64,000 nucleotides of DNA. Origin: Actinomycetota bacterium. Its GTDB lineage: Bacteria; Actinomycetota; Acidimicrobiia; IMCC26256; PALSA-610. This document shows positions 1 to 64,000 of this stretch, in pieces. A program made the position numbers and the translations under genes. The notes below the pieces were generated by a model. That model worked only from the letters and a program-made list of their open reading frames with translations. It did no database searches and was not told where the DNA came from. Within the stretch, counting starts at the first letter, position 1. Each line of letters begins with the position of its first letter. The DNA is taken from NCBI GenBank assembly GCA_003134555.1, contig PLBO01000151.1:148589-212588 (forward strand). The letters are read 5' to 3'.

Positions 1-439
1 GCTCCAGGGCGTCAAGCGCGGGATCGTCGAGCTCGCCGATCTCGTGGTAGTCAACAAGGCCGATGGCGCCCTGGCCGATCTCGCCCGCCATACCGCGAGC
101 GATTACGGGCACGCCCTCCATCTGCTGCGTCCGCACACCGAAGGTTGGTCGGCGCGCGTCCTGACGTGCTCCGCGCTTCAAGGCGTTGGTATCGACGAAG
201 TGTGGACCGTCGTCGAGGAGTTCATGGCCGCGGCCCGTGCATCGGGCGGCCTTTCTCGCCGGCGCGGAGAGCAGGCACGGGAATGGATGTGGTCCGAGGT
301 CAGCGAGACGGTGCTCGAGCGATTGCGGTCTGATGCGCGGGTGCGCGCCGATCTCGACACCCTCGAGGCCGACGTCGTCGCGGGCCGTACGTCGCCGACC
401 GCGGCGGCGCGCCTCCTGCTCGACCGTTTCTCCGCGTGA
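1..439 (+). CDS. MeaB/ArgK-type GTPase (methylmalonyl-CoA mutase-associated), C-terminal part, truncated by window edge
   Basis: Frame open from the window edge: LQGVKRGIVELADLVVVNKADGA (NKAD G4 motif), then typical MeaB C-terminus. Confidence 0.85.
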   Translation, partial: LQGVKRGIVELADLVVVNKADGALADLARHTASDYGHALHLLRPHTEGWSARVLTCSALQGVGIDEVWTVVEEFMAAARASGGLSRRRGEQAREWMWSEVSETVLERLRSDARVRADLDTLEADVVAGRTSPTAAARLLLDRFSA

Positions 440-449
440 CCGGCAGCGA

Positions 450-854
450 CTACTCGGATTGCCAGAACGCGTCGAACGCGTACTGATCGGAGTAGTGCCC
501 CCGCACCTCGGCGATGCGTCCGTCCTCCATCCGGATGAGCTGGCAACCGGTGACGTCGAGGCGCCGGCCGTCGCGCTCGGCGGTCGCATGTTGGATCGCG
601 ACGACGTAGTCGACACCGACCGCCACGTCGATCAGGCCCGCGCGCAACGTACCGCCCGACAGCGGCCCCACCTTGGCCAGGAAGTCGTCGCGGATCGCGT
701 CCCAACCGCGATGCTCGCCGGCGATCGCGCCCCGGCCCGGCAAATGCCAGACTGCGTCCGGCGTGAAACATGCCCGGACGGTCTCGAAGTCGCGGTCGGC
801 GAACGCGGCATAGAAACGCCGGACTGTCTCGACGTCGCTCTCGCTGATGGTCAT
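450..854 (-). CDS. SnoaL/NTF2-like nuclear transport factor 2 family protein
   Basis: MTISESDVETVRRFYAAFADRDFETVRACFTPDAVWHLPG; start chosen inside the longer ORF 450..1010. Confidence 0.75.
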   Translation of the reverse strand: MTISESDVETVRRFYAAFADRDFETVRACFTPDAVWHLPGRGAIAGEHRGWDAIRDDFLAKVGPLSGGTLRAGLIDVAVGVDYVVAIQHATAERDGRRLDVTGCQLIRMEDGRIAEVRGHYSDQYAFDAFWQSE

Positions 855-864
855 CGATGCTCCT

Positions 865-1653
865 TCATTCGAGCGCGTTCCGGAACTTCTCTCGGTGCTC
901 GAGCCACCAGCGGTGGCGCCGGTCGAAGCGTTCTGCGCCGCCCATCTCGTTCCACATCGTGATGAAGTTGGGGTCGCCGGCGTCGACCCGGCGCCGCACG
1001 AAGTCACCACGGCGAGCGATCGTGTCCGACAAGATCTCGACGAGACCGCGGCGCGACGTGTCGTCGAGCCCGTACGCGTCGGCTACCAATCGCAGCCGCG
1101 CCGGCCGGTCGGCGGGCTGCCAACCGAGGCGGGCGGCGTTGACGTCGTCGTCGACGGGGACGCACATGCGGGCCATCTGCGCGACGTCGTACACCGTTCG
1201 GCCGGGAGCGGCGAAGTCGAAGTCGAGCAATCCGACCGCGACCCCTTCGCGGAACACGACGTTCTCGAGGCAGACGTCGTTGTGGCAGACGATCGGCCCA
1301 CCCGCGGGGTCGGCCATCTCGTCGCTCCACGTCGATCCGGCGGCGTCGAAAGATCGGGACGCGTCGTGGAACCGTCGCATCAGTACCGCGAGCGACACGA
1401 GCGCGGCGTCGAGTTGCACCCAGGCTGGATACGGCGGGAGCGGAACGTCGCCTTCGATGAAGACGAGTCGTTCTCGCCCGTCGCCGTCGATGCCGACCGG
1501 CGCCGACGCGGCCTCGAACCCGGCGCGGCGCAGCTCCGACAAGAAGCGATGGATCGAGGGGGAGTGCGGGTTCGACGGCCGCCGGACTTCGTCGCCGACC
1601 CTCGTCACGCTCCCGGCGTTCGCGACTCCACCCGCCAGCGGTTCCTCGTCCAC
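865..1653 (-). CDS. APH/choline-kinase-like phosphotransferase family protein
   Basis: VCHNDVCLENVVFREGVAVGLLDFDFAAPGRTVYDVA matches the HND..N...DFD catalytic pattern. Confidence 0.8.
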   Translation of the reverse strand: MDEEPLAGGVANAGSVTRVGDEVRRPSNPHSPSIHRFLSELRRAGFEAASAPVGIDGDGRERLVFIEGDVPLPPYPAWVQLDAALVSLAVLMRRFHDASRSFDAAGSTWSDEMADPAGGPIVCHNDVCLENVVFREGVAVGLLDFDFAAPGRTVYDVAQMARMCVPVDDDVNAARLGWQPADRPARLRLVADAYGLDDTSRRGLVEILSDTIARRGDFVRRRVDAGDPNFITMWNEMGGAERFDRRHRWWLEHREKFRNALE

Positions 1654-1687
1654 CAGCCCAGTCTGGCTGTTGGTGCGAAGTTACTGG

Positions 1688-1912
1688 TCAGCTGGCCTTG
1701 CGGATCGGTTCGGGCTGCTTCGGTTGGGGCGGGCGCGCCCGCCGGAGCACCTCGCGGGCCTCTGCGACCCCGAGGCGACCGACCGATCGCGTGCGCTCGT
1801 CGAGCTGCCAGTCGGGTCGGGCGGACCTGGATCCGCCGAATCCGCCGGGCAGCAACCGCAGCTGGCTCTCGCCGATCTCCTTCTCGCTGGTTGTCCTACT
1901 CCGCGCGCTCAT
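1688..1912 (-). CDS. Small hypothetical protein
   Basis: 74-aa ORF in a gap between genes; no recognised domain. Confidence 0.35.
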   Translation of the reverse strand: MSARSRTTSEKEIGESQLRLLPGGFGGSRSARPDWQLDERTRSVGRLGVAEAREVLRRARPPQPKQPEPIRKAS

Positions 1913-2014
1913 GATTGAAGTATCTCCTTCGAGTGTGACAACAACACCCGTCGGAGGTCTCGAACGCCCGGGCCGGAGGTCCTGTTCCCCGGGTCGCCGT
2001 CATAGCCTGGTCAC

Positions 2015-3184
2015 GTGCCCGACCGCGCCGATCACGTCTACCTCGACCACGCGGCCTCGACGCCGATGCGGCCCGAAGCGATCGCCGCGATGGCGCCGTT
2101 CCTCGCCGATCACCCGGGGAACCCGTCGGGCGGCCATGGCGCGGCGCGCGCCACGAAGACCGCGCTCGAAGAGGCGCGTGAGACGGTCGCCGCGGTCTGC
2201 GGTTGCCGTCCGCACGAGGTCGTCTTCACCGGCGGCGGGAGCGAGGGCGACAACCTGGCGATCAAGGGCGCGGCGTGGGCGGCGCGGGCGAATGATCCGA
2301 CGCTCGACAGTGTCGTAACGAGCGGGATCGAGCACAAGGCGGTGCTCGGCGCGTGCGACCGGCTGGAACGCGAGGGGTTTCGGGTCGTTCGGGTGCCGGC
2401 GAACGGTGACGGCGTGGTCGACGTCGATGCCCTGGCCGGCGTGCTCGACGAGCACACCGCAGTGGTGTCGGTGATGCTCGTCAACAACGAGACCGGCGTG
2501 CGTCAACCCGTCGAGGAGATCGCGCGCCTCGTGCGCGATCGCGCGCCGCGAGCCGTCGTGCACACCGACGCGGTACAGGCGCCGCAATGGCTCGATCTCG
2601 CGGCGGCCACTGCCGATGTCTCGCTGGTCGCGATCTCGGGACACAAGTTCGGCGGCCCGAAGGGCGTCGGGGCGCTGATCGTGCGCGACGGAACCGAGCT
2701 CGTGCCGCTCGTCGAGGGCGGCGGTCACGAACGCGGTTTGCGCGCTGGCACGCAGAACGTGCCCGGGATCGTCGCGATCGCCACTGCACTGCTCGTCACG
2801 CACAGGCGACGCGCCGACGAGACCGCACGCATCGCCACCTTGCGCGACGAGCTCGAAGCCGGACTGGCCGCGCAGGTTTCGGGCTTCTCGGTCAACGGCG
2901 CGTCGGCTTCGCGCGTCGCCGGCATCCTGCATGGCACCTTCGACGGAGTCGAAGCCGAGACGTTGCTCCTCGCCCTCGACCAGCAGGGCGTCATGGCTGC
3001 ATCGGGATCTGCGTGCAGCTCCGGCGCGGTCGACCCGTCGCACGTCCTGCTCGCCATGGGCATGCCGCGCGAGCGGGCGCTCTCGTCGGTCCGGTTCTCC
3101 CTCGGCTACGCGTCGACGCGCGCCGACGTCGACGCCGCGCTCGCGATCGTCCCCGAGGTTGTCGCCAAGCTGCGGATCACCTGA
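2015..3184 (+). CDS. Cysteine desulfurase (NifS/IscS-like)
   Basis: YLDHAASTPMRPEAI, SGHKFGGPKGVGAL (PLP lysine), SGSACSSGAVDPSHVL (active Cys loop). Confidence 0.95.
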   Translation: MPDRADHVYLDHAASTPMRPEAIAAMAPFLADHPGNPSGGHGAARATKTALEEARETVAAVCGCRPHEVVFTGGGSEGDNLAIKGAAWAARANDPTLDSVVTSGIEHKAVLGACDRLEREGFRVVRVPANGDGVVDVDALAGVLDEHTAVVSVMLVNNETGVRQPVEEIARLVRDRAPRAVVHTDAVQAPQWLDLAAATADVSLVAISGHKFGGPKGVGALIVRDGTELVPLVEGGGHERGLRAGTQNVPGIVAIATALLVTHRRRADETARIATLRDELEAGLAAQVSGFSVNGASASRVAGILHGTFDGVEAETLLLALDQQGVMAASGSACSSGAVDPSHVLLAMGMPRERALSSVRFSLGYASTRADVDAALAIVPEVVAKLRIT

Positions 3185-4209
3185 TGGCGCGCGTCATGGT
3201 GATGATGAGCGGAGGTGTCGACTCCTCGGTCGCAGCCGCGCTGCTCCGCGAGCAGGGTCACGACGTCACCGGCGTCACCCTGAAGCTCTGGGGTGGCGAG
3301 AGCGACAGCGGATGTTGCAGCGTCGCCGACGTCGAGGACGCGCGCCGGGTGGCGGCGCAGCTCGACATCCCGCACTACGTGTTCAACTTCTCCGACGCGT
3401 TCGACGCCGACGTCGTCGAGCCCTACGTCGGTGCGTATGCGGCCGGCGAGACGCCGAATCCGTGCGTGGAGTGCAACCGCACGATGAAGTTCGGGCGTGT
3501 GCTCGAGCGGGCGCGCCGGCTCGACTACGACTTCGTCGCGACCGGTCATCACGCGCGCGTCGTGATGACCGACGACGGCCCGGCGCTCGCACGCGCGGTC
3601 GATCAGGCGAAAGATCAGTCGTACGTCCTCTACATGCTCGGCGCCGACGAACTGTCCCGCACTCTGCTGCCCGTCGGTGAGCTGACGAAGACCGACGTGC
3701 GCGAGCACGCGCGCACCCTCGGTCTGCGTACGGCGGAGAAGCGGGAGAGCATGGACGTCTGTTTCATCAAGCGCGGCGGCCGGGAAGCCTTCCTCGGCGC
3801 GCGCATCCCTCGACGATCGGGCGCGATCGTCGACGAGGCGGGAACGGTCGTGGGCGCGCACGACGGGATCGACGCGTTCACGATCGGTCAGCGGCGCGGC
3901 CTCGGTGTCGCGGTAGGCGAGCGCCGGTACGTGACCGATATCGCGGTCGGTACCGCGACGGTGACCGTCGGGCCGCGGGACGCGCTATTGCAGGACCGCT
4001 TGCGGCTGCGCGACGTGCGCTGGTCACGTTCGCCTCATGATGCGCGCGCGATGCTCGTGCAGTCGCGCGCGCACGGCACTCCCGCGCTCGCGGCGCTCGA
4101 AGGCGACGAGGTGGTGTTCGCGTCGCCGCAGCCTCGTGTAGCACCCGGGCAGGTCGTCGCGTTCTACGACGGCGAGCTCTGCTGCGGCGGTGGCATTGTG
4201 ACCGACTGA
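3184..4209 (+). CDS. mnmA: tRNA-specific 2-thiouridylase MnmA
   Basis: MARVMVMMSGGVDSSVAAALL (PP-loop), NPCVECNRTMKFG, FTIGQRRGLGV; ATGA overlap with upstream gene. Confidence 0.95.
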   Translation: MARVMVMMSGGVDSSVAAALLREQGHDVTGVTLKLWGGESDSGCCSVADVEDARRVAAQLDIPHYVFNFSDAFDADVVEPYVGAYAAGETPNPCVECNRTMKFGRVLERARRLDYDFVATGHHARVVMTDDGPALARAVDQAKDQSYVLYMLGADELSRTLLPVGELTKTDVREHARTLGLRTAEKRESMDVCFIKRGGREAFLGARIPRRSGAIVDEAGTVVGAHDGIDAFTIGQRRGLGVAVGERRYVTDIAVGTATVTVGPRDALLQDRLRLRDVRWSRSPHDARAMLVQSRAHGTPALAALEGDEVVFASPQPRVAPGQVVAFYDGELCCGGGIVTD

Positions 4210-4219
4210 TCCAAGATCG

Positions 4220-5083
4220 TCACGCGCTGATCCGCCGCCTCCGAGCCTGTGCGATCGCGGCGTCGGCGCGTACGACGGCCACGGCGACCAGCCTCGGTGC
4301 GAGCACCTCGGCGCTCCGGCGGCCGCGCCGCCGGCCGAACTCGACCGGCTCCGTCAGCTCCATGACGATTGTCCCGGCGAGGGTGCCCAGCCGCAGGTCG
4401 AGCGCGTCGCCGGGGAGCGCGGCCCTCGCGGTGCGCCGCAGGGTTGCGATGTGCTCGCGCCGAACCAGGACCGGGTCGGTGAGCGTGAGCGGATCGGCGA
4501 TCGCGATGCCGGCGGGAACGAGCACGAACCAACGACATGAGAGGGGGTGCAAGGCACGCACGACGAGCACCGCGACCGGCAGCCCGGCGATCGTCGCCAG
4601 CGCGCCGACGAGGTAGCGACCGTCGGCGAGGAGCAGGGGTCCGCTCACTACTCCCAGCGCCACGAGTACGACGGCTACGGGTATCGGCCCGAGCAGCAAC
4701 GGCATCGGGATGCGCAGCACGAAGCGGTGCTCGTCGCCATATGCATGCGCGTTTGCGGTCGCCGACGCGGTGGGCTCGGACAAAGCGAGGATTGCGGCGA
4801 CGCCGCTCGATGCGAGCGCGAGCGTGGCCGATGCCGCGCTCGTGTATGCCGACGACAACGCGACGCACGCGAATCCGCATGGTGCGACGACGCGCAACAG
4901 CGTGAGTCCCCACGGTCGCGGCGCGAACAAAGCGAACAATCCCGCCGCCCAGATCGCCCAGAGGAATACGGCTGCGAGACGCGACGGTCCGGTCGACCAA
5001 CCTTCGATCGCGTCTGCGAACGCGGCACCGGTCGTCGCCGGGAGGAGTGCCCAGGCCACGCGGGTGCACCACAGCCAGATCAA
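4220..5083 (-). CDS. Integral membrane protein, unknown function
   Basis: Several hydrophobic helices in the 287-aa translation; TTG start likely. Confidence 0.6.
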   Translation of the reverse strand: MIWLWCTRVAWALLPATTGAAFADAIEGWSTGPSRLAAVFLWAIWAAGLFALFAPRPWGLTLLRVVAPCGFACVALSSAYTSAASATLALASSGVAAILALSEPTASATANAHAYGDEHRFVLRIPMPLLLGPIPVAVVLVALGVVSGPLLLADGRYLVGALATIAGLPVAVLVVRALHPLSCRWFVLVPAGIAIADPLTLTDPVLVRREHIATLRRTARAALPGDALDLRLGTLAGTIVMELTEPVEFGRRRGRRSAEVLAPRLVAVAVVRADAAIAQARRRRISA

Positions 5084-5136
5084 CGTGCACTCCGCTTCGT
5101 CGAGTGTGCCGGCGTCGGCCTATCCTACGAATCTTC

Positions 5137-6153
5137 ATGGGCGAACCACTGCTCGGCGGGGCGATCTGCGCGGGTATGGCGACAGCGATCGGCAGCCTTC
5201 CTCATCGCGACGCGCACGCCGCCGCGGCACTCACCTTGCGTTGCCTGCCGGAACTGCCCGCAGCGCCGCAGCTCCCGTTGCGCTCGGCGCGTGAAGGGGT
5301 CGTCGCACAATGGGCCGGCGCGGTACCCGGCGTCGTGGTGCACGACGACGGTGCGATCGAGATCACTTCCGGCGTCGACCCGTTCGGTCCGCTGCAGCCT
5401 TCGTTCGACGCGGTCACCCACGCCGGTCTGCTGACCTTTCTCGACGTCGCGGCGCGCCTGCCCCGACTACCCAAGCGGGTCAAGGTGCAGATTGCCGGTC
5501 CGCTGACCCTGGGTGTCGCGTTCGTCGACGCGGGAATGGATGCCGAGCTCGCGTTCCCGCTGGGTGCGCGCGTCGCGCGCGCCTGGGCGGGTGCGATGGC
5601 CGAACTGGTATCCGAGCGCCTTCCCGACGCGGCGCTCCTGTGCTTCCTCGACGAACCCGCGCTCGTGTGCTGGCGGAACGACGAGGGTCCGATCGAGCGC
5701 GAGGTGGCGACCGACCTGCTGTCGACGGCACTCGCGGCGTGTGGTGGCGTCGCGGGCGTGCACGTCTGCGGGCAGGGCGACCTCCGCCTTGCGCTCGACG
5801 CCGGGCCGCAGGTGGCGCACTTCGACGTCGGCGCGCTCGACCTCGACGATGCGAGCACGCTCTCTCGGTATCTCGACGGCGGTGGTTGGATCGCGTGGGG
5901 CGCGATCCCGACGCACCGGCCGGTCGGCGAGAATGCGCAGCCGCTGTGGAAGGCGCTCCTCGACGCCTGGTGCGAGCTCACCCGGCGCGGTTGCGATCCC
6001 GTTCAGCTGCGGGCCCAGGCGCTGGTCGCGCCCGCGTGCGGGCTCGCGGGCCATGGCGCGAGCCAAGCCGAGCACGCGATGTTGCTCGCGCGCGAGATCG
6101 GCAACCGCGTACACGACCACGCGGCCGCCACGAAGCTCGCCGTCGGCGCGTAG
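5137..6153 (+). CDS. MetE-like / UROD-CIMS-fold methionine synthase-like protein
   Basis: GMATAIGSLPHRDAHAA, KVQIAGPLTLG, CFLDEPALV, GVHVCGQGD; located between mnmA and ligA as in other actinobacteria. Confidence 0.75.
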   Translation: MGEPLLGGAICAGMATAIGSLPHRDAHAAAALTLRCLPELPAAPQLPLRSAREGVVAQWAGAVPGVVVHDDGAIEITSGVDPFGPLQPSFDAVTHAGLLTFLDVAARLPRLPKRVKVQIAGPLTLGVAFVDAGMDAELAFPLGARVARAWAGAMAELVSERLPDAALLCFLDEPALVCWRNDEGPIEREVATDLLSTALAACGGVAGVHVCGQGDLRLALDAGPQVAHFDVGALDLDDASTLSRYLDGGGWIAWGAIPTHRPVGENAQPLWKALLDAWCELTRRGCDPVQLRAQALVAPACGLAGHGASQAEHAMLLAREIGNRVHDHAAATKLAVGA

Positions 6154-8651
<2,498 letters not shown>

Positions 8652-8746
8652 GCGGACGAACTTACCGTCGCCGACCCCACTGCCGGGAACGGGCTGCGCC
8701 CGGTCGTGACGCGTGTCGCGCGCAACCGGCCACTACCGTTGAACCC

Positions 8747-10663
8747 ATGCCCGGCAGTGTGGTGAGCGACCTCGCGGGCCGTCTCCTCGCGGGTCGGTAC
8801 CTGCTCCACGGCGCCGTCGGCACCGGCGCGAGCGGCCGGGTCTACGTCGCCGAGGACACGCGGCTGCGCCGCCGGGTGGCGGTGAAGGTGCTGCACGCGG
8901 CACTGGCCGAGGACTCGGCATTCCTGCGGCGCTTCCGGGCCGAGGCCCAGCTGGCGGCGTCGTTGCACCACCCGCACATCGTCACCGTGCACGACTGGGG
9001 TGACGACGACGTGCCCTTCATGGTTCTCGAACTGCTCGAGGGTGGTTCGCTGCGATCGATGCTCGACCAGAACGAATTGCTGACGGTCTCGCAGGCGGCG
9101 CGGGTAGGCCGCGACGTCGCCTCCGCCCTCGAATACGCGCACGCGCGAGGCGTCCTGCACCGCGACATCAAGCCCGCGAACCTCTTGTTCGACGAGCACG
9201 GAATCGCGCGGGTCGCCGACTTCGGCCTCGCGCGCGCGCTCGCCGAGGCGAGCTGGACCGAACCCGCGGGCGCGGTGTTCGGCACCGCGCGGTACGCGTC
9301 GCCGGAGCAGGCGCGCGGCGCGCAGCTCGACGCGCGCTCCGACCTCTATTCGCTCGCGCTCGTCCTCGTCGAGAGCGTGACCGGTCGTCTCCCGTTCGCG
9401 GCCGACACGACACTCGGGATGCTCACGGCGCGCACGCTGCAGCCGATCGTCGCGACCGAGGAGCTCGGACCGCTCGAGTCGGTGATCGATCGCGTCGGCG
9501 CCATCGACCCGAACGACCGGTATCCCGACGCGGCGACGATGCGCCAGGCCATCGCCGATGCCGCCGACACCTTGCCGCCGCCGGGTCCGCTGCTGCTCGC
9601 GGGCATGGTCGACCGCGCCGATCCGCATCCCACTCGCGCCGCTCCGGAACGCACCGCGCCGCTGTTCGACCAGGACGCCACCGAGGTCGTGCGCGCGCGC
9701 GAGTTGACCAGCACCGCCGAACCGATTCGCACCCGGCGGGATACCGGCGAGCGCCGGCTCGTGCCCTGGATCGTCGCGATCGTGTTGATCCTCACCGTCG
9801 GCCTCGCGGCCGCGGCCCTCGCCCAGGTGAGCAGCGCCAAGGCCGTCTCGATCCCGGGCCTGCGCGGGTTGAGCCTCAAGGAGGCGACCGACGCGGCGCG
9901 GCGCGCGGGTCTCAACGTCTCGGTGGGTGCGACCCGTGCCGCACCCGATCCGAAGGGCACGGTCATCGCGCAGAGCCCGGCGGCCGGCGTTTTCACCGGC
10001 GGTCGTCGCGTGACCCTCGTGGTGTCGGGTGGTCCTGCCGACGTTGCGGTGCCGAAGATCGTCGACACGCCTTGGACCACGGCCAAGCAGGCGCTCGACG
10101 CTGCAGGTCTGCTCTACGCGAATCCGCCGCCGACGCAGTCCAGTGAGACCATCGCCGGCGGAAACGTACTGTCGGTCAATCCGGCGCCGGGCGCGCGCGT
10201 CGCGCCCGACGCGAGCGCCACGGTCGTGCTGAGCTCTGGACACGCGCCGGTGAACGTGCCCGACGTGTCGAAGAAGTCGTTCGACGACGCGACGAAGTTG
10301 CTCACCGCGGCACACTTCCGAGTGCAGCGCGCCAAAACTGACGCGTTCTCGCCGACCGTGAAGAGCGGCGACGTGATCGGCACCGGTCCTCCAAAGGGCG
10401 CGAGCGCGCCCTACGGATCGATCGTCACGGTTCAGGTGTCGAAGGGCCCCGACCGCGTCGTCGTGCCCGACGTGACGTTCGAGACGATCGAGCAGGCGAC
10501 CGCCGACCTTGCCGCGGCGGGACTACAGGTCGGGAACGTCAGGAATTACCGGCCCGGAGGCGTCGTGATGAGTCAGAGCCCGACCGGTGGGAACGGCACC
10601 AAGGTGCTGCGAAACTCGCAGGTCGACCTCGTGCTGAGACAGAACGGGCGCAACGGCCCTTGA
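8747..10663 (+). CDS. Ser/Thr protein kinase with PASTA repeats (PknB-like)
   Basis: HRDIKPANLLFDEHGIARVADFGLA kinase core, TM helix, four PASTA-like repeats at C-terminus. Confidence 0.95.
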   Translation: MPGSVVSDLAGRLLAGRYLLHGAVGTGASGRVYVAEDTRLRRRVAVKVLHAALAEDSAFLRRFRAEAQLAASLHHPHIVTVHDWGDDDVPFMVLELLEGGSLRSMLDQNELLTVSQAARVGRDVASALEYAHARGVLHRDIKPANLLFDEHGIARVADFGLARALAEASWTEPAGAVFGTARYASPEQARGAQLDARSDLYSLALVLVESVTGRLPFAADTTLGMLTARTLQPIVATEELGPLESVIDRVGAIDPNDRYPDAATMRQAIADAADTLPPPGPLLLAGMVDRADPHPTRAAPERTAPLFDQDATEVVRARELTSTAEPIRTRRDTGERRLVPWIVAIVLILTVGLAAAALAQVSSAKAVSIPGLRGLSLKEATDAARRAGLNVSVGATRAAPDPKGTVIAQSPAAGVFTGGRRVTLVVSGGPADVAVPKIVDTPWTTAKQALDAAGLLYANPPPTQSSETIAGGNVLSVNPAPGARVAPDASATVVLSSGHAPVNVPDVSKKSFDDATKLLTAAHFRVQRAKTDAFSPTVKSGDVIGTGPPKGASAPYGSIVTVQVSKGPDRVVVPDVTFETIEQATADLAAAGLQVGNVRNYRPGGVVMSQSPTGGNGTKVLRNSQVDLVLRQNGRNGP

Positions 10664-10726
10664 GCGCAACGGCCCGGCGCTGCGTACCATGCGGCTCCGC
10701 CACGAGCCGACGACCAGGAGCCGAAC

Positions 10727-11608
10727 ATGGGTGCACTCGACGGAAGGGTCGCGATCATCACCGGCGCGGGCCGCGGTCTCGGCCGCGAGCACGCGCTCCT
10801 CTTCGCGAGTGAGGGCGCGCGGGTCGTCGTCAACGACCTCGGCGGCGACATGCACGGCGAGGGCGGCGACCCCAGCGCCGCGATGCAGACCGTCGAGGAG
10901 ATCAAGGCGCGGGGCGGTGAAGCGGTCGTCAACGGCGAGAACGTGGCCGACTGGAACGGTGCGCAGCGGCTCGTCCGGCAGGCGATCGACACCTTCGGCG
11001 ACCTCCACGTGCTCGTCAACAACGCGGGCATCCTGCGCGATCGCGTCATCATCAACATGACCGAGGCCGAATGGGACGCGGTGGTCACTGTTCACCTGAA
11101 GGGTCACTTCGCGCCGACACACCACGCTGCGGTGTACTGGCGCGAGCAGACGAAAGCCGGCAAGGACGTGCAGGCGTCGATCATCCACACGACGTCGACG
11201 TCAGGTCTGTTCGCGAATCCCGGCCAGGCGAACTACGACTCGGCCAAGAGCGGTATCGCCACCCTCTCGCAGGTCTGCGCGAAGGAGCTGACGCGCTACG
11301 GCGTGCGTTCGAACGCGATCGCGCCCGGTGCGCGTACCCGTCTCACCGAGGCGACGCCCGGTCTCGGCGACGCGGTGAAGGCCCCCGAAGAAGGCTTCGA
11401 CGTGTGGCACCCGGCGAATGTCTCACCGTTCGTCGCGTACCTCGCCACCGTGGATTGCCCGATCACGGGCGAGTGCTTCCTGGTCCAGGGGGGCAAGGTG
11501 CAGCGCGCGCAATCGTGGAAGGCCGCCGAAGTCGTCGAGAAGGGCGACCGCTGGACTGTGAAGGAGCTCGCAGTGGTTGCCCCGAAGCTCGTGCCGCCCA
11601 AGAAATGA
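10727..11608 (+). CDS. SDR family oxidoreductase (3-oxoacyl reductase-like)
   Basis: GRVAIITGAGRGLGREHA, LVNNAGILRD, YDSAKSGI. Confidence 0.9.
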   Translation: MGALDGRVAIITGAGRGLGREHALLFASEGARVVVNDLGGDMHGEGGDPSAAMQTVEEIKARGGEAVVNGENVADWNGAQRLVRQAIDTFGDLHVLVNNAGILRDRVIINMTEAEWDAVVTVHLKGHFAPTHHAAVYWREQTKAGKDVQASIIHTTSTSGLFANPGQANYDSAKSGIATLSQVCAKELTRYGVRSNAIAPGARTRLTEATPGLGDAVKAPEEGFDVWHPANVSPFVAYLATVDCPITGECFLVQGGKVQRAQSWKAAEVVEKGDRWTVKELAVVAPKLVPPKK

Positions 11609-11620
11609 GAACCGCCTCGC

Positions 11621-12007
11621 CTACTCGGTGATCTCTTGGAGTGCCGCGCTCAGCGCCGCGTTGCCGCCGCCCGAGCCCTGCATCATGAGCTTCGTCATGT
11701 CGCCCTGCACCCGCACCTTGCCGGCCATGAAGGCCTGCATGCCGGCCTGCTGATCGCCGGAGACGAATACCTGGCGGGCGGTGTCGATGTCGGTCGAAAG
11801 CGTCAGGTCGGCGGCGTCGGTCTTGCCCTTGCCGAACAGCGTCTCGCCGTTCTTCGCACCCATGAAGAATTCGATCGTGCGGTCACCGTCGGCGACCTCG
11901 AGGTTCATGACCAGGTTCACCGGCGGCGCGGTCGTCTCGTGTTCCCGGATGAGCGTCTCGGCCGCGTCGAACCAGGCGTCGGAGAGGAACGGGTACTTCT
12001 CGGGCAC
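11621..12007 (-). CDS. SCP2 sterol-binding domain protein
   Basis: VNLVMNLEVADGDRTIEFFMGAKNGE...ADLTLSTDIDTARQVFVSGDQQAGMQAFMAGKVRVQGDMTKLM; GTG start after GAGGAGG SD. Confidence 0.85.
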   Translation of the reverse strand: MPEKYPFLSDAWFDAAETLIREHETTAPPVNLVMNLEVADGDRTIEFFMGAKNGETLFGKGKTDAADLTLSTDIDTARQVFVSGDQQAGMQAFMAGKVRVQGDMTKLMMQGSGGGNAALSAALQEITE

Positions 12008-12094
12008 GTGTGCCTCCTCGAGCTCGGCCGCGACGGCTTCCTGCCGCGGCCGGATCGTAGCTGAGGCTCGGCGAGCGCCGTCTAGCCTGAAGTG

Positions 12095-12403
12095 GTGGCC
12101 GGAGCGACGAGGCGTGAGCGCATCGCAGATCACGAGCGCAACGCGAAGTGGAAGAATCCTCCGCTGCGCATCGAGATGTCGGAGTGCATCAACTGCGACG
12201 CGTGTCTGCGTCATTGCCCTTCACAGTTCGGTGCGATTTTCAATCACGGGGCCGACGTCGTGATCGTTCCGGAGCTCTGCAGCGGTTGCGACAAGTGCCT
12301 GCCGGTCTGCCCCGTCGACTGCATCTATCCCGATCCCGACTGGACTCCCGCCCCCGGCGAGTGGTGGGAATTGCCCCTCAGCCGCCTCGACCCGTACAAG
12401 TAG
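12095..12403 (+). CDS. 2x[4Fe-4S] ferredoxin-like protein
   Basis: CINCDACLRHCP and CSGCDKCLPVCP; tandem GTG codons, second preferred from promoter spacing. Confidence 0.9.
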   Translation: MAGATRRERIADHERNAKWKNPPLRIEMSECINCDACLRHCPSQFGAIFNHGADVVIVPELCSGCDKCLPVCPVDCIYPDPDWTPAPGEWWELPLSRLDPYK

Positions 12404-12413
12404 CCTCTCGCCG

Positions 12414-12716
12414 ATGGCCGAACGCATCACTCGCGCCGACGTCGAACACGTCGCGCAACTCGCCCGCCTTGCGCTCAGCGAGGAGGAGATCGTGTCGCTG
12501 TCGGAGGAGCTCGGCGCAATCCTCGACTACGCCGCGCAGGTGTCGGCGCTCGACACCCACGACGTACCCCCGACCGCGCATCCCTTGCCGCTCGTGAACG
12601 TGTTCCGACCCGACGAAGCGCGCCCCGGATTGCCGCGGGACGAGGTGCTCGCCGCCGCGCCCAGCGTGCAGGACAAGCGCTTCCGGGTCCCGCGGATCTT
12701 GGGTGAGGAGCCGTGA
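12414..12716 (+). CDS. gatC: Asp/Glu-tRNA amidotransferase subunit GatC
   Basis: [22 protein letters not shown]; directly upstream of gatA and gatB. Confidence 0.95.
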
Positions 12717-14140
12717 GTGGCGCGAGCCGTATCGCCGACGACGTCCGTTCCGGCGCCCGGTCGGCGCGCGACGTGCTCGACGAGCACCTCGAGGCGATCA
12801 ACCGGCGCGAGCCGGATATCCACGCCTTCAACGCCGTTTTGGCCGACGAAGCGCGCGCCGCGGCCGATGGCGTCGACGCGGCGGTCGCGCGGGGCGACGA
12901 TCCGGGGCCGCTGGCGGGGGTGCCGCTCGCGCTGAAGGACAACATGTGCACGCGTGGCCTTCTCACTACGTGCTCGTCTCGCATTCTCGAGGGCTGGCGC
13001 CCGCCTTACGACGCGACTGTGGTCGAGCGCGTGCGGGCCGCGGGCGCAGTCGTGATCGGCAAGACCAACCTCGACGAATTCGCGATGGGGTCGTCGACCG
13101 AGAACTCGGCGTTCGGCCCGACGCGCAACCCGCACGATCTCACGCGGGTGCCCGGCGGCTCGAGCGGTGGATCCGCGGCCGCGGTCGCGGCCGGCTTCGC
13201 ACCGTTGGCATTGGGCTCCGATACCGGAGGGTCGATTCGACAGCCGGCGGCGCTGTGTGGTGTCGTCGGCGTGAAGCCGACGTACGGCGCAGTGTCGCGC
13301 TACGGACTCATCGCGTTCGCGTCGTCGCTCGACCAGATCGGACCGTTCGCCGCGACGGTCGAAGATGCCGCGTTGCTGCTGGAGGTGATCGCCGGTCACG
13401 ACTCACTCGACTCGACGTCGATCGCGGGTCCCGCACCCCAGCTCGTCGCGGGGCTCGACGAAGGAGTGTCGGGACTGCGCGTCGGCATCGTCGACGAGAT
13501 GACGGAGATCGACGGGATCGAGCCCCAGGTGCGCGACGCGGTGCGGGCGGCCGCCGCCGGATTGGAGGCCGCGGGCGCGAAGGTCGACACCGTCTCGGTC
13601 CCGTCCGCCACCTACGGCATCTCCGCGTACTACCTGATCGCGCCCGCGGAAGCGTCGTCGAACCTCGCGCGGTACGACGGGGTGCGCTACGGCCTGCGGG
13701 TCGATGCCGACGACGTCTCGCACATGAACTCCGCGACGCGCGAGGCGGGCTTCGGCCGCGAGGTGAAGCGGCGCATCATGCTCGGTACGTATGCGTTGTC
13801 CGCCGGCTACTACGACGCGTACTACGGCCAGGCGCAGCGGGTCCGCACCCTCATCCTCCGTGATTTCGAGCGCGTATACGAGCAGTTCGACGTGCTGATC
13901 GCCGCGACCTCGCCGACCGTGGCGTTCGAGCTCGGCGCGAAGACGGCCGATCCGCTCGCGATGTATTTGTGCGACGTCTGCACCGTCCCGGTGAACCTCA
14001 CCGGCCACCCTGCGATGTCGGTACCGTTCGGCACCGGCGACGCGGGGCTGCCCATCGGCGTGCAGGTTCTCGCGCCCGCCCTCGGCGAGCCGACGATGTT
14101 CCGCGTCGCGCGTGCGATCGAACAGGCGGCCGGGCGATGA
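12713..14140 (+). CDS. gatA: Asp/Glu-tRNA amidotransferase subunit GatA
   Basis: Amidase signature [32 protein letters not shown]; GatA context. Confidence 0.97.
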
Positions 14141-15600
14141 CGGCCTACGAGACGGTGATCGGTCTGGAAGTGCACTGTGAGCTGGCCACCGCGAGCAAGA
14201 TGTTCTGCGGCTGTCCGAACGAGTTCGGCGACGAGCCCAACACCAACGTTTGTGCGGTCTGCCTAGGCCTGCCCGGCTCTCTGCCGGTGCTCAACGCGAT
14301 GGCCGTCGAGTACGCATTGCGTGTAGCCGATGCGTTGAACCTCCGCGTGCCCGAGCGTTCCGTCTTCTCCCGCAAGAACTACTTCTATCCCGACATGCCG
14401 AAGAACTATCAGACGTCGCAGTACGACGAGCCGATCACTATCGACGGTTGGCTCGAGATCGACGGTGTGCGTGTCGGAATCACCCGTGCGCACCTCGAGG
14501 AGGACACGGGGAAGTCGCAACACGTCGGCGTAGGCGGCCGAATTCACGACGCCGAGTTCTCCCTCGTCGACTACAACCGCGCGGGCGTGCCGTTGCTCGA
14601 GATCGTGTCCGAGCCCGACATCCGCTCGGCCGAACAGGCGAAGCGCTATGTCGAGGAGCTGCGTGCGACGTTGCTCGCAGTCGGTGTCTCCGACGTGAAG
14701 ATGGAAGAAGGGTCGCTGCGGATCGACGCCAACGTGTCGGTGCGTACTCCGGGATCGCCCGAGTTCGGCACTCGGGCCGAGATCAAGAACCTGAACTCGT
14801 TGCGGTCGTTGCTGCGCGCCATCGAATACGAATCCGACCGTCAATGGTCGTTGACGCAGGCCGGCGAGAAGGTCGTGCAGGAGACGCGCCACTGGGACGA
14901 GGAGAGCGGGCGGACGATCTCGGGTCGCTCCAAGGAAGAGGCGCACGACTACCGCTACTTCCCAGAACCCGATCTCGTTCCAGTCGAGCCGACGCAGGAG
15001 ATGCGCGAACGGGTGCGCGCGTCGATGCCGGAGCTGCCGGCCGCGCAGCGGGCGCGCTACATCGAGCAGTGGGGCATCGGTGCGGAGGACGCCCGGGTCC
15101 TGGTCGACGTTCCGGGCCTTGCCGCGTATGCGGAGCGCGCGGTCGCGGCCTTGCCTGGCGACAGCGGCGGCTCGGCGAAGGACGTCGTCAACTGGGTGCG
15201 CCAGGAAGTGTTGGCGTACATCAACGAGACCGGACTTTCGCCCGCGGTGCTCGCGCCCGAGATGCTCGCCGAGCTCGTCGCACTGGTCGCGGCGGGGACG
15301 ATCTCCCGCCAGCAGGCGAAGGACGTGCTCGCCGAGTCGTTGCGCGACGAGAAGTGGCCGCGCACGATCGTCGAAGAACGGGGTATCGCGCAGGTCAGCG
15401 ACGAGGGCGCGATCGCCGACGTCATCGATCGCGTGCTCGCGGCGAATCCCAATGTCGCGGAGGAGTACCGCGCCGGCGACGAAGCCGCCAAGAAGAAGAA
15501 GTGGGGATTCCTGATGGGTCAGGTGATGCGCGAGCTGAAGGGCCGGGGCAACGCGCAGGTCATCAACCGGATTCTGGAACAGCGCGTCGCCGGCGAGTAG
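14137..15600 (+). CDS. gatB: Asp/Glu-tRNA amidotransferase subunit GatB
   Basis: [49 protein letters not shown] overlap with gatA. Confidence 0.97.
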
Positions 15601-15825
15601 TACGAGGCCTACGGGTCGAGCAATGCCCTCTACGGGCGTCAGCGGACCCGTGAGTGGGCTTGACCCGCCGGGGGTCATCGCTACGGGTCACGTACTTGTG
15701 ACGCGCTCGTGATGCAACGCCGTGTTACCTGAAGCGAGACCCGAGACGTCGATGAGCGACGTAACAGTACGGAAGGTGCGAGCAGGTGCGCCCAGACCCC
15801 GCGGACCGCCTCTTTGTGAGGAACG

Positions 15826-16920
15826 GTGGTGGTCATGCCGAGCGAGAAGAAGCTTTCCGGGGTCTTGAGTGAGTTCGCTCATACGCTTCTGACTGACGTG
15901 CCCATTCAGGCGATCCTCGACCATTTGGTCGAGCGCATCGTCGAAGTGATGCCAATCACATCGGCGGGCGTGACACTTATCGCACCCGGGATGAGTCCGG
16001 AGTATGTCGCGGCATCCGACGAAGCCGCTCTGCGGTACGAAGGCTTGCAGAGCGAACTGGGCGACGGCCCCTGCCTCGCGGCGTATCACTCGGCCACGCC
16101 GGTCGCGGTGCCTGACCTACGGGAGGAAGCGCGGTTTCCACAGTTCACTCCCCGCGCCATAGACGCGGGATTGGCCGCCGTGTTCACGTACCCTTTGCTC
16201 AACGGCACCGAATGTCTCGGAGCGCTGGATCTCTATCGGGATGTTCCGGGACCGTTGAGCCGCGCCGCAGGAGACGCGGCGCGGACGCTGGCGGAAGTGA
16301 CTTCGGTGTATCTGGTGACCGCGAGGGCTCGGCACGAGCTCGAGGCGTCATCGCTCAAATCGCGTAACGATGCATTGCACGACCCTTTGACCGGCCTTCC
16401 GAACCGGACACTTCTCGACGAGCGGCTCGAGCACGCGCTTCTTCGGAGCGAGCGCAGCGGACTTGCGCCTGCGATCCTGTTTCTCGACCTCGATGGGTTC
16501 AAAAGCGTCAACGATCTACACGGCCATGCCACTGGTGACGAGCTCCTGATCGCAGTCGGTCGGCGCGTCGCGGCGATGCTGCGCCCGAGCGATACCGTGG
16601 CCCGTCTGTCGGGCGACGAATTTGTCGTGCTGTGCGAGGACCTGCCGAGTGACGTGGCGCTCGACGCCATCGCAGTTCGAGTCGGCGCCGGTCTGGCGGC
16701 GGAGTTCGTTCTATCGACGAAGAAGGTTGCGATCACGGCGAGCATAGGAACCGCGACGGCGGTTCCGGGTGTTGCAACCGTCGACGGTCTTCTCCATGAG
16801 GCCGACGTGGCGATGTACACGGCGAAACGCAACGGAGGCGCCGGACATCAGAACTTGGCGGCGCACTACGGCCCGCAGGCCGATCGGTCGGTCGATCTCG
16901 AAGTAGCTCAGTCTGATTGA
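15826..16920 (+). CDS. GAF-GGDEF diguanylate cyclase-like protein
   Basis: GAF-like N-terminus; DPLTGLPNRTLLDERL; RPSD-TVARL-SGDEF (I-site plus variant active site). Confidence 0.9.
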   Translation: MVVMPSEKKLSGVLSEFAHTLLTDVPIQAILDHLVERIVEVMPITSAGVTLIAPGMSPEYVAASDEAALRYEGLQSELGDGPCLAAYHSATPVAVPDLREEARFPQFTPRAIDAGLAAVFTYPLLNGTECLGALDLYRDVPGPLSRAAGDAARTLAEVTSVYLVTARARHELEASSLKSRNDALHDPLTGLPNRTLLDERLEHALLRSERSGLAPAILFLDLDGFKSVNDLHGHATGDELLIAVGRRVAAMLRPSDTVARLSGDEFVVLCEDLPSDVALDAIAVRVGAGLAAEFVLSTKKVAITASIGTATAVPGVATVDGLLHEADVAMYTAKRNGGAGHQNLAAHYGPQADRSVDLEVAQSD

Positions 16921-16951
16921 TCGTCGTCGCTTGCCGAGCGAAGGTCCGCCG

Positions 16952-17590
16952 TCAATCCAGTGCGCTTGCGCCAGGATCAGTTGCGGTCGTGATCGAGACG
17001 ACGATCCCGCGCAGGTGCGCCGCACTCAGGCCCAGCGTCGCGCTCAGTGACTCGAGCACCTGCATCTCGGACGCAGTGAGCGGTCCGTCGGCGAGGCCGA
17101 TCCGCGCGACCTGTTCGACGAACGTTTCCTTCCCTTGCGGGTCCAGACCCTGGGCCAATGGCCCGAGGTAGTCGCGCAGTTGCGAGGCGTCCAGCGCGGC
17201 GAGGTCGTGAACGAGCCACGACTCGTCGTAGTTCTCGGCTCCGGTCTTCCGAGCTGCGTCGACCGCCGCGGCGCGCGCGGCATTGCTGGTCGGGTCACCG
17301 GCCGCGAGCATCGACATGGATGCGACCCGCATTGCACCACGCAAGTTCTCGCTGAAGGACGCGGAAGTGGGCGTATTCAAGACCTCGGGGCGGAAACCCG
17401 TACCGCACGTCGAGCACTTGACCTGCTCGCCGAGCACCTTTCCGGCCGGGAAGAGCGGGATGAAGAACAGCGTGAACCACCGCCGGATCTGCTGCAGTAC
17501 GTACGAGCGATCGGCGCCGCAGCGAGAGCAGAAGAATTCTCCCGTGGACACTGTCTTCGCGCGGTTTCTCAAGCCCCAAATGAGAATCAT
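16952..17590 (-). CDS. Zinc-ribbon plus TerB-like domain protein
   Basis: CSRCG...CSTCGTGF ribbon, then helical TerB-like acidic region; ATG start MILIWGLRNRAK. Confidence 0.65.
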   Translation of the reverse strand: MILIWGLRNRAKTVSTGEFFCSRCGADRSYVLQQIRRWFTLFFIPLFPAGKVLGEQVKCSTCGTGFRPEVLNTPTSASFSENLRGAMRVASMSMLAAGDPTSNAARAAAVDAARKTGAENYDESWLVHDLAALDASQLRDYLGPLAQGLDPQGKETFVEQVARIGLADGPLTASEMQVLESLSATLGLSAAHLRGIVVSITTATDPGASALD

Positions 17591-17641
17591 GAACAAAACG
17601 GTACTACGCGGCCTGGTGAGCGAGTGCGAGAGACTGATGGT

Positions 17642-18373
17642 GTGGCCGATGACGTGAACGTGGTACGCGAGTTCACGAGTGAGCTTGCTGCTGCACTCGC
17701 GAACGTCGCGGCGGGCGTCCTGGTCGGCGTATACCTGCACGGTTCGGCGGTGTTGGGCGACTGGAGCGCGCGGGCCAGCGACGTCGACGTGCTCGTCGTC
17801 GTCGAAGACGGTGTGACGTCGAGCATGGCCGAGCGTCTGGCCGAATTGCTGGGCTCCGATCTCGAGTGTCCGGGTGCCGGGCTCGAGGCCTCGGTGGTGG
17901 TTGCGGGAGCGGCTTCGGCGCCGACCGCACCGTGGCCGTTCGTGATCCACGCGACCACAACTCACAATGATCGAAAGCTTGTGTGGGGAACTTCCGGCGG
18001 TGGCGACGTCGACCTGATCCTGCACTATGCCGTCGCGCGCAGTCACGGTTGGGCGGCCTGCGGCCCGGAGCCTCAGTTGGTCGTCGGTGCAATTCCCGAC
18101 GTCGTCGTCGCGAGCCAACTTGCCCAGGAGCTGTGTTGGGCGGTCGAACATGCCGGCGCGTCGTACGCGATCCTGAACGCGTGTCGCGCCTTGCGCTTTC
18201 GCGACACCGGCACTCTGTGCTCCAAGACCGATGGCGGCGACTGGGCGCGGGCTCGTGGGATCCAACCCGAGCTCGTGCAAGCCGCGCTCGACGATCGCCG
18301 CCTCGGCGTGTCCTCATCAGTTACCGAGACGGTTGCCGAGTGGGTCCTCGCCGTAGCTGCAGATGTCTCATGA
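17642..18373 (+). CDS. AadA-like aminoglycoside nucleotidyltransferase family protein
   Basis: YLHGSAVLGDWSARASDVDVLVVV (GSxxxGDW..SDxD) plus C-terminal LNACRALRFRDTGTLCSKTDGGDWA. Confidence 0.8.
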   Translation: MADDVNVVREFTSELAAALANVAAGVLVGVYLHGSAVLGDWSARASDVDVLVVVEDGVTSSMAERLAELLGSDLECPGAGLEASVVVAGAASAPTAPWPFVIHATTTHNDRKLVWGTSGGGDVDLILHYAVARSHGWAACGPEPQLVVGAIPDVVVASQLAQELCWAVEHAGASYAILNACRALRFRDTGTLCSKTDGGDWARARGIQPELVQAALDDRRLGVSSSVTETVAEWVLAVAADVS

Positions 18374-18381
18374 CCCGGTGG

Positions 18382-19401
18382 CTATTTCTGCCTCCCGCGG
18401 AAACCTCCGAGCACTCGCGCGACGCGCTCGGGTCCCAGCTTGTCGGGGGTATCGAACGAGACCCGTTGGACGATGTCTCCGTAGCGTTCGTGGAGCCGGG
18501 GGCCGATCTCTTCCGGAGTCCCCGACACGCTGAACGTGTCGACCATCTCGTCGGTGATCATCGACGCCATCGTCGCCCAGTCGCCGGTCTTCGACAGTCG
18601 GTTGAGCTCTGATTGCAGTTCGCCCCATCCGTGCGTGTCGAGCACCACTTTGTATGCGGGTGTCGAGCCGTAGAACGCGAGTCGCGGGCGAATCGCGTCG
18701 CGGCCACGCGCGAGCTCCTCTTCCGACTCCGCGACGATCACCATCGACGGGAATGCGATCTCGAGCTGCGAACTGTTCCGACCGCTCTTCGCCAGCCCTC
18801 GTTCGAGCGCCGGCACCGTCGTCTCGCGCATGAACTTCTCGGTCGAGAACGGGTGGATCATGAAACCGTCGGCGACCTCGCCGGCGACCTCGGTCATGCG
18901 GGGCCCGACGCCTCCGAGGAAGATGCGCGGCACGCCGAAGGGGCTCGGGCCCGGGTCGAAGAACGGCGTCATGAGGGTGTGCGTGTAGAAGTCGCCGTGG
19001 AAGTCGAGCTTCGTGCCTTCGTGCCAGCGCGCCCAGATCGCGCGCACGGCGAGTACCAGCTCGCGCATGCGCTCGACCGGCTTCGACCACTGCATGGAAA
19101 ACCGCTTCTCGATGTGCGGCTTGATCTGGGTGCCGAGCCCGAGGTTGAAGCGGCCCCGCGACGCGAGCTGCAGGTCGTACGCGGATTGGGCGAGTGTCAT
19201 CGGATTGCGGGCGAACGCGATCACCACTGCGGTGGTCAGCTGTACGCGTTCGGTGTGCTCGGCCGCGAGCAGGAGCGGGAAGAAGCCGTCGTGCGCGCCC
19301 TCGAACGAATAGATGCCGTCGTATCCCGCGGCTTCGATGCCACGAGCCGCGTCGGGGACGGCTTGCAGGTCGGTGGTCGTCAATGCAGCGTCGACGAGCA
19401 T
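18382..19401 (-). CDS. LLM-class F420-dependent oxidoreductase
   Basis: TTAVVIAFARNPMTLAQSAYDLQLASRGRFNLGLGTQIKPHIEKRFSM, luciferase-like fold signature. Confidence 0.9.
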   Translation of the reverse strand: MLVDAALTTTDLQAVPDAARGIEAAGYDGIYSFEGAHDGFFPLLLAAEHTERVQLTTAVVIAFARNPMTLAQSAYDLQLASRGRFNLGLGTQIKPHIEKRFSMQWSKPVERMRELVLAVRAIWARWHEGTKLDFHGDFYTHTLMTPFFDPGPSPFGVPRIFLGGVGPRMTEVAGEVADGFMIHPFSTEKFMRETTVPALERGLAKSGRNSSQLEIAFPSMVIVAESEEELARGRDAIRPRLAFYGSTPAYKVVLDTHGWGELQSELNRLSKTGDWATMASMITDEMVDTFSVSGTPEEIGPRLHERYGDIVQRVSFDTPDKLGPERVARVLGGFRGRQK

Positions 19402-19406
19402 GGGCG

Positions 19407-19417
19407 ATCCCTACGAT
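19407..19417. promoter_or_regulatory. Overlapping divergent -10 boxes for LLM oxidoreductase (-) and methyltransferase (+)
   Basis: TACGAT (+, 19412-19417, 6 nt to ATG 19424) and TAGGGA (-, 19413-19408, 6 nt to ATG 19401) share T19412 A19413. Confidence 0.5.
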
Positions 19418-19423
19418 TGGGCG

Positions 19424-20152
19424 ATGGAGCACTTCGGTCCGGAAACCTACGGCGAGCGCGTCGCCGACGTCTACGACGAGTGGTACATGCCGGTCGACAC
19501 CGCGGCCGAGGTGGCGCTCTTGACCGAGCTCGCGCAGGGCGGGCGAGTACTCGAGCTCGGCATCGGAACCGGACGGGTGGCGCTCCCGCTCGCGGCGAGC
19601 GGTGTCGAGGTGCACGGGATCGACGCCTCACCTGCGATGGTCGAACGGCTGCGCGCCAAACCGGGAGGCGACACGATTCCCGTCACGATCGGGGAGATGT
19701 CGGAGGTGCCGGTCGACGGCGAGTTCGCGCTTGTGTTCGTGGTGTTCAACACGTTCTTCCAGCTCTATTCGCAGGAGGCGCAGCTGCGTTGCTTCGGCAA
19801 CGTCGCCGCGCACTTGCAGCCGGGCGGACGGTTCGTGATCCATGCGTTCGTTCCCGACACGTCGCGCGTCGAATCCGGTGACCACCTCGCGGTGAAGGAG
19901 GCTTCGCTCGACTTGGTGCGCCTCGACGCGAGCGTGTTCGACTCGAGCCGGCAACGACTCGACACGACGCAGGTGCGGATTACCGAGGACGGAATCCGCC
20001 TCGTACACGCGAAGCTGCGATTTGCGTGGCCGCCCGAGCTCGACCTCATGGCGCGGCTCGCGGGCTTGACCCTCGAACATCGCTGGGCGACGTTCGACAA
20101 GCAACCGTTCAGTGGCGAGAGCGCCTTCCACGTTTCCGTCTATCGCGCATGA
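19424..20152 (+). CDS. Class I SAM-dependent methyltransferase
   Basis: GRVLELGIGTGRVALPLAASGVEVHGIDASPAMVERL; alternative ATG at 19400. Confidence 0.88.
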   Translation: MEHFGPETYGERVADVYDEWYMPVDTAAEVALLTELAQGGRVLELGIGTGRVALPLAASGVEVHGIDASPAMVERLRAKPGGDTIPVTIGEMSEVPVDGEFALVFVVFNTFFQLYSQEAQLRCFGNVAAHLQPGGRFVIHAFVPDTSRVESGDHLAVKEASLDLVRLDASVFDSSRQRLDTTQVRITEDGIRLVHAKLRFAWPPELDLMARLAGLTLEHRWATFDKQPFSGESAFHVSVYRA

Positions 20153-21725
20153 TCTGCCGGGTCGCGTGGAGGCCGGGGATGCCGGTGACGCCCCCTCCTC
20201 CGTGCGTCGCGCTACTCGCCTGATACAGCCCCGCGATAGGTGTGCGAAAGTCGGCGTAGCCCGGGGCCGGGCGCATGTGGAACATCTGGTCGGGCGACAG
20301 CTCACCGTGGAAGATGTTGCCGCCGACGAGGCCGTACTCGTGTTCCATCTCGTACGGCCCGATGACCTGCCGGTGCAGGATCGAATCGGTGAATCCGGGA
20401 GCGACCGCGTCGACGCGTGCGATGACCCGATCGGCGTACGCGTCGAGAGCCGCCGTGTCCTGTGTGGTCGCGTACGTGTGCGGAACCCATTGCGTGAACA
20501 TCGACACGACGTGCTTGCCTTCGGGCGCGAGAGTGGGATCGAACACACTCGGGATGCAGATGTCGGCGAAGGGAAGGCCGGCGGCCCGACCCGCAACTGC
20601 GTCCTGGAACGCGCGTTCGATGTCGTCGAGCGACTCCGCGAGCACGATGGTCCCGCCGTGCACCTCGGGGTCGTAACCGGGCTTCGCCGTGAACTCGGGC
20701 AGCCGGTCGACGGCGACGTTCACCTTCACGGTGCCGCTGCGGGAACGCCAACGCTCGATGCGCTCGACGAAGTCGGTCGGCAGGAGAGCCGGCTCGATGT
20801 GTTCGAGGAACGTGATCTTCGGATGGGTCGCGGCCACGACGACGTCGGCGCGCAGCTCCTCGCCCGATTCGAGCGTGACTCCGCGTACGCGTCCGTCGCG
20901 AACGTCGATGCGGGCGACAGGCGCGTCGGTGCGCACGGTCGCGCCGTTGGCGATCGCCGCATCGCGCAAGGCCCTGCTCACCGCGCCCATCCCGCCCTCG
21001 GGGAAGCCCCACGAGCCGAGCTGACCTTCGCCGACGTCACCGATCTTGTGATGTGCCATCACGTACGCGGTCCCCGCCGACCGCGGCCCCGCCCACGTGC
21101 CGATGACGCCGCTCACCGCGAGCACGCCCTGCATCTGAGGTGACGCGAAGTACTCGTCGAGCAGGTCGGCGATGCTCATCGTGAACAGGCGGGTGACGTC
21201 GGCCGTTCCGTCGACACCGAGCCGGCGTAATCGCCATGCGAGCTGCAGTTGGTCCACGAGGTCGCGCGGACGCCGCGACCCCACGCGCGGTGGAATCGTC
21301 GTGAGCAACGGACCGAGCACGTCGGCGAGGCTGCCGAGCCACGAGTCCCAACGGTCGTACGCCTCGGCGTCGGCCTTCGAGAACTGTGCGATCTGGTCGC
21401 GGCGGCGCGACGGATCGTCGGGGAGTTGCAGCGCGCGACCGTCGCGGTACGGCGCGAAGTAACCGTGCTGCGGGTACACCTTGTAGCCGTGCCGTGCGAG
21501 CTCCAGCTCCTGCACGATCGTCGGCGGCATGAGGCTGACGACGTACGACAGCGCGGTGACGTTGAACTCCGGACCCCACGGCTGCTCCGTCGTCGCCGCG
21601 CCGCCGACCTGCGATCGGCGCTCGAGCACCGTGACGCGTGCCCCGCGCCGCGCGAGGAGCCCGGCCGCCACGAGCCCGTTGTGCCCACCACCTACGACGA
21701 CGACGTCGAAACCGTCGGCGCTCAT
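20109..21725 (-). CDS. FAD-dependent oxidoreductase, phytoene desaturase/amine oxidase-like
   Basis: FDVVVVGGGHNGLVAAGLLARRGARVTVLERRSQVGGAATTE; C-terminal GGGVTGIPGLHATRQI. Confidence 0.9.
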   Translation of the reverse strand: MSADGFDVVVVGGGHNGLVAAGLLARRGARVTVLERRSQVGGAATTEQPWGPEFNVTALSYVVSLMPPTIVQELELARHGYKVYPQHGYFAPYRDGRALQLPDDPSRRRDQIAQFSKADAEAYDRWDSWLGSLADVLGPLLTTIPPRVGSRRPRDLVDQLQLAWRLRRLGVDGTADVTRLFTMSIADLLDEYFASPQMQGVLAVSGVIGTWAGPRSAGTAYVMAHHKIGDVGEGQLGSWGFPEGGMGAVSRALRDAAIANGATVRTDAPVARIDVRDGRVRGVTLESGEELRADVVVAATHPKITFLEHIEPALLPTDFVERIERWRSRSGTVKVNVAVDRLPEFTAKPGYDPEVHGGTIVLAESLDDIERAFQDAVAGRAAGLPFADICIPSVFDPTLAPEGKHVVSMFTQWVPHTYATTQDTAALDAYADRVIARVDAVAPGFTDSILHRQVIGPYEMEHEYGLVGGNIFHGELSPDQMFHMRPAPGYADFRTPIAGLYQASSATHGGGGVTGIPGLHATRQIMRDRRKRGRRSRH

Positions 21726-22249
21726 CGCGCGACCTGATCGAGCATCGGGCGCCAGCTGTCGAGCGCAAGGGGCCGCGCGGTCGGGTCTTTCGCGCTCTCG
21801 TCGGCGCGGCGGAGTGCGAGGATCGCGGGAAGGTCGGGATCCGACGCCAATGACGCGATCGCCGACGTGTCGAGCGCATCGCCCTGCAACTGCAATGACT
21901 CGATGCTGCGCGGGCTGAGCCGGGCGCGGTAGGCGGGATCGGTTGCGACCAGATAACGCTTGGCGTCGACGTGCGCGCCCACGAGCCGCGCGACGCGCGC
22001 GCCGAGCAGAGGCTCGACCAGCTCGGCTCCCCGGCGCGCGTGGTCGCCGTGGTCGTTCGGGAACACGATGTCGGCGATGTCGTGCACCAGCCCCGCGACG
22101 GCCAGCTCCGTATCGGCGGGATAAGACGCGCGCAGGTTCGCTCCGCACTGCAACGCGTGGGCGAGACCGTCGACGTCGGGCTCGTCGTGCACGCCGGCGC
22201 CCCGCGCGAGCAGCGCCAGGAGGTCGTCGACCGACGCAGGCGCGGTCAC
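21722..22249 (-). CDS. HD-domain protein resembling the PhnZ/TmpB-type diiron oxygenase family (COG4341-like)
   Basis: [10 protein letters not shown] (HD), [46 protein letters not shown] start, 4-bp overlaps on both sides. Confidence 0.7.
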
Positions 22250-23112
22250 AGTTGCGCCTCGATGTCGGCGATCAGCCGCTGGAGATGCAGGGCGCGGACC
22301 GCGTTCGCGGGATGTTCGGCGCCGCGCGCGACGGCGGCGAGGTCGGTGCGCATCCGATCGGCGCGGGCCTCGTGGTCGACGGCGCGGGCGTCGAAGGACG
22401 CGACCCCTCGCGGGGAGTACACCTCGATCTCGGTGCGGCCGGAGGTCGCGGCGGTGCAGCACATCGACGCGCTGCTCGTCGCGCCGGACGCATGCGTGCA
22501 GTTGACCGAGACCCAGCCGAGCGGATCCCCGGACGCCTGCACCGCGACGATCTCGCCCAACCCGCCTTCGAGCAGGTCGAGCACGTGGGGACCGATGTCG
22601 AGCACGGCGCCGCGTTCGAGGCGCCAACCGTGCGCGAACTCCCCACCGAGGAATGCCCCGGAGATGAAGCAGGCCCGGCCACCTACGGGCTCGATGCGCG
22701 CCGCCTCGGCGATGAAGTCGTCAAGCCGCGGATCGAAGCGGTTCGTGAGCATCACCAGCGTTTTGACGCCGGTCTCGGCGACCACGTCGACGATCGCCTG
22801 CGCGCCCTCGACGTTTTCGCCCAGCGGCTTCTCGAGGAGGAGCGTCTTGCCCGCCTTCGCGGCGCGGATCGCGAGCGCCGGCTGCGCGGCCGGAGTCACG
22901 GCGATCGCCACCGCCTCGCAGGCATCCAGGAGTGCGTCGAGGTCGTCGAAGGCGGCGACTCCCAGAGCCGCGCCGAGCTCCTGCGCGTGCGCAGGCGTGC
23001 GCGACCAGGCGCCGGTGACGCGGGTCTGCGGTCCGGCCGCGAGCACGGGTCCGGTCACCATGCGCGCCCACGGACCGGCGCCGATGAGGCCTACGGCCAA
23101 GGGTTCGGACAC
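22246..23112 (-). CDS. Gfo/Idh/MocA family oxidoreductase
   Basis: [51 protein letters not shown]. Confidence 0.88.
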
Positions 23113-23119
23113 AGGTGCG

Positions 23120-23129
23120 ACGCTACCCT
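23120..23129. promoter_or_regulatory. Overlapping divergent -10 boxes for Gfo/Idh oxidoreductase (-) and ilvD (+)
   Basis: TACCCT (+, 23124-23129, 8 nt to ATG 23138) and TAGCGT (-, 23125-23120, 7 nt to GTG 23112) share T23124 A23125. Confidence 0.6.
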
Positions 23130-23137
23130 TGCGCCCC

Positions 23138-24814
23138 ATGACAGACATGAAGCCGCGCAGCCACGAGGTCACCGACGGCATGGAGCGCGCGCCCGCCCGG
23201 GCGATGCTGCGCGCCGTCGGCATGACCGACGCCGACTGGGGCAAGGCGCAGGTTGGGGTGGCATCGAGCTGGAACGAGGTCACGCCCTGCAACATGCCGC
23301 TCGACCGGCTCGCCAAGCGGGCCAAGCAGGGCGTGCGCGATGCGGGCGGATTTCCGCTCGAGTTCGTCACGATCGCCATCTCCGACGGCATATCGATGGG
23401 GCACGAAGGGATGCGCGGCTCCCTCGTGTCGCGCGAGATCATCGCCGACTCCGTCGAGTGCGTGATGCACTCCGAGCGGTTCGACGCACTGGTGACGTTC
23501 GCCGGCTGCGACAAGAGCCTGCCGGGCATGTTGATGGCCGCGGCGCGGGTGAACCTCCCGTCGGCGTTCCTCTACGGCGGTTCGATCCTGCCCGGCCACT
23601 ACAAGGACCAGGCGCTCGACATCGTTTCGGTGTTCGAGGCGGTGGGAGCGTGCGCCGCGGGCACCCTTACCGAGAACGAGCTCGGTGAGATCGAGCGGCG
23701 CGCGTGCCCGACCGAAGGGTCGTGCGCGGGCATGTTCACCGCGAACACGATGTCGTCGATCGCCGAGGCGATCGGCATGGCGCTGCCGGGTTCCGCGTCG
23801 CCGCCCGCCGTCGACCGGCGGCGCGACGACTACGCGTACGAGTCGGGGCGCGCCGTCATGCATCTGCTCGAGCTCGATCTTCGGCCGCGCCAGATCATGA
23901 CCAAAGACGCGTTCGAGAACGCGATCGCGATCACGATGGCACTCGGTGGTTCCACCAACGCGGTACTGCACCTGCTCGCGATCGCGCACGAGGCGCGCGT
24001 CGAGCTCGAGCTCGACGACTTCAATCGCATCGGCGCGCGCGTTCCGCACCTCGCCGACATGAAGCCGCACGGCAAGTACCACATGACCGATCTCGATCGC
24101 ATCGGTGGGGTGCAGGTCGTGATGAAGATGCTGCTCGACGGCGGCCTGTTGCACGGCGACTGCCTGACCGTCACCGGGAAGACGATCGCCGAGAACCTCG
24201 ACGACCTCGCGCCGCCCGGACCCGACGGCGACGTCGTGCACCCGCTCTCGAAGCCCGTGCACGTACAGGGCGGCATCGCCGTGCTGCGCGGTTCGCTCGC
24301 GCCGAACGGTGCGGTGGTCAAGGTCGCCGGCCTCGATCAGATGCGCTTCGAAGGCCGCGCCCGCGTCTTCGACGGCGAAGACCTCGCGATGGCCGCGATC
24401 CTCGCGGGGCGCATCGAACCCGGCGACGTCGTCGTGATCCGCTACGAAGGTCCCAAGGGCGGGCCCGGAATGCGCGAGATGCTCGCGGTGACCGGCGCGA
24501 TGAAGGGCGCCGGTCGCGGCGCCGACTGCGCGCTGATCACCGACGGTCGCTTCTCCGGCGGAACGCACGGCTTCTGCGTCGGCCACGTCGCGCCCGAGGC
24601 GGTCGACGGCGGACCGATCGCGTTCGTCGCCGAGGGCGACCGGGTCGTGATCGACGCCGACGCGCACACGATCGATCTGCTGGTCGACGCCGCGGAGCTG
24701 GCGAAGCGCAAGGCGAACTGGAAGCTGCCGGAGCCTCGCTACACCAGCGGCTTCCTCGCCAAGTACGCGCGTCTCGCGCAGGGGGCCGAGACGGGCGCGA
24801 TCACCAACACCTGA
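23138..24814 (+). CDS. ilvD: Dihydroxy-acid dehydratase IlvD
   Basis: [69 protein letters not shown]. Confidence 0.97.
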
Positions 24815-24833
24815 TCGCATCGATTCACCAGAC

Positions 24834-25616
24834 GTGCCCGAGATTCTCGAAGTCGAAGCCGCGCGCAAAGTGCTGGAGGCGCGCGCCCTCGACCGTGAGA
24901 TCGTGAAGGTGCACGCGCCGGATACGTGGTTCATGAAGCGCGGGACGACCGCGCCCGCCCTCCGCCACGCGCTCGTCGGCAACGCCTTCACCGCGGCGCG
25001 CCGGCGCGGCAAGCAGATCGTGCTCGACACGCGCGATCCCGACGTTCGCGTCGGCGTGCACCTGGGGATGAGCGGGCGCGTGCTCGTCGACGATGAGGAA
25101 GCGGGCGATCCCCTCGTGTACGCGAGCAACCGCCGCACACCGCGCTGGCACCGCTTCGGGGTGCATTTCGCCGACGGCGGCGACTTCATGCTGCGCGACC
25201 CGCGCCGGCTGGGCGCCGTCGAGCTCGACCCGGACGAGAGCCGCCTCGGGCCCGATGCCATGACCTTGTCGTTCGCAGAGCTCGACCGGGCGTTGGCTCA
25301 GCGAACCGCGCCGATCAAGGCCGTCCTCATGGATCAGCACCGCATCGCCGGTCTCGGCAACCTGCTCGTCGACGAAGTACTGTGGCGAGCGGGCATCGCG
25401 CCGGCCCGCACGCCTTCGGCCATTGATACTGATGAACGGCGAGTGCTGCACAAGTCGATCCGAACCGCGCTGCGGACGCTCGATCGCCGCGGCGGCTCGC
25501 ACACCGGCGACATGCCCCGCACCCTCGACCGCCCGTGCCCGCGCGACAGTTCGCCGCTCCAGCGCGCCAAGATCGGCGGCCGCACCACCTACTGGTGCCC
25601 GGCACACCAACACTGA
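24834..25616 (+). CDS. Fpg/Nei-family DNA glycosylase with degenerate C-terminal zinc finger
   Basis: N-terminal PEILEVE, GKQIVLDT, DQHRIAGLGNLLVDEVLWRAGIAP; C-terminus CPRDSSPL...TYWCPAHQ. Confidence 0.9.
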   Translation: MPEILEVEAARKVLEARALDREIVKVHAPDTWFMKRGTTAPALRHALVGNAFTAARRRGKQIVLDTRDPDVRVGVHLGMSGRVLVDDEEAGDPLVYASNRRTPRWHRFGVHFADGGDFMLRDPRRLGAVELDPDESRLGPDAMTLSFAELDRALAQRTAPIKAVLMDQHRIAGLGNLLVDEVLWRAGIAPARTPSAIDTDERRVLHKSIRTALRTLDRRGGSHTGDMPRTLDRPCPRDSSPLQRAKIGGRTTYWCPAHQH

Positions 25617-25699
25617 ACCACTGTCACGGCCTAGGGCTTGCGCGGTAGTGGCTCAGTTTTGAGATTCGCGATCTCGGTGGCCCGTCGTAGGCTTGTCGC

Positions 25700-25910
25700 A
25701 TGGCGAAGCGCAAGAAGATGCCGACCGACCTGAACCAGCGGGCCAAGGCCATCGTCGACTTCGCGACCTCGGACGAACCGGGCGATGAGAAGGACGAGGC
25801 ACGCGCCGCGGGGGGGTCGCAAAGGCGCTCAGGCCCGAGCGAACAAGCTCTCGGCGGAGGAACGCTCCGAGATCGCGCGCAGGGCTGCTGCGGCGCGCTG
25901 GGAGCGTTAG
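25700..25910 (+). pseudogene. Small basic protein, apparently frameshifted at a G7 run
   Basis: MAKRKKMPTDLNQRAKAIVDFATSDE in frame 1; dropping one G of 25810-25816 restores GRKGAQARANKLSAEERSEIARRAAAARWER*. Confidence 0.7.
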
Positions 25911-26511
25911 AAACCTCGAAGCGTTCCGCGTGCTGACGCCTGTTCATCTTGTAGGGCGCGCACTTTTTCCTCCGTTACCAGTCCCGTGGCGAGCCCATGC
26001 ATGATCACGAACGGCTCCATCATGGGTTGATGAACCGGTACCGGTACTTCCGAATGGTGCCCGTTTTCTGAAGAAGGGGACCGTGAGCCGGTTCGGTGAA
26101 TTCCTTCAGATGCTGGAGAAACGCGCGGATCTCGTACTTCCGGTCAGCGATGACGCTCAACGGCTCGCGAACGTCTGCCGTCGCGAAGTAGCCGAGGAAA
26201 TCGGTCGGCGCGAGCGCGCATGCGAGCAGCACCTTGCCGAACAGGTTGTCGTTACGCGGGCTCGACGTCGCCTTGTGATAGGCGCCGCGAATGCTTTGCT
26301 GCGACGTATTCACGGCGGTTTCAAGAGCGGCGGCTACGTCGGATTCTGCTACTTCATCGCGGTCGTCGATGATTGCGCGCTGGACTGCCTCCAGGGCAAG
26401 CAGGTGCGTGTAAGTAGGTAATCCCTCGGAGATCCGGACGATTCGCTCACGCGCTGGCGGCATGATCGTCATGCTGAGTTCGGTGAGCCCTTTGTCGATG
26501 ATTTCGTACAC
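25907..26511 (-). pseudogene. C-terminal remnant of an ATP-binding (AAA/STAND-like) protein, N-terminal ATPase part missing
   Basis: YEIIDKGLTELSMTI...RIVRISEGLPTYTHLLALEA...QQSIRGAYHKATSSPRNDNLFGKVLLACALA...YRYRFINP, then out-of-frame MMEPFVIMHGLATGLV. Confidence 0.6.
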
Positions 26512-26549
26512 TCATCGCGCGACATTCTCGGCATTGGGATCTGCCGTCG

Positions 26550-26675
26550 TTGCACTTCATGCACTACAACTTCGCCCGCCGGCATCAGACGCTCAAGGGC
26601 GCAGCCCCGGCGATGGTCGCGGGCATCGAGCGCCACCCCTGGTCACTCACCCAGATCGCCGAACTGCTTGACTGA
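26550..26675 (+). mobile_element. Transposase C-terminal remnant
   Basis: LHFMHYNFARRHQTLKGAAPAMVAGIERHPWSLTQIAELLD*, typical DDE transposase tail, no start and no catalytic region. Confidence 0.65.
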
Positions 26676-26680
26676 CCGAG

Positions 26681-27178
26681 GTGAAAAACGTTCGGTGTCG
26701 CCCGGCCGGGCCTGAGGACTTCACCTTTCTCGCGACGATGCTTGGCGAGTCCGCAGTCTGGCGCCCCGACAAGCCGACACCGACCTCTGACCAGGTGCTC
26801 GCCGATCCCCGCTACGCGCTATACCTCGTTGGATGGCCGAGGCAAGGTGACTATGGACTGGTGGCCGAACAAGACGGACCGGTGGGCGCGGCTTGGTATC
26901 GGACGTTCACTGAGGCGAGCCATGGCTATGGCTTCGTCGGCGAGGATGTCCCCGAACTGGCGATCGCAGTCATCGCGTCCCGTCGGCACGAGGGGATTGG
27001 TCGTCGGCTCCTCATCGACCTCATCGACGCCAGTGTTGGGCAGGGATACCCGGCTCTGAGTCTCAGCGTGGCCGAACAGAATCCAGCGCGTGGCCTCTAC
27101 GAGTCGGTCGGCTTCGTCTCTGTCGAGAAGCAAGGATCGTCCTGGACAATGGTCCGACACGCCGCTCGATCAAACTGA
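26681..27178 (+). CDS. GNAT-family N-acetyltransferase
   Basis: AIAVIASRRHEGIGRRLLIDLIDASVGQGYPALSLSVAEQNPARGLYESVGFV. Confidence 0.9.
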   Translation: MKNVRCRPAGPEDFTFLATMLGESAVWRPDKPTPTSDQVLADPRYALYLVGWPRQGDYGLVAEQDGPVGAAWYRTFTEASHGYGFVGEDVPELAIAVIASRRHEGIGRRLLIDLIDASVGQGYPALSLSVAEQNPARGLYESVGFVSVEKQGSSWTMVRHAARSN

Positions 27179-27215
27179 GCCACTACCGCTTGCGTCCACC
27201 CCCGCAATCTGGTGT

Positions 27216-27221
27216 TAGGAT
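27216..27221 (+). promoter_or_regulatory. Putative -10 box TAGGAT for a leaderless ilv leader transcript
   Basis: TANNNT box with 8-nt spacer to leader-peptide ATG at 27230. Confidence 0.55.
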
Positions 27222-27229
27222 CGCGCCCG

Positions 27230-27265
27230 ATGTCGACCTCCTACCTCCTCGTAGTAGTTACGTAG
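27230..27265 (+). CDS. ilv leader peptide [11 protein letters not shown]
   Basis: atg tcg acc tcc tac ctc ctc gta gta gtt acg tag: consecutive Leu-Leu-Val-Val-Val upstream of a terminator and ilvB. Confidence 0.85.
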
Positions 27266-27301
27266 CGCCCGGCACGCCCTCGCGCGCCGAGCGCTACCTC
27301 G

Positions 27302-27326
27302 CCCCTCGCAGCCGCGAGGGGTTTTT
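27302..27326 (+). terminator. Rho-independent attenuator terminator upstream of ilvB
   Basis: CCCCTCGC-AGCC-GCGAGGGG perfect 8-bp stem followed by TTTTT. Confidence 0.9.
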
Positions 27327-27356
27327 CATGCCCGGAATCGTCCGAAGAAGGAACCC

Positions 27357-29078
27357 ATGAAGCTGACCGGAGCCCAGGCCCTCATCAAGAGCCTCGAGAT
27401 GGAGCAGGTGGAGGTCATGTTCGGCCTCCCCGGTGGAGCGATCCTCCCCGTCTACGACCCGCTCATCGACTCGTCGATCCGCCACATCCTGGTCCGCCAC
27501 GAACAGGGCGCGGGCCACATGGCGAGCGGGTACGCGCACGCGACCGGGCGGCCCGGCGTCGCCATGGTGACGAGCGGCCCGGCCGCGACCAACATCGTCA
27601 CGCCCCTGTGCGACGCCTACATGGACTCGATTCCGATCGTCGTGATCACCGGCCAGGTCGCGTACTCGGTGATCGGCACCGACGCGTTCCAAGAGGCCGA
27701 CACGGTGGGCATCACGATGCCGGTCACGAAGCACAACTGGTTGATCAGTGACGCGCAGGACATCCCGCGCGTCGTGCGGGAGGCGTTCCACGTCGCGACC
27801 ACGGGCCGGCCCGGCCCGGTGCTGATCGACCTACCGAAGGACATCGCCAACGCGCCGATGGAGTGGTACTGGCCGGAGAAGGTCGACCTTCCGGGCTACA
27901 AGCCGAACGTGAAGGGTCATCCGCGGCAGATCAAGGACGCGGCCCGCCTGATCAACGAGGCGCGCCGGCCGGTCATCTACGCGGGCGGCGGCATCATGCT
28001 TGCGGGCGCCTCGCGCGTGTTGCGCGAGCTCGCGGAGTTGACGGGATTTCCCACGGTCACGACGTTGATGGGCCGGGGCGCGCTCCCCGACGAGCACCCG
28101 CTGTGCCTCGGCATGCCGGGCATGCACGGCAACTACACCGCGGTGACGTCGATGCAGAAGGCCGACCTCCTGGTGACGCTCGGCGCGCGTTTCGACGACC
28201 GGGTCACCGGCAAGGTCTCGACGTTCGCGCCCGACGCCAAGGTCATCCACGTCGACATCGACCCCGCCGAGCTCGGCAAGGTGCGGTTCGCCGACGTGCC
28301 GATCGTGGGCGACGTGCGGACGGTGATCGAAGACCTGATCCAAGCCGTGAAGGCCGAGCAGGCCAAGAACGCGCCGGCCGACATCGCGCCCTGGATGGCC
28401 CAGATCCGCGAGTGGCAGGACCGTTACCCGCTCAAGTACACGCAAGAGGAAGGCGGTCCGCTCAAGCCGCAGTTCGTCATCGAGCGCCTGCGCGACAACA
28501 CACCCGACGACTGCATCCTCGTCGCGGGAGTCGGCCAGCACCAGATGTGGGCGAGCCAGCTGTGGAAGTTCAAGCAGCCGAACACCTGGGTGAACTCGGG
28601 TGGTCTCGGCACCATGGGCTACGCGGTTCCCGCCGCGGTCGGTGCGAAGGTCGGCCGTCCGGATCGCATGGTCTGGGCCATCGACGGCGACGGCTGTTTC
28701 CAGATGACCGCGCAGGAGCTCGTCACCGCGTCGGCGGAGCGCATCCCGGTGAAGATCGCGATCCTGAACAACGCGTACCTCGGAATGGTGCGGCAGTGGC
28801 AGGAGCTCTTCTACGAGGAGCGCTACAGCGAGGTGTACCTGTCGCCCGACCTGCCCGACTACGTGAAGTGGGCAGAGGCGATGGGTTGCGTGGGCATGCG
28901 CGTCGACAACGCCGACGACGTCGTGGCGACGATCGAGAAGGCCAACGAGATCGACGACCGGCCGGTCGTGATCGACTTCCGAACCGACTGGCGCGAGAAG
29001 GTGTACCCGATGGTGGCCGCAGGTGCGTCGAACGACGACATCATCCTCGGTCCCGAGTTCGGGGAGGGCGGGCGATGA
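27357..29078 (+). CDS. ilvB: Acetolactate synthase large subunit
   Basis: [46 protein letters not shown]. Confidence 0.97.
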
Positions 29079-29608
29079 CGCTCCTGGCGCCGCATCACAT
29101 CCTGACGGTCACCGTCGAGAACAAGCCGGGCGTGTTGTCGCGCGTCGCGGGTCTGTTCTCGCGGCGTGCGTTCAACATCGTGTCGCTCGCCGTCAGCCCG
29201 ACCGACGACGAACGCTTCTCGCGCATGACGATCGTGGTCGACGCGGAGTCGGCGCCGCTCGAGCAGGTCGTGAAGCAGCTCAACAAGTTGATACCGGTGA
29301 TCAAGATCACCGAGGTCCCACCCTCGGAGGGTGTCGAGCGCGAGCTCATGCTCGTGATCGTCAAGGCCGCGTCCGAGACCCGCAGCCAGGTCACGGAGCT
29401 GACTGCCATTTTCGAAGCCAAGATCGTCGACGTCGGCTACGAAGCGATGACGATCATGGTGGTCGGCGAGCCCGAGAAGCTCGACGCCTTCAGCGACCTG
29501 GTCAAGCCGTTCGGCATCATCGAACTGCAGCGCACCGGGCGCATTGCGCTCCCGAAGTTGGCCCGGGAGTCGACTCGCCTGCGTTCGGTCAAGACCGGTC
29601 GCGGCTGA
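29075..29608 (+). CDS. ilvN: Acetolactate synthase small (regulatory) subunit
   Basis: [34 protein letters not shown] (ACT domain); ATGA overlap with ilvB. Confidence 0.97.
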
Positions 29609-29671
29609 TTTCCGTTTCTCGCGCTCATTGACGACACTATTGGCGTTCCTACGTCGAGGAGATCTTGTTCG

Positions 29672-30700
29672 ATGCCCGCAACCGTGTACTACGAGAACGA
29701 TGCCGACCTCGGCCTCATCGCCGACAAGCTGGTCGCGATCCTCGGCTACGGCTCGCAGGGTCACGCGCACGCGCTGAACCTGAAGGACTCGGGCATCGAC
29801 GTCGTGGTCGGTCTCCGCGCGGGTTCGAAGTCGCAGGCCAAGGCCGAAGCTGCCGGCCTGCGCGTGCTCCCCACTGGTGACGCCGTGCGCGAAGCCGACA
29901 TCGTCATGGTGCTGCTGCCCGACACCGAGCAGAAGAAGGTCTACGAGGCCGACATCGCACCGAACCTCGTCGACGGGAACTCGCTCGCGTTCGCCCATGG
30001 CTTCAACATCCACTTCTCACAGATCGCCCCTCCCGAGGGCGTCGACGTGTGGATGATCGCGCCGAAGGGACCGGGTCACCTCGTCCGGCGGACCTACGAC
30101 GAGGGCGGCGGCGTCCCGTGTCTCGTCGCCGTGCACAACGACGCGACGGGCAAGGCCAAGCAGACCGCGCTCGCGTACGCGAAGGGCATCGGCGGGACGC
30201 GCGCCGGGGTGCTCGACACCACGTTCGAGGAAGAGACCGAGACGGATCTGTTCGGCGAGCAGGTTGTGCTCTGCGGTGGTCTCGTCGAGCTGATCCGCAA
30301 CGGCTACGAGACCCTCGTCGAGGCCGGCTACCAGCCCGAGAGCGCATACTTCGAGACACTGCACGAGGTGAAGCTCATCGTCGACCTCATCTACGAGGGC
30401 GGCATCGCGGCGATGAACTACTCGATCAGCGACACCGCGGAGTACGGCGAGATGTCCCGCGGCCCGCGCGTCGTCACGCCCCAGACCAAGGCCGAGATGA
30501 AGAAGATCCTCGGCGAGATCCAGTCGGGCGACTTCGCCCGGGAGTGGATCGCCGAGAACGAGAACGGGCGTCCGAACTTCAACCGCATGCGCGACGCGGC
30601 GGCCAAGCACCCGATCGAGAAGATCGGCGCCGAGCTGCGCTCGATGATGCCGTGGATCGCGGCCGGGAAGCAGCGGGTCCAGGACATCTCGGGGGGCTGA
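29672..30700 (+). CDS. ilvC: Ketol-acid reductoisomerase
   Basis: [59 protein letters not shown]. Confidence 0.97.
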
Positions 30701-30829
30701 GCCCCGGCGCTCCTCTCCGCGGGCTCGGCGCGCCCCGAAGGTGGCGAAACGGGACGCGATTCCGGTCGCCGGCTAGCGAAGGTTGCCGCAATACCTCAAT
30801 TCGAGAGCGGCGACGACCGACACCGTGAC

Positions 30830-32194
30830 ATGGAGAATTTGGGTGAGGCGCGCCTCACCGCGCGCTCGGGCGCCACGCTGTTCTTCGGCTCGGGGCTGGT
30901 AGCCCTGGGCAACTCGGCCGCGCCCCGTGTCCTCGGTGTGTCCGGGGTCGACGTCGGGCGCCTGCGCATCGTGGGATCCCTGGCCCTGGTCTCGGCCCTC
31001 GTCGTGTTGCTCGTGCCGTGGACGCGCTTGCGGCCCCGGGCCCAGATTGCGGTCGCGCTGTGGGGCCTCGTGCTGCTCTTGGCGTGCGGTCAGTGGACCG
31101 GTTACGCGGCGACGGGCCAGGCACCGAGCGCGTACCCGGTCTTCTTCATGCTGATCTTCGGCTGGCTCGGCCTCACCCAGCCTCGCTTCACATCGCTGCT
31201 GTTCGCGCCGGTCGTCGTGCTCGGCTGCGGATGGCTCACCGCGACGACGCCCCACGTGTCGGTGTCGTTCGCCGGCCTGCTCGTCGCCGTTTGCTCGTCG
31301 CTGCTCATCGCAGAGACGATCGCGTGGGCGATGGCGCGTAGTCGCCGGCACGCCCAGGACCTGCGGACGCTCGTGTCCGCCTCCTCGGATCTGCGCGAGG
31401 TGTTGAACCTCGCCGAGGGCGCGGAGCTGGCTTCGGTCTCGACGCGAGCGGTGTTGCACGCCGATCGGGTCGAGCTCCTGGTTCTCGAGTCAGGCGTCGT
31501 GCCGGTCGTGCCCGATGACAGGACGCCGACACCGCTGTTCGGGTTGGCGGCGGCTGCGGCTGCGACGGGCGTGCCCTACGGCGACCGAGAGGGCCTCGCC
31601 ATCCCACTCGTCGGCCCCTCGGGCGTCATCGCCGTCGTGATCGCGTTCGGCGTCACGCGTGACCCGATCACGGATCAGATCGTGCAGCTGCTGTCGAGCG
31701 AGTTCGGCGGCCGCCTCGAGCAACTGCGTCTCCTCGAAGCGCTGGGGGAGCAAACGCTGCGCGACGCGGTGACGGGCGTCGGAAGCCGGCGCCACGCCGA
31801 CGCGCTCATCGCGGGACTGCAGCCCGACGACTCATTGCTGTTGATCGATGTCGACCACTTCAAGCGCATCAACGACACGCGCGGACACGTCGGTGGCGAT
31901 CGGTTGCTCGAACAGCTCGGTTCTCATCTCCGCAGCGGCCTGCGCGATCGCGACAGCGTGGCGCGTTACGGCGGCGACGAGTTCCTCGTGCGACTCCGCA
32001 CGAACGACGGCGACTCCCTCGAAATCGCGCGGCGGCTGCTCGACAGCTGGATCGCGACCGGCGACGTCCCGACGTTCAGCGTCGGGATCGCCGTACACGG
32101 GCGCGGCGCCGACCCCAAGACGACGTTCGCGGAAGCGGATCGCGCGCTCTACATCTCGAAGCGCGAAGGCCGGGCGCGCATCGCCGTGGTGTGA
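30830..32194 (+). CDS. Membrane GGDEF diguanylate cyclase
   Basis: N-terminal TM helices; RDRD-SVARY-GGDEF (I-site and active site). Confidence 0.92.
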   Translation: MENLGEARLTARSGATLFFGSGLVALGNSAAPRVLGVSGVDVGRLRIVGSLALVSALVVLLVPWTRLRPRAQIAVALWGLVLLLACGQWTGYAATGQAPSAYPVFFMLIFGWLGLTQPRFTSLLFAPVVVLGCGWLTATTPHVSVSFAGLLVAVCSSLLIAETIAWAMARSRRHAQDLRTLVSASSDLREVLNLAEGAELASVSTRAVLHADRVELLVLESGVVPVVPDDRTPTPLFGLAAAAAATGVPYGDREGLAIPLVGPSGVIAVVIAFGVTRDPITDQIVQLLSSEFGGRLEQLRLLEALGEQTLRDAVTGVGSRRHADALIAGLQPDDSLLLIDVDHFKRINDTRGHVGGDRLLEQLGSHLRSGLRDRDSVARYGGDEFLVRLRTNDGDSLEIARRLLDSWIATGDVPTFSVGIAVHGRGADPKTTFAEADRALYISKREGRARIAVV

Positions 32195-32206
32195 ACCGGC
32201 CTGCGG

Positions 32207-33004
32207 TCAGATGATCTTGATCGCGTCGAGAACGCGCGCGGCGTACGCCTCGTCGCCGTCGATCTTGACGATGTCGCGCCACGCCGCCCGTCTGGTTCCC
32301 CAGATCACGAAGTCGTGATCGGTGCTGTGCACCGTCGCCGCCGCGTCGGGGCTTGCGTTCTCGCTGACCGCGACGCGGCCTTCGTCGCCACCGGGCGCGA
32401 TCGTCCACGCTCCACCGCCGGGACCGTCGAGCCGGAGCACGATCGGCCGGTCGACGACGCCGGAAAGGGCGTCGGCGCACATCCACGGCAGGCCGGCGAT
32501 CATCCATTCGATCGTGGGGCGCAGGCGCATCTCGTCGCGCGGCGGCTGCGGACGGTCGATCGAACCGGTCGGCGTCAGGATGTCGTTGCGAAGGTGCGTG
32601 TAACCGTCGAAGAGGAATGTGCTCGGCAGGATCGATATCGGGTGCGTACCGAGCTCACCCATCGGCAGCATGGTCTCCGAGAGCGGCGCGTCCTGCACGC
32701 TCGCGAACACGTTCGCCGCTTGATCGCTGTACGTCTCGTACTCGTCGATCACGGCTTCGATGGGCCACGTCCGCCGTTCCGCGACCGCCGGCTCCATGCC
32801 GCGCTCGGTACCGCTCGCCGTGTCGGGCAGGAACGCGGGGTCGATGACACCGTGCAGCGTGCAGGCCATGTGGCCCATGACGTCGCGAACGCTCCAGCCC
32901 GCACACGCGGACGGGAGCAGCCACTCGTCGGCCGTCAGCCCTTTCGCGACCGTGAGGATCGCGTCGCGCTCGGCGCGGAACCCGTCGACAGCCAGCTGAC
33001 TCAT
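32207..33004 (-). CDS. DinB-fold / maleylpyruvate isomerase-like family protein
   Basis: FRAERDAILTVAKGLTADEWLLPSACAGWSVRDVMGHMA. Confidence 0.8.
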   Translation of the reverse strand: MSQLAVDGFRAERDAILTVAKGLTADEWLLPSACAGWSVRDVMGHMACTLHGVIDPAFLPDTASGTERGMEPAVAERRTWPIEAVIDEYETYSDQAANVFASVQDAPLSETMLPMGELGTHPISILPSTFLFDGYTHLRNDILTPTGSIDRPQPPRDEMRLRPTIEWMIAGLPWMCADALSGVVDRPIVLRLDGPGGGAWTIAPGGDEGRVAVSENASPDAAATVHSTDHDFVIWGTRRAAWRDIVKIDGDEAYAARVLDAIKII

Positions 33005-33012
33005 GAGTCCCC

Positions 33013-34221
33013 CTAACTCCGCGGAACCTGCGACCATGGCAGGTCCCGGTCGACACGCGGTTCGCCGGGCAGACCCAGGATGCGCTCGCCGAGGATATTG
33101 CGCATGATCTCCGAGGTGCCACCCTCGATCGAGTTGGCACGGGCGCGCAGGAACATCTTGCGCGACGACCCGAGCGGCGCGTCGAGCCCGGCCTCGTCGG
33201 GACGCTTGAACGCGTAGTCGTAGCCGACGATGCCGTCGGCGCCGAGGAGGTCGACGCAGAACTCGTACATCGCCTTGTTCATGTTGGCGAGCGCGAGCTT
33301 GGCGATCGAACCTTCAGGACCGGGATTGCCGGCGCGGGCCTTGGCCGAGGCGCGCTGGTTCGTGTAGCGCAACACCTCGTTCTCGATCCACAGCTGCGAG
33401 AGCCGGTCGCGGTTGACGGGGTCGCGTTCCGCCGCCGGACGCTTGCTCCAGAGATCGAGCGCTTCCTGAATGCCCGAGACACGCTTGCTGTTGCCACCGC
33501 CGCCGCTCGCGGCACCGATCGTGGTGCGCTCGTTCATGAGCGTGGTCATCGAGACGCGCCAGCCGTCACCGATGTCGCCGATGCGATCGGCATCGGAGAT
33601 ACGCGCGTCGGTGAAATAGACCTCGTTGAATTCGGCCTCGCCGGTGATCTGGCGCAACGGCCGCACCTCGACGCCCGCCGCGTGCATGTCGACCATGAAA
33701 TAGGTGAGGCCCTTGTGCTTCGGGAGCTCCGGATCGGTGCGCGCCACGAGCATGCCGCGATCGGCGAGCTGCGCGAGCGTGTTCCAGACCTTCTGCCCGT
33801 TGACGACCCACTCGTCGCCGTCGCGCATCGCGCGCGTCGCGAGCCCCGCGAGATCGGAGCCCGCGCCTGGTTCGGAGAACAGCTGGCACCAGATCTCCTC
33901 GCCCGTGAACATCGGTCGCAACGCACGCCCGCGTAGATCGTCGCTGCCGTGCGTCACCACCGTCGGGCCCGCGAGCGAGAGGCCGAAGAACAGCGTGCCG
34001 TGCGGAGCCCGGGCGCCGGCTTCGCGCAGTCGCCGGTCGATGTGACGCTGCACGATCGGCGGGAGATTCAGGCCGCCGAACCCCTCGGGGAAGTGCACCC
34101 ACGCCAAGCCGCGGTCGTATTGCGCGCCCCGGAACGCAGCCGGCTCAGTGGTCTTCGGGTGGTGTGAATCCAACAGATCGTCGATCAAGGCGTCGACGCG
34201 AGCGAGATCGTTGTCGGCCAT
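33013..34221 (-). CDS. Acyl-CoA dehydrogenase family protein
   Basis: WCQLFSEPGAGSDLAGLATRAMRDGDEWVVNGQKVWNT; GGTSEIMRNILGERILGLP. Confidence 0.95.
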   Translation of the reverse strand: MADNDLARVDALIDDLLDSHHPKTTEPAAFRGAQYDRGLAWVHFPEGFGGLNLPPIVQRHIDRRLREAGARAPHGTLFFGLSLAGPTVVTHGSDDLRGRALRPMFTGEEIWCQLFSEPGAGSDLAGLATRAMRDGDEWVVNGQKVWNTLAQLADRGMLVARTDPELPKHKGLTYFMVDMHAAGVEVRPLRQITGEAEFNEVYFTDARISDADRIGDIGDGWRVSMTTLMNERTTIGAASGGGGNSKRVSGIQEALDLWSKRPAAERDPVNRDRLSQLWIENEVLRYTNQRASAKARAGNPGPEGSIAKLALANMNKAMYEFCVDLLGADGIVGYDYAFKRPDEAGLDAPLGSSRKMFLRARANSIEGGTSEIMRNILGERILGLPGEPRVDRDLPWSQVPRS

Positions 34222-34240
34222 TCGCCGAGCGTAACGTCAA

Positions 34241-35011
34241 CTACTTCGTGGTGGCGATGCCACCGTCGACGGGGATCACCGCGCCCGTCACGTAGGCGCC
34301 GGCGCGGCTCGCGAGGTAGATCGCGATGCCCACCATGTCGTCGGGCCGACCGATGCGCCCGAGGGGCGAGGAACGGGCGATCGAGTCGCCGAAATCCCGC
34401 AGCGTTGCGGCCATCATCTTGGATTCGAACGGACCGGGCGCGACGGCGTTGACCGTGATGTGGCGCGGACCGAGCTGGCGCGCGAGATGACGGGTCAGCT
34501 GATGGATCGCCGCCTTGCTCGACGAGTACGCGTAGGTCTCGAGCAGGGGGACCTGGATCGCATCGATCGAACCGATGTTGATGACGCGGGCGGGATCGTC
34601 GGCGGTACCGGCGGCTTCGAGCATCGGCACGAGCGCGCGAGTGAGCAGGAACGGCGACTTCGCGTTGAGCGTCATCACCTTGTCCCACGCGTCGGCGGGA
34701 TAGTCGGCGAGCGGCGCGCCCCACGTGGCGCCCGCGTTGTTCACGAGGATGTGGAGACGGGCCTCGCGTCCCGAGATCTCCGCGGCCAGGCGCTCACATT
34801 CGTCGTCGCGCGAAAGGTCGGCGGGGATGCTCACGCAGGTGCCCACCTTCGAGAGCTCGGCCGCGACCTCGTCGCACACCTCGGCTTTGCGCGACGAGAT
34901 GTAGACCTTTGCGCCCGCTTCCACGTAGCCGCGGGCGATCATCAGCCCGATGCCCCGGCTTCCGCCCGTGACGAGGGCGGTCTTGCCGGTGATGTCGAAG
35001 AGATCTGCCAC
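34241..35011 (-). CDS. SDR family oxidoreductase
   Basis: GKTALVTGGSRGIGLMIA, NNAGATWGAPL, YAYSSSKAAIHQL. Confidence 0.93.
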   Translation of the reverse strand: MADLFDITGKTALVTGGSRGIGLMIARGYVEAGAKVYISSRKAEVCDEVAAELSKVGTCVSIPADLSRDDECERLAAEISGREARLHILVNNAGATWGAPLADYPADAWDKVMTLNAKSPFLLTRALVPMLEAAGTADDPARVINIGSIDAIQVPLLETYAYSSSKAAIHQLTRHLARQLGPRHITVNAVAPGPFESKMMAATLRDFGDSIARSSPLGRIGRPDDMVGIAIYLASRAGAYVTGAVIPVDGGIATTK

Positions 35012-35137
35012 CGTGCCTCCTGGTTGCTGCGCCCGAGGAATGGGGCCGCGGGATATTACGGGTGAATTTCTTCTCAAGTTGGCTCCCGGACCTGCCGATA
35101 ACCCGGTCGGGCACAGGTATGTCTTGGGAGGAGAGCG

Positions 35138-36661
35138 TTGGCGCCGGTCTGGCCGCGGATGCGCAGCAACGCCGTCGGAGTGTCGCGCGAGCTGCGCGTG
35201 TCACTTCGGGAGATCGACCCCTACGTGCTCGCGCCCCGGGCTGCCGCGCTCGTGTTCCTGGCCGGCGGATTGCTTGCCCTCGCGGTCGGCCTGGTCGTTC
35301 CCTTCCGGGGTGAGCCATCGATCGGGTTGATCGCGGTCGTCGCGGCGCTGTTCGGCGCGAACGCGATCGCGTTTCCTTGGCCTCGCTTCGGCCCGCGCGC
35401 GCAGCTCGCGTTGCCCGTCTTCGCGTTCGTGCTCTTTGCCTGGGGTGGCGTGCTGGCGCGGGGCACGCCCGAGCCGTATATCGCGTTGCTTTCGCTTCCG
35501 TTCGTGTTCGTCGGCTTCACGCAGCGGCCGGGTACCGCGAGCGCGCTGGCGCCGGTCGCTGCGGTCGCGCTGGTCGTCGCCGATCGCTTCGGTTTCGACG
35601 CGACCTTGATGTCGACAGGCGTCTTCGCGCTCCCGATGCTGGTGCTCATGGGCGAGGTGCTGGCGTTCGCGCAGGCGCGACGCACCCAGGCCGAAGCTCG
35701 CGTCGAGCGCCTCCTCGAGGCCGTCCGAATCCTCGCCCGAGTCGTTGACCAGCGCACGGCTGCGCAGATGGTCGCCTCGCTCTCGGCCGAGATGCTCGAC
35801 GCCGACGCCGTGGCCGTGCTCCTCGCGGATCGGGCCGGATCGCGACGCTTGTTGAACCGAGCGTTCTTCGGGCATCCCGCGCTCGCCAACGCCACGCCGC
35901 TACTCGTCGACGCGCTCGGTGCGGGCGGTTTCGACGCGCACGCGACGAGCTTCATCACCGACCCGAAGGGCGTGCGGACGTTCGCGCGTGCTGCGTCCTG
36001 CGTGCGGTCCGTCGCGACCGTGCCGCTTCCCGGTGCCGGAGCGACGCCGATCGGCGTGATCATCGCCATGTGGACGGCGCCCCGGCGTCGTCTGCACGCC
36101 TCGGCGCGCCAGGCGGCCGAGCTGCTCTCGGAGGAGGCGGGGCGGATGTTCCAGCGTTTGAGTGCATCGGCCGCGCTCACCCACGAAGCGGAAACCGACC
36201 CCCTCACCCACCTCGCGAACCGCCGGACCTTCGCGCGCGCGCTTGCCACCATGCAGCCCGGCGATGCGTTGGTGCTCGTCGACCTCGACCATTTCAAGCA
36301 GGTGAACGACGTCCATGGGCACCAGGTCGGCGACCAGACCCTGCGCTTGCTCGCACGCGACCTGCAGGACACCGCTCGCCAGGTCGACTGCGTCGCGCGC
36401 TACGGCGGCGAGGAGTTCGCAGTGGTGCTGCCCGAGGCCGGAATCGACGGCGCGCAGATCATGCTCGGCCGCGTCCGGCGGGCGTGGGCCGCGAGGCAGC
36501 CGGTCGCGACGTTCTCGGCCGGGATCGCTCGCCACGAGCCCGGACGGCCGCCTCGGGAGACGCTGCGGCTCGCGGATGAGGCGCTCTACGCGGCCAAGGC
36601 GGCCGGTCGCGACTGCGACATGCTCGCAGTGGATCCGGAGGTCGAGGTCGTCCTGCCCTGA
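35138..36661 (+). CDS. Membrane GGDEF diguanylate cyclase
   Basis: N-terminal TM helices, GAF-like middle, RQVD-CVARY-GGEEF; TTG start after GGAGGAG, or ATG 35159. Confidence 0.9.
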   Translation: MAPVWPRMRSNAVGVSRELRVSLREIDPYVLAPRAAALVFLAGGLLALAVGLVVPFRGEPSIGLIAVVAALFGANAIAFPWPRFGPRAQLALPVFAFVLFAWGGVLARGTPEPYIALLSLPFVFVGFTQRPGTASALAPVAAVALVVADRFGFDATLMSTGVFALPMLVLMGEVLAFAQARRTQAEARVERLLEAVRILARVVDQRTAAQMVASLSAEMLDADAVAVLLADRAGSRRLLNRAFFGHPALANATPLLVDALGAGGFDAHATSFITDPKGVRTFARAASCVRSVATVPLPGAGATPIGVIIAMWTAPRRRLHASARQAAELLSEEAGRMFQRLSASAALTHEAETDPLTHLANRRTFARALATMQPGDALVLVDLDHFKQVNDVHGHQVGDQTLRLLARDLQDTARQVDCVARYGGEEFAVVLPEAGIDGAQIMLGRVRRAWAARQPVATFSAGIARHEPGRPPRETLRLADEALYAAKAAGRDCDMLAVDPEVEVVLP

Positions 36662-36673
36662 CGGTGCGGCGGT

Positions 36674-36970
36674 TCAGGAAGCGGCTTCGGTCGGCTCGGT
36701 CGAGCCGTCGGCGCCGGCGATGTCGTTCGCTTCCATCTGCTTTTCGATCTCTGCGATCTCGGCGACCTTCGCGTCGATCTGCGCGGAAGCGTCTTGCGGC
36801 GCTTCGTTTCGCTTCTGCGCGACGACGAGCGCGCCGATCTCCTGGCAAAGGTCGTTGATCTTCTTCTGCAGGCGAACGTCCTCGAGCTTCTCTTTACCAA
36901 CCGCAGTGGCGTGCTTGGCCTGATCGGCGGCCTTGCCGGCCGCGTCCTTCACCTTGTCGAGAAAACCCAT
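36674..36970 (-). CDS. Small coiled-coil protein, unknown
   Basis: MGFLDKVKDAAGKAADQAKHATAVGKEKLEDVRLQKKINDLCQEIGALV; helical, clear ORF. Confidence 0.65.
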   Translation of the reverse strand: MGFLDKVKDAAGKAADQAKHATAVGKEKLEDVRLQKKINDLCQEIGALVVAQKRNEAPQDASAQIDAKVAEIAEIEKQMEANDIAGADGSTEPTEAAS

Positions 36971-37009
36971 GTTGTCGTCCTCCGACGCGAGAGTCAGTCG
37001 TCGGCGAGG

Positions 37010-40000
37010 CTACCCGAGCGTGAGGCCTTTGTAACCGTCCGCACAGCCTGCAGCGCGCAACGCCGCGGCGCGAGGCGATGTGCGCGCGGGTTCGTCGTCG
37101 ATGCGTTCGATGCGGATCCGCGGTAGGCGTCCCTGCTTGTGCGCCTCGACCAACGCCTCGGCCCAGAGGTCGATCGTCGGGTCGAAGGTGACGAGCGCCT
37201 TACCGCCGCGTTCGAGATACGCGGCGCAGTCGCCGTCGACGAGCACGACGAAGGCGCCCGCCGAGCGGGACGCGCGGGCGGACCCTGGGGGCCGCTCGGG
37301 CCACGACAAGGCGGCGCCGTAGGGCTGGGCAGGATCGGTGGCGGCGAGCACGAGCACGCGCGCCCGGCTCTCGGGATCGATCGTCCGATGAGACCGCAAA
37401 CGATCGACGGCGCCGGGGAGCGCGAACTGCGCCGCGCCCAGACCGTCGACGAACCAACCGCGCCGGGCGCGCCCCGACTCCTCGAGCGCGCGCAACACGG
37501 GGTACACGCCGGCGAAGCCTCCACTCGACCCCTCGGCGCGCACGGCCTCTCGGGTGACGACGCCTTGGCGCGCGAGCATTTGCAACGCCGACGCATGCGA
37601 GCGTTCGGTGGGCGACGGCTCGGGATCGAGCAGGGGGACGACGAGCGACCATCGGCCCGCGCCCGCGGGCGGGCCGAGCCGGGTGAGCCGGCCCGGATGC
37701 GGACGGCTACGCGCCGATCGCTTCGCCGCAGCCGCGCGCCTCGGGACGCGGAGCGGTCCGAAGGTGTCGTTGGTGATCTCACCCGCCCACACGAGGTCCC
37801 ACAGGGCGGTGAGGACGACGTTGTCGTCGGCGACACCGGTCGCGGCGACGAGGTCGGGCCAGAAGCTCGCGCCCGCGCGCAGCAGACGGTCGCGGATCGC
37901 ATCGTGGATGTCGCCGTCGGGCCCCTCGAGCGCGGGACGGGTTGCGAGCAGGCGCACGCGGTCTCGGAAGAACACGCGGACCCTGCCGTCGTCGGCGCCG
38001 AGCGCGCCTGCGCCGATCCAGACGAGCTCGCCCGCCGCGCACAGCTCGTCGAGCATGCCCGGCCGGTAGCCGTCGACGCGTGCCGGCAGCACGTCGCGCT
38101 CGAGAACGGAGGCGGGAATCGCCACGCCCTGCAGCTGTTCGAGGGCCTCGACCAGAGCGTCGGTGCCGCGGCGGCCGCGTCCGACGTTGTGCCAGGCGCA
38201 CAGGAACCGCGCGTAGGTGGACGCGTCGACCGGCTCGATCTCGTGCCGCAGCGAGGCGAGTGAACGGCGGCGCAAGATGCGCAGGACGTTGGTGTCGCAC
38301 CATTCGCGCTCGACGCCACCCGGGCGGAACTCGCCGAAGACGACGCGGCCGTCGGCCTCGAGATGGGTGAGGGATGCGCGGACACGCTCGATCGAGACGT
38401 CGAAGCGCGCCCTCAGCTCCTCGATCGTGAACGGCACATGCGTGCGCGCGTAGCGGGCGACGACGTCGTCGAGCGGCCGCTCGACGGGATCGGTGAAGGC
38501 CGCCGGCAAGCCGTGGGGAACTGCCCATCCGAGCGCGTCGCGCAGGCGGCCCGCGTCTTCCGCGGCTGCCAACCGCCCCCCGATCTCGATCACCCGCCGT
38601 TCGGCTCGCAGCGAGTCGAGCCACGGTTGCGGATCGGCCGTGCACCGGGCCGCGACCTCGTCGAATGTGAGCGGCCCGAGATCGGAGAGGAGGTCGTGGA
38701 GATCGTCGGCGTGCCGGGCGTGCCGGGCCGGGACCAAACGCTGCAATTCCAGCTCGAGCCGGCCCAGCGCTTCGGGATCGAGCAGTTCGCGTAGCTCCTC
38801 CGCGCCCATGAGGTCGCGCAAGAGATCGCGGTCGAGCGCGAGCGCGCTGGCCCGGCGTTCGGCGAGGGGCGCGTCGCCCTCGTACATATAGGCGGCGATC
38901 CAGCCGAAGAGCAGGGATTGCGCGAACGGTGAGGTCCGGCGGGTCTCGACCGGCACGACGCGCACTTTGCGGGAGCGGATATCGGTGAGCACCTCGCGCA
39001 ACGCGGGGACGTCGAACACGTCGCGCAGGCATTCGCGCGTCGTCTCCAGCAACATCGGGAACGACGGGAAGTCGCTCGCGACCTCGAGCAGGTCGGCCGC
39101 CCGTTGCCTCTGCTGCCAGAGCGGTGTGCGCTCACCGGGACGCCGCCGGGGCAGCAGCAATGCCCGCGCCGCGTTCTCGCGGAACTTCGACGCGAATAAC
39201 GACGTGTTCGGAAGACCGGCGACGAGGAGCTCGTCGATCTCGTCGGGATCGGGGAGGAGCAGCTCGGTGGCGACGTCGTCGATCGACTCCGGGAGGCGGA
39301 GGATGATGCCGTCGTCGCTCCAGAGAACCTGTACCGGTAGGTCGGCGCGCGCGAGACGTTCCTCGATCGCGAGCGCCCAGGGCGCGTGCACACGCGAGCC
39401 GAAGGGCGTGAGGATGCATACGCGCCAATCGCCGATCTCGTCGGGGAAGCGCTCGATAACGATCGTCCGGTCGTCGGGGATCGCGCCCGTCGACTCGGCC
39501 TGCTCGTCGAGATACGCGCGGAGATTCGACGCGGCCCGCGCGTCGAGGCCGTTTTCCCGCAGGTTTGCCTCGACCTGTGTGGCGTCGAGGTTGCGGAGCT
39601 CGCGCACGAGCCCGCCCAGCGCGCGGCCGAGCTCGAGCGGTCGGCCGGGCCGGTCGCCCTTCCAAAAGGGTGTCTTCGCGGGTTCGCCGGGCGCGGGAGT
39701 GACGATCACGCGGTCGACGTTGATCTCCTCGATCCGCCAGGTGGACGCGCCGAGCACGAAGCACTCGCCGACGCGGCTTTCGTAAACCATCTCCTCGTCG
39801 AGCTCGCCGACGCGGCCGCCGTCGGGGAGGAACACACCGAACAACCCGCGGTCGGGGATCGTCCCACCGCTCTGCACCGCGACCCGTTGCGCGCCTTCGC
39901 GCGCCCGGATGCGACCCTCGATCCGGTCCCACACGACCCGTGGTCGCAAGCCGCTGAAGCGATCGGAGGGATACCGTCCCGCGAGCATGTCGAGCGTCTC

Positions 40001-41410
40001 GCGGAATGCGTCCTCGGAAAGCTCCGAGAAGTTCGCGCACCGGCGCACCAGCGCGTAGAGGTCGTCGACGCCCCAGTCGTCGATCGCGCACGTCGCGACG
40101 ATCTGTTGCGCGAGCACGTCGAGCGGGTTGCGCGGGTATCGCATCTCCTCGACCAACCCTTCGCGCATGCGCCGCACGACGATCGCGGCCTCGAGCAGAT
40201 CGCCGCGGTACTTCGGGAAGATCTTGCCGGTGCTCGGCTCGCCGACCTGGTGGCCGGCGCGACCGACCCGTTGTATTCCGCGCGCGACCGAGCCGGGCGA
40301 CTCGACCAGCACGACCAGATCGACCGTGCCCATGTCGATGCCGAGCTCGAGGCTCGACGTGGCGACGATGCCGCGCAGCCGGCCGTCTTTCAGCTCGGAC
40401 TCGACCTGTACTCGCTGCTCGCGGGCCAGCGACCCGTGGTGCGCGCGCACGAGCTCTTCACCCGCGAGCTCGTTGAGGCTCGCGGCGAGCCGCTCCGCGA
40501 GCCGGCGGGCGTTGCAGAACACGATCGTGGTGCGGTGCGCGCGGATCAGCTCGAGGATGCGTGGGTGCACGTGCGGCCAGATGCTGTGATTCGACTCGGG
40601 ATCGTCGAGCCCGAGCGCGCCCGCGGTGGCGCCGGAGGCGGCGGAGTGCGCGCCCGGCTCGTTCATGTCGTCGACCGGGACGATCACCTCGACGTCGAGT
40701 GCCTTGCGGGAACCGGCGTCGACGATGGTGACCGGGCGCGGCCCGTGCTCGCCGTAGCCGCCCAGGAAGCGCGCGATCTCGTCGAGCGGCCGCTGCGTGG
40801 CCGACAGGCCGATGCGTTGCGGCGCCGCGTCGGTGATCGCCTCGAGCCGCTCGAGCGAGAGCATGAGGTGGGCACCACGCTTGGTCGGGGCGAGCGCGTG
40901 GATCTCGTCGATGATTACAGTCTGCACGCCGCGCAGCGTTTCGCGCGCCTGCGAGGTGAGCATCAGGTAGAGCGACTCGGGCGTCGTGATGAGGATGTCG
41001 GGCGGGTTGCGGACGAGCTGCTGGCGCTCCTTGGCGGGGGTGTCGCCCGTGCGCATGGCCACGGTCGGCGCGTCGAACGATTCGCCGAGGCGCTCGGCGG
41101 CGAGCGTGATACCCGCGAGCGGCGCGCGGAGGTTCTTCTCGACGTCGAACGCGAGAGCGCGTAGCGGGGAGACGTACAGGACGCGGCACCGGCGGTCCTT
41201 CGGAGGCCGGGGAGTGACGCCGAGCCGGTCGATGGCCCAGAGAAACGCGGCGAGGGTCTTTCCCGACCCGGTGGGGGCGAGCAGCAGCGTGTGCTCGCCG
41301 TTGGCGATCGCGGGCCAACCCTTGGTCTGCGCGTCGGTGGGCGCGGCGAAGCTCGTTTCGAACCAGGCCCGCACGGGCGCACTGAAGCGATCGAGCGCCA
41401 TGGGTGTCAC
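37010..41410 (-). CDS. lhr: Lhr-type large DEAD/DEAH helicase
   Basis: LLLAPTGSGKTLAAFLWAIDRL, DEIHALAPTKRGAHL, STGKIFPKYRGDLLEA; 1466 aa, Lhr-core plus long C-terminal region. Confidence 0.95.
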   Translation of the reverse strand: MTPMALDRFSAPVRAWFETSFAAPTDAQTKGWPAIANGEHTLLLAPTGSGKTLAAFLWAIDRLGVTPRPPKDRRCRVLYVSPLRALAFDVEKNLRAPLAGITLAAERLGESFDAPTVAMRTGDTPAKERQQLVRNPPDILITTPESLYLMLTSQARETLRGVQTVIIDEIHALAPTKRGAHLMLSLERLEAITDAAPQRIGLSATQRPLDEIARFLGGYGEHGPRPVTIVDAGSRKALDVEVIVPVDDMNEPGAHSAASGATAGALGLDDPESNHSIWPHVHPRILELIRAHRTTIVFCNARRLAERLAASLNELAGEELVRAHHGSLAREQRVQVESELKDGRLRGIVATSSLELGIDMGTVDLVVLVESPGSVARGIQRVGRAGHQVGEPSTGKIFPKYRGDLLEAAIVVRRMREGLVEEMRYPRNPLDVLAQQIVATCAIDDWGVDDLYALVRRCANFSELSEDAFRETLDMLAGRYPSDRFSGLRPRVVWDRIEGRIRAREGAQRVAVQSGGTIPDRGLFGVFLPDGGRVGELDEEMVYESRVGECFVLGASTWRIEEINVDRVIVTPAPGEPAKTPFWKGDRPGRPLELGRALGGLVRELRNLDATQVEANLRENGLDARAASNLRAYLDEQAESTGAIPDDRTIVIERFPDEIGDWRVCILTPFGSRVHAPWALAIEERLARADLPVQVLWSDDGIILRLPESIDDVATELLLPDPDEIDELLVAGLPNTSLFASKFRENAARALLLPRRRPGERTPLWQQRQRAADLLEVASDFPSFPMLLETTRECLRDVFDVPALREVLTDIRSRKVRVVPVETRRTSPFAQSLLFGWIAAYMYEGDAPLAERRASALALDRDLLRDLMGAEELRELLDPEALGRLELELQRLVPARHARHADDLHDLLSDLGPLTFDEVAARCTADPQPWLDSLRAERRVIEIGGRLAAAEDAGRLRDALGWAVPHGLPAAFTDPVERPLDDVVARYARTHVPFTIEELRARFDVSIERVRASLTHLEADGRVVFGEFRPGGVEREWCDTNVLRILRRRSLASLRHEIEPVDASTYARFLCAWHNVGRGRRGTDALVEALEQLQGVAIPASVLERDVLPARVDGYRPGMLDELCAAGELVWIGAGALGADDGRVRVFFRDRVRLLATRPALEGPDGDIHDAIRDRLLRAGASFWPDLVAATGVADDNVVLTALWDLVWAGEITNDTFGPLRVPRRAAAAKRSARSRPHPGRLTRLGPPAGAGRWSLVVPLLDPEPSPTERSHASALQMLARQGVVTREAVRAEGSSGGFAGVYPVLRALEESGRARRGWFVDGLGAAQFALPGAVDRLRSHRTIDPESRARVLVLAATDPAQPYGAALSWPERPPGSARASRSAGAFVVLVDGDCAAYLERGGKALVTFDPTIDLWAEALVEAHKQGRLPRIRIERIDDEPARTSPRAAALRAAGCADGYKGLTLG

Positions 41411-41476
41411 GGTATCCCCGAGCTGCGACGGCGTGATCCCCGACTTCTCTCCCCGGAGCTTCGAGCTACTCGCTCC

Positions 41477-43987
41477 TCAGGGCGCTTGGAGCAACGCGGC
41501 CGAGAAGCGGTCGCGCTCACGTTCCACGGCCGCCCGGTGCACTCGTAGGCGCTCCATGTGCTGGGCGATCGTGCGCGCGCCGGACGGTACGGGGTGCGCG
41601 GCGACGAACTTCAAGACGTCGTCGGGCAGGCCGTCTTCGACGAGCCAGGTGGTGCCCTCGACGACCCGCGGGATCAGTGACGGACTGAAGCGAGCAAGCA
41701 CGCGCGGCCAGCTGTCGCGGACGAACGCCCAGACCACGGCGCCATGCTCGCGGTTGCGGAGCGCCCGCTGAATGACGAACGGACCATTCTGGGCGCGGAT
41801 CTCGTCGGAGAGCGCCAGGTCGGCCGCCCGCAACACCAACTCCTCGCTCGGGAATTCGGCCAGCGAGTACAGGTATCGCATCTGCTCTTGCGGATTCGTC
41901 GTTTCCGTCGCCCGCGCCACGAACCGCTCGAAGTCGTCGGCGGTGCCGTTGCTCGCCACCACCGAGATCGCCGCCGCCTGGACGTCGGCGTCGGCACCTT
42001 CGGCATGCTCGTGGATCTCGCGCGCCCGCGCGATCGTCTCGGGGTCGAAGGTGGTCGATCCGAGCACGTTGACGAGCAGGCCGCGCAGTTGGCGCGTGCG
42101 CGCGTCGTCGGAATGACCGTCCCAACCGAGTCGCTTCGTCGCGGGCTTTACGATCGCCGCGATCTCGATCCGCATCCGTTCGAGCGCTTCGCCCTCGACG
42201 AGTCGGGACGCGGTGCGCAGGTGTCCGACGACGGCGCGCCACACGACCGGGTCGGTCTCGCCGGCGAATCGGCGCGCGCATTCGAGGAACTCGGCGGCGG
42301 TCGCGTCGCCCGCGAGAACCGAAGCCCACAGGTCGTCGACGAGTGCGAACCGTTCGAGCGGTTGCAGCACGCCGGCGTCGAGCAGGCGGTCACGCCACGC
42401 GGTGGGGTACGCGACGCGGTAGAACCCTTCGCCACCTGCATTGAGCACCACGAGTGAGCCGTCCGGGACTTCGAGCGGCACGACTTCCGCATCGGTGAGC
42501 AACGACCGCGTCTCCACGCTCTCGCCGGTGTGGATGCGAGCCAGCACCGGAAGCACCCATCGCTCGTCGTGTCCGGCGCCCGAGTAACAAAAACGCCGTT
42601 GCTCGAGCCGGCCCTCGCCGACGCGCACAGTCGGGAAACCCGGTTGAAAGATCCAGGTGTCCATGATCCGGCGCACCGGCCGGCCGGTGGCTTCCTCGAG
42701 CGCGTCCCACAGATCGGTCGTCTCGGTGTTCGAGAGCTGATAGCGCGACAAGTAGTGCCGCACGCCCGCCCGGAACGCGTCGGCGCCGAGCCACCGCTCG
42801 AGCATGCGCAGTACGGAGCCGCCCTTTTGGTACGTGAGGAGGTCGAACATGCCGTCGGCGTCCTGGGGCGTCACGACCTCGTACTCGACCGTCCGCGTGT
42901 TCTCGAGCGCGTCGACGTCGAGCGCGGCGGCGCGTGCGAGCGCGAACTCGTCCCAGGTCTTCCACTCGGGCTTGTACGCGTCGATGCCCAGGTGTTGCAT
43001 GAAGGTTGCGAACGCCTCGTTGAGCCAGATGCCGTTCCACCATTTCATCGTCACGAGGTCGCCGAACCACATGTGCGCGATCTCGTGGACGATCGTCAGT
43101 GCCGCGCCGGTCGTCTCGTCGAGCGTCGCCGCGTCGGGGTCGAGGAGCAACCGCGTCTCTCGGAACGTGACGCAGCCCAGGTTCTCCATCGCGCCGAAGG
43201 AGAAGTCGGGGAGCGCGACGAGGTCGCACTTCTCGCCGGGATACGCGATGCCGTAGTAGTCCTCGAAGAACTCGATCGCGAACGCGCCGACGTCGAGCGC
43301 GAACTGCGTGAGATGGCCGCGCCCGGGCACGTGCGCGACCCGCACGGCCACTCCGCACGCGTCGACCGGCTCGGTCACCTCGAGCGGGCCGACGACCCAC
43401 GCGACGAGGTAAGTCGATATCGGGATCGTCGTCCCGAATCGGACCCGGACGTTTCCGTCGGGCAGTTTCTCCCGGTCGATCTCGGGGCCGTTGGACAATG
43501 CAAGCAGTCCGTCGGCCACCACGAGCGTGATCGCGAACATCGCTTTGAACTCGGGTTCGTCGAAGCACGGGAAGGCGCAACGGGCATGGGCCGCCTCGAA
43601 CTGCGTGGCCGCCAGGACGCGCTCGGCCCCCGCCTCGTCGAGATATGTGCTGCGGTAGAAGCCGAACAGACCATTGCTGATCGGGCCGTCGAACTGCAGC
43701 TCGAGGATGGCGTCGCCGGCCAGGAGCGGCTGCTGCGCGGTGATGACGATGTACTCGCGTTCCGCGTCGATGCGGAGGTCGGCGGCCACCGGGGCACCGC
43801 CCTGGCTCAGCTCGACCAGGGCCACGTCGAGGCCTTTGGCGTGCAGCACGATCGTGTCGGTCGGCTCGGACATCTCCAAGGCGACGACGACCTCGCCGGA
43901 AAACGTGGAGGCGTCCAGGTCGGGGGTGATCAGCAGCTCGTAGCGGCGGGGGCGCGTTGTTCGGGAGAGGCGACCGGTCTGGTTCAT
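41477..43987 (-). CDS. pepN: M1-family aminopeptidase (PepN-like)
   Basis: GAMENLGCVTF and HEIAHMWFGDLVTMKWWNGIWLNEAFA. Confidence 0.96.
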   Translation of the reverse strand: MNQTGRLSRTTRPRRYELLITPDLDASTFSGEVVVALEMSEPTDTIVLHAKGLDVALVELSQGGAPVAADLRIDAEREYIVITAQQPLLAGDAILELQFDGPISNGLFGFYRSTYLDEAGAERVLAATQFEAAHARCAFPCFDEPEFKAMFAITLVVADGLLALSNGPEIDREKLPDGNVRVRFGTTIPISTYLVAWVVGPLEVTEPVDACGVAVRVAHVPGRGHLTQFALDVGAFAIEFFEDYYGIAYPGEKCDLVALPDFSFGAMENLGCVTFRETRLLLDPDAATLDETTGAALTIVHEIAHMWFGDLVTMKWWNGIWLNEAFATFMQHLGIDAYKPEWKTWDEFALARAAALDVDALENTRTVEYEVVTPQDADGMFDLLTYQKGGSVLRMLERWLGADAFRAGVRHYLSRYQLSNTETTDLWDALEEATGRPVRRIMDTWIFQPGFPTVRVGEGRLEQRRFCYSGAGHDERWVLPVLARIHTGESVETRSLLTDAEVVPLEVPDGSLVVLNAGGEGFYRVAYPTAWRDRLLDAGVLQPLERFALVDDLWASVLAGDATAAEFLECARRFAGETDPVVWRAVVGHLRTASRLVEGEALERMRIEIAAIVKPATKRLGWDGHSDDARTRQLRGLLVNVLGSTTFDPETIARAREIHEHAEGADADVQAAAISVVASNGTADDFERFVARATETTNPQEQMRYLYSLAEFPSEELVLRAADLALSDEIRAQNGPFVIQRALRNREHGAVVWAFVRDSWPRVLARFSPSLIPRVVEGTTWLVEDGLPDDVLKFVAAHPVPSGARTIAQHMERLRVHRAAVERERDRFSAALLQAP

Positions 43988-44106
43988 CGGGGCCGAAGCG
44001 TAGGGCCCCCGAGATCTCTCTCAGGGGTTGCCGATCGCGACCGATATACGAAAGGTCCGGGACGACACGGAGGTGCCCGGCGGAGAGCCTCGATGGGGGC
44101 AGAACA

Positions 44107-44937
44107 ATGGCGACAGCGGAAGCAAACGACCTGATCACCGAAGTCACCCAGCTGCCGGTGCAGCCGGGTGCCGCGATGCGGCTTCTCTGGATGCTCGAGG
44201 ACCCTCGCACGTCCGCTTCGGACCTGGGTCGGCTGATCGAGTCCGACCCCGCGCTCTCGACGCAGGTCATCCGGCTCGCGAACACCGCGTTCTACGGGCT
44301 CTCGGGCAAGGTCTCGAGCGCGTGGCGCGCCGTGACCGTGCTCGGCTTGGCCACGGTGCGTGCCATCGCCACGACCGCCGCGTTCGACCTCTTCTCGGAA
44401 AAGGGCCGCTCCGTGCCCGACGACTTCTGGCCGCATTCGGTCACGACCGCCGCCGCCGCGGCCGCGATCGCCCGCCGTATCGGCATCCAGCCGAACGACG
44501 CATTCAGCTCGGGCCTGCTCCACGACTTGGGGAGCGCGCTCGTGTTCCGCCGTGCGCCCCGCCGGTACGACGCGGTGCTGGACCTTCTCGCCGGCGACCC
44601 CACGCTCTCGCGCCTCGACGCCGAGCGCATGGAGTTCGGCATGACGCACGCCGAGGTCGGCGCGTCTGCGCTCTCGGTAATGCGTTTCCCCGCGGAGATG
44701 GTGGAGGCGATCGGCTCGCACCACACGCCGCCGGCCGACGTGTCGTCACAGCTCGGACGCGTGCTCATCGCCGCCGACGCGGTGTCACTCGTGATCGACA
44801 ACGTCGCGTCCGAGCAGAACGCGCCCCTCGAAGAGACCCTCGCGGCGCTGGAGATGCCCGCGGGTTCGGGCGAGTCGCTGGTTGCCGAGGTGCGTTCCGA
44901 CCAGGACAACCTGGCCGGCTTCCTCTCCGTTCGTTAG
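44107..44937 (+). CDS. HDOD domain protein
   Basis: LPVQPGAAMRLLWMLEDPRTSASDLGRLIESDPALSTQVIRLANTAFYG. Confidence 0.92.
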   Translation: MATAEANDLITEVTQLPVQPGAAMRLLWMLEDPRTSASDLGRLIESDPALSTQVIRLANTAFYGLSGKVSSAWRAVTVLGLATVRAIATTAAFDLFSEKGRSVPDDFWPHSVTTAAAAAAIARRIGIQPNDAFSSGLLHDLGSALVFRRAPRRYDAVLDLLAGDPTLSRLDAERMEFGMTHAEVGASALSVMRFPAEMVEAIGSHHTPPADVSSQLGRVLIAADAVSLVIDNVASEQNAPLEETLAALEMPAGSGESLVAEVRSDQDNLAGFLSVR

Positions 44938-45317
44938 TCGCTCAGTATCTCGTCTGCCCAGGAGACGTCGGGGCGGGGGCGACGGCGATCGGCCATCGAC
45001 TCCGGGACGTCGATCTCCATGCGCACCAGCGCGCCGCCGAGTGCCTTGCCCAAGCTGTCGGCGCGCAACGATCTCGGTCCGCCCCCACCGAGGGCACCCT
45101 GCATGACGAAGTTGAGGGCGCGCACGTTTGCGGCCTCGTAGCGGTCGACCCGTCCGTGCACCATGGCGCCGAAGTGCTCCTTCACGCGGGCGTCGGTGAC
45201 CTCGCGCACGATGAGCGCGTAGGTCTCGTCGTCGTCGGCGAACAGCGCGACGTTCGCGATGTCGCCCTTGTCGCCCGCGCGGTATCCGCAGAGCTCTCGC
45301 AACGGGATCCGGGCCAC
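44934..45317 (-). CDS. AtuA C-terminal-like (ferredoxin-fold) protein, split from AtuA
   Basis: IPLRELCGYRAGDKGDIANVALFADDDETYALIVREVT...VRALNFVMQGALGGGGPRSLRADSLGKALG. Confidence 0.8.
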   Translation of the reverse strand: MARIPLRELCGYRAGDKGDIANVALFADDDETYALIVREVTDARVKEHFGAMVHGRVDRYEAANVRALNFVMQGALGGGGPRSLRADSLGKALGGALVRMEIDVPESMADRRRPRPDVSWADEILSD

Positions 45318-45319
45318 GG

Positions 45320-46696
45320 TTACTTGACCTCCTCGAGCACGACGCGCACGTCGGCGTCGACGACGGACTTGTCGATGAGCGTGGGCCAGATCGACAGGAG
45401 CTCCGTCGCGCTGGTACCTGCGCCGCGTCCGGCTCCGGTCATGCCCGCGGGTGGGGCCGAAAGGGTCAGCGGCACGAGCTCGCGTCCGACGAGTCCCGCG
45501 GTGCGTTGATCCGCGCATCGCCACGCGACCCGCAGCGTGCATTCCGGTGGCTCGGACGTGGTGGGCGGCACCGTCGGGCCGCCGAGGGCGTTCACGCCCC
45601 AGTATTCGACGAGCCACTCGTCGACCTCGAGCGCTGCGAGCTCCACGCGCTTTCGGAGTATCGCGGCCGTGGCCTTCGCCTTTTCGTACGCGTCGGGCCA
45701 CGCGAATGCGACGCGCGCCTCGCCGGCCCAACCCGCGTGCGCCGAGAGCAGAAGCTTGTACGTCTCCGTTGCCGGCGTTCCGTGCACGCCGCTGATGCGG
45801 ACCCGGTTGTCGGCGAGGTCCTCGAAGTGCGCCGAGGTGAAGTCGGCGACGACGTCGGGCGAGAGGTAGCGGGCCGGGTCGTGGACCTCGTACAGCAACT
45901 GGTGCCGCAAGGTGTCGGTCGAGACCCGGCCTCCCGACCCTCTCGGTTTCGAGATCACCGCGGTTCCGTCGGCATCGACACTCGCGATCGGGTACGGCAG
46001 GTCCCACGGGTTCGGCAGCGCCCACCAGTCGCCGGAGTAGTTGCCGCCGATGCTCTGGCCCGAGCACTCCAGTAGGTGACCGACGAGGATGCCGGCCGCG
46101 AGCCGGTCCCAGTCGTCCCAACCCCAACCGTGCTCGTGCACCAGCGGAGCGAGGAACAGCGACGCGTCGGCGACCCGTCCGGTGATCACGATGTCGGCCC
46201 CCTGCGCGAGCGCGTCGACGATCGGGCGCGCACCGAGGTAGGCAGACGCGAACAGCGGCGGACCGGGGAACGCGTCGAACGGTTCGCCCGTGTCGAGGTG
46301 CGCGAAGGGCTGCGCGTGTTGGGAGTGCAATGCGGGAAGTCGGGTGAGTACGTCGTCGCCGACGACGGTCGCGATCGTGATGCCGTTCACACCCAACTTG
46401 CGCGCGGTGTCGATCGCGGCGCGCGCGGCTGCGGTCGGGTTGATGCCCCCGGCATTGGTGATCACCTTGGTGCGACCGTCGGCGACGAATGGCAACGCGC
46501 GCGCGAGGTACGCGGGAAGATCGCGCGTGTAGCCGCGCGACTCGTCGCGTTGACGATCCTTTTGGAGGATGGCGAGGGTCAGCTCGGCCAACGCCTCCAG
46601 GCACAGATAGTCGACACCTTCGGCAAGGAGCGCGTCGACCGCCGTCGGCGTGTCGCCGTAGAAGCCCTGTCCACCGGCGATGACAACTTCACCCAT
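45320..46696 (-). CDS. AtuA family (DUF1446) acyclic terpene utilisation-like protein
   Basis: VVIAGGQGFYGDTPTAVDALL, ITNAGGINPTAAARAA, GADIVITGRVADASLFLAPL. Confidence 0.85.
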   Translation of the reverse strand: MGEVVIAGGQGFYGDTPTAVDALLAEGVDYLCLEALAELTLAILQKDRQRDESRGYTRDLPAYLARALPFVADGRTKVITNAGGINPTAAARAAIDTARKLGVNGITIATVVGDDVLTRLPALHSQHAQPFAHLDTGEPFDAFPGPPLFASAYLGARPIVDALAQGADIVITGRVADASLFLAPLVHEHGWGWDDWDRLAAGILVGHLLECSGQSIGGNYSGDWWALPNPWDLPYPIASVDADGTAVISKPRGSGGRVSTDTLRHQLLYEVHDPARYLSPDVVADFTSAHFEDLADNRVRISGVHGTPATETYKLLLSAHAGWAGEARVAFAWPDAYEKAKATAAILRKRVELAALEVDEWLVEYWGVNALGGPTVPPTTSEPPECTLRVAWRCADQRTAGLVGRELVPLTLSAPPAGMTGAGRGAGTSATELLSIWPTLIDKSVVDADVRVVLEEVK

Positions 46697-46704
46697 GTTC
46701 CGGC

Positions 46705-48138
46705 TCACGCATGAACGGGTGGCAGGCGATCGACCCACGGTCGCGCCTGCTCGAGCTGCGCGGCGACACGGAGCAGCACGTCCTCGCGGCCGTAGGCGCC
46801 CGTCAGCTGTACGCCGATCGGCAGGTTGTCGGCGTTCCAGTGCAGCGGCAGGGAGATCGCGGGCTGGCCGGTCATGTTCGCGAGCGGGGTGTACGGCACG
46901 AATGTCGCGGCGCGCATGAAGCCGAGCAGCGGCTCGTCGGGTGTGCTGAACGTGCCGAGCTCCACCGGCGGCTCGCCCAGCGTGGGCGTCAGCAGGAGGT
47001 CGTAGCCCGACGCGTGCCAGCCTTCGACCTGGCGTCCGAGCTCGAGTACGGCATGCTGCGCGTCGACGTAGTCGGGCGCGGTGATCGAACGGCCGAGCTC
47101 TCCTAACGACCACGTCAGCGGCTCGACGTCGGCCGGTGTGATCTCGCGGCCGACCTTCCGCTCCCAGTACCGCAGGTTGTACACGAGCGTCGCCGCCCAC
47201 AGTGTCGTGAAATGACCGACGAGCGCGGGATCGAGCAGTGCGGGCGGGAACGTCTCCTCCACGGTGTGCCCGAGCGACTCGAGGAGCTGCGCGGTCTCGC
47301 GCGCCGCGGCGACGCAGTCGGGATGGATATCGCCGGTGTCGAGCGGATTGTGGGTGAGCAGACCGATGCGCAGCTTTCCGGGCGATGCGCCGACCTCGTC
47401 GCGGTACGAACGATCGGGCGCGGGCGCGCGCACGGTGTCGCCGAGCGCGGCGCCTTGCAACGCGTCGAGCACGCCCGCCGTGTCGCGTACGGTCTTCGTG
47501 ACACAGAGCTCCACGATCAGGAGCTCGTCGATCACGCTGAAGTCGGGCATGAGCGACGTGCGGCCGCGCGACGGCTTGAGGCCGACGAGGCCGCAGCAGC
47601 TCGCGGGGATGCGGATCGAACCGCCGCCGTCGTTCGCGTGCGCGACCGCCACCATTCCGCTCGCGACCGCGGCGGCCGAACCGCCGCTCGACCCTCCGGT
47701 CGTACGGTTCGTGTCCCACGGATTGCGCGTCGGGCCGTAGGCCTCGGGCTCGGTCGTGGGCACGATGCCGAGCTCGGGCGTATTGGTGCGGCCGATACAG
47801 ACGAAGCCGGCATCGAGATAGCGCTGCGCCAGCGCGTCGGTGTGATCGGCGCGGTAACCGGCGTCGCGCAGGAACTTCATGCCTTCGTGCTGGGGATCCC
47901 CTTCGATTCCCGCGAGCAGGTCCTTGACCATCAGCGGCACACCGCGGAAGGGACCGTCGGGCAACGTGCCGCGCGCTTCGTCGCGGGCCCGATCAAAGCG
48001 CGGATGGATTACGGCGTTCAGCTCGGGATTGAGCTTCTCGACGCGCGCGATCGCGTCGTCGACGAGCTCGAGCGCCGAGGCCTCGCCCGTGCGAACGAGC
48101 TCGGCCTGGGCGGTCGCGTCGAGGAAGATGTCCGCCAT
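46705..48138 (-). CDS. Amidase (amidase-signature family), tandem copy 1
   Basis: [46 protein letters not shown]. Confidence 0.93.
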   Translation of the reverse strand: MADIFLDATAQAELVRTGEASALELVDDAIARVEKLNPELNAVIHPRFDRARDEARGTLPDGPFRGVPLMVKDLLAGIEGDPQHEGMKFLRDAGYRADHTDALAQRYLDAGFVCIGRTNTPELGIVPTTEPEAYGPTRNPWDTNRTTGGSSGGSAAAVASGMVAVAHANDGGGSIRIPASCCGLVGLKPSRGRTSLMPDFSVIDELLIVELCVTKTVRDTAGVLDALQGAALGDTVRAPAPDRSYRDEVGASPGKLRIGLLTHNPLDTGDIHPDCVAAARETAQLLESLGHTVEETFPPALLDPALVGHFTTLWAATLVYNLRYWERKVGREITPADVEPLTWSLGELGRSITAPDYVDAQHAVLELGRQVEGWHASGYDLLLTPTLGEPPVELGTFSTPDEPLLGFMRAATFVPYTPLANMTGQPAISLPLHWNADNLPIGVQLTGAYGREDVLLRVAAQLEQARPWVDRLPPVHA

Positions 48139-48162
48139 GTGTGGCTCCTTAGTATGAGTTCG

Positions 48163-49593
48163 CTACGCGTGCACGGGCGGGCGCCGGTCGGCCCACGGTC
48201 GTGCCTGTTCGAGCTGCGCCGCCACTCGGATCAAGAGATCCTCGCGGTAGGGCGCACCGACGAGCTGGATGCCGACGGGAAGTCCCGACGCGGACGACGC
48301 GAGCGGTACCGACATCGCGGGTTGGCCGGTGACGTTGAACGGCGCGGTGAACAGTACGAACGGCAACAGACGCGAGCCGCCGGTCTCGGGATGGGTGAGG
48401 TCACCGAGCACCGGCGGCGGCTCGGCGCACGTGGGCGTGAGCAACATGTCGAACCCGCCTTCGAACCACCATGCGATCGCGCGCCGGGCCCACGCCTGCA
48501 TCCGCGTGAGCGCCCGCAAGTAGCTCCCGACATCGATGGCGGCGCCGGCTTCGTAGCTGGCCCATGTGGTCGGCTCCATGTCGTCGGGCGTCACGGGGCG
48601 CCCGATCGCGTCCTCGACGTCGGCCATGTCGGCGCGCAACGACGCGAGCATCACCGTGCCGAACGTCTCGAGCAGCACCCCGTCGTCGAGGGCCTCGGGC
48701 GCGGCCTCCACAACCGAATGGCCGAGCGACTCCAGCAACCGCGCGGTGTCGTCGACCGCGGTGACGCATTCCGGGTCGACCGCGGCCATACCGAGGGGCG
48801 CACTCGTGCGCACGCCGATCCGCAGCTTGCCCGGTTGCGCGCCGACCTCGTCGGTGTACGGGCGCGCGGGCGGCGGTGTCGTGTACCAATCGCCCGTCAT
48901 GTATCCCTGCAACACGTCGAGCACCGCCGCGCTGTCTCGCACACTGCGCGTCACGACGTGGCGCATCACGAGCCCGTGCCACGCTTCGTGCTCGGCCGGT
49001 CCGAGCGACACGCGACCGCGTGTGGGCTTGAGGCCGAAGAGTCCACACATGCTCGCGGGGATACGGATCGAACCACCGCCGTCGCCGGCGTGGCCGACCG
49101 GCACCATCCCGCTCGCAACGGCAGCGGCCGAACCGCCGCTCGAACCGCCGGCGCTGTGCGCGGGGTTCCAGGGGTTGTGCGTCGGCCCGTACGCCTGCGG
49201 CTCCGCGGTCGGCATCAGGCCGAACTCCGGCGTGTTCGTCTTGCCGACGATCACGAAGCCTGCCCGCTCGAGCTTCTCGAACAGGAAGCTGGTCGTCGTG
49301 GCGACGTGCTTCGCGGCTTTCAACGCCTTGTTGCCGGCGTGATACGGCGCACCGGCGAGGGTGCCGTCGAGGTCCTTGATAACGATCGGGACACCGGAGA
49401 ACGGCCCTTGCGGCACCCCGCTCTGCGCGAGTGCTCGCGCCCGGTCGAACAGCGGGTGGATGACCGCGTTCACCTCGCCGTTCAGCTTCTCGATGCGGGC
49501 GATGGCCGCGTCGACGAGCTCCGCGGCCGACGCGTCGCCGGTGCGCACGAGCTCGGCCTGCGCGGTGGCGTCGAGAAGAGCGAGATCCGTCAT
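48163..49593 (-). CDS. Amidase (amidase-signature family), tandem copy 2
   Basis: [46 protein letters not shown]; clearly paralogous to the adjacent copy. Confidence 0.93.
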   Translation of the reverse strand: MTDLALLDATAQAELVRTGDASAAELVDAAIARIEKLNGEVNAVIHPLFDRARALAQSGVPQGPFSGVPIVIKDLDGTLAGAPYHAGNKALKAAKHVATTTSFLFEKLERAGFVIVGKTNTPEFGLMPTAEPQAYGPTHNPWNPAHSAGGSSGGSAAAVASGMVPVGHAGDGGGSIRIPASMCGLFGLKPTRGRVSLGPAEHEAWHGLVMRHVVTRSVRDSAAVLDVLQGYMTGDWYTTPPPARPYTDEVGAQPGKLRIGVRTSAPLGMAAVDPECVTAVDDTARLLESLGHSVVEAAPEALDDGVLLETFGTVMLASLRADMADVEDAIGRPVTPDDMEPTTWASYEAGAAIDVGSYLRALTRMQAWARRAIAWWFEGGFDMLLTPTCAEPPPVLGDLTHPETGGSRLLPFVLFTAPFNVTGQPAMSVPLASSASGLPVGIQLVGAPYREDLLIRVAAQLEQARPWADRRPPVHA

Positions 49594-49661
49594 TCGTTGT
49601 GGCCCCCTGATTGCGGCTGTCCCGCTGACGCTAGTTCGGTCGACGCGGTTACGCTCGGGGC

Positions 49662-50258
49662 GTGGGCGCCTTCCCGTACGGCCCCGTTCACGGGTTCATG
49701 GTCTGGAACCTGTTTCTCGCGACGGTTCCTTTGCTCCTCGCGCTTGCACTCTTCGCGACTTCGGCCCGGCGGAGCGTCGTCTGGTGGCTCGGGCTCGGTG
49801 CGTGGGTGCTGTTCCTCCCCAACGCGCCGTATCTCCTCACGGATGTCGTGCACATGGTCCACGACATACGCGTCGCTCCTTCGGACGCGCGGGCGTATGC
49901 GGTCATCGCGACCTACGGCGGGCTGTTCGCGTTCGGGCTCGCCGTGTACGCGCTGTCGCTGCAACTGTTCCGCCGGTTCCTCCACCGGACGGTCCGCTCC
50001 CGACTCGTCGCGCCGGCGATCGTGCTGCTTCACGCAGTGTGCGTGCTGGCGATGTACCTCGGGCGCTTCATCCGGCTCAACAGCTGGGACGTCATGCTGG
50101 CGCCCCAGCGTGTCGCGGCTTCGGTGATGCACGTTCCGCGGCCGATCACGCTCGCGGTGCTCGCGGTGATGTTCGTCGTCGTCGGTGTCGGTGCGTTCGC
50201 GACGGCCGCGATCGGCGACAAAGTGGTCGCGCACGCCCGCAGGTGGCACCTGCACTAG
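49662..50258 (+). CDS. DUF1361-like integral membrane protein
   Basis: VLFLPNAPYLLTDVVHMVHDIRVAP and multiple TM helices. Confidence 0.8.
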   Translation: MGAFPYGPVHGFMVWNLFLATVPLLLALALFATSARRSVVWWLGLGAWVLFLPNAPYLLTDVVHMVHDIRVAPSDARAYAVIATYGGLFAFGLAVYALSLQLFRRFLHRTVRSRLVAPAIVLLHAVCVLAMYLGRFIRLNSWDVMLAPQRVAASVMHVPRPITLAVLAVMFVVVGVGAFATAAIGDKVVAHARRWHLH

Positions 50259-50373
50259 GCGCAACAGGACGGAAGTACCGTGTATACGGTCCGAGGCGGT
50301 GCAGCGTTGCTGCCGGCTTCGACCCTAAAAGTCTCATGGCTGAGCGGGAAATCGGTGGTTAGGGTCTCCACTC

Positions 50374-51485
50374 GTGTCTGGTGTTGCGAGCAGTCGGCGC
50401 GTAGCGCGAGGGCGGCGCACCGGCCGACTTCTTGCGATCGTTGCTCTTGCAGCCGCACTGACGATCACTTCGTCGACGTTGGTTGCAGCTGGAGCCTTGG
50501 GCGCGAGCCAGGCACCGGCTCGGCATCCGGTCGACGCGGGTGCCTCCTTTGGCCAGCCTCTAAAGCCAAGTGCGAACACGTTGCACGTAAAACTCAAGCG
50601 TCAGAGCGCGATTAGCGCGAGCGCGACTGCGTTTCGGCCGGTTACCAGTTCAGACGCGCGCCTTGATGCGCTGCTGAAGACCCGCGGCCATGTCGGGAAG
50701 ATATCCAAGCTGTACGCACCTTGTTGATCCAGAACTCCACGCCGCAGAACACCTCGACGGGCGCGCTGACGGGCAAGATCGGTCCCTACCCCGATCTGTA
50801 CAAAGCGCTGCAGAACATAGATGCGACGGCACCTTCGATCACGATGCTTCAACCCGCCTCTGTGGTGGGCCTGTCAACTGCCGTGCCCGTCGGCTGGGCG
50901 GCGCGAGATGTCTCGGGTGTCGGTTACGTCGACGTTCGTCGCAACAGCGCAGCCTGGAACGGAGTCCCGGGGGCGTGGTTCAGTTGGCTCTCGTCATCGC
51001 ACGCGAGCTCGGCGACATACGCGGCCAGCTACGGGCGCACCTACTGCTTCAGCGGGCGCGCGCGTGACAGCGTTGGGAACCTCTCCGCCTGGTCGGCGTC
51101 GCGTTGCACCGCGGTGCCCTTGCAGAGCGATCAGCTGTCGTACTCGTCCGGCTCGTCCGGCTGGTCCAAAGTGACGAACCCCGGGTTGTACGCGGGCTTC
51201 GGCTTCCAGACGAAGTCGCACGGCGCGGCCGCGACCCGAACCGGCGTCGTCGCGAAGCGCATCTCGCTGGTCGTGTCGGAGTGTGCGTACTGCGGTGTCG
51301 TGCAGGTGCGATGGAATGGAACTGTCATCGCGAATGTCAACACCTACAACGCGACGACCATCCACAAGCAAATACGCCAAGTCGCGAACTGGTCATCCGC
51401 ACGTTCGGGCACCCTGACGCTCACCGTCAGCAGCCCGACTGGCAAGGCCGTCGTGAACGAAGGGCTCGCCATCTACAACACTTAG
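50374..51485 (+). pseudogene. Secreted protein split over two frames (ORFs 50374..50727 and 50721..51485); possible decayed extracellular protease
   Basis: Signal peptide in first ORF; second ORF carries Ig/Fn-like accessory domain TYCFSGRARDSVGNLSAWSASRCTAVPL with no start of its own. Confidence 0.5.
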
Positions 51486-51519
51486 CCGCTCGATCGAACA
51501 GCGACATTCGCAGCGACGG

Positions 51520-52551
51520 TCAGCGCGATACGTCCCACCCCCGTAGATCGACTGGCCAGGTGTCGACCACGTGCGCGTCGACGCCGGGGCCGTCGGCGAG
51601 GTGCATGCGGTCGTGATACGCGACCGTCGGATCGATGTGCGCGGGCCAGACCAGTACCCGATCGCCCACTCGGACGGAGCCGTGCGGTGTGAACGTGAGG
51701 TGCTCGTCGGAGCAGAACATCACCTCGGCGTCGTCGATCGTCGGGTTGCCGTGGTCCATGCCCAGGGCCTTCAGCCCGCAGTCGGCCACCGACCAGCGAT
51801 CGTTCACGTGGACGACCGTCGCGGTGATCGCGAGCGCGCGCTTGAACGGGAGACCGAGGTTGCCGTAGTCACCGTCCATGAGCGCGTAGGAACCGGCCTG
51901 GATCTCGGTGGCCACGGTGTTGAGGTCGTAGGTGCCGGTCCCGCCGGCCGAAACGATCTCACCGCCGACCTCCTTCGCCGCCTGCGCCAGCCGCTCCATG
52001 GCCTGCGCGGTCTTGGCCGCGCGCTCGGAACGATCGGGGATCGCGACCGCGTGGCCTTCGTATCCCATGACCCCGCGCACCTCGAGTCCCGCGGCGCGGG
52101 CGCGCGCCGCGAGGCGCGGTGCGGCCTCGGGCCGGCACCCGCAGCGGGGAAGGAACACGTTCACGTCGACGAGCACCTCACGAATCCCGTTCGCCGCCGC
52201 GGCGTCGACGGTCTCGTCGCTGTCGACGGCAACGGTCACACGACCCGGGCAGTCGGCGAGAGCGCGCAGTCGCAGCGGATCGACGCACTCGTTGGCGAGC
52301 AGGAGGTCGGCGCCGAGCCCGGCGCGGGCCATGCCGACGATCTCCCGCGGAGTCGCGCCCGTGAAGTGGGCGTGGCCGCGGCGTTCCTGCTCCCGCGCCA
52401 GCGCGGTGCACTTGTGCGCTTTGACGTGCGGGCGCAGGCGCGCCCCCGGTAGCGCGGCGCTCATGGTGTCGAGGTTGCGCGCCAGCGCGGTGGTGTCGAC
52501 GACCAACGCGGGTGTGGAGAGATCGGCGATCGTGGTCACGCGTGGGAGCAT
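51520..52551 (-). CDS. PLP-dependent D-threonine aldolase / D-serine dehydratase-like (DSD1) protein
   Basis: STPALVVDTTALARNLDTM, RPHVKAHKC (PLP Lys), VWPAHIDPTVAYHD metal site. Confidence 0.88.
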   Translation of the reverse strand: MLPRVTTIADLSTPALVVDTTALARNLDTMSAALPGARLRPHVKAHKCTALAREQERRGHAHFTGATPREIVGMARAGLGADLLLANECVDPLRLRALADCPGRVTVAVDSDETVDAAAANGIREVLVDVNVFLPRCGCRPEAAPRLAARARAAGLEVRGVMGYEGHAVAIPDRSERAAKTAQAMERLAQAAKEVGGEIVSAGGTGTYDLNTVATEIQAGSYALMDGDYGNLGLPFKRALAITATVVHVNDRWSVADCGLKALGMDHGNPTIDDAEVMFCSDEHLTFTPHGSVRVGDRVLVWPAHIDPTVAYHDRMHLADGPGVDAHVVDTWPVDLRGWDVSR

Positions 52552-52559
52552 GGCACGAC

Positions 52560-52937
52560 ATGCCCACTCCTGCCGAAGAGCGACCGCCGACCGAGCGCGA
52601 CTGGCACACCGACGAGCTGCCGCCCACGCCGCAGCGCGATTTCCTCATCCCGGCGACGCGATGGGTCGAAGCGCCGGCCGAGTTGCGGTCGCTCGGCGCC
52701 GATCTCGGCATCGACCTCGTCGCCTTCAAGCGCCGGATCCGGCGCTACCTCTTGTGGCGCGCGGGCCCTGCAGTCCGTGCCGACGCGCGATACATGGCGA
52801 TCGACGCGCGCGACGCGCGGCGTAGGTTTGTGTTCCGGTTGTTTCCCGACGGCTCGGGCGAGGGTGCGGGTCCGGACGGGCAGGTGCACACCCGGTTCCG
52901 GACCTGGAAGGAGGCTCTGCGTGACGACGACACCTGA
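52560..52937 (+). CDS. Hypothetical protein
   Basis: 125-aa ORF overlapping the next gene; plausible composition. Confidence 0.5.
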   Translation: MPTPAEERPPTERDWHTDELPPTPQRDFLIPATRWVEAPAELRSLGADLGIDLVAFKRRIRRYLLWRAGPAVRADARYMAIDARDARRRFVFRLFPDGSGEGAGPDGQVHTRFRTWKEALRDDDT

Positions 52938-53694
52938 CAATCCGTTCTTGGCCGGAGATGTCGGCGCGCTCTACGCGCGGGGTCGCCCGTACCATCATCC
53001 GCGCTCGTTGACGCGGCTGCGTGCGCTGCTCGCGGGCCGCGACGGCGAGGTCGAACGGGCGCTCGACGTCGCCTGCGGAACCGGCATGTCGACGCTCGCG
53101 CTCGCCGAGTTCGCGGGCACGGTTGTCGGTCTCGACATCTCACCCGAGATGATGCGCGTCGCGCCGCAGGCGCCGAACACGTCGTACATGCTCGGTAGCG
53201 CGGAGCAACTGCCCTTCTCGGCGGGCGTATTCGACGCAGTGACATGTTCGACGGCGGTCCACTGGTTCGACCAGGCGAGGTTCTACACGGAGATACGGCG
53301 CGTCGTGCGACCGGAAGGGTGGATCGGGCTCTACGACCACTACTTCATAGGGATGCAGGGCGTCGACGAGTTTCGCGCCTGGACGATTGAGCTGTTCGAG
53401 CGCTACCCGCTCCCGGCGCGCGGCCTGCAGGTCGGCGATCCGCGAGCGGAGACGCCGCCCGGCTTCGAGTTGGTCGGCACCGACGGCTTCGAGGATCCGA
53501 TCGAGATGACGCCCGACGAGTTCGCCGACTACCAGCTCACGGTCAGCCACTGTGTCGAGGCCGTGGAGCGGGGCACGCCTCGTTCGGAGATCCGCGACTG
53601 GCTGATGACATCCACCGCGCCGTTGTACGGCGACGCTTCGACCCGGGTGGTGCAGTTCCTGGGAATGATCACCTGTCTGCGCCGTCTCCCGTAG
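52921..53694 (+). CDS. Class I SAM-dependent methyltransferase
   Basis: ERALDVACGTGMSTLALAEFAGTVVGLDISPEMM. Confidence 0.9.
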   Translation: MTTTPDNPFLAGDVGALYARGRPYHHPRSLTRLRALLAGRDGEVERALDVACGTGMSTLALAEFAGTVVGLDISPEMMRVAPQAPNTSYMLGSAEQLPFSAGVFDAVTCSTAVHWFDQARFYTEIRRVVRPEGWIGLYDHYFIGMQGVDEFRAWTIELFERYPLPARGLQVGDPRAETPPGFELVGTDGFEDPIEMTPDEFADYQLTVSHCVEAVERGTPRSEIRDWLMTSTAPLYGDASTRVVQFLGMITCLRRLP

Positions 53695-54871
53695 CGCGCA
53701 ACAGGCGGCGGAGGGGCTTGCCGCTCGCGGTCCGCGGGATCGTGTCGACGGCGCGCATCGCGCGCGGCAGTTTGGGACCGCTGAGCCGATCGCGACCGAA
53801 CGCGCGCAGCTCGTCGATCGACGGCGGCCGCGCCCCGACTCGGGCTACCACGTAAGCGACCACGAGCTCGCCCCATTCGTCGTCGGGCTCGCCGACTACA
53901 CAGACGTCGTGCACGTCGGGATGGGTCGCCAATACTCCCTCGACCTCGGTCGGGCTCACATTGACGCCGCCGGTGATGACGAGATCCTTCAACCGGTCGA
54001 TCACGTGGACGCGCCCGGCGTCGTCGAACGCACCCACATCGCCGGTGTGGAACCAACCGTCGGCATCGATTGCTTCCGCGGTACGGATCGGGTCGAGCCG
54101 GTACGCGCGCATCACCATCGCGCCGCGGACCACGATCTCGGCGTCGTCATCGAGCCGCACCTCCGCGCCCTCGATGGGCACCCCGTCGAGCGCGAGGCCG
54201 CCCCACGTCTCCGAGAGCCCGTACGCGTCGACGACGCGGACGCCGAGGCCAACGGCTCGCGCCCGCAGCGCGGGCGGACACGGTGCTCCGCCGCTTATGA
54301 CCCATCGGAACTCGTGCAGAGGCGCGTCGGCGTCGAGCAGCCGACGCATCGCGGTCGGTACGAGCGAAACGATCGTCGTTCCCTCGTCGCGCGGAGATCG
54401 CGCGACCCGTTCCATGTCGAAGCCGTCGTGCACAGTGCACGGCACACCGGTGACATGGGAACGCGCGAGGGCGCCGAGGCTCGCGACGTGGTGGAGGGGG
54501 AGGCACGCGAGCCAACGGTCGGCCGGCCCGGCGTCGAGGCCGTCGGAGTAGCCGCGGCCCATCACCTCCATGCCCGCACGCGTCAACTCCACACCCTTCG
54601 GCGCGCCCTCGGTGCCGCTGGTGACGACGATCGCCGCGGTGCCGGCCGGCGCGGGCAGGCCGCCCGGATACGCCGAGGGGTCGCCGGCGTCGAGGCCCGC
54701 GATGAGCGTGGGCCGGAGCCGTTCGAGGAGCGTCGTGATCTCGGCGCCCGTGAACGCGGGGTTGATCGGCAGGACCGCGCGGCCCTCGTCCCAGCAGCGC
54801 CGGGCGGCCTCCGCCAACGGGGGTCCGGTCGCGACCACGGCGACGACCTCGGTTTCGTCGTCGGCGGACAC
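53669..54871 (-). CDS. menE: o-Succinylbenzoate-CoA ligase (AMP-binding) MenE
   Basis: [67 protein letters not shown]; men context. Confidence 0.88.
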
Positions 54872-54890
54872 GCTCGATACCCTAACCGTA

Positions 54891-54904
54891 GGAGTGATCG
54901 CTCC
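54891..54904. promoter_or_regulatory. Palindromic operator candidate GGAGTGATCGCTCC in menE/menB divergent promoter
   Basis: 16 of 18 positions identical (54889-54906) to the element upstream of merR (63257-63274). Confidence 0.65.
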
Positions 54905-54956
54905 CAGAATCTCGCCCGCATGGATCATTCCGCAAAACGATCTTCTCGGAGGCCCC

Positions 54957-55799
54957 ATGGAGCCCGTAATCCGGCCCGGCGCCGACTGGAAACCGGCGAC
55001 ACCCGACGGTTTCACCGACGTCACCTACGAGACGTCCGACGGCGTCGCCAAGATCACGATCTGCCGGCCCGAGGTGCGAAACGCATTCCGGCCGCGCACG
55101 CTGTTCGAGCTGCGCGACGCGTTCGAGATCGCGCGTGACGATCCGGAGATCGGCGTGATCGTCCTCACGGGCGAAGGGCCCGACGCGTTCTGTTCCGGTG
55201 GCGACCAGCGCGTGCGGGGCGACGACGGCTACCGCGACGACAAGGGCATCGGCCGGCTCAACGTCCTCGACCTGCAAGTGCAGATCCGCCGGCTTCCGAA
55301 ACCGGTCGTCGCGATGGTCGCCGGCTACGCGATCGGTGGCGGTCATGTGTTGCACATCGTGTGCGACCTGACTATCGCGGCCGACAACGCGCGCTTCGGC
55401 CAGACCGGACCGCGGGTGGGTTCGTTCGACGGCGGTTTCGGGTCGGGCCTGCTGGCGCGCATCGTCGGGCAGAAGAAGGCGCGGGAGATCTGGTACCTGT
55501 GCGAGCAGTACGACGCGCCGGCGGCACTCGACATGGGTCTGGTGAACAAGGTCGTCCCGCTCGCCGATCTCGAGGTCGAGACGGTCGCGTGGGCGCGCAA
55601 GATGTTGCAGCATTCACCGCTCGCACTGCGCATGTTGAAAGCGTCGATGAACGCGGCCGACGACGGTCTCGCGGGCATCCAGCAACTCGCGGGCGATGCC
55701 ACCTTGCTCTACTACATGACCGAGGAGGCGCAGGAGGGCAAGAACGCCTACCTCGAAAAGCGCCGGCCCGAGTTCGAGAGATATCCCAAGCGCCCGTGA
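54957..55799 (+). CDS. menB: 1,4-Dihydroxy-2-naphthoyl-CoA synthase MenB
   Basis: [64 protein letters not shown]. Confidence 0.96.
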
Positions 55800-56665
55800 C
55801 CACCGCGCGGTTGTGGTACCAGGGAGCCCGGCCCAAGACGTTGGGTGCGGCGATCTCGCCGGTGCTCGTGGGGACTGCGGCCGGGTCGCTCGACGGCCCG
55901 ATCGACTGGCCGCGCGCGGGCGCCGCGGCGGTGGTCGCGCTCGCATTGCAGGTCGGTGTCAACTTCGCAAACGACTATTCCGACGGCGTGCGCGGTACCG
56001 ATGCACAGCGGCGCGGACCGGTGCGGCTCACCGCGACCGGGCTCGCGACGCCGCGTTCGGTCCGGAACGCGGCGTTCGTTGCGTTCGCGGTCGCCGCGGT
56101 CGTCGGCGCCGGGCTCTCGCTCGTAGTGAATCCGTGGCTCTTGCTCGTCGGTATCGCGGCGATCGGCGCCGCCGTCACCTATACGGGCGGACCGAAGCCC
56201 TACGGCTACATCGGGCTGGGCGAGGTGATGGTTCTCGTCTTCTTCGGGTTCGTCGCGACGGTCGGAAGCGCCTACGTGCAGCACGCGACGCTGCCTGGTG
56301 TCGCGTGGGTCGCCGCGTTCGCGGCCGGTCTGCCGGCCTGCGGCATCCTGGTTGCCAACAACGTGCGCGACGTCGACACGGATCGGGTCTCGGGCAAACG
56401 TACGCTCGCCGTGCGGCTCGGGCGGGAGCGCGCTCGCGGGCTCTACGTCGTGTGCATCGCGGGCGCGATCGTCGCCGTGGTCGCGTGCGGCGCGTTCGTG
56501 CCGCCGGCTTTGTTCGCGGTGCTCGCGCTGCCGCTCGCAGTCGCGCCGGTCCGCGCCATGTTGACCCGCCACGATCCTCCCGGTTTGATCGCGGCCCTGA
56601 TCGGAACCGTGCGGTTCCAGTTGGTGCTCTCGGTGCTGCTCGCGCTCGGGCTGTGGGCCGGCTAG
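55796..56665 (+). CDS. menA: 1,4-Dihydroxy-2-naphthoate polyprenyltransferase MenA
   Basis: [48 protein letters not shown]; overlaps menB stop. Confidence 0.95.
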
Positions 56666-57372
56666 CCGTGCCGCGCCGCGAACGACGCGATGAAGCCGCC
56701 GAGAACGGCCGGTTGCTCGAGCGGCAGCGCGTGGCCGCCGTCGAGACGGACGTGCACGACTTCGCCGCGCATGCGTTCGAGCATCGTGAGCGCGATCTTC
56801 TCGTATTTCGCGTCGGTCTTGCCCGTGACGAGCGCAACGGGCACCGCGAGCTCGGGGAGCCGATCCCACATGGGCTCCATCGCGCCGGCGCCGAGCACGC
56901 GCAGGCAGTGCGCGAGATACCGCTGCGACAGGGCGCGACGTTCACGGAGTCCCGGTGCATCGGGCGGAACAGTTGCGAACAGCGGTTGGGCGAGCCACCG
57001 GTCGAGGAACGCGTCGACGCCGTCACGCATGACCGACTCTGCCAGCGCCTCGTCGGATGCGATGCGCTCGCGGCGCGCGGCTTCGTCGGTGATGCCCGCG
57101 GTAGAGCTGACGAGCACGAGTGCCGGTACGAGCTCGGGCTGGTCGAGTGCCAACCGCAGCGCGAGGCGACCGCCCATCGAGTAGCCGACGTACACGGCGC
57201 GCTTGCCTTGTCGCCCGAGCGCGGCGGCCGTCGCCGCGAACGTCTCCTTCGCCGGCACGTCGAGCGCGGCGACCTCGCACGATTCCTCGAGGATCCGATT
57301 CACTCCCCGCCACGACGCGGCCGTCTGCGTGAACCCGGGAACGAGCACCACTCTCGGCCCTTGCGAACTCAT
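56662..57372 (-). CDS. menH: Alpha/beta hydrolase, MenH-like
   Basis: VVLVPGFTQTAASW, VGYSMGGRLALRLALDQPE; located between menA and menD. Confidence 0.82.
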   Translation of the reverse strand: MSSQGPRVVLVPGFTQTAASWRGVNRILEESCEVAALDVPAKETFAATAAALGRQGKRAVYVGYSMGGRLALRLALDQPELVPALVLVSSTAGITDEAARRERIASDEALAESVMRDGVDAFLDRWLAQPLFATVPPDAPGLRERRALSQRYLAHCLRVLGAGAMEPMWDRLPELAVPVALVTGKTDAKYEKIALTMLERMRGEVVHVRLDGGHALPLEQPAVLGGFIASFAARHG

Positions 57373-57389
57373 CGGGGAAGTGTGGCGCA

Positions 57390-59111
57390 ATGAGCGGCTT
57401 CGATGCGACGACCTCGTTCGCGCGGACGCTCGTCGACGAATGGGTCCGTAACGGCATCACGGCGGCGGTCGTGTCACCGGGGTCTCGGAACACCCCCCTC
57501 ACGCTCGCACTCGCGCGGGACGGGCGGATGAACGTCGACGTCGTGCTCGACGAACGCTCGGCCGGTTTCCGTGCGCTCGGCATCGGTCTGGCGACCGGCC
57601 GGCCCGCGATCGTGTGTTGCACGTCGGGTACCGCGGCCGTGAACCTGCACCCTGCGGTCGTCGAGGCTCACCACGCGCGGGTGCCATTGCTCGCCTGCAC
57701 GGCGGATCGGCCCGCCGAGTTGCGCGATTGGGGCGCCGGTCAGACGATCGACCAGGCCGGCCTCTACGGCGGCGCCGTTCGCTGGTTCCACGATCCCGGT
57801 CCGCCCGACGAGACGCTCTCCGGATCCGAAGCGAACGGGCGCTGGCGGGCGCTGGCGTGCCGCACGGCTGCCCACGCGTCGGGGCCGCCGGCGGGCCCGG
57901 TGCACCTCAATCTGCCGTTCCAGGAGCCCCTCGTACCCACCGGCGCGCCGCTGCTCGATACGCCGGGCCGCGCCGAGGGCGCGCCGTGGATCCGCGCGTC
58001 GAGGGCGCGCCGCGAGCCGGCAAATGACGATCTGGCGCGCATCGGCGCGCTCGTGCGCGCACATCCGCGTGGCGTTCTGGTCGCGGGGTGGGGCGCGGGC
58101 GTCGATCCCGTCGTCGCCGAGCGGTTCGCGCGCGCCGCGGGCTGGCCGATCGTCGCCGATCCGATCTCGCAATTGCGGACAGGTCCGTACGCGGTGTCGA
58201 CGTACGACGCGCTTCTGCGCGTCGACGGGTTCGCGCGCGCACACGAGCCCGAGCTCGTCGTCCGCGTCGGCGGCCCCCTGACGAGCAAGATCGCCAATGC
58301 GTGGCTCGACGACATCCCGACCGTGCTGGTCGACCCCGACGACGCGTGGTTGGATCCGCAGCACGCGGCGCACGAGCGAGTTCAAGCCGATGGCAACGCG
58401 CTGCTCGCCGCCTTGACGAAGGAACTCGCGGGGCCGTACTCGCGGCAGTGGCTCGCCGAGTGGCGCGCCGCTGAACAGCGGGCCCGGCGCGCGCTCGATC
58501 GGGTACTGGACGACGACATTGCCTGCGAGGGCCGCATCGCCCGCGATGTCGCGGCCGCGGTTCCGGTCGACGGCGCGCTCCTCGTCGCGTCGAGCCTCCC
58601 GGTGCGCGCGCTCGAGTGGTGCATGACGCCCCGTGCTCATTTGCGGGTGCTTGCAAATCGGGGTGTTAACGGGATCGACGGCTTCGTGTCGACCGTCTTC
58701 GGCGTCGCGAGTGCTCACGCCGGGCCTGTCGTCGCGCTGTGCGGCGATCTCTGCCTGCTGCACGATACGAATGGCTTGCTCGTCGGCGACCGAAGCGGGG
58801 GTCGGGCCGGTGCGCGACCGCCGGTGACGTTCGTCGTCGTCGACAACGACGGCGGCGGAATCTTCTCCTACCTGCCGCAGCACGAGCTGGCAGAGTTCGA
58901 GAGACTCTTCGCGACTCCGCAAGCGGTCGACGTCGTCGCGGTCGCCCGGGCGCACGGTGTGGCGGCGGAACGGGTCGAGCTCGCCGCCGTGCCCAAGTTG
59001 GTCGCGGAAGGCGCCGACACTGATCGGGTGCTGGTCGTTCCCGTCGACCGCCGCGCCGCCGTGGAACAACACACCCGCGGGTGGCACGCGGTTGCGACGT
59101 CGCTCGCGTGA
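57390..59111 (+). CDS. menD: SEPHCHC synthase MenD
   Basis: VVSPGSRNTPLTLALARDGRMNVDVVLDERSAGFRALGIGLATGRPAIVCCTSGTAAVNLHPAVVEAHHARVPLLACTADRPAELRD. Confidence 0.96.
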   Translation: MSGFDATTSFARTLVDEWVRNGITAAVVSPGSRNTPLTLALARDGRMNVDVVLDERSAGFRALGIGLATGRPAIVCCTSGTAAVNLHPAVVEAHHARVPLLACTADRPAELRDWGAGQTIDQAGLYGGAVRWFHDPGPPDETLSGSEANGRWRALACRTAAHASGPPAGPVHLNLPFQEPLVPTGAPLLDTPGRAEGAPWIRASRARREPANDDLARIGALVRAHPRGVLVAGWGAGVDPVVAERFARAAGWPIVADPISQLRTGPYAVSTYDALLRVDGFARAHEPELVVRVGGPLTSKIANAWLDDIPTVLVDPDDAWLDPQHAAHERVQADGNALLAALTKELAGPYSRQWLAEWRAAEQRARRALDRVLDDDIACEGRIARDVAAAVPVDGALLVASSLPVRALEWCMTPRAHLRVLANRGVNGIDGFVSTVFGVASAHAGPVVALCGDLCLLHDTNGLLVGDRSGGRAGARPPVTFVVVDNDGGGIFSYLPQHELAEFERLFATPQAVDVVAVARAHGVAAERVELAAVPKLVAEGADTDRVLVVPVDRRAAVEQHTRGWHAVATSLA

Positions 59112-59157
59112 GGGTTCCGAATAGCATCGGCGCGTTCCTTACAGGGGAGCGGGAATT

Positions 59158-60579
59158 GTGCTGATGCCGGGAAGTGACGAGCGCGAACGATGGGCCGCGC
59201 GGGCCCGCGCCGAACCGTGGGGCCGCGTGCTCGTCTACGTCGCGCTCACGACCGCGACGGTTTCCATCTCGACGTTGCTGCTCGCGGTGAAGTCGATCAC
59301 GCCACCGCAACGCGCCGGGCTCGTCGCCGTGGCGCTCGGCGCGTGGGTGCTGCTGGTGGCGTTGGGCTGGACGCGGGGCACGCTGCCCTTGAAGCCGTTG
59401 CTCGCGGCGATCGGGATCACATTGCTGTTTGCGGTCGCGACGCCGTCGAACCAGTCGACCGACGTGAATTCCTATGCAATGTACGGACGCATCCTCACCG
59501 TGCACCACCAGAATCCGTTCGCGTCGTATCCGATGCACTTCGAGGGAGACCCGATGCGGCGGCGCGTCGGCCCGATCTGGCAGCGCACGCCCGACATCTA
59601 CGGGCTCAGTTTCACTGTGGTCATGGCCGCGCTGGCGCCCGTGATCGGCGAGTCCGGCTTCCTCGTTCACTTCACGTATCAACTCGTCGCGTTGTGCGCG
59701 GCCGGAGCGATGCTGTGGCTGTTGTGGCGGCGAACGCGCAAACCCGCCGTCCTCGCGTTCGTCGGCCTTCATCCGCTCCTCGCGGTCAGTGTCGTGAACG
59801 GCGGTCATCCCGATGCGCTCGTCGCGCTCGGCGTGCTCGTCGGCCTGATGCTCGCGATCGAGCGGCGACCCGTGCTCGCCGGCGTCGCGTTCGCGTTCGC
59901 CGCCTCCGTCAACTTCACTGCCCTCGTCGCGGCCGCGGTGCTCTGCGTCTGGGCGTTGCGACGCTGGAGCCGCCCCGAGGTCGCGAAGTTCGCCGCGATC
60001 GTCGGAGGTTTGGGCGCGCTGCCGTACCTGCTCCTGTCGGGTTGGCTGCAGAACGCGCACGAGCACTCCGGCCTCGTCAGCCGGCAGTCGATCTGGAACG
60101 CGATCGGCAACTTCATCGGCAGCGCCGACCTGCTGCGCACGCTCGCGTCGAACGGCACGACGATCGTCGCGGGCGCCCTGCTCGTCGTGATCGCGATCCG
60201 GCACACGTCGCGCGGAACGCCCGAGCTCGCGATCGCGGCCGGGCTGGCGTCGTTCCTCGTCGCCAGCTCCTGGGTCATGCCGTGGTACGCGTTCACGGCG
60301 CTCCCGCTGCTCGCGCTGCGCCGACCCAACCTTTTGAGCTGGACGGTCGCGCTCTACTCGTCGCTGGTATTGCTGGGCGAGCAGTACCCGTCGCTCTCGG
60401 CCTCGGCGATCGGTTCAGTCGGACACATGCTGTTGCAGAACGTGCTTCCGATCGTGGCGTTCGTCTGCTGCGTGAGCGTCGTCGTGTTCCGTCCGCGCGA
60501 GGTTCTCGCCGGCGATCTCACGGAAGCGCCGGTCGACGCGACGGTTACGGTCGCACCAACGCTTGCAGCATCGGCGTGA
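59158..60579 (+). CDS. Polytopic membrane glycosyltransferase (mannosyltransferase-like)
   Basis: Many TM helices; STDVNSYAMYGRILTVHHQNPFASYP loop typical of polyprenyl-phosphate-dependent GTs. Confidence 0.75.
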   Translation: MLMPGSDERERWAARARAEPWGRVLVYVALTTATVSISTLLLAVKSITPPQRAGLVAVALGAWVLLVALGWTRGTLPLKPLLAAIGITLLFAVATPSNQSTDVNSYAMYGRILTVHHQNPFASYPMHFEGDPMRRRVGPIWQRTPDIYGLSFTVVMAALAPVIGESGFLVHFTYQLVALCAAGAMLWLLWRRTRKPAVLAFVGLHPLLAVSVVNGGHPDALVALGVLVGLMLAIERRPVLAGVAFAFAASVNFTALVAAAVLCVWALRRWSRPEVAKFAAIVGGLGALPYLLLSGWLQNAHEHSGLVSRQSIWNAIGNFIGSADLLRTLASNGTTIVAGALLVVIAIRHTSRGTPELAIAAGLASFLVASSWVMPWYAFTALPLLALRRPNLLSWTVALYSSLVLLGEQYPSLSASAIGSVGHMLLQNVLPIVAFVCCVSVVVFRPREVLAGDLTEAPVDATVTVAPTLAASA

Positions 60580-61729
60580 GCTTTTGCTGAGTTTCCGCCC
60601 ACTCGGCATCGGGGTCGGAACCGGCGACGATGCCCGCGCCGGCGTGAATCACCGCGTGAGTACCGTCGATCTCGCCCCCGCGTAGCGCGACGACGAATTC
60701 GCCGTCGCCGTGGCGGTCGATCCACCCGCAGGGACCCGCGTAGCGCCCGCGCCCGACCGTTTCCATCGCGTCGATCGCATCGAGCGCGAGCCGGCGCGGG
60801 GTGCCCGCGACGGCCGGGGTGGGGTGCAGCGCGGCGACGAGGTCGGCGATCGACGTCGTCGCGGATTCGGCGCGCCCGGTGACAGTGGTCGCCAGATGGC
60901 TCACGTCGGCGAGCTCGAGCGGCGACGGCCCGTCGGTACGAACGTCGGAGCAGAAGTTGCGCAGGGCGTCGACGACCGCATCGACGACGAGCCGGTGCTC
61001 GTGCGCGTCCTTCGCCGATCGGACCAGAGCGGCCGTCTCGACGGCGGTCCCGGCGAGGGGGCGCGACGTTACGGCCGTGCCGACCTTGCGCAGGAGCAAT
61101 TCGGGGCTGGCTCCGAGAAAGCCGCGGTCGGCGTACACGATGCACCCGGGTTGTGAACGACGCAGGTGCGCGAGCACCGCGGCGACGTCGAACGGGTGGT
61201 TGGCGTCGATGCGGACCGCGCGTGCGAGCACGACTTTCTCGAGCGCCCCGCGGCCGATGTCGTCGAGTGCGCGACGAACCATCGTCCGCCACTGGTCTCG
61301 TGTGATCGCGGCGACGACGCCGAACTCGGACGGCGGGGAATCCGGATCCGCGGACAACTCGGGGCGCGGCACGTCGACGTCGTCGATGACGGTGCGCCAC
61401 GTACGGCCTTCGTCGTCGCGCCCGACGATCATTGCAGGCACGACGAGATGACCCGGTCCGCCGAACGGCAGCGCGCCGACGGCGCGCGGGCCCGCAGAAT
61501 CGGGCACGGGCGCGCCGGCCGGCGAGTGCGCGATGGTCGCGAGGAACGACGGCGCGTCGGCCGGTGCGACGACAGCTGCCACTCCCCACGTCACGAAGCC
61601 GTGATCACCGTCGAGCCACGCGAACCCGTCGGCGGTGCAGTAGTCGATCAGGTCGATCGGGCCGTCGATCGCGAAGCTGCGGGCGGCAAGGCGGTGACCG
61701 GAGCGCAGCGAGATGCCGGACGTCGTCAT
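60545..61729 (-). CDS. menF: Isochorismate synthase MenF
   Basis: ALEKVVLARAVRI, LHPTPAVAGTPRRLALDAI, GRGRYAGPCGWIDRHGDGEFVVALRGGEI. Confidence 0.94.
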   Translation of the reverse strand: MTTSGISLRSGHRLAARSFAIDGPIDLIDYCTADGFAWLDGDHGFVTWGVAAVVAPADAPSFLATIAHSPAGAPVPDSAGPRAVGALPFGGPGHLVVPAMIVGRDDEGRTWRTVIDDVDVPRPELSADPDSPPSEFGVVAAITRDQWRTMVRRALDDIGRGALEKVVLARAVRIDANHPFDVAAVLAHLRRSQPGCIVYADRGFLGASPELLLRKVGTAVTSRPLAGTAVETAALVRSAKDAHEHRLVVDAVVDALRNFCSDVRTDGPSPLELADVSHLATTVTGRAESATTSIADLVAALHPTPAVAGTPRRLALDAIDAMETVGRGRYAGPCGWIDRHGDGEFVVALRGGEIDGTHAVIHAGAGIVAGSDPDAEWAETQQKLTPMLQALVRP

Positions 61730-62451
61730 CTCGATGCCGCCCGACTTCCCGTGATGAGTTGAGCCGCGCCGAATCCCAGCGTGCGCCGGCTGACGTCGAC
61801 GATGCCGGCCGCGACGACGAGCCCGAGCAGCTCGGGCACCGGCGGGAGGTACGCGGTCGAAGCCGGCAGGTAGCGATATGCCGCGCGATCAGAGACGAGG
61901 CCGCCGACGAACGGCACTACGTGGCGGAACCAGGCGCCGTGCACGAAGCGCACCGCCGGGCTCACGGGCTCGGCGACGTCGAGCAGCGCGACGCGCCCGC
62001 CCGGGCGCAGCACCCGGCCGCACTCGGCCAGCACGGTCGCGAGCGCGGCGAAGTTGCGCAATGCGAATCCGCACGTGATGCCGTCGAAGGTCGCGTCGGC
62101 GAACGGCAACTGCATCGCGTCGCCGCGCACGAGAGGTGCGTTGGTGTGTGCCGCGCGCAACATGCCGGTCGAGAAATCGACGCCGACCGCATCGTGGCCG
62201 GCCTCGACGAGCGTCCGGCACAGGTCGCCCGTACCGCACGCGAGGTCGAGCACTCGGGAAGATCGGGGTAGCAACAGGGCGCGCACGGCGGTTCGGCGCC
62301 AGCCGACGTCCATGCGGAACGTGAGCACTCGATTCAGCGCGTCGTAGCGAGGCGCGATCCGATCGAACATCGCCTCGACGACGCGCGGCTTGTCGTCGAC
62401 GTCGGGGAGGTCGGGGACTGCGGCGATCGCGGTGTTCGGAGCACGGCTCAT
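61726..62451 (-). CDS. menG: Demethylmenaquinone methyltransferase MenG (UbiE)
   Basis: MFDRIAPRYDALNRVLTFRMDVGWRR, VLDLACGTGDLCRTLVEAGHDAVGVDFSTGML. Confidence 0.94.
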   Translation of the reverse strand: MSRAPNTAIAAVPDLPDVDDKPRVVEAMFDRIAPRYDALNRVLTFRMDVGWRRTAVRALLLPRSSRVLDLACGTGDLCRTLVEAGHDAVGVDFSTGMLRAAHTNAPLVRGDAMQLPFADATFDGITCGFALRNFAALATVLAECGRVLRPGGRVALLDVAEPVSPAVRFVHGAWFRHVVPFVGGLVSDRAAYRYLPASTAYLPPVPELLGLVVAAGIVDVSRRTLGFGAAQLITGSRAASR

Positions 62452-63245
62452 GTCGTCCAGCTCTCGAGTCGGCTCGCGGCGGCGATGTTGACGGCGGCGA
62501 GCTCGGTCTCCTCTCCCACCGATTCGAGGTGCTCCTGCGCGACCTCGAGCAGCACGCGCCGGAAATGATGCGTGACGAGTGCGGTGACGGCCGGGAGCAG
62601 TGCACGGAAGGCTTCGACGAGCCGTTCGGCCTTCTCGTCGTCGGGCAGGTCGGACGCGCGCAGCGGTGCGCGGACGTAGCGATCGAACAGCCCGACGGCC
62701 GTCTCCGCGATGTCGCGCGTCGTCTCGTGATGTTCGTGCGCGAGCGCGAGCAGTTCCGGGAGCGGAAGTCCCTGCTCGAGCAGGTGCAAGCCTTGCTGCA
62801 CGATGGCGACGTCGGCCGTGGTGTAGCGCGCTTCGCCGTCGTGCACGCGCGCGACGAGGAGGTTCTCGCGAGCAACGGCCTCGAGCAGCGCGCCCGGCAC
62901 GCCGGAGCGCTCGGCGAGCTCGGCGAGGGTGAGGAATTCTTCGGGAGCCTCGGCGTCGGCTCGCGCAACCGCGGCCGCCAGCGGCGCGTCGGTGGGGTCG
63001 AGATCGCCGTCGAAGATGCGACCGATGAGGGCAAGGGTGAGGCCGCGGCCGCGCAGTTCCCTTACGCGCCCCAGGCGCTCGAGGTGGTCGGGGCCGTACC
63101 AGGCGACCCGCCCCGACCGCTCCGGCGGCGGAAGCAGACGACGCTTTTGGTAGAAGCGGATGGTGTCGACCGAGAGGTCGGCGCGGCGGGCCAGTTCCTC
63201 GACCCGCCACTGCTCCGTGGGCTGGTCCGTCGCCTCGGCCGTCAC
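62448..63245 (-). CDS. MerR-family transcriptional regulator, heads menG-menF operon
   Basis: WRVEELARRADLSVDTIRFYQKRRLLPPPERSGRVAWYGPDHLERLGRVRELRGRGLTLALIG; second HTH-like LTLAELAERSGVPGALLEAV; GTG start 63245. Confidence 0.9.
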   Translation of the reverse strand: MTAEATDQPTEQWRVEELARRADLSVDTIRFYQKRRLLPPPERSGRVAWYGPDHLERLGRVRELRGRGLTLALIGRIFDGDLDPTDAPLAAAVARADAEAPEEFLTLAELAERSGVPGALLEAVARENLLVARVHDGEARYTTADVAIVQQGLHLLEQGLPLPELLALAHEHHETTRDIAETAVGLFDRYVRAPLRASDLPDDEKAERLVEAFRALLPAVTALVTHHFRRVLLEVAQEHLESVGEETELAAVNIAAASRLESWTT

Positions 63246-63252
63246 GGATCCG

Positions 63253-63258
63253 ATTCTA
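63253..63258 (-). promoter_or_regulatory. -10 box TAGAAT of merR-menG-menF, leaderless
   Basis: 7-nt spacer to GTG 63245; directly abuts palindromic element. Confidence 0.6.
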
Positions 63259-63272
63259 GGAGTGTTCACTCC
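63259..63272. promoter_or_regulatory. Palindromic operator candidate GGAGTGTTCACTCC upstream of merR
   Basis: Perfect GGAGTG-TT-CACTCC dyad in the position expected for a MerR operator (upstream of -10). Confidence 0.7.
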
Positions 63273-63291
63273 CAAGGTCCCGATCGGCCCA

Positions 63292-63315
63292 TTCGGTGCC
63301 AACTGTTGGGCGCGA
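63292..63315 (+). repeat. Direct repeat copy 1 TTCGGTGCCAACTGTTGGGCGCGA
   Basis: 23 of 24 nt identical to copy at 63338-63361; contains CCAAC-N-GTTGG dyad. Confidence 0.85.
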
Positions 63316-63316
63316 A

Positions 63317-63339
63317 AAACCGGCCAGGGTCACCGGTTT
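63317..63339 (-). terminator. Hairpin terminator for the minus-strand enoyl-CoA hydratase gene
   Basis: AAACCGG-N9-CCGGTTT followed on minus strand by a T run. Confidence 0.6.
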
Positions 63340-63361
63340 CGGTGCCAACAGTTGGGCGCGA
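63338..63361 (+). repeat. Direct repeat copy 2 TTCGGTGCCAACAGTTGGGCGCGA
   Basis: 23 of 24 nt identical to copy 1, spaced 46 nt. Confidence 0.85.
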
Positions 63362-63367
63362 GAGGGG

Positions 63368-64000
63368 TTAGGTGCTGCGCCAGACGGGCGGGCGCTTCTC
63401 GGCGAAGGCGGTTGCACCCTCGACGGCGTCGCCGCTCTCGAACACGGGCATCATCAGCTCCATCGTGCGCTTGAAACCCTCGGCCTCGGTCAGCTCCGCG
63501 GCCTCGCGCACCAGTCGGCGGGAGTTGCGCACCGCGATGGGCGAGTTCTCGCCGATGCGCTCGGCGATCGCGATTGCTTCGTCGACCACGCGTGTCGCGG
63601 GCACGACCCGGTTCACGAGCCCGAGCTGCAGCGCGCGTTCCGCGTCGATCGGGTCGCCCGTCATCGCGAGCTCTAGCGCGATCGCGAGCGGGACGCGTTT
63701 GGGTAGCCGGATCAAACCGCCGGCCGCGGCCATGAGTCCGCGCTTCACCTCGGGGATGCCGAAGCGCGCGGTCTCGGCCGCGACGACGAGATCGCACGAG
63801 AGCACGATCTCGAATCCGCCCGCGAGCGCGGGTCCGTTGACCGCGGCGATGATCGGCTTCGGGAAGTCGCGCGTCACGATGCCGGCGAAGCCGCCCTTAC
63901 CCCGAGCGATGTCGTTCGCCTTGCCCTGGGCGACCACCTTGAGGTCGGCGCCGGCCGAGAACACCTCGCCCGCGCCGGTGAGCACGACCGCGCGCACCGC
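63368..64000 (-). CDS. Enoyl-CoA hydratase/isomerase family protein, N-terminus beyond window
   Basis: VFSAGADLKVVAQG, NGPALAGGFEIVLSCDLVVAAETARFGIPEVKRGLMAAAGGL; frame open to edge. Confidence 0.9.
   Translation of the reverse strand, partial: AVRAVVLTGAGEVFSAGADLKVVAQGKANDIARGKGGFAGIVTRDFPKPIIAAVNGPALAGGFEIVLSCDLVVAAETARFGIPEVKRGLMAAAGGLIRLPKRVPLAIALELAMTGDPIDAERALQLGLVNRVVPATRVVDEAIAIAERIGENSPIAVRNSRRLVREAAELTEAEGFKRTMELMMPVFESGDAVEGATAFAEKRPPVWRST

Follow-up and report, generated by a model that had tools for sequence, protein, structure and literature searches.

A probable MerR-family regulator of menaquinone biosynthesis with one conserved palindrome at two promoters in Actinomycetota

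Many bacteria depend on menaquinone as an essential electron carrier, and the locus studied here raises the question of whether a MerR-type protein encoded among its biosynthetic genes controls them through an operator shared by two promoters. The window, namely the whole stretch of 64,000 nucleotides analysed in this study, lies on contig 83 of a draft genome of 4.63 Mb. Those of its close relatives that have named records are metagenome-assembled genomes of Acidimicrobiia and other Actinomycetota. Our comparative data suggest that menaquinone biosynthesis has a dedicated regulator of the MerR family, the product of the gene at 62448-63245, which would bind one palindrome at both promoters, probably as a repressor, and we assign this reading a probability of about 0.85.

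The menaquinone cluster and its two palindromes

The cluster occupies 53669-63245 and consists of menE (o-succinylbenzoate-CoA ligase, 53669-54871, minus strand), menB (1,4-dihydroxy-2-naphthoyl-CoA synthase, 54957-55799, plus; TIGR01929 and NF005637), menA (DHNA polyprenyltransferase, 55796-56665, plus; TIGR00751), menH (56662-57390, minus; TIGR03695), menD (SEPHCHC synthase, 57390-59111, plus; TIGR00173), a GT87-like gene (plus), menF (isochorismate synthase, 60545-61729, minus; TIGR00543), menG (demethylmenaquinone methyltransferase, 61726-62451, minus; TIGR01934), and merR (62448-63245, minus). The names of menB, menA, menD, menF, and menG rest on curated NCBIfam cut-offs that were passed; menE and menH are best matches below such cut-offs, and the name of menE is drawn also from its context. 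The genes merR, menG, and menF overlap as previously described, each junction by ATGA. The product of merR has 265 residues including the GTG start, and combines an N-terminal MerR winged helix-turn-helix (wHTH) with a second, degenerate wHTH and a helical sensor domain. The N-terminal domain scored 85 bits against PF13411 (cut-off 21.6) and 39.6 bits against PF00376 (cut-off 28.2), which places the protein in the MerR family.

The preliminary description of this DNA claimed two matching 18-mers, and both were found exactly in place: operator 1, TAGGAGTGTTCACTCCCA, at 63257-63274 in the merR-menG-menF promoter, and operator 2, TAGGAGTGATCGCTCCCA, at 54889-54906, common to the divergent menE and menB promoters. 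With up to one mismatch allowed, TNGGAGYGNNCRCTCCNA occurs at exactly two sites in the 64 kb, both of them these 18-mers, against 0.12 expected, and two such sites were reached in one of 100 shuffles of the window. The pattern TNGGAG-N6-CTCCNA was likewise found at just these two places.

A TANNNT box had also been placed directly after each site, and both boxes are present. The TAGAAT of merR (63253-63258, minus strand) directly follows the palindrome, shares the last two bases of operator 1, and ends 7 nt before the GTG; therefore, the merR transcript in the window is probably leaderless. On the menE side the assignment is less firm. The TACGGT beside operator 2 (54885-54890, minus strand) may serve menE as its -10 or may belong to the menB -35 on the opposite strand, and the sequence also offers TAGGGT (54879-54884, minus strand) at a leaderless distance from menE, so that the menE -10 is either TACGGT or TAGGGT. 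The likely menB -10 is CAGAAT (54905-54910, plus strand), which appears as CANNNT in most relatives. A single dyad thus lies between two divergent promoters, abutted by CANNNT on the menB side and by TACGGT on the menE side.

Conservation of both sites and size of the regulon

Orthologs were searched in a set of 58 genomes from the order of the window's organism, and about 41 of them carry a strong merR ortholog. In these relatives, merR stands directly before menG-menF or menF, usually with an overlap. All of the 30 merR loci first examined have the palindrome, or a form with two to four changes that keeps GAG..CTCC, just upstream of the gene, followed directly by TAGAAT, TACAAT, or a similar box, and about 75 orthologous merR promoters carry the palindrome at the corresponding position. 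A profile of 44 merR promoters showed that GGAG, CTCC, and the TA and final T of the -10 are invariant, with a -35-like GACY 17 bp upstream. The start codon lies 6-8 nt past the -10 in 42 of the 44, and merR is therefore probably leaderless. Of the merR promoters checked in the order, nearly all have the palindrome, the exception being G056, where merR is present and its promoter has no visible operator match. Phylogenetic footprinting, proposed in the preliminary description, accordingly found the motif kept wherever merR-menG-menF is kept, with few exceptions.

The second site is equally persistent. TNGGAG-N6-CTCCNA was found in the menE|menB gap of all 30 genomes tested, the window's own included, and shuffled sequences gave an expectation of 0.0004 per sequence (6/15000 shuffles). 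The palindrome was found in this gap in none of the four relatives that have menB without a MerR ortholog (G057, G024, G025, and G026). Two genomes, G021 and G053, have the second site with merR absent from the assembly, which is accounted for by a contig that ends within the cluster and by low completeness. The second site was not found in G054 (L133). Where menB lies elsewhere, the site may sit in the menA|menE gap (L141).

These data bear on two simpler explanations. The two sites could resemble each other by chance, since a GGAGTGNNCACTCC-like site with two mismatches is common in this GC-rich DNA (three expected per window); this is a negligible prospect, as the 18-mer pair is unlikely in shuffles of the window and conservation across tens of genomes (30/30 against 6/15000 shuffles) excludes it. 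Alternatively, an inverted repeat just upstream of start codons might act as an RNA hairpin in 5' leaders, as an attenuator or part of a riboswitch. The merR -10, however, lies downstream of the palindrome and ends 6-8 nt before the start in nearly all promoters, so the palindrome is not transcribed from the merR promoter. An RNA element was rejected on this position upstream of the likely transcription start and on an Rfam search that returned no match, and we consider it very improbable.

The preliminary description had named occurrence of the motif at many unrelated loci as an observation that would speak against its reading. Instead, matches proved to be confined to merR and men sites. When the 58 genomes of the order were scanned with GGAGYRNNYRCTCCTANNNT, which comprises the palindrome and the -10, 53 of 54 matches were the merR promoter or the menE site, compared with 23 matches in total for the reversed control pattern. 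Matches at G005:C218 and G034:C98 proved to be menE sites that lie on separate contigs. When the -10 was dropped from the pattern, the palindrome gave only a few further matches order-wide, apparently within reading frames. In the 4.63-Mb genome itself, GGAGTGNNCACTCC occurs once without mismatch, and the other sites with one mismatch are few, apparently inside reading frames, and followed by no -10 box. These numbers indicate a dedicated two-site regulon, not a global motif. A wider regulon was considered and rejected, given that the near-matches in the own genome and the off-locus exact matches in relatives apparently lie within reading frames, none with a following -10. The placement of off-locus matches in a reading frame is weakest for L162.

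Co-variation of operator and recognition helix beyond the order

The regulator had been thought particular to this lineage, a scope that turned out to be too narrow. When 396 genomes from across the phylum were searched with a profile for MerR orthologs, strong ones turned up in several further families that lie outside the class, and merR-menG-menF or merR-menF is retained there, so that the MerR regulator extends to other classes of the phylum. In these classes the palindrome typically reads TTCGAGYG-NN-CACTCGTAGAGT. Each half-site has C:G in place of G:C as its outer pair, which holds for both promoters wherever both were checked, and the position relative to the -10 and the leaderless start are unchanged. 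A CGAG-N6-CTC form was present in the menE|menB gap or its equivalent in six of the eight C:G-type genomes looked at.

The protein changes together with the operator. Residue 33 of the recognition helix, which follows DTIRFYQ, is Lys in all 44 proteins with a G:C promoter and Ser, Thr, Ala, or Gly in all 18 with a C:G promoter. On the tree, this switch amounts to two changes, essentially one event, and an independent-pairs test was uninformative; therefore, the co-variation is not counted as independent replication. It is as would be expected if MerR reads the outer base pair, and is suggestive in this sense. The switch of an operator base pair with a recognition-helix residue also makes DNA recognition readily testable.

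Most MerR dyads are longer and occupy another part of the spacer, and palindromes such as those seen here are often used by TetR-family regulators. Together with an enoyl-CoA hydratase gene next door, this might point to an operator that belongs to another regulator, such as a TetR-type repressor of an acyl-CoA pathway, with merR only a co-regulated passenger. This possibility is improbable on three grounds: the sites are confined to merR and men genes and absent from other acyl-CoA genes; the outer base pair and the recognition-helix residue change together; and the sites are missing where MerR is missing (G057 and G024-G026) and where its wHTH has been lost. The last case concerns five genomes in which the wHTH is missing and a sensor-only protein of 168-192 residues is retained beside menF, and no GAG-N6-CTC palindrome was found upstream of these five proteins. 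We therefore hold strongly that MerR is the predicted binder of both sites.

The earlier view that a MerR protein with a shared operator controls menaquinone genes is thus supported by the sites, their conservation, and synteny, and on this comparative evidence MerR is very probably a real, conserved, dedicated regulator. Dozens of relatives share the arrangement, which therefore has the look of an ancient control devoted to the synthesis of the respiratory quinone (menaquinone, vitamin K2).

Promoter geometry, sensor domain, and related systems

We propose that MerR would bind, as a dimer, the 18-bp palindrome TNGGAGYG-NN-CRCTCCNA both in the promoter that drives merR-menG-menF and in the divergent menE|menBA promoter, and the presence of one palindrome in both means that two arms of the pathway would be controlled together. 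A dimer placed across the spacer and -10 in front of merR, and between the divergent promoters of menE and menB, would most likely reduce transcription of both arms and of merR itself. Its resting action would be repression with negative autoregulation, which a signal at the helical C-terminal domain might relieve or strengthen. Such a signal would most plausibly be a hydrophobic or quinone-pathway compound, or the redox state acting through such a compound.

Repression is the probable resting action because the operator fills the spacer and reaches up to, or into, the -10. Classical MerR promoters have spacers of 19-20 bp (PMC9909328; PMC1526738), and shortened spacers abolish MerR-type activation (PMC9909328). 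In the C:G clade, a 17-bp spacer is clearly better than one of 19 bp (3.26 v 1.71 matches). In the window's clade, the -35 is weak, and spacers of 17 and 19 bp score alike (2.52 v 2.66 of 6). MerR could accordingly be a classical ligand-dependent activator that untwists a long 19-bp spacer, a possibility that draws on this TTGNNA-like -35 scoring as well at 19 bp as at 17 bp, and on the spacing of classical MerR promoters. We consider activation rather unlikely, because the 17-bp spacer is clearly preferred in the C:G clade, the dyad stands against the -10 instead of being centred in the spacer, and a single menE|menB dyad serves two overlapping promoters.

The preliminary description had assumed the classical model of a dyad within the spacer; its dedicated MerR regulation is supported, and its geometry needs correction, since a dyad abutting the -10 and a 17-bp spacer, clear in one clade, are unlike those of classical MerR activators. 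This geometry makes repression likelier than activation by spacer distortion. A further precedent is CvkR, the MerR-type repressor of a type V-K CAST, which has a short palindrome, a leaderless regulator mRNA, and a 17-nt spacer at one target (PMC9938897). The MerR described here shares the short palindrome and, presumably, the leaderless mRNA and repression; its motif and targets are unrelated and CvkR is a shorter protein. Based on the spacer in the C:G clade, the dyad position, the reported spacer effect, and the CvkR precedent, we conclude with moderate confidence that MerR represses.

Searches of the open-access literature brought up no description of a transcriptional regulator dedicated to menaquinone synthesis, and none of a MerR protein that regulates men genes, in agreement with the earlier impression that there is no described example. 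By its DNA-binding domain the protein belongs to the MerR family, and the same literature gave no earlier report in which this target pathway, operator geometry, and sensor domain come together. SlyA, which senses aromatic carboxylates of the quinone pathway (PMC12506092), is a precedent for a regulator that reads the flux of quinone synthesis; it belongs to the MarR family, however, and is not dedicated to quinone-synthesis operons. A regulator with so precisely delimited a two-site regulon, retained in several classes of the phylum, makes the setting of quinone levels in bacteria directly testable.

The structural model of MerR (pLDDT 87) consists of a canonical MerR wHTH, the second degenerate wHTH, and long helices, and, together with its structural matches, marks the C-terminal half as a helical sensor-like domain. 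Its best match was the regulatory domain of the mycobacterial adenylyl cyclase Rv1264 (E 2e-4), a moderate likeness (TM 0.4-0.6), followed by MerR proteins and the C-terminal domain of Rv1828/FtsR. The actinobacterial FtsR of C. glutamicum and Rv1828 of M. tuberculosis resemble MerR in their N-terminal MerR wHTH and their second wHTH-like, helical C-terminal part. These regulators are dimers. The operator of FtsR is an inverted repeat of 25 bp, imperfect in its symmetry, AACCCTAAAGTAAAGGTTGAGGGTA, and FtsR acts as an activator of ftsZ (PMC6683498). The MerR studied here has an unrelated 18-mer at men genes and other targets. Orthology with FtsR was rejected, as MerR scored 37.1 bits against a cut-off of 150 for NF050798; a paralog in the same genome, on C96, scored 42 bits, also below the FtsR cut-off.

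The likeness to Rv1264 was seen also in Pfam. Ad_Cy_reg (PF16701) matches seven of 35 MerR orthologs, with a best E of 1.9e-6; the best among the individually listed members, which do not include that ortholog, reached 25.5 bits against a cut-off of 28.6, and the window's own MerR had no match to this family. In Rv1264 the domain is attached to a cyclase, and here to a MerR DNA-binding domain. The regulatory domain of Rv1264 holds oleic acid, according to PMC12505454, citing Findeisen 2007; oleic acid has been seen there, whereas for MerR a lipid is suggested by likeness. By this analogy, the ligand class might tentatively be a lipid or a quinone-pathway compound.

More speculative, and in our view doubtful, is the idea that the sensor is an Rv1264N-like lipid-binding module reading menaquinone, its polyprenyl precursor, or DHNA, which would turn MerR into a feedback sensor devoted to the quinone pool, and that the wHTH-less forms beside menF represent the sensor re-used directly on pathway enzymes. 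These stand-alone proteins raise the question of what the domain does without DNA. The model of a stand-alone sensor (pLDDT 91) again had Rv1264N as its best match (E 7e-5, TM up to 0.59).

Diverged MerR genes beside men genes

A diverged merR gene (41%) adjoins menG in one relative's genome, G060 (locus L201, 4402-5109), and the palindrome at this gene, TGAGCAAATGCTCA, abuts a TACAAT box. The outer base pair of its half-sites is T:A, a third variant, and the encoded MerR carries Ala at position 33, in the recognition helix. Since still more diverged MerR genes adjoin men genes in other genomes of the same class (L201, L202, L214), the data suggest that the MerR family beside men genes is older and wider than the search thresholds reveal.

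Sensor-domain proteins beside menF

Several of the phylum's lineages have, adjoining menF, stand-alone sensor-domain proteins without the MerR winged helix-turn-helix (L205, 4015-4578; L206, 5026-5601; L207, 4182-4757; L208, 3939-4460; L224, 4089-4592), and the operator is absent at these five loci. Such proteins may act on the pathway enzymes or may be regulators in decay.

Gene content around the cluster

No menC was recognised among the scanned genes of the men cluster (53669-63245 in the window); the gene may be located in another part of this genome. A short way upstream, merR is preceded by a same-strand enoyl-CoA hydratase gene (63368-64000), which is kept there in many relatives (L102, L104, L108, L109, L113, L120 and others), and the operator stands between the two genes.

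The metagenome-assembled genome CAMDCC01 (G043), labelled Bifidobacterium breve, is wrongly labelled or a mixed assembly; it holds two Acidimicrobiia-type men clusters (L115, L122), both with operators.
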